In this document: piece by piece, positions 1 to 35,000 of the stretch | Layout: every line of letters starts with the position of its first letter | Position numbering within the stretch: the stretch's first letter is position 1 | Source: Chlorobiota bacterium | Lineage (GTDB): Bacteria > Bacteroidota > Ignavibacteria > OLB7 | Assembly: GCA_016788565.1 (NCBI GenBank) | Contig: JAEUSP010000027.1 | Location: forward strand, 1-35,000 | Length of the DNA: 35,000 nucleotides | Direction of reading: 5' to 3' | Made by a program: the position numbers and the translations under genes | Notes under the pieces: generated by a model | What the model saw: only the letters and a program-made list of their open reading frames with translations | Told to the model about the DNA's origin: nothing | Databases searched by the model: none

Positions 1-198
1 GGCAAACCGGAAGTTGATGCGGCTTGATTCGCCGCCCAAATACCCGCTAAAAGCGTTCCACTGGCCGAACAGTTCGAACCATTGATCGGGAGTTTGGGCC
101 GATTCAGCCGCGGTCAATTTTTCAAGCAAGCCCTGGTATTCCTGCTGGGCAAAACCAGCGGTGACGGAATCGGGACGGGTTGGATAGAAGCGGTACAT
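1..198 (-). CDS. M3-family metallopeptidase paralogue, N-terminal part only
   Basis: Only the first 66 codons lie in the window; the frame is open to the left edge and begins with ATG at 198. The fragment has the same layout as the start of the complete M3 peptidase gene upstream (298-2016). Both share an RP pair near residue 8-10, a VTA-x-F motif, a helical AE-rich stretch, W-x-EL and a WNA motif near residue 47-49. I infer a tandem duplicate of a zinc oligoendopeptidase, so the catalytic HExxH region should lie outside the window. It is on the same strand, 99 bases downstream of its paralogue, and the two may be co-transcribed. Whether it remains catalytically intact cannot be seen here. 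Confidence 0.75.
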   Translation of the reverse strand, partial: MYRFYPTRPDSVTAGFAQQEYQGLLEKLTAAESAQTPDQWFELFGQWNAFSGYLGGESSRINFRFA

Positions 199-248
199 GG
201 TGTCAGTCAAGTAAAGATCAAATAAGTGCTATAGATTCAAGAGCGAAT

Positions 249-286
249 TCATCAAGGAGCAGTATGGGGAATCTGCTCCTTGATGA
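249..286. other. Perfect 14-bp inverted repeat between tandem M3 genes
   Basis: TCATCAAGGAGCAG (249-262) is followed by a 10-base loop and its exact reverse complement (273-286). It lies 11 bases after the stop codon of the complete M3 peptidase gene and before the next M3 gene. It would form a very stable RNA hairpin in the transcript. No U-tract follows on the minus strand, so it is not a textbook intrinsic terminator. It could be an RNA-stability or processing element setting the ratio of the two genes. Confidence 0.6.
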
Positions 287-297
287 TGTAGCGTTGC

Positions 298-2016
298 TTA
301 CCCCTCCGTCTCCACCACTTCCTCAACCCCAAGCTCTTGCGCGGCGTGGGCCATTAAATCGCGCATTGCTTCGGCATCGAATGGCGACCGCAGGCCAACG
401 CTGCGGAAGATATTTAGCACGCTTTTGGTCCCGCCAATGCGGCATAACTCCAAGTAGCTGGCCATCGCTTTTTGGTGATCTTCGGCATCAATCAGCGCAA
501 GCTGCATTGCGCCGGTTTCGGCAATGGCGTAGTCAATGTAGTAGAACGGAGCTTGGAAAATATGCCCCTGTGCATACCAGCGTGCGTGCTTGTATTCTTC
601 AAATCCGGTGTAGTCAATGCCGGTTAGGTAGGTGTCCCAGATTTGGCTCCATGCGGTGTCGCGCTGGTCGGGGGTTGCTGTTGGATGCTGGTAAATCCAA
701 TGCTGGAACTCATCCACAATGCAGATGTAGCAGATAATCTCCACCGCCGCCTTCCAGCGGTTGCGGCGGAATTTCTCGGCTTGTTCCGGCGTGAAAAATT
801 CGTCCATGTGGCGCATGCTTAAATACTCCATCCCCATGGAGTGAATCTCGCAAGCGTCGCTGGTGGGCCATTGCAAATCTACCGCTTCAATGGCTTGGCT
901 TTCCCACCCCTGGAATGCGTGCCCCATCTCGTGCATCAGCGTTCCAACATCGCCTTCTTCGCCGGTGGAGTTGCAAAGGATTGCCACGCGCCCTTCGTCG
1001 CTGAAGGAGGTGCAGTACGCGCCGGCGCGTTTCCCTTTTCGGTTTTCCAGATCAATCAGCCCTTCGGCGCGCATCCGCACAAAATGGCCAACTAACTCGG
1101 GCGATAGCTTGTTGAACAATCGTTCGGCGCGGTCTAGCTGTTCGGCAACCGGGGCAACGCCTGCCGGAAGTGTGGTTGCCGGGTCGTACTCAACATCCCA
1201 GGGTTTTAAGGTTGCCGACCCAAGCTGGGCGGCTTGGCGGTCGTAGATTTTTTTCTGGAGCGGAACCACAAATTGGCGGACGTTCTGACGGAATGCTGCG
1301 GCTTCGGCTGGCCCGTAATCGGTGCGCCCCATCCCCAAGTATCCAAGCGGAATGAAGTTCTGGTGGCCCAAGTTCGTTCCCATCTGGTGCCGAATCTGCA
1401 CAAGCTGGTCGAAGATTGGCGCAATCTGGTCGCGGTGCTGAAGGAACCAAGAACGATGTGCAAGGAATGCGGCTTGCCGCGTTTCTGGGCTGGCCGATTT
1501 CATCAGGCTGCGGGCTACCGGAAGCGTTACGGTTTTTCCTTCCACCGTGACTTCCCCGCCGGCCACAATTTTGTCATACTGGGTTGTCCAGTCCCCTTCT
1601 TTCACCCGAAGCTCGCTGTTGACTGGGGCAAGGGGTTCCACTGCGGTTTTCAGCACATCCACCAAGTGGCTGCCGTAGCGCTCGCCAACGGCATCGAGCC
1701 AGCGGCTGTTGAGCAGTGCGGCCAGCAGTTCGGAGTTCCCGTTCTCGGCCACGGGGCGGATTTCTTCGCGGTAGTAGCGGTAGGCTTCCTCGCGAGCGGG
1801 GTCGTTCATATCCTTGGATTGCTCGTGGCTGCGTCGGCTTCCTTCGCTGTCGCTGAAGGATTTTAGCGCGTTCCAGTCGGCGTATAATTCCAGCCAGAGT
1901 TCGGCAGTGTCGGCGGTTTCTGCGGCTTCAACACGGGCGGTGAGCGTGGCGTACTGTTCCCGAATAAATTCGGCAGTTACTTGGGTTGGGCGGTCGGCGA
2001 AATACTTGAAGGTCAT
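298..2016 (-). CDS. M3-family oligoendopeptidase (PepF-like zinc metallopeptidase)
   Basis: A 572-residue protein with the M3 zinc site: HEMGH at residues 362-366, and a downstream glutamate (E397 in GMEYL) in the place expected for the third zinc ligand. No signal peptide is visible, so it should be a cytoplasmic enzyme cleaving short peptides, as known for oligoendopeptidase F and thimet-type M3 enzymes. The length matches the roughly 560-600 residues usual for the family. The ATG at 2016 begins the first recognisable block. A second M3 gene follows on the same strand after a strong hairpin. The exact substrate range cannot be read from sequence, and the PepF label rests on overall resemblance. 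Confidence 0.9.
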   Translation of the reverse strand: MTFKYFADRPTQVTAEFIREQYATLTARVEAAETADTAELWLELYADWNALKSFSDSEGSRRSHEQSKDMNDPAREEAYRYYREEIRPVAENGNSELLAALLNSRWLDAVGERYGSHLVDVLKTAVEPLAPVNSELRVKEGDWTTQYDKIVAGGEVTVEGKTVTLPVARSLMKSASPETRQAAFLAHRSWFLQHRDQIAPIFDQLVQIRHQMGTNLGHQNFIPLGYLGMGRTDYGPAEAAAFRQNVRQFVVPLQKKIYDRQAAQLGSATLKPWDVEYDPATTLPAGVAPVAEQLDRAERLFNKLSPELVGHFVRMRAEGLIDLENRKGKRAGAYCTSFSDEGRVAILCNSTGEEGDVGTLMHEMGHAFQGWESQAIEAVDLQWPTSDACEIHSMGMEYLSMRHMDEFFTPEQAEKFRRNRWKAAVEIICYICIVDEFQHWIYQHPTATPDQRDTAWSQIWDTYLTGIDYTGFEEYKHARWYAQGHIFQAPFYYIDYAIAETGAMQLALIDAEDHQKAMASYLELCRIGGTKSVLNIFRSVGLRSPFDAEAMRDLMAHAAQELGVEEVVETEG

Positions 2017-2367
2017 TGCGGTTATGTTCTGTGTGTGTTGTTGTTGTGCTTGGCTACGGTAGTGCCTGTTGTCTGCTTCTGCAATCCAGCTGGAATGAAA
2101 CCGCTACTGCATGGTTCCGGTGCTGGGTGTGGTGGCAGCAAACCACCAGCGTGCCAATGACGAACGGCCGGCTGAAGTATGGTAGAGCAGGGGAGGAAAA
2201 TATCAACGCTGGAAACTGTGGGGCTTGGTTGGTTAGCAGCACGCAGATGGAAAAATTCGCAGAATTTGGGCAGGCGAAATTACCGTTGCTTTGCCGAAGC
2301 ATCGGTTCATCTCACTAATCCTCACAGAATCTGAGCGCGGAAGGCTCAAATAGAGTTGGCTAGCGAT

Positions 2368-2480
2368 CCCCCTCTCTTTCTTCCCTCTGTGCTCTCTGTG
2401 TCTCTGTGGTTCTTTCTCTTTACTGAAGAGAGAAAACCACAGAGGCACAGAGGACACAGAGAGGGGGAGGAAGAGAGAGG
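2368..2480. repeat. CACAGAGG-rich long inverted repeat, copy A (gap 2017-2502)
   Basis: Two pyrimidine/purine-rich arms of about 53 bases (2368-2420 and 2426-2480) are imperfect reverse complements around a five-base loop. Their core is CCACAGAGGCACAGAGG and its complement. Two further copies lie at 14856-14960 and 23917-24026. It sits between the 5' end of the M3 peptidase and the 3' end of the giant gene. The rest of the 2017-2502 gap shows no convincing gene. Short frames reading RHREHRG-type peptides are products of the repeat, not genes. Confidence 0.8.
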
Positions 2481-2502
2481 AATCCCGACAGATCAGCCGT
2501 GG

Positions 2503-5500
2503 CTACGCCGCAAACGCCCGCCGGTACTCCATCCACTCCGGCTGCTCAATCACCTCTTTCAGCTTTGGTGGAGGCGGGTCCACAAATTCCTTGCGAACCG
2601 TTAGCGTGAAGCTCTTGCTGAAGAACAAGATTTCCACTTTTACCGTCACCTTTGCTTCCCCCCACACGCGGTCGGGCGGGCCCATCTCCCACGTTAGGCC
2701 CAGATAGAACTCAACCGAGATGGTGATTAATCCAAGAATGCTTAACTCACCATTGGCGCGAACGTAGCCGGTGAGCGAGACTTTCTCCTGGCCGTTGCTT
2801 ACCTCCATCTTGAAGTAGATGCCGGCCATCACCGAGACCGAACCGCTGGCAACGCCGATGTTCATCGAGGCCGATACGCCGAACTCCAACGCCGCCTCCA
2901 TCAACTCCAGCCCATCCATCCCAAGCTCGATGGCAAAAAAACCGCCGCCGCCAAAAATATAGACCGTCAGACGGAACGGGCTTTCCCGCTCGCAGAAATG
3001 GAAACGGAACCGAACCGGATCGCCGGTGAAGGGGAGCGTGAGCGTTGCCCCCAGGTTGATGTTCATCAGGCTGAAGGCCCCCACCGCAACATCCGGCAAA
3101 CCGATGTTCACCGTCAGAAGCAGGCCGGTGGGTTGGATGTCGATGCTGAACATATCGCCGAATTTCAGGAACTCCTTCAGCTCGTTCACAAACCCCAACG
3201 GCCCGCCGAACTCCACCGCTTTGATCTTCGGATCAACGTTCATTTTCGCGCCGCTGTCGGCACTGAATTTCACCAGGTCGAAGCTGATGGTGATGATCTC
3301 GAACAGGTCAATCGCGAAATTTTTCAGATAGGCGTTCACCGCAAAGCTGGGAGCTTTTCCGGTAAGCGGAACGGTGGTGATTGCCGTCAGCGAGAAGGTG
3401 TCCTTCTTGTCCCCTTTCACCAAAAATGGCCCAAACGAATCCACCTCAGGGTCCCACTTGAAGATGATCTGAATCTCCTTCGGAATCCGGTTGATTGCTT
3501 CCTCGGCAGCGTCGGCGGCCTTCGATGCCGCGTCAATCGCCGATTCGGCTTCGTAAATAATCTGCGAGAGGAACGCCGGAACGGGGGATTTGGGGAGCGC
3601 GGCCAGCAGTTCGGAAGTAGCCTGTTTGCCGGCTTTCACTAACTCATCTTCCAGCGTGTTCTTCAGCGTGTCCATGCTGAGGTCGAATCCGGTGACGGCT
3701 TTCACGATGTCCATCAGGGAGATTCCGCCAAGCAGATCAACATCCAGCCCTGCAAAAAACTGAGCCGGATCGAACGCCCCTTTTGCCATCGAAGCAAGGT
3801 CGCCACTAACCGGGCCGGCCAGCCGCGAAAGCCCACTGATGTTCATATTGGGCGCGGCCAAACCGCCAACTTTTTCGGTGCCAGCACCCGCGCCGCCAAA
3901 CACCATTCCCACCACCGATTTCAGTTTTGCAAACACTTGCCCGCTGTTCCCGTTCGGATCGCCAGCCGCGCCGCTGAAGCCGTTCTGGATGTAGGTTTCG
4001 GGATACTCAATCGCGACCGCGCCGCCAAGCCCAGCAATCGCTTTCACCGACTCCATCTCCACCTCCGATTCCTGCATCACGGGGTAGAATCGGGGCTGGT
4101 CGTTCTGCTGAAGCGAGAGCTGCGAAAGCTCCGAGGCCGGCGGAACAAACGCCGTGAAGGTGAGCGTCTGGACGGTGAAAGCGGTGTCGCCCGATTTTTT
4201 TGCTGCGGCAAACGCAATGGTTTGCCCGCGCATCTGGCGGCGGCTTCGGTCGGGTTTGTTTCCCAGATTTAGCCGGGCAGCATCAATGGTTGAAAAGTCG
4301 TAGGCAACGGAGTTCTCGATGAAGATTGCTGGGGTTGAGAACTCGATATTTCTTCCTTCCCAATCGGTGCCGATAAGGTGAAACAGGAACGGAGTTGCCG
4401 CCCCGGAAGCTGGTTTCACATTGGGCCAGAACGCCGATTGCCCTTTGTTCGCGCCGCCAACAACCACAGCATCGTTGCTCGGTTCATCAAGGTTTGGCGT
4501 TACCAGCGTGGTGATGCGGAGCTGGCGGAAGGGGAAGTTGCGCGCGTCGTTTTTTTGGCCGAATGCTGGATACTCTTTTTCCGGCTGGCGAACCACGATG
4601 TACATCCGCTGGCGCAGGTAGGCGGTCATGTAGCCGCCGGTTTTGTGGAACTTCCGTTCGGTGACTTTTATCAGGCTTGCGCGGTGGCCAAACGGAAACA
4701 GGAAGCCTTTATACACCACCCGAACGTAGTGGTCGCGCCCCATGGTTGCGCGGTGCCGCCATTCCTCCACCGAAAGCGGCGGGTTGGCGATTGGCACATC
4801 CCACCCGCCACGAACGTTCATCCACGCCCCCAGCGAACTCAGCATCAGCCGGTCTACACGGACCACGCGCTCATCGGTGTCGGCAAGGGTGAAGTCGCTG
4901 GTGAGCTTCACTAACTCATCACGGTCGAACGCATCCAGCGACATCCGGAAAGGGTTGCGGATGGAGTTCTCGATGCTGACGGGATCGCTGGGATTGTAGT
5001 GGGGGGCGTGGCCCCCTTTCACGTAATCGGGCGACCAGACGGCGCGGACGGTGCGGTAGTAATCGGAGTCCTCATCCACCCAAGATTTGGTTTTGCTGGA
5101 ACGCATCACCCCAAGCCGTGTGTGCCACAGCTCGGTGCGTTCGCTGCTGCTGTTTGTTGTTGGGTTGGTGGTGGGAAGCGTCACCGGACCTTTCAGGTGC
5201 GCCCAGCCGCCAAAGCGGTTCGGAGCAAGGATCAGCCGGTAGGGCGTTTCCAACGCCGTCTCGGTTGGCAGCGGCTCGCGGATGCCAAAAAACTGTGCAA
5301 TCCCTGCCGACCAGTTCAATCCCAAATCGGTGCTGAGATAGCCAAAGAACTCATCCTCGCTGCTCCCCCCTTTCTTCTTTCGGGCTTTTGGTTTTTGGGC
5401 AGTTGTTGCGGCGGCTTGCTGGGCTTTCTCGGTGTTCAGCCCGCCCGTTTTTGCTATTTCGGCGGCCACTTTCTGCTGCATCCCTTCATCAATCTGGACC

Positions 5501-7503
5501 TCGGCATTCAGCTTCTTTTTCACGCTGGTGACGTTGGCCGATTTGGCCGCACGTGCCTTCCCCTTGTAGCCTGCCAGATCAACATCTTTGGCGGTGACGA
5601 CTTTGTCGCCCAAGCTCCCCCAACCCACCAGCACTTGCGGCGGCGGCGGTGGTGGGGGAAGCGCCACGCTGGGGAGGCTTGGTTCCAGCTTGGACCAATC
5701 CAGCAACGCATCCAGAGTGTAGGGGATTGCGGTGATCTCCTTCGGGATCAGGAAGGCAAGGCGGCTGGGGCCGGCAATGCGTGCTTTCACCGGAGGGGCG
5801 GTGGGCGTTTCGCCGCTGGCGGTTGGCGGGTAGCCAGCATCGCCCGGGCCGATTGGGCTTCCGTCGCTTTTTTTTGCGGGGGCGTAGCTCTCCTCGTTCG
5901 AGGTCTCGAAGAACGCCTGTTCGGCAATGTTTTGCGGCGGGAAATGGATTACCAGATACGCGGATTTGTCACCGTCGCGCACCAGAAAATTTCCCGACCC
6001 TTCGCGGTATTGCAGTGCAAGATTAACGAACTGGAACCGGAGCACCAGCAAATCCTTTGGCCGCACAACCGAGACGGTGAGGTCCGCCGGAAATGGGGTG
6101 GGGTTTGTTGGCTGGACCTTGTCGCCATCGGGTGTTCCGGGGGGAAGCATCTTGAATTTATCAGCCTCCTTCGCTGCATCCTTTGCCGCCCCTGCGCCGA
6201 TGGTGATATCGCTGCCGGGCTTGGTGATGATTGGCGATTTCGGGATCACAACGGTGGTGTCGGGCATCAGGTTCAGCCGCGCACCTTCGGGAAGGAAGGA
6301 GGGTTCGGTAATCCCCCCCGGCATTGGCGCGTGAAGCCGCCGAAGCGCGGGCGCAAGCTCAACCCGCTCAATCCCCCCGTTGATTGCGGTGATCTCCAAC
6401 GGCGAAAGATGTTCGGCATCGGCAATCTCAAGGCTGATGCCCTCGGTGTGGAGCCAGGTTGGAGTTTGCGGGTAGCGGCCAATCACTGCTTGGTGATGAT
6501 TTCCATCCGGCCCAACCGCCGCTGCGTAGGCTGCCGAACGAAGTGGAAGTTGGAACGGATTGCCGTCGCGGTCCAGGCCGTAGCCGGTGGCAACCGCCAG
6601 CGATGGAGCATCGCCAAGATGCTCGGCAAGGATTGCGTGGCGTGTGTTGCGGTTGCGGCTTTCGCCGGTCTCAAGGGTGATGCGGTCGAAGGTGTTGTTG
6701 GCGGCGGCGTTCCAGCCAAGCCCTGCGGCAAGGGTTGGCAGGAAAGCCCAGGTTTGTTCGCCACGTTCCAGCACAATGCTGGTGCGGCGCGCAACGGGTT
6801 CTTCAAACAGGCTGGCGGCGTTTGGCTGCATCAGCCTCAGCGTCAGCGCGTCGGCCGTAGCGTCGCCATCAAAGTTGTTGATGGTAGCGATTTCCTTTCC
6901 GTCAATCACAAGGCTCCAATCGGTGGCAAATGCTGCGTGGGCTTCCCCGCGAAGGGTCAGCGCGGCATCGGCAACGGTTTCCCCGGCAAACCGCACGCGC
7001 GATTCGGCACGGCTCATCCCAATCAGCCAGCGTTCAAAAGGGAAATCGCAGTGGAAATTGCCAAGCTCCATCTGCAGCGTGGCGCGGCATCCCATCAGCC
7101 CGCGGCGGATCGTGAGGTGAAGATTGGCGGGGAGGGTTGTTCCCGGGAACAGCGCGCCACGCAGTTGCACGGTGATTGCAGCATCGGTGCGGGTCACGGC
7201 AAGTTGTGGGCTTCCCCCAAACCGCCGCGTGTTGATCTCCCAGCGGACCTTCCCCCCCAGAAAAAACGCCACCCGTTTTCGGTCGCCGGCCATCTCCAAA
7301 TTTCCTAGGAGTGAAGGAGCAACCGCACCGGCTGCTGGCGCGATTCCCAGCGCGGCAAGGCCGGCCATTTTCACCACTTGCCGCCGTGTAACTGCCGGCC
7401 CGCCGGGGCGAAGCAATGACGACTCGGTGACGCTTGGGCTACTGCCTTGCAAGGGGCCGCGTGCTGTGCGGATTGTGCGGAGATTCAGCCGGGTCGGTCT
7501 CAT
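2503..7503 (-). CDS. Giant Tat-exported protein of unknown function
   Basis: From the chosen ATG at 7503 the product is 1,666 residues. Earlier in-frame starts exist at 7563 (ATG) and 7587 (TTG). Near the N-terminus a twin-arginine motif, TRRQVVK (about residues 39-45), is followed by an Ala/Gly-rich hydrophobic stretch to about residue 64, as in a Tat signal peptide. Next come a beta-rich region, a seven-proline run near residue 617, a Lys/Ala-rich linker near 680-710, and a Trp/Arg-rich block (about 790-960) including RHRATMGRDHYVRVV. An Ala-rich helical stretch lies near 1325, and a Gly-rich, strand-like, non-polar C-terminal region spans about 1500-1640. I cannot assign a known family. 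It is an isolated gene with no obvious partner. A long open frame on the opposite strand (4999-7308) is a codon-bias shadow. No frameshift is visible across 5 kb, so it is a maintained gene. Confidence 0.85.
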   Translation of the reverse strand: MRPTRLNLRTIRTARGPLQGSSPSVTESSLLRPGGPAVTRRQVVKMAGLAALGIAPAAGAVAPSLLGNLEMAGDRKRVAFFLGGKVRWEINTRRFGGSPQLAVTRTDAAITVQLRGALFPGTTLPANLHLTIRRGLMGCRATLQMELGNFHCDFPFERWLIGMSRAESRVRFAGETVADAALTLRGEAHAAFATDWSLVIDGKEIATINNFDGDATADALTLRLMQPNAASLFEEPVARRTSIVLERGEQTWAFLPTLAAGLGWNAAANNTFDRITLETGESRNRNTRHAILAEHLGDAPSLAVATGYGLDRDGNPFQLPLRSAAYAAAVGPDGNHHQAVIGRYPQTPTWLHTEGISLEIADAEHLSPLEITAINGGIERVELAPALRRLHAPMPGGITEPSFLPEGARLNLMPDTTVVIPKSPIITKPGSDITIGAGAAKDAAKEADKFKMLPPGTPDGDKVQPTNPTPFPADLTVSVVRPKDLLVLRFQFVNLALQYREGSGNFLVRDGDKSAYLVIHFPPQNIAEQAFFETSNEESYAPAKKSDGSPIGPGDAGYPPTASGETPTAPPVKARIAGPSRLAFLIPKEITAIPYTLDALLDWSKLEPSLPSVALPPPPPPPQVLVGWGSLGDKVVTAKDVDLAGYKGKARAAKSANVTSVKKKLNAEVQIDEGMQQKVAAEIAKTGGLNTEKAQQAAATTAQKPKARKKKGGSSEDEFFGYLSTDLGLNWSAGIAQFFGIREPLPTETALETPYRLILAPNRFGGWAHLKGPVTLPTTNPTTNSSSERTELWHTRLGVMRSSKTKSWVDEDSDYYRTVRAVWSPDYVKGGHAPHYNPSDPVSIENSIRNPFRMSLDAFDRDELVKLTSDFTLADTDERVVRVDRLMLSSLGAWMNVRGGWDVPIANPPLSVEEWRHRATMGRDHYVRVVYKGFLFPFGHRASLIKVTERKFHKTGGYMTAYLRQRMYIVVRQPEKEYPAFGQKNDARNFPFRQLRITTLVTPNLDEPSNDAVVVGGANKGQSAFWPNVKPASGAATPFLFHLIGTDWEGRNIEFSTPAIFIENSVAYDFSTIDAARLNLGNKPDRSRRQMRGQTIAFAAAKKSGDTAFTVQTLTFTAFVPPASELSQLSLQQNDQPRFYPVMQESEVEMESVKAIAGLGGAVAIEYPETYIQNGFSGAAGDPNGNSGQVFAKLKSVVGMVFGGAGAGTEKVGGLAAPNMNISGLSRLAGPVSGDLASMAKGAFDPAQFFAGLDVDLLGGISLMDIVKAVTGFDLSMDTLKNTLEDELVKAGKQATSELLAALPKSPVPAFLSQIIYEAESAIDAASKAADAAEEAINRIPKEIQIIFKWDPEVDSFGPFLVKGDKKDTFSLTAITTVPLTGKAPSFAVNAYLKNFAIDLFEIITISFDLVKFSADSGAKMNVDPKIKAVEFGGPLGFVNELKEFLKFGDMFSIDIQPTGLLLTVNIGLPDVAVGAFSLMNINLGATLTLPFTGDPVRFRFHFCERESPFRLTVYIFGGGGFFAIELGMDGLELMEAALEFGVSASMNIGVASGSVSVMAGIYFKMEVSNGQEKVSLTGYVRANGELSILGLITISVEFYLGLTWEMGPPDRVWGEAKVTVKVEILFFSKSFTLTVRKEFVDPPPPKLKEVIEQPEWMEYRRAFAA

Positions 7504-7654
7504 TGGCGTTGCGGGAAATTGTGCGTCGGTGCTTGTGGAAGTTGGTTGCAGCAGTAAGAACATCCATCCAATCTGAAATGTTCCCAACAGAACCAGATCG
7601 CTTCCGTGCGGAATCTACTGCAATGCTGGGGGATGCCAAAGAGGGAAAGTGGTG

Positions 7655-7757
7655 GAATGTCGAATGTCGAATGTCGAATGCCGAATCGAAGGGAGTGATG
7701 GAGGTTTCACCGGATGCCGCCCTCCGCTCATGCTGAAGCTCCGTCGAAGTATGAGCG
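7655..7757. repeat. Composite repeat: GAATGTC array plus CCGCTCAT palindrome, copy 1 (gap 7504-7921)
   Basis: Four tandem 7-base units (GAATGTC three times, then GAATGCC; 7655-7682) are followed about 40 bases later by CCGCTCAT (7724-7731) paired with ATGAGCG (7751-7757). The same two modules in the same order and spacing recur at 21742-21828, and the palindrome alone at 18902-18935. Apart from this element the gap upstream of the giant gene shows no supported gene. Confidence 0.7.
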
Positions 7758-7921
7758 TGAGCCACCGGACATCGCGCCCCCGCAAGAGCCGGTGAGAAAG
7801 AGCTCGGGGCTGGTATCTGCTCAAAAAAATTCCCCTCCGTAACTCTCTTCACCTTCTTCCGTTCGGGGCGCACGGTTTGCGGAGGGAGCACCGCCAAATC
7901 ACAACTCACATTCCTACTTCG

Positions 7922-8704
7922 ATGAACTCTCCATCGCTTCTTACTCGCCAGGAAATCCTTCAGTCGCTTCGCCAATGCCTTCAGCCGCTGCCTTACGTTC
8001 ATGCCATGTGGGAGGCTGGTGCGATTGCCTTCGACCGCGTGGATCAGTGGTCCGATATTGATCTGCAATTCGACGTTGACGACGACCACGTGGAGGAGGC
8101 TTTTGCCGAAGTTGAGCGCGCGCTGGCAAGCCTATCGGCGATTGAAATTCGCCTCCGGCTTCCCGACCCAACGTGGCACGGACATTCCCAGGCGTTCTAC
8201 CGGATTGCCAACGCCAGCCCATTTCTGATGATTGATCTTAGCATCAGCCGCCACAGCCAAACCGCCGCTCGCGAAGCATTTTTGCGGCAGGATATTCATG
8301 GCGTTCCGGTGGTCCATTTTGATAAATCTGGAGTGGTGAAGCCGGCTTCGTTCAATGCCGAGGAGCATCGGCAATCGCTGCTTGCGCGGCTTCCGCAGAT
8401 GCGCCAAAACTTCATTCTGTTCCAACCTCTTGTGCTGAAAGAATTGAACCGTGGAAATGTGATTGAGGCGGTGGCATTCTACCACAGTTGGTTGGTGCGC
8501 CCGCTGGTGGAGCTTCTGCGAATCCGGCATTGCCCGCAACGCCACAATTTCCACACACGCTACATCCAACATGATCTTCCGGCTGAGATTGGCGCACGGT
8601 TAGAGCGGTTCTTCTACGTTGCCAACGCCGATGAAATCCGCCAGCGACGCGAAGAAGGGGAGGAGTGGTTTTTGGAGCTGATGGAGGAGATGAGCAAACG
8701 CTGA
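7922..8704 (+). CDS. Nucleotidyltransferase-fold protein
   Basis: A 260-residue protein. Residues 33-47 read GAIAFDRVDQWSDID, matching the G-[SA]-x(n)-D-x-D pattern of pol-beta-type nucleotidyltransferases (D45, D47). A likely third acidic residue is D105 in a strand reading FLMIDLS. The family transfers a nucleoside monophosphate to small molecules such as aminoglycosides, or to proteins. The C-terminal half is helical and lacks a recognisable substrate signature. I chose the ATG at 7922 because the frame upstream to 7877 has no similarity and reads through intergenic sequence. It stands alone on the plus strand, convergent with the DUF2461 gene. It could be a resistance-like adenylyltransferase or a housekeeping enzyme; the substrate is unknown. 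Confidence 0.7.
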   Translation: MNSPSLLTRQEILQSLRQCLQPLPYVHAMWEAGAIAFDRVDQWSDIDLQFDVDDDHVEEAFAEVERALASLSAIEIRLRLPDPTWHGHSQAFYRIANASPFLMIDLSISRHSQTAAREAFLRQDIHGVPVVHFDKSGVVKPASFNAEEHRQSLLARLPQMRQNFILFQPLVLKELNRGNVIEAVAFYHSWLVRPLVELLRIRHCPQRHNFHTRYIQHDLPAEIGARLERFFYVANADEIRQRREEGEEWFLELMEEMSKR

Positions 8705-8717
8705 ACTGCGCGGAAAC

Positions 8718-8756
8718 AGGGGGGAGTAAGAGGTTTACTCACCGCCCCCCGCTTTT
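8718..8756. terminator. Hairpin between convergent genes
   Basis: GGGGGG-AGTAA (8719-8729) pairs with TTACT (8735-8739) and CCCCCC (8745-8750) across a short loop, followed by CGCTTTTC. It lies exactly between the plus-strand nucleotidyltransferase stop and the minus-strand DUF2461 stop, so it is probably a shared terminator. The stem has an internal bulge. Confidence 0.55.
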
Positions 8757-8759
8757 CAG

Positions 8760-9476
8760 TTATTGGGTCGCAAAAAACTCCAGCAACGGCATTGCTGCTG
8801 TGCAGTGCGATAGCAGCAGTTGCGGTAGTTGGTGGCTGGTGAGTTGCTGCTGCGTAATCGTTGCAGCAAACTCGAAGCTGGTCATCTTCAGGTAGTTGGC
8901 GGCGGGGTGTGGTTCGGTGTATCCTTTCGGCATTCTCCGCAGCGATTCCCCTTTCAGTCCGGTTGGATAGACCGCCAAAAAATCGGGGTCGTTGGAAAGT
9001 GCTGTCAGTTCTTCGTGGTTGCTCTCAATCCGTTTCCGCAGGCGTTGCAGCACCGGGGCCGAAGGCATGTGGATCCCGCCGCCGCAGTAGCTCAGCACGC
9101 CGCGCACCCCTTCCGGCTGGAAGCTGAAGTAGCATCCGAACCATTCGCCCGCGCCCAATCCATCCATTGGGAAGACGATGCCGATATGCGTTTTGTAGGG
9201 GGATTTATCCTTGGAGAAACGGATGTCGCGATTGATGCGGAACAGGGAACGCCGTTGGTCGGCAATCAGCGGCAAGCCATGCTCGGCAAACAGCAACGAC
9301 ATCTGCGCAACCAAATCCTTGCATGGCTGGCGCAGGTGGTGTTCGTACTCGGCGCGGTGGGCATCGAACCACGGTTTGTTGTTGTTCTCCTTCAGCTGGT
9401 GAAGGAATTGGAAGGTGTTGGTACTGAAGCCATCGAACGGGATTGGCGGCGGTAGATCGGGAAGCAGTTGGCTCAT
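8760..9476 (-). CDS. DUF2461 / TIGR02453 family protein
   Basis: A 238-residue protein with the family's conserved blocks: an N-terminal F-x-FL-x-x-L-x-x-NN-x-x-WFDAHR-x-x-Y segment, and the central signature RINRDIRFSKDKSPYKTHIG. The biochemical role of the family is unknown. The product has no signal peptide and should be cytoplasmic. I chose the ATG at 9476 because the family-like sequence begins right after it; the upstream extension to 9578 looks like non-coding translation. Its upstream region carries two perfect palindromes (9536-9551 and 9598-9614), which suggests regulated expression. Confidence 0.88.
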   Translation of the reverse strand: MSQLLPDLPPPIPFDGFSTNTFQFLHQLKENNNKPWFDAHRAEYEHHLRQPCKDLVAQMSLLFAEHGLPLIADQRRSLFRINRDIRFSKDKSPYKTHIGIVFPMDGLGAGEWFGCYFSFQPEGVRGVLSYCGGGIHMPSAPVLQRLRKRIESNHEELTALSNDPDFLAVYPTGLKGESLRRMPKGYTEPHPAANYLKMTSFEFAATITQQQLTSHQLPQLLLSHCTAAMPLLEFFATQ

Positions 9477-9535
9477 GGCAATCGTTGGCTGGTTGTGGGC
9501 TGGCGTAGCGGCCCGTGAAATTTTCAACCCGATGA

Positions 9536-9614
9536 TGTACCCTTGGGTACATTCGGCGGAAGTGCTGGCAAAATACATTTGCAGCCGTTCGGAACCACTG
9601 CTGAAGTTCAGCAG
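9536..9614. promoter_or_regulatory. Two perfect palindromes around a TAnnTTTG element
   Basis: TGTACCCTTGGGTACA (9536-9551) is a perfect inverted repeat with a two-base centre. CTGCTGAAGTTCAGCAG (9598-9614) is a second perfect one with a one-base centre, too tight for an RNA hairpin and more like a protein-binding site. Between them, on the plus strand, TACATTTG (9574-9581) matches the Bacteroidota -7 element, but no TTG is found at the usual -33 distance. The DUF2461 start lies 60 bases from the first palindrome. Confidence 0.45.
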
Positions 9615-9942
9615 AACGGAGCATCCTCCAACACCATTCTACAACGACAATGAAGGAATTTCCAGCCACCGAAACCCTTGTCGCACCGCACCACCTTACC
9701 TTCTTTTTCTTCGGTATGGTGGGGGCCATGCCGTGCTCGGCTTGCCAATCGGTGATAACCGCAGCACAGGCTTCCCACGCCCAACAAACCCGCAAAAAAG
9801 AGCGACGGAAAATCGTGATTGTTCGGCGCGTGATACGCCACTAAGGGTGGGAGGGAAGAAAGTAGGAAGTAGGAAGTAGGATCAAGAGCAGCGGCCTGCG
9901 AATCGCGCCCTCGACTTATGCTGATACGAAGGGGCTTGCGAA
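9615..9942. other. Gap without a supported gene; short tandem repeat
   Basis: The whole stretch from 9477 to 10192 lacks a gene I can support. A 64-codon plus-strand frame (9650-9844) begins about 70 bases after a TAnnTTTG-like element, but its Cys/Phe/Arg-rich product resembles nothing I know. Frames on the opposite strand are equally open. Three exact copies of the 7-base unit AGTAGGA occupy 9861-9881. Confidence 0.4.
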
Positions 9943-10064
9943 AAATTCAATGGCTGTCATACCCGCGAAGGCGGGTATCCATACTGCAGAGGCATACGAC
10001 ATCTGCCGTTGCTATTCCACCTCACTCGCACGCTCATGCTCCCGCCTTCGCGGAAATGACACGG
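9943..10064. repeat. CCCGC-GAAG-GCGGG repeat pair
   Basis: CCCGCGAAGGCGGGTATCC (near 9961-9979) forms a small hairpin. An inverted, degenerate partner reading CTCCCGCCTTCGCGGAAATG lies near 10038-10057. The element translates to the familiar VIPAKAGI string in one frame. Related copies are at 13104-13200 and 31862-31915. A short form of the CTCATGCTGA repeat (about 10125-10136) lies just to the right. Confidence 0.65.
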
Positions 10065-10159
10065 TGGCGGATGTGAGTGCTCAGAGTCATTTCCCCACCC
10101 GTCGAACCACCGCATCCAACCCTCCGCTCATGCTGATCCACCAAGTCAAATTTGTTCAG

Positions 10160-10184
10160 CCCCCCCGGACGTTGCCGGGGGGGG
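10160..10184 (-). terminator. Probable terminator of the TonB receptor gene
   Basis: CCCCCCCGG (10160-10168) and CCGGGGGGG (10175-10183) form a nine-pair GC-only stem with a six-base loop, starting nine bases after the receptor's stop codon on the minus strand. The U-tract is weak, so this is either an intrinsic terminator or a repeat-derived hairpin. Confidence 0.5.
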
Positions 10185-10192
10185 AATAGCGT

Positions 10193-12487
10193 TCAGCTCC
10201 CCTCTTCGCCGCCAAACAGCGTCCAGCGCAACCCGGCAAAAAACTCACGTCCTTCTATCGGTCCCCACACTATGCTTCCATCCACTGCACGGTTGCTGGT
10301 TTCGAAGGCAAGCGGCATGGTTCGTTCTTGCTGCTGATCCAGCAGGTTCATGGCTCCGGCATAGATCGCCAGTTTCCCAAAGGCTTTTTCAACGCGAATG
10401 TTCAGCATGGTGTAGGCTGGCGATTCGGCAAGGTTGCTCGGGTTGGACGGAAGCAGTTGCGCGCCAATCCAGCTTCCCCATGCTTCGGCAGTGATCCCTT
10501 GCTCGTGATCTTCGTACATCACCGAAGCGTCAAGGTTGGCGCGTGGCGCAAGGGGAAGTTGTTGGTAGCTTCCTGCTGCATCCTGCATTGCGTAGCGGAT
10601 CAGCGCAAGCCCTACCGACCCGCTTAGATGCTCGCCAATGTTGGGGCGTATCTGAAGCTCCATTCCCGTTAGCCGTGTGGGGCGGCTGCTGTTTACCATG
10701 AAGAGCGTCCCCGCCGCCAGCGAGTCGGGCTGGGGAATTCCCTTGCCATCAATCGCTGTCCAGTAGGCGTTGAAGTTGGCATCAATCCCGGCGGTTTCGC
10801 CAAGCATGAAGCTGTAGCTGATGTCGTAATTCAGCGTTGTTGATCGCTCGAATCCGAACTCCGTGTTGTTTCGCCAGCGATAAACCCCATCCACCGAAAG
10901 GTGATGCTCATCGAACAACGCTTGCCCTTTGAATCCCCGCCCGGCCATCAGCCGCATGGTCAAGTTTGCGGTGGGCTGGTAGCGTACCGAACCGCGTGGC
11001 GAGATGATGCTTCCGGCTGCCGAGTGGTTGTCCAGCCGAACGCTGCCAAGCAAGCCCACCTGTTCCGACAAGGGGAGTTCATCTTGAAGAATGAGCGAGC
11101 CGACGGAGTAATCGTAGGCAAGGTCGGGGCGTTGTTCCGACTCCATCCGGTCGCTGCGGAACTCACCCCCAACGGTAAGGTTGTTCCCCGCCAACTCCGT
11201 GCGGAACAGGATGTTGCCGAACATCACTTTTTGCTCAAGCTCCGATGCCGTTAACTCACCCGCATCGTGGGTTGCATGAATCCCGCTGGCCATTGCGGCG
11301 ATGCTGAGTTCGGACGTTTCCGTGAAGGAGCGTGCGCCCCGCAGCATCAGGTCGTAGCGGGCAAGGTCCACCGATTCGCGGAATGGTTGCTGGCCGGAAA
11401 ACCCGGCAACGATTCCTTCGCGCGATTCCCCCGCACCGATTGCCGTTAGCGTCAGTTCGGTGGCATCATCGGCCATGATGTTTGCCCGGCCAACGCCGCT
11501 GAATCGGGTGTAGTTGCGGGCAATCGCTTCGCGGTCCAGATCCCCGTGATGTTGATTGAACGCACCGAACGCTGCAATCCCAACATTCCCCGCCATTCCG
11601 GTGTAGCCAACGCCAACGTCGCGCCCTTCCGGCGCGCTTACTCCATCCCCCGCAAGGTTGGCCGTCAGGTTCAGCTCGCTGATTTCGGTGGGTTGCCGCA
11701 GCAGTAAATCCACCACGCCGCTCACCGCGCCGTTGCCGTGCAATCCGCTGGAAGCCCCTTCGGAAATTTTGATCGTCTGCAACGCTCCGGCCGGGATCAG
11801 GCTTAGCCCGTAGAAGGTTGATAGCCCGCTGAAGACCGGCATTCCATCAATCAAGGTTTTCACGTAGGTCGGTTCCAATCCGCGCAGCCGAATGGAGGAA
11901 GAGTTATCAATGGCACAACTGATTCGGGCCGAGGTGCAGGAGCTGTAGCGGCGCAGCACTTCGCCAACGCTTGGGGAAAATGGGGCGTGTTGCTGAACCT
12001 CTTCTTGCAACGACTCCACACGGCAGCAAGCGTCCTCCACCGAGCGTTGCCGGCGTATCCCAGTTACCTGCACCGTTGGCTGCAACGTTTCGGTTTCCTG
12101 AAGTGTGGTGGCCACCAGCGTCATGGTGTCGGCCACGGTGAGGGTTTTGGTGGCGAAGCCGATGGAGCGGATTTCCAGAGTGATGGAGCCAGTGATGGAG
12201 GTTTGCGCCGGGCGTTGCAACGTGAACGTTCCGTCGGCGCGGGTGATTGCCCCTTGCTGCCCGGTGTAGTTGCTATCAACGCCAACAACGCGGATGGTGG
12301 CTCCGCTGATTGGGGTTCCATCCCCAGCCGAACGTATCCGGCCCAACAGCAGTGTGGTTCCCGTGGCGGCGGTTTGCGAAGATTCTGCTGGCGGTGTGGT
12401 TCCGCCGCTTGTGGTGGGCTGTTGGGCGTGCAGTTGCACGCAGGCCAACGCCCACAATGGAAGTGTGAGTCGTAGTCTATTCTTCAT
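10193..12487 (-). CDS. TonB-dependent outer-membrane receptor, probably metal-related
   Basis: A 764-residue protein with a signal peptide ending near residue 21, a carboxypeptidase-regulatory-like beta-sandwich (about 44-125), a TonB plug (about 148-260) and a long beta-strand-rich barrel to the C-terminus. The plug begins with a vicinal Cys pair (C154-C155) and has two further cysteines (C184, C191). Later it reads GLEPTYVKTLIDGMPVFSGL, then ISEGASSGLHGNGAVSG. This layout resembles the CC-motif receptors of Bacteroidota linked to copper or other heavy metals, and the small Cys/His-rich protein encoded 117 bases upstream on the same strand fits that. Transport of a metal or metal chelate across the outer membrane is inferred. 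The start ATG at 12487 gives a textbook signal peptide. Confidence 0.88.
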   Translation of the reverse strand: MKNRLRLTLPLWALACVQLHAQQPTTSGGTTPPAESSQTAATGTTLLLGRIRSAGDGTPISGATIRVVGVDSNYTGQQGAITRADGTFTLQRPAQTSITGSITLEIRSIGFATKTLTVADTMTLVATTLQETETLQPTVQVTGIRRQRSVEDACCRVESLQEEVQQHAPFSPSVGEVLRRYSSCTSARISCAIDNSSSIRLRGLEPTYVKTLIDGMPVFSGLSTFYGLSLIPAGALQTIKISEGASSGLHGNGAVSGVVDLLLRQPTEISELNLTANLAGDGVSAPEGRDVGVGYTGMAGNVGIAAFGAFNQHHGDLDREAIARNYTRFSGVGRANIMADDATELTLTAIGAGESREGIVAGFSGQQPFRESVDLARYDLMLRGARSFTETSELSIAAMASGIHATHDAGELTASELEQKVMFGNILFRTELAGNNLTVGGEFRSDRMESEQRPDLAYDYSVGSLILQDELPLSEQVGLLGSVRLDNHSAAGSIISPRGSVRYQPTANLTMRLMAGRGFKGQALFDEHHLSVDGVYRWRNNTEFGFERSTTLNYDISYSFMLGETAGIDANFNAYWTAIDGKGIPQPDSLAAGTLFMVNSSRPTRLTGMELQIRPNIGEHLSGSVGLALIRYAMQDAAGSYQQLPLAPRANLDASVMYEDHEQGITAEAWGSWIGAQLLPSNPSNLAESPAYTMLNIRVEKAFGKLAIYAGAMNLLDQQQERTMPLAFETSNRAVDGSIVWGPIEGREFFAGLRWTLFGGEEGS

Positions 12488-12604
12488 TGCTTGATGTTGA
12501 TTCTGTTCTGAAAAGAAGCATTGCCACCATGCCGCGATTTAACGCTGCAGAGTGGGTTTCAGGAGGCCGATGCCGGCACCCCCCGTCGGGGTGATGATCC
12601 AGAA

Positions 12605-13081
12605 TTACAACAAGCAGGGAGGGTGGTCAATCGCCGTGGCAAACGTGGGAAGCGAGTGGGGAGAGTAGTGGGAATGTGGCAAGGATGCCAACAGAGCCGA
12701 GGCAGTGGGAAACACCGGATGCACAATAAGAGCCGCAGCGCAGCAGGTGCAGTGGTGTGCGCTATCGGAGCGGTCCTGGTCGGGGTGATCTTGATTGGAG
12801 TGATCTTGCGCCGAAGGTTGGTGGCCGCTTGGCTCTGGCGCGGCACAGCTGGCTCCACCGGAATCATGGCCCGGTGTGTGAGCTTCGTTGGTTTCCGCAG
12901 CGCAACAGGGGTCGCCAGTGGAATCTGCACCGGGAGCCGCTGCTTCTACCGGAACTGCTGGCCCCGGTGCGCAGCAATCGTTGGCGGGATAGCTTGTAAC
13001 CCCCAACGCCAGCAGTGTGTTTACCGGCGCAAGGGCCAGCAACTGAAGCAGGACGGCGATATGGCGAAGGATATTCCGCAT
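12605..13081 (-). CDS. Small exported Cys/His-rich protein, putative metal handling
   Basis: A 158-residue protein with a hydrophobic N-terminal segment (about 5-27: LRHIAVLLQLLALAPVNTLL) that looks like a signal sequence or anchor. A low-complexity middle follows, rich in Asp, His, Ser and Gln. Cysteine pairs occur at 36-37 and 59-60, a single Cys at 79, a HHCTCC motif at 109-114, and a His-rich SHYSPHS near 137. It resembles the small HYC/CC-type proteins that accompany copper-linked TonB receptors in Bacteroidota. Metal binding in the periplasm is an inference. The TonB receptor follows on the same strand, so the two probably form an operon. The 117-base spacer contains a short hairpin (CACCCC/GGGGTG, 12577-12593). 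Confidence 0.7.
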   Translation of the reverse strand: MRNILRHIAVLLQLLALAPVNTLLALGVTSYPANDCCAPGPAVPVEAAAPGADSTGDPCCAAETNEAHTPGHDSGGASCAAPEPSGHQPSAQDHSNQDHPDQDRSDSAHHCTCCAAALIVHPVFPTASALLASLPHSHYSPHSLPTFATAIDHPPCLL

Positions 13082-13103
13082 GGCAATCTTGATATACTCG
13101 GAT

Positions 13104-13200
13104 GAAATTGGTTTGCGAAACTCTACTCAGCTAGGTGTGGTATGGATTCCCGCTTTCGCGGGAATGACAACGACTAGATTTTTCGCAAACCATTTTGTGC
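13104..13200. repeat. TTTGCGA / CCCGC-hairpin dispersed repeat (gap 13082-13401)
   Basis: The element reads GGTTTGCGAAACTC, then ATTCCCGCTTTCGCGGGAAT (a perfect inverted repeat around 13145-13164), then TTTTTCGCAAACCATTTTG, so its outer ends are themselves inverted. Related sequences occur at 9931-10064, 19050-19076 and 31862-31915. The rest of the gap has no gene. On the minus strand TATCTTTG (13222-13229) matches the -7 element and points toward the Cys/His-rich gene, but no good -33 element is seen. Confidence 0.65.
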
Positions 13201-13401
13201 GGAGTATAGCAATCGTGGCGGCAAAGATAACGGCACGGCGCAATTCGTTCAGTGAGTGCTTGTTATTGTGCCGAATTGGGGGGGGGAGCTATCCACAGGT
13301 AGAAAATTTTTTCCCGCTCGCTTCTTGTCGCCATTTCCGTTGTAGCTTACTCCCGAATTGTAGGAACCTACCTTGATTACTCACAAACCAAGCTGCCAAA
13401 C

Positions 13402-14847
13402 ATGACACCGAAACTACTTCTTGCAGGGGCAATGCTTTGCACCCTGGCAATGGCCGCCACCGCACAAACCCGCGACTCCGTCTGGGCGGTTGGCAGTTCA
13501 CAAAACGAATACGCCTACGCGCTTCAGCCCGCCAGCGACGGTGGGTTTATTGTGGTTGGAACAAAGGGGGGAAGCACCGAAGCCAGCGTGGATTATTGGG
13601 CCGCCCGATTTGATGCCAAGGGGAAGAAAAAATGGGAAAAAACCTACGGCCGCCCCGGCGTTAGCGAAACGATTTGGGGCCTTGAGCCTTCGCTGGATGG
13701 CGGGTGGCTGCTGGCCGGATTTAGTGGCCGCCAGTTCAGCGGCAATGAACACGCCTTGATATACAAAATTGACGACGATGGCAACATCGTCTGGGAAAAA
13801 GACATTGACTACGCCCGCAGCGACCACGCCCACATCGTGCTGGACCGCCCCGAAGGTGGATACTACATGACCGGCCACACCGACTCGAAAGGGGACGAAA
13901 GCGGCGATGTCTGGATGATAAAAATGGATGCCGAACGGAATGTGCTGTGGGAAAAAGTGTTCAGCCTGAACTATGCCGAACACTCCCATGCGGCAAGGCT
14001 AACCGCCGATGGCGGCTGCGTGCTGCTTTGCCACACCTTACTTGGTGGGCTGGAGAAATACTGGGTGTTTAAGGTGGATAGCAACGGGGTGCAGCAATGG
14101 AGCAAAACCCCAACCAGCGGAACCACCCTCCATGATTCCCCCTACTACATTGTGAACACCCGCGAAGGGGGTTTTGCGCTGTTTGGTGGGTCGGGGAATA
14201 ACCAAGGAGGAACCGGATGGATGCTGGTGCTGGACTCCGCCGGGAACACCATTGTTGATAAGCACTACGGAGGGGTCAACGATGATACCTTCATCTGGTC
14301 GGGCCGCCAAACAAGCGATGGTGGCTTTGTGATGTTTGGCCTTACCAGCGGCCAAACCAACGGCGCATACGATGCCTACGTGGCGAAGACCGACGTGGAG
14401 GGGAACGTTCAGTGGGAACAACGATTAGGCGCGGAAGGGAACGATTACGGCTACTGCGGCTACGAGACCCCCGATGGCTTTGTGGTTGCTGGCGCAACTC
14501 TCTCCAACTCACTGTTGGTTGGCGGAGGCCAGGATATGCTGCTGGGAAAAATCTTCCGCGATGGCGGGCCAATCTCGTCGGTGGAAGAAGATGCCCTGGC
14601 GACCGAAGGGCTAAGCGTCTTCCCGAATCCAACCTCTGCAGAGATCACCATTCGCCTGCGCGAACCGAACAGCCTGCATGGTGAGCTTTTAGATGCCGTA
14701 GGCCGCACCGTGGCCGAACTCACCGATGACCTTGCCGACGACGGCTCGGCACGGTTCAGCACCGCCCAGCTTCCTGCCGGCCTCTATTTCGTTCGGATCA
14801 CCACCACTGCTGGCACGGCGGTGAAGGCAGTGCAGGTGGTCCGGTAA
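13402..14847 (+). CDS. Secreted propeller-like protein with type IX sorting domain
   Basis: A 481-residue protein with a signal peptide (about 1-21, ending ATAQ). It has seven repeats of about 52 residues, each with an (D/E)GG-hydrophobic motif, near residues 46, 99, 151, 203, 255, 306 and 357. Seven such units suggest a seven-bladed beta-propeller, though the fold is inferred. Residues about 404-481 form a Por-type C-terminal sorting domain: LSVFPNP near the start, and LPAGLYFVRI and VKAVQVVR near the end. The domain directs export across the outer membrane by the type IX system. Repeats with D-x-D-G-N turns and WEK motifs recall WD-like surface proteins of unknown ligand. It is monocistronic; a repeat follows 8 bases after the stop. 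Confidence 0.88.
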   Translation: MTPKLLLAGAMLCTLAMAATAQTRDSVWAVGSSQNEYAYALQPASDGGFIVVGTKGGSTEASVDYWAARFDAKGKKKWEKTYGRPGVSETIWGLEPSLDGGWLLAGFSGRQFSGNEHALIYKIDDDGNIVWEKDIDYARSDHAHIVLDRPEGGYYMTGHTDSKGDESGDVWMIKMDAERNVLWEKVFSLNYAEHSHAARLTADGGCVLLCHTLLGGLEKYWVFKVDSNGVQQWSKTPTSGTTLHDSPYYIVNTREGGFALFGGSGNNQGGTGWMLVLDSAGNTIVDKHYGGVNDDTFIWSGRQTSDGGFVMFGLTSGQTNGAYDAYVAKTDVEGNVQWEQRLGAEGNDYGYCGYETPDGFVVAGATLSNSLLVGGGQDMLLGKIFRDGGPISSVEEDALATEGLSVFPNPTSAEITIRLREPNSLHGELLDAVGRTVAELTDDLADDGSARFSTAQLPAGLYFVRITTTAGTAVKAVQVVR

Positions 14848-14855
14848 ACAATACA

Positions 14856-14960
14856 CCACCGAGGCACAGAGGCGCGCAAAGATTGAAGAAACGAGGGAGT
14901 ATGACCCTCCCTCTCTCTTCTCCCCTCTGATCCCTCTGTGTCTCTGTGGTTTTTTCTCTT
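14856..14960. repeat. CACAGAGG-rich inverted repeat, copy B
   Basis: Arms reading ACCACCGAGGCACAGAGG (14856-14873) and CCTCTGTGTCTCTGTGGT (about 14933-14950) are inverted around some 60 bases of pyrimidine-rich sequence, and the right arm is followed by TTTTTTCTCTT. Because it directly follows the T9SS protein gene and ends in a T-tract, it could act as a terminator here. Copies A and C are in other contexts, so that role is not general. Confidence 0.75.
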
Positions 14961-14977
14961 CTTGCTTCAATCCGCCA

Positions 14978-15667
14978 ATGCCCTCCTCGCAAACCAAACC
15001 GATCCCAGCCCTCGCCAGCCGCCCGTTGTTGATTGGGTTGGTGGTGGCAGTTGTTGCGGGGCTTGGATTCCTGTTGTTAGCGCGTGGGGTGTTGGGCGAT
15101 CAGTTCGGCAGCATCAACCAGCATCTGCTGCTGGCCATCCATGCTTACGAATCCCCATTTCTAACAGCGGCTGCCCGAACGCTAAGTTTTATCGGTTCGG
15201 CAATCGGGGTGGTGATCATCGGCGGGGCAGTGTGTGTGTACTGGGTTCGGAAACGGCGCAACGTTGATGCTTGGATGTTGGGAGTGTTGTTGGTGGGCTG
15301 TGCGCTGATTACCGAAGCCATGAAACAAGTGTTCCAGCAAGCCCGCCCGCAAGTGTTCCCGCCATTGGAGGCGATTTTCAATTTCAGCTTTCCCAGCGGC
15401 CACACTCTCACTTCGTTTTCGTTTGCGCTGTTCGTTTCGGTGCTGATGTTGCGGCGGGGAAGGCCAACAGCAAAGCGGTGGGGGATTGCCGTTGGGCTGT
15501 TGGCCACCGCCGCATTGATTGCCAGCAGCCGGATGTACCTGGGCGTTCACTGGCCAACCGATGTGGCGGCCGGAATGTTGGTTGCAGCCATCTGGGCCAG
15601 CACCTGCCTGATGACGCGACGTTGGGTGCTTACCCGCCGGATGCGGCGGCAATCCGCATCGCGCTGA
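14978..15667 (+). CDS. PAP2-superfamily membrane phosphatase
   Basis: A 229-residue integral membrane protein with the three phosphatase motifs of the PAP2 superfamily: K-x6-RP (K116 to R123-P124), PSGH (139-142) and SR-x3-GVHWPTD (184-195), with H142 and H191 as the expected catalytic histidines. Hydrophobic segments near 17-35, 68-88, 98-112, 146-158, 167-182 and 196-210 give about six helices. Known members dephosphorylate lipid phosphates such as undecaprenyl pyrophosphate, phosphatidate or phosphatidylglycerol phosphate. Which of these is used here cannot be told. The N-terminus begins right after repeat copy B, and the gene is not obviously coupled to its neighbours. Confidence 0.92.
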   Translation: MPSSQTKPIPALASRPLLIGLVVAVVAGLGFLLLARGVLGDQFGSINQHLLLAIHAYESPFLTAAARTLSFIGSAIGVVIIGGAVCVYWVRKRRNVDAWMLGVLLVGCALITEAMKQVFQQARPQVFPPLEAIFNFSFPSGHTLTSFSFALFVSVLMLRRGRPTAKRWGIAVGLLATAALIASSRMYLGVHWPTDVAAGMLVAAIWASTCLMTRRWVLTRRMRRQSASR

Positions 15668-15849
15668 ATCCCCCGGATTGTTTTTCCTCCATTTCCCCCA
15701 TTTTCCTTCATGTTCGCTGCTTGTTAATTCCAAACTTTAGCCATTTTGCAACCGCATCCGAACGGTGATGAACCATCTGCCTGAGTTCACCATTATTCTG
15801 GTTCGGAAGCACTTGCCAACAACCGCAACAAATTGGAGGCTACGACTGC

Positions 15850-16242
15850 ATGGCCCAGCAGGAAATCGAGATGATTCTGACGCGCCAGCTTGCGTCCTAT
15901 CTCGCCGTTCCCATCTTCCTTGTGGATCCCGACGGCAACCTACTTTACTGCAACGAACCCGCCGAGCGTGTGTTGGGGGGCATCCTTGATGAGATCACGG
16001 ATATGCCGATGTCGCGCTGGTCCACGATGTTCCAACAACAGGATGAGCAGGGAAACATTATCCCCCCCGACGAACTTCCGTTAGTGACCGCTGTGAAGAC
16101 GCGCACGCCGGCAAGCCGCACCTTCTTTATTGAAGGGATGGATGGCCGCCGGCGAAAAATTCATGTGGTGGGGCTGCCGCTGATTGGGCAGGCTAACCGG
16201 TTCTTGGGGGCCGCAGGATTCTTCTGGGAGATGAGCGAATGA
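15850..16242 (+). CDS. Single PAS-domain protein
   Basis: A 130-residue protein that is essentially one PAS domain. A short N-terminal helix (EIEMILTRQLASYL) precedes the PAS core: IFLVDPDGNLLYCNEPAERVLG, a middle helical segment, then strands reading RKIHVVGLPL and FLGAAGFFWE at the end. No output domain is attached. GGAGG lies about 10 bases before the ATG. The gene overlaps the next one by four bases (ATGA at 16239-16242), so the two are translationally coupled, and this PAS protein is probably the sensor or regulator of the hydrolase. Ligand or cofactor is unknown. The 182-base gap before it shows nothing notable. Confidence 0.85.
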   Translation: MAQQEIEMILTRQLASYLAVPIFLVDPDGNLLYCNEPAERVLGGILDEITDMPMSRWSTMFQQQDEQGNIIPPDELPLVTAVKTRTPASRTFFIEGMDGRRRKIHVVGLPLIGQANRFLGAAGFFWEMSE

Positions 16243-17081
16243 TCCGACTGAAAGTCTGGGGTTCGCGTGGCTCCATTCCGGTCTCCGGCCCCGGCACCGA
16301 AGCCTACGGCGGCAACACTCCCTGCATCCATTTGACCGACGGCGAAGGAACCCATTTGGTGCTGGATGCTGGTTCCGGTATCCGGCTGCTGGGTTCTGCC
16401 TTGCTGCAGCAACAACCCAAGCGGGTGGATATTCTCCTGACCCATCTCCACATGGATCATATCCAGGGGATCGGGTTCTTTATCCCCCTGTACATCCCCG
16501 GGTTGGAGATTCATATCTGGGGGCCGGCCAGCACCACCATGCGGCTGTGGTCGCGCTTGGCGCGGTACATGTCGCCGCCACTGTTCCCGGTTCGGTTGCG
16601 CGAGCTTCCGTGCAATCTTGCGCTGCATGAGGTCCCGTGCGGAGAGTTCACCATCGGTTCGTTTACTGTCAATTCGCAGTTGATCTGCCACCCGGGTCCC
16701 ACTGTCGGATTCAGGATTCAGCAGGGGGAGAGCGTGGTGACGTACATCCCCGACCACGAGCCTGCGCTTGGCGCGCCAACGTTCCCCATATCTGCCGACT
16801 GGACTTCTGGTTTCGCGCTTGCCCGCAACGCCGATCTGCTGATCCACGATGCGCAGTATAGTGATGAAGAATACCAACGCTGCATCGGCTGGGGCCATAG
16901 CTCCGTTCGGGATGCCTGCGCGTTTGCCCGGCTGGCCGGGGCGCGCCAACTGATGCCGTTCCACCACGACCCCGCCCACACCGATTCCCAGCTTGATGCA
17001 ATGGCCGAATCCGCCCGCAATTTCTGCGACGGCTCCTTCCACGTTGTTGAGGGGAAGGAAGGAACTGAGTTGGAGTTGTGA
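16239..17081 (+). CDS. Metallo-beta-lactamase-fold hydrolase, phosphodiesterase-like
   Basis: A 280-residue MBL-fold protein. The N-terminus WGSRGSIPVSGPGTEAYGGN and LDAGSGIR match the group often annotated as cyclic-nucleotide phosphodiesterase-like MBL hydrolases. Metal ligands are visible: HLHMDH (69-74), H151 in CHPGPTVGFRI, PDHEP (171-175), HDAQY (H203, D204) and PFHHDP (H242, H243). It lacks a signal peptide. GGGAG lies eight bases before the ATG, and the start overlaps the stop of the PAS gene. I infer that this enzyme's activity or level is linked to the PAS sensor, with a nucleotide second messenger as one possible substrate. Substrate identity is not established by sequence. Confidence 0.85.
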   Translation: MIRLKVWGSRGSIPVSGPGTEAYGGNTPCIHLTDGEGTHLVLDAGSGIRLLGSALLQQQPKRVDILLTHLHMDHIQGIGFFIPLYIPGLEIHIWGPASTTMRLWSRLARYMSPPLFPVRLRELPCNLALHEVPCGEFTIGSFTVNSQLICHPGPTVGFRIQQGESVVTYIPDHEPALGAPTFPISADWTSGFALARNADLLIHDAQYSDEEYQRCIGWGHSSVRDACAFARLAGARQLMPFHHDPAHTDSQLDAMAESARNFCDGSFHVVEGKEGTELEL

Positions 17082-17144
17082 GCGGAAGCGAATCAGCCGG
17101 GAGCGATGACTTCTGCTCGAGGAGCGGAGACTGTTGCGGCTTAC

Positions 17145-17465
17145 TCAATGTGCCGAAACAACTTTCAGCCCAGCGATGCTGCCGATAAGCAGAACCAAAA
17201 AAACGAGCCGCCACGTGTCGGCTGGTTCGTCGAACAGCAGCATTCCCACAATCACCGTCCCCGCCGCGCCAATCCCCGTCCAGACCGCGTAGCCGGTCCC
17301 CATCGGAATGGTTTCGGTGGCTTTTGTTAAGAAGTAGAAGCTGATGCTTGCGCTGGCCAAAAAGCCCAGCGTCCAGCGAAGCTGCGTGAAGTTTTCCGAG
17401 AGCTTCAGGCAAGTGGTAAATCCGATTTCGAACAGGCCAGCAAGAATCAGGAACAGCCACGGCAT
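17145..17465 (-). CDS. Small multidrug resistance (SMR) family exporter
   Basis: A 106-residue protein with four hydrophobic helices and the SMR hallmarks: the essential membrane glutamate E13 in AGLFEIGF, and the signature GTGYAVWTGIGAAGTVIVG in helix 3. SMR proteins work as small antiparallel dimers in the inner membrane, exchanging a cationic substrate for protons. The helix-3 signature is closest to the SugE/Gdx (guanidinium exporter) branch. Position 16 is Phe where canonical Gdx proteins carry Trp, so substrate assignment between guanidinium and quaternary amines is open. A TAnnTTTG promoter and an operator-like palindrome lie just upstream. No guanidine riboswitch is recognised in the leader. 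Confidence 0.9.
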   Translation of the reverse strand: MPWLFLILAGLFEIGFTTCLKLSENFTQLRWTLGFLASASISFYFLTKATETIPMGTGYAVWTGIGAAGTVIVGMLLFDEPADTWRLVFLVLLIGSIAGLKVVSAH

Positions 17466-17497
17466 GGTGTGTAATCCCCGGTAGATAGGTGGAAGAA

Positions 17498-17539
17498 CTG
17501 TGTAATCACAGCAAACCTACTCCATCGTCCCCGAAGCAA
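17498..17539 (-). promoter_or_regulatory. Promoter and palindrome upstream of the SMR exporter gene
   Basis: On the minus strand TTG (17539-17537) is separated by 17 bases from TAGGTTTG (17519-17512), fitting the Bacteroidota TTG-N17-23-TAnnTTTG pattern. CTGTGATTACACAG (17511-17498), a palindrome with arms CTGTG/CACAG, abuts the -7 element where transcription should start. This is a likely repressor site. The ATG of the exporter follows 33 bases later. Confidence 0.5.
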
Positions 17540-17616
17540 TGCTGACCACCCGGTTGCCAAGTGTACCCCGCTGCCTGTTGTGCGTAGCAATTTCCAACCA
17601 ACTCCATTGATGCAAG

Positions 17617-18849
17617 GTGCAGAAAGAACAACACGACCCCAACCAACATGACCCCAACCGAATTGAGGAATACCGCAAACGCCCGTCCCGGCTGGTTGCC
17701 GGGGTGATGTCGGGAACATCATTGGACGGAATAGATGTGGCGTTTGTGCGGCTGGAAGGAACCGGAGGCTCACTCCAATTTCAGCTTGCTGGGTTTCACT
17801 TCACTCCCTACTCCACCGATCTACGATTGCAACTGCTGCGCGCTTCCGACGGAACGTTGCCGCTGCACGAGGCCTTCGAGTTGGATGCTGATCTTGGGAT
17901 GGTGTATGCCTCGGCAATTCAGCAGGGGGCAATTCAATGCGGGATTAAACTGGCGGAAATAGATGCTGTGGGGCTGCATGGGCAAACAATCTACCACAAC
18001 CCCCGCCGTCCCGCCGCCGGGGTGACGGTGCAAATCGGGTCGGCAAGCCTGGTGGCCGAGCAGTTGAGGACGATTGTGGTGAACGATTTCCGCACCAACG
18101 ACGTTGCCGCCGGCGGCGAAGGTGCGCCGCTGGTTCCGTACTGCGACCTGCTTCTGCTTGGTTCCCCCACGCAAAACCGCGTGGCGTTGAACATCGGCGG
18201 GATTGCCAACATCACCGCGCTCCCCCGCAAAGCATCTTCCGCCACGCTGGTTGCCTTCGACACCGGCCCGGGAAACATGATGATTGATGCCGCCATGCGC
18301 CAACTGTTCGGGCGCGACCACGATGCTGGCGGGGCTGTTGCCGATTCGGGAACGGTGAACCAAGCACTGCTGAAACTGTTGCTCCGCCACCCCTACTTCC
18401 AGATGTCCCCGCCCAAGTCTGCCGGGCGGGAAGATTTTGGGGAAGAGCTATCGCGCGAAATCGCACAGATGGCCGTGGGAGCGGGATTCAGCCCCGAAGC
18501 GGTAATCGCCACACTGACCCAACTGACCGCCCAAAGCATTGCCCAAGCAATCCGCCGTTTCAGCGGAATCCGCGGCAAGATTACATCAGTGATTGTTAGC
18601 GGTGGCGGCGTTCATAACCGGACGCTGATGCGAATGCTTGCCGAGCAGATGCCGAAGTCCGCCGTAATTCCCAGCGACCAGTTCGGGTTGCCCTCGGACG
18701 CGAAAGAAGCGATCTGTTTTGCGGTGCTTGCCAACGAAGCAATCTGCCAAACCCCTGCCAACATCCCTTCAGTCACCGGGGCAACGCGGCAGGTGATCTG
18801 CGGGGCAATTCGGGTTGGAACCCGCGCCAGCAGCGGAACCAGCAACTGA
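17617..18849 (+). CDS. anmK: Anhydro-N-acetylmuramic acid kinase
   Basis: A 410-residue protein with the AnmK signatures: the ATP-binding loop VMSGTSLDGIDVAF (30-43), HGQT (121-124), DFRTNDVAAGGEGAPLVP with the likely catalytic aspartate D162, DTGPGNMMID, and a C-terminal SGGGVHNRTLM. The enzyme opens and phosphorylates 1,6-anhydroMurNAc, recycling cell-wall sugar released by lytic transglycosylases; it is cytoplasmic. No in-frame ATG precedes the catalytic core before M31, so the GTG at 17617 is the best start. The N-terminus carries a short direct repeat (QHDPNQHDPN) not seen in the family and may be dispensable. It is divergent from the SMR gene with 151 bases between. Confidence 0.93.
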   Translation: MQKEQHDPNQHDPNRIEEYRKRPSRLVAGVMSGTSLDGIDVAFVRLEGTGGSLQFQLAGFHFTPYSTDLRLQLLRASDGTLPLHEAFELDADLGMVYASAIQQGAIQCGIKLAEIDAVGLHGQTIYHNPRRPAAGVTVQIGSASLVAEQLRTIVVNDFRTNDVAAGGEGAPLVPYCDLLLLGSPTQNRVALNIGGIANITALPRKASSATLVAFDTGPGNMMIDAAMRQLFGRDHDAGGAVADSGTVNQALLKLLLRHPYFQMSPPKSAGREDFGEELSREIAQMAVGAGFSPEAVIATLTQLTAQSIAQAIRRFSGIRGKITSVIVSGGGVHNRTLMRMLAEQMPKSAVIPSDQFGLPSDAKEAICFAVLANEAICQTPANIPSVTGATRQVICGAIRVGTRASSGTSN

Positions 18850-18901
18850 AAATAATGCGGCTCATCTATGGTTAGTGTGCAACATCCACCGAACATCACC
18901 C

Positions 18902-19076
18902 CCGCTCATGCTGAGCCGCGTCGAAGTATGAGCGGAGCCACCGAACCCGCGCCCCCCTGCTTCGCTCTGGCGAGCTTCGCGTCCCCCCAATTCTGGGGGG
19001 AAAGGTGTAGAGGGGAATGGAGTTTCCCCATTCACACACGGTACTCGGAACAAAGTGGTTTGCGAGAACTCAACGA
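18902..19076. repeat. Repeat cluster in the anmK-topA gap (18850-19191)
   Basis: Three modules lie here. CCGCTCAT (18902-18909) and ATGAGCGG (18928-18935) form a perfect eight-base inverted repeat with an 18-base centre, followed by AGCCACCG. CCCCCC/GGGGGG around AATTCT makes a hairpin near 18984-19001. GTGGTTTGCGAGAACTC (near 19050-19066) matches the reverse complement of sequence at 31886-31904 with one change. No gene is supported in this 342-base gap; short frames across it are products of the repeats. Confidence 0.65.
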
Positions 19077-19191
19077 ATGATTCTCCCAAACTCACGGCCT
19101 GTCATCGCCCGACCCGTCGGAACCGTGATGAAGGGCAGGCCACACCGTCAGCAACCAGAGTATCACCATCTAAATTTCCATTTCCACTCAC

Positions 19192-21738
19192 ATGCCCAAA
19201 TCCCTTGTCATCGTCGAATCGCCAGCGAAGGCGAAGACTATCAACAAGTACTTAGGCAACGAGTATATCGTCGAGGCCTCGGTGGGGCATGTGAAAGATT
19301 TGCCGAAGGAGGGACTTTCCATTGATGTTGATGCCGGGTTTGTTCCCACCTACGAGATCATCAAGGGGAAGCGCGACGTGATTGAGCGGCTGAAAAACCT
19401 TGCTTCCCGCGCCGACTCCATCTTCCTTGCCACCGACCCCGACCGCGAAGGTGAGGCAATCGCTTGGCACATTGCCCAGGAAATCAAAGCGAAGGGGAAG
19501 AAGATTCAGCGGGTGCTGTTCCATGAGATCACCAAAAGTGGAATCGCCGCCGCAATGCGCCAACCGCGCCAGATTGACCGCGACCTTGTGGCCGCCCAAG
19601 AAGCGCGCCGCGTGATGGATCGCTTGATCGGCTACAAAGTCTCCCCCTTCCTCTGGAACCATTTCCGGGGGCAGTCGCGGGGGTTGTCGGCGGGGCGGGT
19701 CCAGTCGGTTGCGTTGCGGTTGGTGGCCGAGCGCGAGCGGGCAATCAACTCCTTCATCCCGATTGAGTATTGGTCCCTGATCGGCCATTTCCGCACGGGC
19801 AAGGGGGAGGAGATTACCGCAAAATTGATCCGCTACGCCGGCGAAGAAATCCGCAACCCCAGCGGGTCCGCCAGCGATCTGAAGGAAGAAGAAAAACGCA
19901 ACTTTATCGCCACTCGCGAAAACGCCGAACGGCTGCAATCGCGCGCCACGAAGGAATCGTACAAGATTGCTTCGGTCACAAAAAAGGAGGTTCGCCGCAG
20001 CGCGCCGCCACCGTTCACCACCAGCACACTTCAGCAAGATGCCGGGCGGCGGCTTCGCTTCAGCACAAAAAAGGCGATGGACGTGGCGCAAAAACTGTAC
20101 GAAGGGGTGGAGCTTGGAAGCCAGGGGCTGACAGGGCTTATCACCTACATGCGCACCGACAGCATCCGCGTGAGTGAGGAAGCAGTGGGAATGGCCCAGG
20201 AGTTCATCTACGAAAATTTTGGGAAGGAATATCTGCCGAAAGGGACCCAGGGGAAGAAGACCGCGCTCAAGAAAAAGGGGGATGCGAAGGTGCAGGATGC
20301 CCACGAAGCAATCCGCCCAACCAACCTGAAGATCACCCCAAAAGAAGCCCGCAAGCATCTGGATCGGGACCTTGCCGCCTTGTACGAACTGATCTGGAAC
20401 CGTTTTGTTGCCAGCCAAATGGCCGATGCTCTGTTCGACCAAACCACGCTGGATATTGAAGGCGGCCCGTTCGTCTTCCGCGCCACCGGACGCATCACCA
20501 AGTTCCGGGGGTGGATGCAGGTGTATGGCGATGATGAGGAGGAAAAAGAGAAAAAAGGAGCAGGCGGCGCGGCGGTAAGCGATGCCAAACAAAAGCGGGG
20601 AAAATCGGTGAAGCCCGCCAGCAATCAACCCGAAACCAACGACGCAGCCGACGACGACTCAGCCGACCGCGACCGCATCCTGCCGAACGTGAAAGAAGGG
20701 GAGCCGCTTACTCTGGAGTCCGTGGATATTCGCCAGAGCTTCACCAAGCCGCCGCCCCGCTACACCGAAAGTTTGCTGGTGAAGGAGATGGAGGCAAAGG
20801 GGATTGGGCGACCCAGCACCTACGCCAACATCATCCAAACCATCCAGGACCGTGGCTACGTGGAGCAGCGCGAGCGGAAGCTGTACGCCACCGAGCTTGG
20901 GATGCAGGTGTGCGATGCGCTGGTGGCCGGATTCCCAGCACTGTTCGACCTGAAATTCACCGCCAACATGGAGCAGGAGCTGGACACGATTGCCGGCGGC
21001 AACACCACGTACCTGGAGGCAATGCGCCGGTTCTACCGCCCGCTGAGCGCCGCGCTTGGTGCGGCAGGGAGTTTGGCATCGGGACCGACAGCAGCAGGGC
21101 GGTTGGCAAGCGGAAAAGCAACGCGCAAAAAGGTGAAAGAACTGCCAGGCGGGGAAGCCGTGGCTTCACTCCCGAAGCGGACAGAAAAGCCGAAGGGAAC
21201 GCTCACCGACACGCTCTGCCAGAAATGCGGCGCGCCGATGGAGTTGCGCGAAGGGAACTACGGCCCCTACCTTGCCTGCACCGGATTTCCGCAATGCCGG
21301 AACATCATCTCCGCCACCGCCGACGGCAAGCCACGCCAGCGCGGAGCCGCCGGGTCGCAAACCGCCAAGCCACAGCACGAGCCAACGGGGATCACCTGCG
21401 AAAAATGTGGCGCGCCAATGCTGAAACGGAGCAGCAAGAATGGTGAGTTTTACGGGTGCAGCAACTACCCAACCTGCCGCAACACCAAGCCAGTTCCGCT
21501 TGGGATGAAGTGCCCGCAATGTGGCACAGGAGAGCTTGCCCAGCGGGTTGGCGGACGCTACAACAGCACCTTCTACGCCTGCACCCGCTACCCCGAATGC
21601 CGATTTACCAGCAGCGGCAAACCGCTTCCCGAACCCTGCACCAACTGCGGCAACGCCTGGACGATGGAAGCCTGGGATCAGTACGACGGCGCAATGATAG
21701 AATGCCCCAAATGCAAATCACGAAAACCGAAGGGGTGA
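19192..21738 (+). CDS. topA: DNA topoisomerase I
   Basis: An 848-residue type IA topoisomerase that relaxes negative supercoils through a 5'-phosphotyrosine intermediate. The Toprim domain starts at residue 1 (LVIVESPAKAKTI, E9) and carries TDPDREGE with D82, D84 and E88. The active-site tyrosine is Y319 in GLITYMRTDSIRVS. The C-terminus holds four four-cysteine zinc-ribbon modules (about 676-705, 736-765, 774-804 and 816-845), of the C-x2-C...C-x-hydrophobic-P-x-C type, used for binding single-stranded DNA. A Lys/Glu/Asp-rich, poorly conserved insertion lies near 450-495. Length is normal for the family. It is monocistronic, flanked by repeat-filled gaps. A 458-codon frame on the opposite strand is only a shadow. 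Confidence 0.98.
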   Translation: MPKSLVIVESPAKAKTINKYLGNEYIVEASVGHVKDLPKEGLSIDVDAGFVPTYEIIKGKRDVIERLKNLASRADSIFLATDPDREGEAIAWHIAQEIKAKGKKIQRVLFHEITKSGIAAAMRQPRQIDRDLVAAQEARRVMDRLIGYKVSPFLWNHFRGQSRGLSAGRVQSVALRLVAERERAINSFIPIEYWSLIGHFRTGKGEEITAKLIRYAGEEIRNPSGSASDLKEEEKRNFIATRENAERLQSRATKESYKIASVTKKEVRRSAPPPFTTSTLQQDAGRRLRFSTKKAMDVAQKLYEGVELGSQGLTGLITYMRTDSIRVSEEAVGMAQEFIYENFGKEYLPKGTQGKKTALKKKGDAKVQDAHEAIRPTNLKITPKEARKHLDRDLAALYELIWNRFVASQMADALFDQTTLDIEGGPFVFRATGRITKFRGWMQVYGDDEEEKEKKGAGGAAVSDAKQKRGKSVKPASNQPETNDAADDDSADRDRILPNVKEGEPLTLESVDIRQSFTKPPPRYTESLLVKEMEAKGIGRPSTYANIIQTIQDRGYVEQRERKLYATELGMQVCDALVAGFPALFDLKFTANMEQELDTIAGGNTTYLEAMRRFYRPLSAALGAAGSLASGPTAAGRLASGKATRKKVKELPGGEAVASLPKRTEKPKGTLTDTLCQKCGAPMELREGNYGPYLACTGFPQCRNIISATADGKPRQRGAAGSQTAKPQHEPTGITCEKCGAPMLKRSSKNGEFYGCSNYPTCRNTKPVPLGMKCPQCGTGELAQRVGGRYNSTFYACTRYPECRFTSSGKPLPEPCTNCGNAWTMEAWDQYDGAMIECPKCKSRKPKG

Positions 21739-21741
21739 GTT

Positions 21742-21828
21742 GAATGTTGGAATGTCGAATGCCGAATTTTGGAGTTGCCTGCGAACGCCGCCCTCTGCTC
21801 ATGCTGAAGCCCGTTGAAGTATGAGTGG
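21742..21828. repeat. Composite repeat: GAATGTC array plus palindrome, copy 2
   Basis: GAATGTTG-GAATGTC-GAATGCC-GAAT (about 21742-21767) is followed by CTGCTCAT (21795-21802) and ATGAGTGG (21821-21828). Module order and spacing match 7655-7757. The ATG inside the right arm extends the following gene's open frame artificially, which is why the later start at 21875 is preferred for that gene. Confidence 0.7.
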
Positions 21829-21874
21829 AGCCACCGAAAAAAAGGGATGTTTCTTGACCAATCTTCAATCACCA

Positions 21875-22516
21875 ATGAAAACCCCAACCATTGCCATTGT
21901 GGAAAACATCACCATGCTGCGGTTGGCGGCGGGGGAAGCAATCCCGGAGCGCGCCGAGCGTGATGTGGTGTTGCTGACGTGGGTGGTGGAAGGATGCTGG
22001 GGGGTGCGGGATGCGTTCAACAACGGAGCGACGGTGTTCCCGTGCGACCTGCTTCGGGTGAGTGCTGGCACGGGACTTACCATCACCGAATCGAATCCTT
22101 CGGCAACCGAGCCGGCACGGGTTGTTCAGCTGCGGCTGCGGCCACTGCGGGAAGGGATGATTTCGGGATATGAGGTCCGCAATTTCTTCCCGGAGGAAAT
22201 GGAGTTTGCGCCGCTACTGATTGCCTCGCCAAACCCACAAGGGAACGTGGTGAACGCTTGTGCGGCGGTGCAGATATTTGCCGTTCTTATCACTCCATCC
22301 CGTCCCCACCAGCTTGCTGCCGATTCTGGGGAACAGCTCGTTGTCCCGGTGGAAGGTGAGGTGCTTTTGGATGGAAGCAAAACCGAGGCCACAGCAACCG
22401 TACTGGCTGGGAATCAGGCGTTGATTGAGTCGCCGTTGGAACCGGTGGTGGTGCTAATTATCCGCCAGGGATTCCACCAGATGGATGGAATCCCCGGAAG
22501 CAAAACAAGGCAGTAG
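21875..22516 (+). CDS. Pirin-like bicupin protein, metal site degenerate
   Basis: A 213-residue protein with two cupin-like halves. The segment LLRVSAGTGLTITESNPSATEPARVVQLRL matches the pirin/YhaK block that normally reads M-x-AG-x-G-hydrophobic-HSE-x-N. Here the His of HSE is replaced (TITES), and the N-terminal HPHRG-type metal ligands are not visible. I infer a pirin-fold protein that has lost the canonical iron site, so quercetinase-type activity is unlikely. The ATG at 21875 is preferred over 21821, which falls inside a dispersed repeat. No signal peptide. It converges on the small unknown gene at 22542-22802 with only 25 bases between. Function is unknown. Confidence 0.6.
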   Translation: MKTPTIAIVENITMLRLAAGEAIPERAERDVVLLTWVVEGCWGVRDAFNNGATVFPCDLLRVSAGTGLTITESNPSATEPARVVQLRLRPLREGMISGYEVRNFFPEEMEFAPLLIASPNPQGNVVNACAAVQIFAVLITPSRPHQLAADSGEQLVVPVEGEVLLDGSKTEATATVLAGNQALIESPLEPVVVLIIRQGFHQMDGIPGSKTRQ

Positions 22517-22541
22517 TGTGGGCCGGCTACATCGGCCTTTC

Positions 22542-22802
22542 TCACATCCCCATTTTCACTTCCACAAGGCAGCTTGGAACTTGGATGGTGATGATGCGGC
22601 GGCCCCGATCCACGTTCATTTCTTGCACTTGTTCGGGGCGGTGTTCTGCTGCATCGGGGTTGTCGGTGAAGTCCATCAGCACCAGCCAATCTTGTTCGGT
22701 TAGCTGTACGGTGGAGCGATCCCCTTCCTGCATAATCGGGTAAAATTGAAGCACACGGTGGAGCAAGTTCAGCCCTTGCTTCATGTGGAGCGTTGGTTCC
22801 AT
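22542..22802 (-). CDS. Small protein of unknown function
   Basis: An 86-residue acidic protein starting MEPTLHMKQGLNLLHRVLQF, with a Met/Leu-rich amphipathic N-terminal helix, a central TVQLTEQDWLVLMDFTDNPDA segment and a short strand near the end (RRIITIQVPSC). It has no signal peptide and resembles no family I can name. It lies 92 bases after the L,D-transpeptidase stop on the same strand, so the two may be co-transcribed. Compact length, balanced composition and convergence with the pirin gene support it as real. The open frame continues upstream, but the sequence before 22802 lacks protein-like character. Confidence 0.5.
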   Translation of the reverse strand: MEPTLHMKQGLNLLHRVLQFYPIMQEGDRSTVQLTEQDWLVLMDFTDNPDAAEHRPEQVQEMNVDRGRRIITIQVPSCLVEVKMGM

Positions 22803-22894
22803 GCGTGAGTATGATGAATGGTTGTTCTGTTGTTGCCAGCTACACTTGTCAGCCACGGCTTCCAGCCACAAGCGTGGCCGCGCGAATCGGCGGA

Positions 22895-23806
22895 CTATTT
22901 GGAAAGCGAGAGTTCTTCCCCCCCTTCTTCCTCTTGGCTCAGTTGGTCGGCTATGTAGCCGCTGCGGGTTGGGATTGGGCGCAGCCACGTCGCCAACGGG
23001 CGCGGCGCAGTTATCGGGGAAGGTGGGGGAACGGGAAGTCGGAAAACTGGAAGTTGAAACTGGGTGACGGTGTTGCTTGCGGCCACTCCGACGGCAACGG
23101 TTGCGGTAAACTTGCTGCGTGGCGGAAGTGCCAGCGGTTGCCACAGCACCGTGTCTTGCCAGCGAAGCCCGGCCACCGCATCAAGGCGTTGCTGAAGCAG
23201 AGTGGAGTTTACTCTATCCATCACCATCACCCCGGGCTGCCGGATTGTGTCGGCAAACAGCAGCACCCGCGCGGGGGTTCCGCTGTGAACATACACGATG
23301 GTCCCCGAGGGAGTTGCCGGGAAAATTTTTGCGCCGGTTTCGTTGCTAATCCGCACGCACCCGTGCGAGGAACGCCGCCGCCCCAAAAAGCGGTAGTACG
23401 ACCGTCCATCAAGCCCATGAAATCCAATCCCACCGTTGAACGGCATCCAGTAGTTGAGATAGACTTCGAACTGTTTGGAGAAGTGCCGTTTTGATTTCCA
23501 CTGCACCGTGAAGATGCCTTCCCGCGTTGCAATGCCATCCTGGATTGCTGGGTTTCCGGTTGAGCACAAGTAGCGTTCCACCCGCCCGCTACGGAACCGT
23601 TGGTAGATTGCTTGCTGATCCAACCGGACTTCTAAAAAGCTGCTGTCCATCACGTACAGCGTGTCGCGCAGCAGGCCAAAGGAAGGGCCAAATGGTGGAA
23701 GCGCGGAATCGGCAAACCGGTGGCTGTTTGCTTGCATCGGCAATGCTGCGGGCAACGCGAACAACAGCACCAACCCAAACAAATAGCGGCGGCGCGCCCT
23801 GTTCAT
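22895..23806 (-). CDS. L,D-transpeptidase (YkuD domain), exported
   Basis: A 303-residue protein from the ATG at 23806, giving a classic signal peptide: MNRARRR, a hydrophobic core, then ALPMQA near residue 26. The YkuD catalytic block is clear: H130 in GFHGLDG, then SSHGCVRIS with the nucleophile C150 and R152. These enzymes act on peptidoglycan in the periplasm, forming 3-3 crosslinks or attaching proteins. The domain lies centrally (about 48-180). The C-terminal 120 residues are Pro/Arg-rich and may be a wall- or partner-binding tail. Another ATG at 23845 is possible. The frame further upstream runs into repeat copy C and is spurious. TATGTTTG (23861-23854) could be its -7 promoter element. 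Confidence 0.87.
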   Translation of the reverse strand: MNRARRRYLFGLVLLFALPAALPMQANSHRFADSALPPFGPSFGLLRDTLYVMDSSFLEVRLDQQAIYQRFRSGRVERYLCSTGNPAIQDGIATREGIFTVQWKSKRHFSKQFEVYLNYWMPFNGGIGFHGLDGRSYYRFLGRRRSSHGCVRISNETGAKIFPATPSGTIVYVHSGTPARVLLFADTIRQPGVMVMDRVNSTLLQQRLDAVAGLRWQDTVLWQPLALPPRSKFTATVAVGVAASNTVTQFQLPVFRLPVPPPSPITAPRPLATWLRPIPTRSGYIADQLSQEEEGGEELSLSK

Positions 23807-23853
23807 CCTGTTCACAATCGTCATCGTTTGTCGGAAGGTTTTCATCGTGAGGG

Positions 23854-23861
23854 CAAACATA
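23854..23861 (-). promoter_or_regulatory. Possible -7 element for the L,D-transpeptidase gene
   Basis: TATGTTTG on the minus strand matches TAnnTTTG and lies 47 bases before the preferred start at 23806, giving a leader of about 40 bases. No TTG is found 17-23 bases upstream. The same octamer occurs in the stronger promoter at the right edge of the window. Confidence 0.35.
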
Positions 23862-23916
23862 CAAACAGAGCGCGGCCCAGAGTGCTGCCATCTGTTGCAT
23901 CGCCAGCGCGTGGTAA

Positions 23917-24026
23917 CCCTCTCTTTCTTCCCTCTGTGCTCTCTGTGTCTCTGTGGTTCTTTCACTTGGTGAGGGGAAAAAAAACCACAGAGGCACAGAG
24001 GACACAGAGAGGGGGAAGAAGAGAGG
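23917..24026. repeat. CACAGAGG-rich long inverted repeat, copy C
   Basis: The left arm starts at 23917 and is nearly identical to copy A at 2369-2413. The right arm (about 23980-24026) contains AACCACAGAGGCACAGAGG followed by ACACAGAGAGGGGG. It lies between two divergent genes, where a terminator would make no sense, so the element is better seen as a mobile or extragenic palindromic repeat. Confidence 0.8.
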
Positions 24027-24081
24027 CCGGTAGAATCCCGACATCAGCGAAACAATCTGCAGACTTTGCTTCCCCAAGACC

Positions 24082-24765
24082 ATGAGCTATCAGAACCGAA
24101 CCATCATTGACCTATCCCACACGATTACGCCGAACATCCCAATTTGGCCCGGCGACCCTGCGGTGGCGATTGAACCGACGGCAACCATTGCTGCGGACGG
24201 ATATCTGCTCCACCGGCTTCAGCTTGGCGAGGCCAGCGGGACGCACGTTGCGTACAGCGCGCACTTCCACCCGAATGGGCGCCGGGTGGATGACGTTCCA
24301 GTTACTCACCTTCTCCTTCCGGCTGTCTGCATTGATGTTCGTGATGAGGTTGCCAAGAACCCAGATTTTATGCTGGGAGCGAACGATGTTCAGAAGTGGG
24401 AGGCAGTGCATGGCCAGATACCGGCGCAATCGGTGGTGTTGCTTTGCACCGGGTGGGATCGTTACTGGGATTCCCCGGAACGCTACTTGGCGGCCCCAAC
24501 GCCCGGCTACGCCGTTGCTGCGGCCCAGATGCTTGCCCAACAGCGGGGCGTTCTTGGGTTAGGGATTGACACCCACGGGATTGACCCCGGCACCGATGTG
24601 ACGTTTGGCACCAATCGCTACTGGCTGCAAGGTGAGCGGTTCCATTTGGAGAATCTGACCAACTTGGCGCTGGTTCCGCCAACCGGGTGTTGGCTGTTTA
24701 TTGGCGCGTTGAACATTGCTGGCGGCGCGGGCAGCCCAGCGCGGGTGATAGCGATGACTGAGTAA
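24082..24765 (+). CDS. Cyclase-family (kynurenine formamidase-like) protein with altered metal motif
   Basis: A 227-residue protein of the cyclase/kynurenine-formamidase fold. It opens with IIDLSHTITPNIPIWPGDP, typical of the family, and contains LLCTGWDRYW, GLGIDTHGIDPG and HLENLTNL further on. The diagnostic motif H-x-GTH-x-D-x-P-x-H appears here as A51-S-GTH55-V-A57-Y-S-A-H61. The first His and the Asp, both metal ligands in characterised members, are alanine. Ligands downstream (D and H in DTHGID) remain. The fold assignment is firm, but kynurenine formamidase activity should not be assumed. Cytoplasmic; single gene convergent with the rplI cluster across a strong terminator. Confidence 0.82.
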   Translation: MSYQNRTIIDLSHTITPNIPIWPGDPAVAIEPTATIAADGYLLHRLQLGEASGTHVAYSAHFHPNGRRVDDVPVTHLLLPAVCIDVRDEVAKNPDFMLGANDVQKWEAVHGQIPAQSVVLLCTGWDRYWDSPERYLAAPTPGYAVAAAQMLAQQRGVLGLGIDTHGIDPGTDVTFGTNRYWLQGERFHLENLTNLALVPPTGCWLFIGALNIAGGAGSPARVIAMTE

Positions 24766-24825
24766 TTGATAGTGGAGTCCGGGCGGATTTGGCATCGCGG
24801 ATGGTTTTGCAAATCGGCTAAAAAG

Positions 24826-24859
24826 AAATGCCGCTTCGGGGTTCACCGAAGCGGCATTT
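24826..24859. terminator. Bidirectional intrinsic terminator
   Basis: AAATGCCGCTTCGG (24826-24839) and CCGAAGCGGCATTT (24846-24859) form a perfect 14-pair stem with a six-base loop. It has an A-rich left flank and TTAGTTTTT on the right. It serves both the cyclase-family gene (plus) and rplI (minus). Confidence 0.93.
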
Positions 24860-24916
24860 TAGTTTTTGGCAAACCGTGCGTAGGCGTGTGGCCGTGGCTA
24901 CGGTGTGCTGAGGTTC

Positions 24917-25375
24917 TTAGTGAACTTCTGCATCCTTATCCACCACAAACACCTTCAGGGTGGCGGTGACGTTGGTGTGGATTTTCACCGGAACATCAAA
25001 CATTCCAAGCTGCTTGATTGGCTCTTCCAATTGGATGGAGCGGCGATCCACGGTGTGGCCCTGGCGGCCAAGTTCTTCGGCAATCATTATGCCGGTTACT
25101 GAGCCGAACAGGCGGTCGCCTTCCCCCACGCGCATGGCGATGGTGATCGAGACCGACTCCAAACGTTCGGCTTGTGTGCGAGCTTCGGCTTCCAGTTTGG
25201 CCTGTTGTACGTCGTAGCGTTTCTTCTCCGACTCAATCGCGCGCATCGCGCCTGGCGTGGCGCGGTAAGCAATCTGGCGTGGGATCAGGAAGTTGCGGGC
25301 AAAGCCATCTTTCACTTCCACTAACTCCCCGATGGTCCCCAGATTCTCATAGTTCTGACGAAGTATGACTTTCAT
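24917..25375 (-). CDS. rplI: 50S ribosomal protein L9
   Basis: A 152-residue protein with the L9 N-terminal signature MKVILRQNYENLGTIGELVEVKDGFARNFLIP, the long connecting helix (about 45-75, EKKRYDVQQAKLEAEA) and the C-terminal domain containing GDRLFGSVT. It binds 23S rRNA near the L1 stalk. The ATG at 25375 is chosen because L9 proteins begin exactly with MKVIL; the open frame extends further without similarity. It is the last gene of the translation cluster and is followed by the bidirectional terminator. The usual neighbour rpsR is absent from the 95-base gap before it. Confidence 0.97.
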   Translation of the reverse strand: MKVILRQNYENLGTIGELVEVKDGFARNFLIPRQIAYRATPGAMRAIESEKKRYDVQQAKLEAEARTQAERLESVSITIAMRVGEGDRLFGSVTGIMIAEELGRQGHTVDRRSIQLEEPIKQLGMFDVPVKIHTNVTATLKVFVVDKDAEVH

Positions 25376-25470
25376 ATCTGTTTGACTGCGTAGTTGATAG
25401 TTGCTTGGTAACGGATGGAGGGAAGGATTGCTGAAAGCTGTTGATTGCTTCCCACCATGGTGCATCGTTC

Positions 25471-25956
25471 TTACTGTTCCCGTTCGGGAGTTCCGTTGTT
25501 GCTGTTGCTGCTGGTGCGTGGCGTGAACGGTTCGTCGTAGTCAACTTCGAAGACGCTAAATTCTTCTTCGTTGTCGTCGTACTCACTTCCGTCGCCGGCA
25601 TCGCTAACGCGGCGTTTGTTCAGGAACTGAATGCGCCGCGCTTTGATTTCGACTGTTGAGCGTGTCCCCCCTTCTTCGCTGGTCCACGTGCGGCTTTGTA
25701 GCTCCCCTTCCACCAGCACCGCACTTCCTTTGCGGAGCTTATCGGCACAGCTTTCGGCAAGCCGGTTCCAGGCAACAATGCCAACGTAGCAGACATCTTC
25801 CTGCCATTGGTTATCGCCGCTGCGGAACTTGCGGTTGCTGGCTATCGAGAAGTTGGCCACCGGTGTGCCGTTGCGTGTGTGGCGGATTACTGGGTCCTTT
25901 GTAAGGTTGCCAGCAATCAGCACCGAGTTCAGTTCAGGCATTCTCATGTCAGCCAT
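25471..25956 (-). CDS. ssb: Single-stranded DNA-binding protein
   Basis: A 161-residue SSB with the OB-fold in the first 110 residues (NSVLIAGNLTKDPVIRHT, VANFSIASNR, VGIVAWNRLAESCADKLRKGSAVLVEGELQSR). The C-terminal tail is acidic and Asn/Ser-rich. It ends GTPEREQ rather than in the DDDIPF-type tip used by proteobacterial SSBs to recruit partners, so partner binding may differ. It binds ssDNA in replication and repair. AAGGAG lies 10 bases before the ATG. It sits between rpsF and rplI as in many bacteria. A TATCTTTG element (26102-26095) upstream could provide an extra promoter. Confidence 0.95.
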   Translation of the reverse strand: MADMRMPELNSVLIAGNLTKDPVIRHTRNGTPVANFSIASNRKFRSGDNQWQEDVCYVGIVAWNRLAESCADKLRKGSAVLVEGELQSRTWTSEEGGTRSTVEIKARRIQFLNKRRVSDAGDGSEYDDNEEEFSVFEVDYDEPFTPRTSSNSNNGTPEREQ

Positions 25957-26094
25957 ACAGCATAGTCTCCTTGCTCTTCAAGTCTTCGTAGCGTCAGTTC
26001 GGGATTGAACGATTCTTTCGGCGTGCTTCCCCCCTTGTGTGTGCCGTAGCGATAGCCGTGGCAGTGCTGGTAGGGGGGATCAACGAGCAGCGGG

Positions 26095-26102
26095 CAAAGA
26101 TA
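26095..26102 (-). promoter_or_regulatory. Possible internal -7 element upstream of ssb
   Basis: TATCTTTG on the minus strand matches TAnnTTTG inside the 191-base rpsF-ssb gap, about 140 bases before the ssb start. A matching -33 element is not clear, so this is tentative. Confidence 0.3.
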
Positions 26103-26147
26103 GGAAGTTTATCGCCAGCCGCTTCGTTGCTGTTGGGGGATGCTTAT

Positions 26148-26558
26148 TTAATCCTCGTCGTCCACATCACCGGCGGCGGCGGCTTCTTCGGCAGCGCGTG
26201 CTGCGGCTTCGGCTGCGGCTACTGCGGCGTGCTTTTCTTTGGCTTCTTCGCGCCGCTTCAGGTCACGTTCGGTGAATTGCAGAATCAAATGGCGCATGAC
26301 GTTCTCCTCGATGTGGAAGAACCGCTCCAGATGATGCACCAACTCCCCCGGTGCCTCAACGGTGAATTGGATGTAGTAGCCGTTGTTTTTCTTGTCAATG
26401 GGGTAGGCCAAACGGCGGCGGCCCCAAACGTCGGTGTTTTTGATTGTGCCACCGTGGCGTGCTATCATCTCCACGGTTTGATCCACGTACGGCTTCACTT
26501 GGTCATCTTCCAAGATACCGTTGTAGATCACGGTGATTTCATAATGGTTGTTGTTCAC
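26148..26558 (-). CDS. rpsF: 30S ribosomal protein S6
   Basis: A 136-residue S6. The core (1-100) has YEITVIYNG, the GGTIKNTDVWGRRRLAYPIDKK block and YIQFTVEAPGELVHHLER. Beyond it lies a C-terminal tail of Arg/Lys/Glu, then Ala-rich sequence ending in an acidic GDVDDED. The tail is longer than the minimal family. S6 binds 16S rRNA as a heterodimer with S18, whose gene is not adjacent here. The start is GTG at 26558, supported by AGGAG seven bases upstream. It is co-directional with pth upstream and ssb downstream, fitting one transcript. Confidence 0.96.
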   Translation of the reverse strand: MNNNHYEITVIYNGILEDDQVKPYVDQTVEMIARHGGTIKNTDVWGRRRLAYPIDKKNNGYYIQFTVEAPGELVHHLERFFHIEENVMRHLILQFTERDLKRREEAKEKHAAVAAAEAAARAAEEAAAAGDVDDED

Positions 26559-26656
26559 CTGTTACTCCTATGGTTAACGTTTTGCTTGTTTTTGCACGAT
26601 AGCCCAGCCGCGTGTTGCTTCTGGGCAGGAGGAAAAAAATTGATGTTGGCCTACCG

Positions 26657-27286
26657 TCATTCTTGCGTCCGACCCTCAACGTTCCCTCGGCCTCCGTCCC
26701 GCAGCTTGTTGTGCAAGACCATTGCCCGTTCGGTTCCGTGGGCGGCCCAGTCCAGCATTGCGTCGCGGGCTTGCAGGATCATCTGCTCCACCGCTTGCTG
26801 CTGTTCGGCGGGGAAGGGGGCAAGGACGTAATCGGCCATCTGCCCGGGTCCAAAATCCCTTCCGATACCGCACCGTAGCCGTGGGAAGTCGCGTGTTTCC
26901 AAGTGGTAGATCAGCGACTCCAACCCGTTATGCCCCCCGGATGATCCCGAAGGCTTTATCTGGATTTTTCCAACCGGGAATTGGAACTCATCAACAATCA
27001 CCAGCAGGTCGGCTGGGGTTCGGTTGTAGCGCTCCAGCAGTTGTGCGGCTGCGGTTCCGCTGTTGTTCATGTAGGTTGTTGGCTTTGCCAGCAGAATCTG
27101 GCGGCCTTGCCAAACGCCTACCGCTTCCCAGTAATCGCCGTGCCCCGGTTGCAGCTCAACCTTCATCTGCTTGGCCGCTGCGTCCAGCGCCATCCACCCG
27201 ATGTTGTGCCGTGTGGCGGCGTAACGGCTTCCGGGGTTGCCAAGCCCCAGCAGAATGCGTGTTGGTGAAGCGTGCGGTGTGGGCAT
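26657..27286 (-). CDS. pth: Peptidyl-tRNA hydrolase
   Basis: A 209-residue enzyme with the Pth signatures: GLGNPGSRYAATRHNIG with catalytic H27, KPTTYMNNSG, and DEFQFPVGKIQIKPSGSSGGHNGLESL. It hydrolyses peptidyl-tRNA released by stalled or aborted translation, recycling tRNA in the cytoplasm. The C-terminal extension beyond about residue 190 is Arg/Gly-rich and probably disordered. It lies 30 bases after rplY, as in many bacteria where the pair forms an operon, and 98 bases before rpsF. Confidence 0.96.
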   Translation of the reverse strand: MPTPHASPTRILLGLGNPGSRYAATRHNIGWMALDAAAKQMKVELQPGHGDYWEAVGVWQGRQILLAKPTTYMNNSGTAAAQLLERYNRTPADLLVIVDEFQFPVGKIQIKPSGSSGGHNGLESLIYHLETRDFPRLRCGIGRDFGPGQMADYVLAPFPAEQQQAVEQMILQARDAMLDWAAHGTERAMVLHNKLRDGGRGNVEGRTQE

Positions 27287-27316
27287 CGTTCAAGAATGAT
27301 GGCCAACAAATCTGCG

Positions 27317-27928
27317 TTATGCTTTCTCTTTTCCTTTGGTGATTACTTCCGGCTCGGCTGGGCCGGAAGCTGCGTCGGATTCGGTACGTGGTGCGGCAAC
27401 GGCAACCACTGCAACATCGCCGTGGGTCAGTATCCGCCCTTTCTCCAGCGTCAGATCGCTGACGTGGATGGACTCACCAATACCAAGATTGCTGATATCA
27501 ACGTTGATGTGATCGGGGAGGTCTAGTGGCAGGCACTCAATCTCAATTTTGTGGAGCAGGGCTTCCACAATGCCGCCGTCGCGCTGGCCAATGGCTTGGC
27601 CAACAAGGTTTACGGGAACCTCAACAGCGATTGCTTCATCGGCGGCAACGCCTTGAAGATCGAAGTGAACCGGGCGGTCGGTGATGGGATCGAAGGAGAT
27701 GTCTTTCAGGATGCAGGTTTTCTCGACGCCGTCGTCAAGGCGCATCCGTACAAGGTGCGATTCGCTGGTGCGGATCAGTGGGCGCAGCGCAAGCTCGTGC
27801 GCGGCAACGGCGATAGGCTCTTCGCCATGGAAGTAAAAAATGCCGGGGACAACGCTTTGGCGGCGCATTGCGCGTGCGGCACTTCGCCCCGGCTGGCGCC
27901 GTTGGGCTTGCAGAAGGATTTCGTTCAT
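27317..27928 (-). CDS. rplY: 50S ribosomal protein L25 (general stress protein Ctc form)
   Basis: A 203-residue L25 of the two-domain TL5/Ctc form. The N-terminal 5S-rRNA-binding beta-barrel (about 1-95, with VPGIFYFHGEEPIAV and LKDISFDPITDRPVHFDLQ) is followed by the C-terminal domain (about 96-185: IAVEVPVNLVGQAIGQRDGG, IEIECLPLDLPDHINVDIS). A Lys/Glu tail ends it. It belongs to the large ribosomal subunit. AAGGA lies eight bases before the ATG. It follows prs and precedes pth, the conserved prs-rplY-pth order. Confidence 0.95.
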   Translation of the reverse strand: MNEILLQAQRRQPGRSAARAMRRQSVVPGIFYFHGEEPIAVAAHELALRPLIRTSESHLVRMRLDDGVEKTCILKDISFDPITDRPVHFDLQGVAADEAIAVEVPVNLVGQAIGQRDGGIVEALLHKIEIECLPLDLPDHINVDISNLGIGESIHVSDLTLEKGRILTHGDVAVVAVAAPRTESDAASGPAEPEVITKGKEKA

Positions 27929-28035
27929 GCTTCGGTTCCTTGGTTAGTCAAGTACGTGATTACTGAACGAACAGAGCAACTGGTGTCGGGCTAAATATCC
28001 ATCATGCAATGGATACCGCAACCGGTTCCCCTGTT

Positions 28036-28968
28036 CTAATCAATGTCAAATAGCTTGGAGATGGATTGATCTTCGTGGGTCCGGATAATTGCTTCGGCAA
28101 ACAGCTTCGCAGCGGACTTCACGATGATTTTTGAAGATGGCTGCCCCAATGGCAGCGTGTCGGTTACGATCAGTTGTTCTAACGGTGCAGCTTCTATCAG
28201 CTCGTAAGCCTTTCCGCTGAGCACCGGGTGGGTACAAGCCCCGTAAATTTTCTTCGCGCCAAACTTTTTCAGCGCGTGGACGGCGTTGGTGAAGGTTCCG
28301 CCGGTGTCAATCATATCATCCAAAATCAGGATGTTTTTCCCTTCGACCTCACCCACCACGTTCATCACCTCGGCAACGTTTGGGCGGGGGCGGCGTTTGT
28401 CAATAAACACCAGCCCGGCGTGAAGCCGTTTGGCGTAGGCTCGCGCAAGTTTCAACCCGCCCACATCAGGAGAAGCAATCACAAGGTCGGGAATTTCCAG
28501 CTTGCGAAAATGCCGTGCAAAAATCGGCGAGGCGTACAGGTGGTCGAACAGGATGTCAAAAAAACCTTGGATCTGCGGGGCGTGCAAGTCCATGGTGATA
28601 ACACGGTCGGCACCGGCCTGGCTGATAAGGTTGGCCACCAGCTTTGCGGTGATTGCCACCCGTGGCTGATCCTTGCGATCCTGGCGCGCATAGCCGAAGT
28701 AGGGGATTACCGCCGTGATGCGTTTGGCCGATGCCCGTTTTGCGGCATCAATCAGCATCAACAACTCCATCAGATTATCGGCTGGCGGCTGGGTGGATTG
28801 CACGATGAACAGATCCTCGCCACGGATATTCTCATCATATTTCACCCAAATTTCTCCGTCGGAGAAATTGCGGATTTGGACTTTGCCGAGTGTGGTTCCC
28901 GCGGCTTTTGCAATGCGTGCCGCCAACGGTTGGTTGGATCGTCCGCTAACGATTTTAAATCCGGGCAT
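28036..28968 (-). CDS. prs: Ribose-phosphate pyrophosphokinase (PRPP synthetase)
   Basis: A 310-residue class I PRPP synthetase, making phosphoribosyl pyrophosphate from ribose 5-phosphate and ATP for nucleotide, His and Trp synthesis. Visible motifs are SDGEIWVKYDENIRG, PYFGYARQDRK, the DLHAPQIQGFFD metal-binding block, ASPDVGG (pyrophosphate loop) and the ribose-phosphate loop ILDDMIDTGGT. The ATG at 28968 gives a normal N-terminus (PGFKIVSGRSNQPLA); the 14-codon upstream extension is not conserved in character. It follows the tRNA-Gln gene on the same strand and leads the rplY-pth cluster, so a shared transcript is possible. Confidence 0.97.
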   Translation of the reverse strand: MPGFKIVSGRSNQPLAARIAKAAGTTLGKVQIRNFSDGEIWVKYDENIRGEDLFIVQSTQPPADNLMELLMLIDAAKRASAKRITAVIPYFGYARQDRKDQPRVAITAKLVANLISQAGADRVITMDLHAPQIQGFFDILFDHLYASPIFARHFRKLEIPDLVIASPDVGGLKLARAYAKRLHAGLVFIDKRRPRPNVAEVMNVVGEVEGKNILILDDMIDTGGTFTNAVHALKKFGAKKIYGACTHPVLSGKAYELIEAAPLEQLIVTDTLPLGQPSSKIIVKSAAKLFAEAIIRTHEDQSISKLFDID

Positions 28969-29090
28969 GGAAGAAGCTGGTTCGCGCGCTGACGCGGTTG
29001 GGAAGATCAATCGCTCCCGTCGCCACTGAAAAACTCCCCACGATTATACCGACGGACGTTCAAGCAGATTGCTGCCATGATTCGGCACAG

Positions 29091-29162
<72 letters not shown>

Positions 29163-29166
29163 ATAC

Positions 29167-29213
29167 CACACCGTTTCCGGTGTGCCTCTCCTAAAAGAAG
29201 AGCGGCAAATATA
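29167..29213 (-). promoter_or_regulatory. Promoter and leader hairpin of tRNA-Gln
   Basis: TATATTTG (29213-29206) on the minus strand matches TAnnTTTG. Transcription would start near 29199. The short leader ends in CACACCG-GAAA-CGGTGTG (29184-29167), a perfect seven-pair stem with a GNRA tetraloop, four bases before the mature tRNA 5' end. It may guide RNase P or other 5' processing. The -33 element is weak. Confidence 0.5.
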
Positions 29214-29358
29214 CACGCCCACAACAACGTGGAAACGTGACGAGGTGCAAAAATTTGGGGTGGCAACGTTTCGCCACAATGGGTCGGCGCGCTTCCCGAA
29301 CACGCAGTTGCTTGGTTGGCCGTCATGGGTGGGGCATTTCACAACAGCATCTTCTTGC

Positions 29359-31347
29359 ATGATCCAACCGAACCAACTCCGGCCCATTCCCCCTTCCGAT
29401 AATCCCCAGCAAGCCAAGCAAAAACCCAACTGGCGCGAACGCCGCCGCGCACTTCGCTACGTTCCGGCATTGCTGCGCATGGTGTGGGAAACCCACCGTG
29501 GCTACGCCGCCACCATGGTGCTGCTGCGGATTGTCCGCGCGTTCGTCCCGCTGGCCACTCTCTGGGTGGGGAAGCTGATTATTGATGCAGTGCTTGCCAT
29601 GACCAAATCCAGCAATCCCGATTGGGTCTATCTGTGGGAACTGGTGGCGTTGGAGCTTGGCGTTGTGGTGTTGGGTGAGTTGCTTGCGCGGGCATCGTCG
29701 CTGGTGGAAAGTTTGCTGGGCGATCTGTTCAGCAACCACACCAGCATCCGCCTGATGCAGCACGCCGCCACGCTGGACCTTTATCACTTTGAAGACCCCG
29801 CATTCTACGACCGGATGGAGCGTGCGCGCCGCCAAACTGTTGGGCGCATCAGCCTTGTTGGACAGATCCTGACAATGGGGCAGAACAGCATTACGCTGAT
29901 CTCGTTAAGCGCGGCAATCGTTGCCTACAACCCCTGGCTGCTGTTGCTGCTGGCGACCGCGGTTGTTCCCAGCTTCTTGGGGGAAACTCACTTTGCCTCA
30001 CTGGAATACTCACTGCTGTACCGCTGGACCCCCGAACGCCGCCAGCTTGACTACCTTCGCTACGTTGGCGCAAGCGACGAAACCGCAAAGGAGGTCCAGA
30101 TGTTTGGCCTTGCTCCCTGGCTGATTGAACGCTACCGTCTGCTTTCGGATAAATTTTACGACCAGAACAAACGCCTCTCGATTCGCAAAGCATGGGTTGC
30201 TTCGGCTCTTTCATTCTTTGGCACGCTTGGCTACTACGGCGCGTACGTTTTGATTTTGGTAAAAGCCGCCCAGGGGTTGCTCACCATCGGCACACTGACG
30301 TTTTTGGCATCATCGTTTGCGCGCAGCCGCGACCTGATTGGCGGTTTGCTGATGGGGTTCAGCGGCGTGGTTGAGCAAAGCATGTACCTGAAAGACCTGT
30401 TTGAATTTTTCGAGGTGAAGCCAACCCTCACCGCGCCCAGCAACGCGCCGCAAGTGCCGCAGCCAATACGCGAAGGATTCCTCTTTCAGGATGTTGGCTT
30501 CCGCTATCCCGACAGCGAACGCTGGGCCGTGCGCCACCTGAATTTTACGTTGCGGCCCGGAGAACGGATAGCGTTGGTGGGAGAAAACGGGGCCGGCAAA
30601 ACCACCATCACAAAATTGCTTGCGCGGCTGTACGACCCCACCGAAGGGCGCATTCTGCTGGATGGCCGCGATTTGCGGGAGTATGATGTTGCTTCGGTTC
30701 GCCGTGCAATCAGCGTCATCTTCCAAGATTTTGTCCGCTACGATTTCCGATTTGATGAGAACATTGGCGTTGGTGAGATTGAACTGGCAAAGCCCTACCT
30801 TTGGCAGCCCCCCGCTGCCGAATCAGCACACGCTGAGTTGGCACACGCTGAGTTGGCGCAAAGCAAGTTGGCGCAAAGCAAGTTGGCGCACGCTGCCGTT
30901 GCGGCTACTGAACCCACCAACGGCAACCCAATTTCCGATGCCGCCCGGAAATCGCTGGCCGACACCTTGCTTCCCCGTTTCGGCGACGGCTACGGCCAGA
31001 TGTTAGGGCGGCGATTTAAGGATGGAGTAGAGCTTTCCGGGGGCGAGTGGCAGAAGGTGGCGTTGGCGCGCTCGTACATGCGCCAGTCGCAAGCCTTAAT
31101 TTTGGATGAACCCACCGCAGCGCTGGATGCCCGTGCCGAGTATGAGGTGTTCCTGCGGTTTTCCGAGTTGGTGGCTGGGCGGATGGCAATCATCATCTCG
31201 CACCGTTTCTCCACCGTCCGCATGGCCGACCGGATTATTGTGCTGCAACATGGTGAGGTGGTGGAAGAAGGTTCCCACGTTGAACTGGTGAAGCGTGGCG
31301 GGCTGTATTCTGAGTTGTTTGAGTTGCAGGCGGAGGGGTATCGGTAG
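29359..31347 (+). CDS. ABC exporter, fused membrane and ATPase domains
   Basis: A 662-residue half-transporter with N-terminal membrane helices (about 30-360) and an ATPase domain. Walker A is GENGAGKTT (about 408-416), the Q-loop IFQDF (about 452-456), the signature LSGGEWQKVALARS (from about 559), Walker B ALILDEPTAALD (about 578-589), and the switch His is in IIISHRFSTV. It should work as a dimer in the inner membrane, exporting a lipid, peptide or drug; the substrate is unknown. The ATG at 29359 is chosen because the earlier open frame overlaps the antisense of tRNA-Gln. Between Q-loop and signature sits an unusual Ala-rich five-residue repeat insertion (about 489-514) encoded by 15-bp DNA repeats. 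Confidence 0.9.
   Translation: MIQPNQLRPIPPSDNPQQAKQKPNWRERRRALRYVPALLRMVWETHRGYAATMVLLRIVRAFVPLATLWVGKLIIDAVLAMTKSSNPDWVYLWELVALELGVVVLGELLARASSLVESLLGDLFSNHTSIRLMQHAATLDLYHFEDPAFYDRMERARRQTVGRISLVGQILTMGQNSITLISLSAAIVAYNPWLLLLLATAVVPSFLGETHFASLEYSLLYRWTPERRQLDYLRYVGASDETAKEVQMFGLAPWLIERYRLLSDKFYDQNKRLSIRKAWVASALSFFGTLGYYGAYVLILVKAAQGLLTIGTLTFLASSFARSRDLIGGLLMGFSGVVEQSMYLKDLFEFFEVKPTLTAPSNAPQVPQPIREGFLFQDVGFRYPDSERWAVRHLNFTLRPGERIALVGENGAGKTTITKLLARLYDPTEGRILLDGRDLREYDVASVRRAISVIFQDFVRYDFRFDENIGVGEIELAKPYLWQPPAAESAHAELAHAELAQSKLAQSKLAHAAVAATEPTNGNPISDAARKSLADTLLPRFGDGYGQMLGRRFKDGVELSGGEWQKVALARSYMRQSQALILDEPTAALDARAEYEVFLRFSELVAGRMAIIISHRFSTVRMADRIIVLQHGEVVEEGSHVELVKRGGLYSELFELQAEGYR
30826..30896 (+). 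repeat. 15-bp tandem repeat within the ABC exporter gene
   Basis: Two identical units GCACACGCTGAGTTG (30826-30840 and 30841-30855) are followed by two identical units GCGCAAAGCAAGTTG (30856-30870 and 30871-30885) and a partial unit. They encode AHAEL, AHAEL, AQSKL, AQSKL, AHAAV. Being multiples of three bases, copy-number changes keep the frame. The insertion lies in the helical part of the nucleotide-binding domain. Confidence 0.9.
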
Positions 31348-31397
31348 CGCACACACTCTTTTCACTATCAATGTTCAGCATAAGGTTTGGAGTTCCC

Positions 31398-31838
31398 ATG
31401 AACCAGTCAGCCGATGCAAACTTTCGCCGTGCAACCACCGCCGACATCCCCGCAATGCACCGGGTTCGGATGAGCGTGCGGGAAAATATCTTGAGCAATC
31501 CCAACTCTATCGGCCACCACGATTACCAGCAAATGCTGGAGCAGCGGGGGCAAGGATGGGTGTGTGAGATTGATGGTGCGATTGTTGGCTTTGCGGTTGT
31601 GGATGTTTCCGAACAGAACGTGTGGGCATTATTTGTGCAACCCGAATACGAAGGCCGAGGGATTGGCCGAACCCTGCATGATGCCATGTTGGAGTGGTAT
31701 TTCGGCACAGGGGCCACGTTCATCTGGCTCAGTACCGACCCCGGCACACGCGCCGAACAATTCTACCAACGCGCCGGATGGGGTTTTGCGGGGATGCTGC
31801 CGGATGGCGAGGCACGGTATGAAAGAACAAAAAACTGA
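31398..31838 (+). CDS. GNAT-family N-acetyltransferase
   Basis: A 146-residue GNAT-fold protein. The acetyl-CoA-binding motif A reads LFVQPEYEGRGIGRTLHDAML (Q/R-x-x-G-x-G/A pattern), preceded by the strand IVGFAVVDVSEQNVWA and followed by FIWLSTDPGTRAEQFYQRAGW, typical of the family's C-terminal half. It transfers an acetyl group from acetyl-CoA to an amine; the acceptor is unknown. I prefer the ATG at 31398, because GGAG lies five bases upstream, over the ATG at 31371. It begins 50 bases after the ABC exporter stop on the same strand and may be co-transcribed with it. Confidence 0.88.
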   Translation: MNQSADANFRRATTADIPAMHRVRMSVRENILSNPNSIGHHDYQQMLEQRGQGWVCEIDGAIVGFAVVDVSEQNVWALFVQPEYEGRGIGRTLHDAMLEWYFGTGATFIWLSTDPGTRAEQFYQRAGWGFAGMLPDGEARYERTKN

Positions 31839-31861
31839 GCCATGTGTTGATGGGCATATCA

Positions 31862-31915
31862 CTCTGGCGGGAATGACAACGTGAGAGTTCTCGCAAATCA
31901 CTTGGTGTGGAATAC
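31862..31915. repeat. Dispersed repeat abutting the DUF4406-like gene
   Basis: GGCGGGAATGACAACGTGAG is followed by AGTTCTCGCAAATCACTTGG and TGTGGA. The first part matches the 13156-13172 copy (GCGGGAATGACAACGAC). The second is the reverse complement, with one change, of the sequence near 19050. It runs up to the start codon of the next gene, so that gene's leader is made of repeat. Confidence 0.65.
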
Positions 31916-32281
31916 ATGTGGATAATGATCGCCGGTCCATACAGCAGTGGGGCTGCTTCGGAGGAAGAGCGGCAACGCAATCTAACGGCACTCAATCAGG
32001 CCGCGCTTGAGGTGTTCAATAAAGGGCATATTCCATTAATTGGAGTAAATCTTGCGCTGCCAATCATCCACGTTGCCGGTGCCGAGCAGTATCACGCATT
32101 GATGATGCCAATATCCCTTGCGCTGTCCGAACGGTGCGATGCTGTGCTGCGAATTGGTGGGGCATCGTCCGGTGCAGATGCGGAGGTGGAGAGAATCCGG
32201 GAGCGTGGAGGCGCAGTTTTTTTTTCGGTGAAGGAAATCCCAGAAGCAACCAACTCCAAACAACCGATCCCCGATAACTGA
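31916..32281 (+). CDS. DUF4406-like, nucleoside 2-deoxyribosyltransferase-fold protein
   Basis: A 121-residue protein with a Rossmann-like start, MIAGPYSSG, then a central HIPLIGVNLALPIIH, a helix with SLALSERCDAVLRIGGASSGADAEVERIRERGG and a final strand AVFFS. This layout fits DUF4406 and related small nucleoside 2-deoxyribosyltransferase-like proteins. The biochemical role is unknown. The ATG at 31916 is used; a GTG at 31907 lies inside the preceding repeat. Its last codons (about KQPIPDN and the stop) are supplied by the 14-bp tandem repeat that follows, so the original C-terminus may have been replaced. Confidence 0.65.
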   Translation: MWIMIAGPYSSGAASEEERQRNLTALNQAALEVFNKGHIPLIGVNLALPIIHVAGAEQYHALMMPISLALSERCDAVLRIGGASSGADAEVERIRERGGAVFFSVKEIPEATNSKQPIPDN

Positions 32282-32340
32282 TTTCCGACAACCGCCCCCC
32301 CCGACAACCGATCCCCGACAACCGACTCCCGACAACCGAT
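32261..32340. repeat. 14-bp tandem repeat CAACCGATCCCCGA, about six units
   Basis: Units read CAACCGATCCCCGA, TAACTGATTTCCGA, CAACCGCCCCCCCCGA, CAACCGATCCCCGA, CAACCGACTCCCGA and a partial CAACCGAT. The first copy and a half encode the end of the DUF4406-like protein including its stop codon. The last unit ends five bases before the TTG start used for the methyltransferase gene. The opposite strand reads VVGxRLSG-type strings that are not genes. Confidence 0.88.
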
Positions 32341-32345
32341 CAACA

Positions 32346-33626
32346 TTGAATCACCGTTTACCAACATCAGCTTCCCCACCATTTGCCCAACTGCTGTTGG
32401 AGCAATTGCCAAGCTCACAAAAGCGGGGGCAATCGGTTCAGGAAGTTGAGCCGTTGGCACATCTTGAGTATGCCGAAGAGCTTGCGTTGAAGGAGGCTGC
32501 GTTGCGCAAGTTTTGGCAGACTCACCACCTCCATTCTTTTCCAGAATCCCTTCTTCCTTCCCCGAAACCGCGCCACTACCGGACCACAACCAAACGCCGT
32601 GTGTTTGCAAAAGGGAGCAGTCTGGTGATGGGATTCAAAGGGGGGGACAGAGGTTCGGCATTGCCTGTGTCGCTGCTTGAGCCGGAGCCGCACACCGCTA
32701 TCTACCGGCTTATTCTTCAGAAACTCACCTCACCCCCCTACCGCTTGCTGATCCCGCATCTGAACCATGTGATTGTGCGCGGAAGCTATCAGGAGTTCAC
32801 AGTCATCTTGAGTGTGGATCGCCTAAATGCTGAGATTGTCAGGAAGCTGAAGCTGATAGGGGAGCATCTGAAAGGTGCGGGGCTTTCCGTGATTTCCGCG
32901 TTTGTTTTGCACGACCCGACCCGAAGCGACTACTACCTTGAAACGCATCGCCCTGAAACTGGAGTGAGTTTTAAGAAACTGTTTGGTCCCGACCGTCTGC
33001 GGGTTCGATTTGGGGATCACTCCTACTTACTGGGGCCAACTGCGTTCAGCCAAGTGAACGAATCTATGATTCCCACAATGCTGCAAACCGCCCGCCAACT
33101 TCTGCTGAAGCCAAACCAACCAATGCCACCAAACAACGCGGGGCGGCTGCTGGATTTATACTGTGGCTACGGCCTGTTCGCTGGCCATTTCGCAAATGAT
33201 TTTGCGGAAATTGTGGGGATTGACTACGAGCAGAGCGCGGTGGAAGGGGCGCAGCAAAACGCGCGTCGTTTGCAGGGGGAGGGGCAGTCGGGGGGAAGGA
33301 TGCGGTTTGTTGCTGGGGCTATCACCGCTGCCGTGCTGCCACGGCTTCTTCCACGGGTGGATTCGCGGCTGATAGAGTTCGCGTTGTTGGATCCGCCGCG
33401 ACAGGGAACCGCTGGCGGAGTGGTGCAGGCAATTGCCGGGCGCAAGCCAGCGCGAGTGCTTCACATTTTTTGCGGAGTGGATGTGATCCCCCAGCAAATA
33501 CAAGAGTGGGAGGAATCTGGCTACACAGTGGATCGTGTCATCCCATTGGATATGTTCCCCGGCACTCCAAACCTTGAAGTCCTTGTGCTGCTTGTTCCGG
33601 CGCACATCGGAAAGGAGGAGAGATGA
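32346..33626 (+). CDS. TrmA/RumA-family RNA (uracil-5-)methyltransferase-like protein
   Basis: A 426-residue class I methyltransferase of the TrmA/RlmC/RlmD family, which methylates uracil C5 in tRNA or rRNA using SAM. Motifs are GPTAFSQVNESM (about 230-241), the SAM-binding LLDLYCGYGLFAG (268-280), LLDPPRQG (347-354) and the nucleophile candidate C376 in LHIFCGVD. The usual YVSCNP is altered, and no N-terminal Fe-S cysteine cluster or TRAM domain is visible, so target and activity are uncertain. The start is uncertain: TTG at 32346 lies right after a tandem repeat and no ATG precedes the core. The end overlaps the lipoprotein start by four bases. Confidence 0.8.
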   Translation: MNHRLPTSASPPFAQLLLEQLPSSQKRGQSVQEVEPLAHLEYAEELALKEAALRKFWQTHHLHSFPESLLPSPKPRHYRTTTKRRVFAKGSSLVMGFKGGDRGSALPVSLLEPEPHTAIYRLILQKLTSPPYRLLIPHLNHVIVRGSYQEFTVILSVDRLNAEIVRKLKLIGEHLKGAGLSVISAFVLHDPTRSDYYLETHRPETGVSFKKLFGPDRLRVRFGDHSYLLGPTAFSQVNESMIPTMLQTARQLLLKPNQPMPPNNAGRLLDLYCGYGLFAGHFANDFAEIVGIDYEQSAVEGAQQNARRLQGEGQSGGRMRFVAGAITAAVLPRLLPRVDSRLIEFALLDPPRQGTAGGVVQAIAGRKPARVLHIFCGVDVIPQQIQEWEESGYTVDRVIPLDMFPGTPNLEVLVLLVPAHIGKEER

Positions 33627-34711
33627 AGCTAATTCGTTCTTTGCGTGCAAACCTCATCGTGATCCTGTTTGCATGGTTGTTCGTTGGTTGTGTTGCCGAC
33701 CCAGAAGCAAGTGAGGACGACCCACTAACGGGAGATTTTTCGCACGGAGTATTGATCCTGAACGAAGGATTGTGGCGGCAGGATAACTCCACCGTAACCT
33801 ATCACAACCCCACCACTGGCAAAACCGAGAACGACTACTTTGGGCGGCGCAATCCTGGGCTGCGAATTGGGGACACCGGGAATGATCTTGTGATCTGGAA
33901 GGAGCGTGCATTTTTTGTGGTGTCCACATCGCGGACGATTGAGGTGATGGAGTTGCCATCGGGGAAGTCAGCGGGAAGAATCCGTTTTCCGGAAAGTGCC
34001 GAGCTTCGGATGATGGCCATTGCGAACGATTCGCTGGCATGGGTCACCACCTATGATGATCGCGTTCTGGAGTTCAATCCAACAACGTTGCAGCCTACCA
34101 ACCGCAGTTTCCCAGTTGGCCCCGCTCCAGAAGGAATTGCTTGGGTGAATGGGCGGTTGTTTGTGGCCAACTCATCGCAAGGGCGGTTGCGAGCAACCGA
34201 GCCAAAGGCCTGGAGCGTTTCGGTGTTGAACCCGGCAACGGGCATTGAAGAATCGGCGTTGCAGTGTGGACCCAATCCATGGGCGTTGCACTACCTTCCC
34301 GCTACTGGTAGGGTCTATTTATTAACCCGCCCATTATATCCAGATTCCGTTGGTGGTCTTGTTGAAATCAACCCCACAACCCTTGTGGAAGAACGGCGTT
34401 GGACGGTCATCAATCCTGGCCCCATGGAGGTGGCGTTTGATGATGCGCGTGGAGTGGCATATTTGTTAGCCGGCGGCGGTGTTGCGCGATTGCGGTTGCG
34501 CGAACACAGCGACTCGGTAGTCATGATCCTGCCCCGTTCCGTTTTTCGTGGAAGCCCATTTGATTTGGGGGTTTCGCCTTCTGGGAAGCTCTATGTTGCT
34601 GATGTTCAGCAGTTCACTGTTTCAGCAGAAATCGTGGTAGCTGATACCGCCGGTGCAATCGTGACGCGGTTTGCTGGGGGGGTAAATCCGGGGGCATTTG
34701 GGTTCTATTAA
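33623..34711 (+). CDS. Lipoprotein with YncE-like propeller repeats
   Basis: A 362-residue lipoprotein: a basic N-terminus, a hydrophobic core, and a lipobox LFVGC with the lipidated cysteine C23. The mature part consists of repeated strands such as VLILNEGLW, PEGIAWVNGRLFVANSS, PWALHYLPATGRVYLLTR, MEVAFDDARGVAYLL and LGVSPSGKLYVADVQQ, typical of YncE/DUF5074-type beta-propellers. It should be anchored to a membrane and face the periplasm or surface; the ligand is unknown. A perfect AAGGAGGAG precedes the ATG, which overlaps the methyltransferase stop (ATGA). The terminator follows 100 bases downstream. Pairing an envelope lipoprotein with an RNA methyltransferase is unusual. Confidence 0.85.
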   Translation: MKLIRSLRANLIVILFAWLFVGCVADPEASEDDPLTGDFSHGVLILNEGLWRQDNSTVTYHNPTTGKTENDYFGRRNPGLRIGDTGNDLVIWKERAFFVVSTSRTIEVMELPSGKSAGRIRFPESAELRMMAIANDSLAWVTTYDDRVLEFNPTTLQPTNRSFPVGPAPEGIAWVNGRLFVANSSQGRLRATEPKAWSVSVLNPATGIEESALQCGPNPWALHYLPATGRVYLLTRPLYPDSVGGLVEINPTTLVEERRWTVINPGPMEVAFDDARGVAYLLAGGGVARLRLREHSDSVVMILPRSVFRGSPFDLGVSPSGKLYVADVQQFTVSAEIVVADTAGAIVTRFAGGVNPGAFGFY

Positions 34712-34811
34712 AACAGCAGAAATGGGGATGTTTACGGCTTACAACTGATGACTTGCAACCTTTCACAGCATCCGGCCTTCTGGGGAGTGCATATTGCGGC
34801 TCCTTCAACAA

Positions 34812-34837
34812 CGGCCCCGCACAAACGGGGCTGTTTT
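34812..34837 (+). terminator. Terminator after the lipoprotein gene
   Basis: GCCCCG (34814-34819), loop CACAAA, CGGGGC (34826-34831), then TGTTTTAT: a compact GC stem with a T-rich tail, about 100 bases after the lipoprotein stop codon. Confidence 0.8.
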
Positions 34838-34931
34838 ATCGAAGGGAAGTTCTTTGAACAGCGCAAGCAAACGGCGGCCTAACAGGCAGAAAGCGGGAAG
34901 TTGCAACAGAAGTTTTGCACAAAAAAATCGC

Positions 34932-34963
34932 TTGACATCGGATAAACGAAAGCCGTATGTTTG
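34932..34963 (+). promoter_or_regulatory. Strong Bacteroidota-type promoter at the right edge
   Basis: TTGACA (34932-34937) and TATGTTTG (34956-34963) are separated by 18 bases, combining a -35-like hexamer with the TAnnTTTG element. An A-tract (34920-34927) lies just upstream, like an UP element. Transcription would start near 34970 and read out of the window. The arrangement resembles rRNA or tRNA operon promoters in this phylum, but the gene is not visible. Confidence 0.75.
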
Positions 34964-35000
34964 CAGCCCTTTTTCACCGAACGGCGACGCAAGAAAAAAA

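Follow-up and report, generated by a model that had tools for sequence, protein, structure and literature searches.

A large, isolated gene with an export signal raises the question of whether it stands alone or belongs to a working system, and if so, of what kind. We addressed this for a stretch of 35,000 nucleotides of a Chlorobiota bacterium genome (assembly GCA_016788565.1, contig JAEUSP010000027.1, positions 1 to 35,000), hereafter the window.

A giant gene under purifying selection

The gene, termed A, occupies window positions 2503-7503 on the minus strand, from an ATG at 7503 to a stop codon ending at 2503, and has 1,666 codons specifying a 180-kDa protein. Upstream of this ATG the frame is still open as far as a TTG at 7587; ATG 7503 is the likely start because homologues share the same M-x-x-x-x-L-N opening. 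The ortholog in a sister species is 88% identical and has the same flanks, with an M3 peptidase gene on one side and a divergent gene on the other. Between the two orthologs, codon differences at positions 1, 2 and 3 number 150, 97 and 486, with 402 silent and 197 replacement codon differences (dN/dS 0.13). A is thus a real gene under strong purifying selection, and the uninterrupted 5-kb gene of the preliminary description is borne out by its open frame, its ortholog and this ratio.

No match to A was found in Pfam, NCBIfam, PHROGs, PADLOC or PDB sequences. Family and structure-sequence searches with A and with its partner protein B, described below, gave matches that were at chance level or of the coiled-coil kind, and a search of the open-licence literature found no paper on either protein. 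The same description had ranked A as the strongest candidate in the window for an undescribed system, and such a system is supported: no described family covers A, which forms part of a system that is itself undescribed.

Relatives of A and its pairing with B

A was also described as an orphan, which proved incorrect. It has a paralogue on contig C90 of the window genome (G000), about 40 full-length relatives across phyla, and an obligate partner encoded on another contig. The A-family profile gave strong matches in 24 of the 391 genomes of the class; shorter matches limited to the helical region, seen in other genomes, are probably due to chance. An earlier sample of the phylum gave a match to A in 14 of 296 genomes. 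Relatives are also carried by plasmids of Rhizobium, Sinorhizobium, Agrobacterium, Ruegeria, Cupriavidus, Diaphorobacter and Streptomyces, and the rhizobial form, of about 2,300-3,300 residues, was placed in this family by comparing profiles (E 3e-102).

Of the checks proposed at the outset, profile searches recovered the relatives across phyla and gave no convincing PDB sequence match for the conserved domains. Comparison of gene neighbourhoods revealed a second giant protein, B (about 1,300-1,900 residues). Its gene follows that of A at each A-B locus inspected beyond the window's genus, the two genes often overlapping or lying tens of bases apart. A and B showed no homology in a profile-profile comparison, and B, like A, had no match in the family libraries named above or in PDB sequences. 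The genomes with A and those with a strong match to B are the same 24 of the 391 in the class, a co-occurrence with a chance probability of ~1e-38 that is nominal given shared ancestry. The evolutionary distances of the two proteins are likewise correlated (mirror-tree r 0.90, compared to a maximum of 0.54 in 2,000 permutations). By these genomic comparisons A and B are an obligate pair, and the pair is present in at least three phyla. The plasmids of rhizobia, Cupriavidus, Diaphorobacter and Streptomyces carry it without the linked genes C and D considered below.

Scans of viral contigs found one with A-B (L070:1-15627, from IMG/VR), in which capsid- and terminase-like phage genes lie on one side and the pair on the other; it is probably the edge of a prophage module rather than a phage gene pair, and the phage records searched contained no A-B. 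In Cupriavidus, the pair has sigma/anti-sigma-like and DUF692-like neighbours, as judged by eye. These were rejected as partners and considered unrelated to A-B because they do not recur.

A distant branch comprises giants without a signal that are similar to A in the helical region and the C-terminal domain (E ~1e-30; L061:1-6347, minus strand, and L084:5639-19029, plus strand). In the R. leguminosarum member of this branch the region is divided over two genes, which are followed by one for a 2,128-residue protein and adjoin an S8 peptidase gene; at L084 the A-like protein adjoins other giant proteins.

Export signals and the Tat pathway

The twin-arginine signal attributed to A in the preliminary description is upheld. 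Near the N-terminus, TRRQVVK (residues 39-45 of a long Tat signal of about residues 1-61; window 7369-7389, minus strand) fits the S/T-R-R-x-hydrophobic motif and is followed by a mildly hydrophobic Ala/Gly stretch. The twin arginines are kept in 24 of 25 relatives from the class and recur in all five rhizobial and one of two Streptomyces relatives, and the window genome encodes TatC (G000:C80, E 1e-65). Maximum hydropathy over 14 residues is ~1.3-2.0 for A proteins and ~1.5-3.2, mostly >2, for the linked proteins C and D, whose signals are of the more hydrophobic Sec type. Window A has an A-x-A-like site (AGAVA); a clear A-x-A cleavage site is missing in several relatives. Targeting of A to Tat is, on these features, a well-supported prediction.

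No twin-arginine motif and no Sec-like hydrophobic N-terminal segment was present in any B listed. Neither A nor B had a detectable signal in the Burkholderiales, in phylum family f29 or in L070, so that export is not universal and the core activity of A-B is not tied to it. The pair of Rhizobium ruizarguesonis TP23 also lacks a signal, but there A is divided between two overlapping frames (L064:15797-20120, plus strand), owing either to a frameshift or to an error in sequencing. Plasmid pC of Sinorhizobium meliloti LMB1 encodes a TatA-like protein of 55 residues directly after the pair (L067:26856-27023, plus strand), a single occurrence. The T9SS C-terminal sorting domain (Por_Secre_tail) is absent from A; elsewhere in the window, a protein with this type IX sorting domain is encoded at 13402-14847 (plus strand) and an ordinary TonB-dependent receptor at 10193-12487 (minus strand). 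The former suggests that the host is probably Bacteroidota-like.

These features suggest a model in which A and B would fold and bind each other inside the cytoplasm, and the complex would then leave through Tat, with B hitch-hiking on the signal of A. Such export of signal-less subunits is an established Tat mechanism (PMC4273604). The proposed A-B complex resembles known hitch-hiker complexes (PaoABC and the hydrogenase-type heterodimers) in that the genes are adjacent, one subunit has a signal and its partner does not, and folded export is deduced from the signal. Unlike these, A and B have no recognised cofactor or enzyme domain and no described family in the libraries searched, and they are giants, with a predicted complex of ~330 to >500 kDa as against a cited 150-kDa range. 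Specifically, mature A has a mass of 174 kDa and B of 157 kDa (~330 kDa together), and on Sinorhizobium and Ruegeria plasmids A has 331-363 kDa and the summed pair ~520-570 kDa. To our knowledge A-B would be the largest Tat cargo. Mature A alone already exceeds the Tat range of 150 kDa given in a review (PMC6708511); the Tat model is therefore demanding, and size is the main objection to it.

The size of B also bears on another explanation for its lack of a signal. B might be a cytoplasmic chaperone or proofreading factor dedicated to A, which hands A to Tat and stays inside; redox Tat substrates have such proofreading chaperones, and both the missing signal and the strict pairing with A are as expected for one. 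We nevertheless consider this unlikely, for known Tat-specific chaperones are small helical proteins whereas B is a giant, nearly as big as its putative client. Furthermore, B is kept where A has no signal (Burkholderiales, L070), so that proofreading of export is not its general role.

Linked proteins C and D

Two further proteins are linked to A-B in this phylum, as in genome G348, which has an intact same-strand cluster in the order C-B-A-D-C. C has a Sec-type signal and a conserved N-terminal region that we interpret as fibronectin-like; in certain genomes it also bears an RCC1 propeller. Scanning C proteins against NCBIfam gave no match; the C profile does, however, match a paralogue in the window genome at 5e-41, and this paralogue weakly matches TIGR02542 (TANFOR; E 0.0076, below the cut-off). 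C thus appears to be an exported protein that is distantly TANFOR-like. D also has a Sec-type signal, and most complete D proteins have an aromatic last residue, the residue type with which outer-membrane barrels end; D accordingly looks like an outer-membrane barrel. The wider barrel-like family to which D belongs is found in 261 of the 391 genomes, with D of A-B genomes scoring much above most others. Genome G612, in which neither A nor B was detected, has a C-D-C cluster (L118:5749-12508, plus strand), so that C-D is possibly also a separate module.

An exported C and a barrel-like D would fit an envelope or surface role, and in this phylum they might dock, receive or display A-B at the outer membrane. 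The core activity of A-B does not require the surface, since there are pairs without C and D and some without any signal peptide. Taken as a whole, the explanation that we prefer, namely that A and B bind in the cytoplasm and are exported via Tat on the signal of A, after which C-D handle the complex at the outer membrane, has in our judgement slightly less than an even chance of being correct. What we infer in it is that B is exported, how C-D act and what the complex finally does; the pairing of A and B comes from the genomic comparisons.

The apparent distant relationship of C to TANFOR proteins invites another reading, in which A-B would be a toxin-like cargo used in antagonism, with C-D as the TANFOR-type module for trafficking it and delivering it to competitors. 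In Bacteroidetes, TANFOR proteins form the trafficking portion of polymorphic toxins, and the toxin itself can be in an adjacent gene (PMC7073777). The apparently TANFOR-like N-terminus and the Sec signal of C would fit this reading, as would the patchy, plasmid-borne occurrence of A-B. Against it, A and B have no TANFOR domain in an NCBIfam scan, no toxin, nuclease or protease domain in Pfam and no PADLOC match, and no small immunity-like gene recurs beside A-B in the loci read. Also unlike such toxins, the C-terminal sequence of A is conserved rather than polymorphic, and A-B is found outside Bacteroidetes without C. A toxin system of this type is therefore distinctly unlikely.

Organization of protein A

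The anatomy of A was read from the family alignment; all window coordinates given here are on the minus strand. After the signal, residues 68-400 (6304-7302; alignment A1) form an N-terminal domain that Burkholderiales members, L070 and short Streptomyces members lack and that is thus dispensable to the core. The conserved middle domain (residues 471-609; 5677-6093) has the pattern RPxDLLVLxFxFxNL...FPPQNIAEQAFFE, and its residues R481, D484, P523, Q524 and E528 are invariant in 20 sequences. It is followed by a hinge of seven prolines (residues 616-622; 5638-5658), which is not conserved across the family, and by a variable linker (residues 640-735; 5299-5586) that was recognised from its Lys-rich composition (13.8% Lys over residues 620-735) and is gapped in the alignment. 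The most conserved block is the Trp/Arg-rich core (residues 743-1160; 4024-5277), with 36 invariant columns in 19 sequences and no match in a PDB sequence search. Within it lies the RHRATMGRDHYVRVV motif (residues 916-930; 4714-4758), in which R923, D924 and V927 are invariant, as is W915 just ahead of it.

The family alignment then gives an Ala/Gly-rich helical spacer (residues 1241-1345; 3469-3783), which is short in window A. In the paralogue, several hundred more residues separate the conserved blocks, and the distance is greater again in the rhizobial members. The conserved C-terminal domain (residues 1346-1640; 2584-3468; alignment A11) has 26 invariant columns, several long stretches in which hydrophobic residues alternate with polar ones, and no convincing PDB sequence match. 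A conserved tail completes the protein, with the family consensus W-x-x-Y-C-x-A-F-A and the sequence WMEYRRAFAA here (2506-2535). By alignment, A is conserved in the Trp/Arg block and over its last 320 residues, and variable in the Lys-rich linker and the helical stretch. The C-terminal domain and the variable helical spacer may together be the part that contacts a membrane or a partner.

Most of the block structure given in the preliminary description is present, namely the polyproline, the Lys-rich linker, the Trp/Arg block with its motif, the Ala/Gly-rich helical stretch and the Gly/Phe-rich C-terminus. A strand-rich N-terminal domain is seen only in a low-confidence model, in which pLDDT reaches 60-70 only at about residues 68-147. 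Structure prediction in segments by AlphaFold2 with four input sequences gave a mean pLDDT of 28.6 for residues 736-1666 and 37.5 for residues 48-635, and no usable fold.

This organization could also be that of an apolipoprotein- or lipid-transfer-like carrier, in which long strands and a variable amphipathic helical region bind lipid or another hydrophobic ligand, with B closing off or completing the groove. Weak apolipoprotein or coiled-coil matches do occur in the helical spacer of longer A members, and the long alternating hydrophobic/polar stretches of the C-terminus are compatible with such a function, apolipoproteins and large lipid transfer proteins likewise having long amphipathic stretches. 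However, helix matches of the apolipoprotein sort are common for any coiled coil and were not treated as homology, the helical region is nearly missing in Streptomyces L065 and family f29, the conserved domains of A have no significant sequence match to these proteins, and the AlphaFold2 models offer no supporting fold. We therefore regard a lipid carrier as quite improbable.

A dispersed gene set in the window's genus

If A and B are an obligate pair, where is the partner of window A? Of the two B genes in the window genome, one adjoins the C90 paralogue of A and the other stands alone on contig C47; a C-D pair is on contig C93. Outside the genus, the nearest relative of both window A and the C47 B is the G348 cluster, in which the nearest relatives of the C93 C and D are also found (D clearly, C by full-length match). 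Among class members, the distances of window A correlate more closely with those of the C47 B (r 0.83) than with those of the C90 B (0.55). Window A is thus one piece of a dispersed gene set that lies at three places in this genus: A in the window, B at G000:C47 and C-D at G000:C93. The three-way split is common to the window species and its sister species. An apparently orphan giant gene can therefore have partner genes at two further loci of its own genome.

Alternatively, window A could be a paralogue in decay, no longer part of any working system, with the C90 pair as the intact one. This is highly improbable: window A does stand apart from B, C and D and has a shorter helical spacer than the paralogue, but it is under strong purifying selection, the B ortholog that belongs to it is retained on C47 and in the sister species too, and the split is identical in both species.

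A possible new Tat-exported assembly

Among known systems, extracellular contractile injection systems share with the proposed Tat-exported A-B assembly a large, multi-gene exported character and a patchy spread. A contractile injection system was rejected because the window genome has no Baseplate_J (PF04865); also unlike such systems, the A-B clusters read have no recognised phage-tail genes, L070 being the one that adjoins a prophage module.

As to final activity, the candidates are a structural or adhesive surface particle, a carrier of lipid or another hydrophobic ligand, and an antagonistic protein; as a first guess we favour a structural or surface particle. More broadly, A-B may be a mobile, trans-phylum system in which two paired, unrelated giants fold in the cytoplasm and leave together via Tat, with a dedicated outer-membrane pair in this phylum, a reading of the sequence data that we put forward tentatively and judge to have the odds somewhat against it. 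What is new is the A and B families and their pairing; their biochemical activity could be of a known kind.

Should A-B leave via Tat, it would provide a direct test of the size limit for folded export and may bring to light a new particle, either of the envelope or intercellular. Because cultured rhizobia, Cupriavidus metallidurans CH34 and Streptomyces carry the pair on plasmids, laboratory strains are available in which to study it. A plasmid of Agrobacterium vitis carries A-B with B split into two frames (L082:14710-37536), adjoining dpdE-dpdH of a DNA 7-deazaguanine system.
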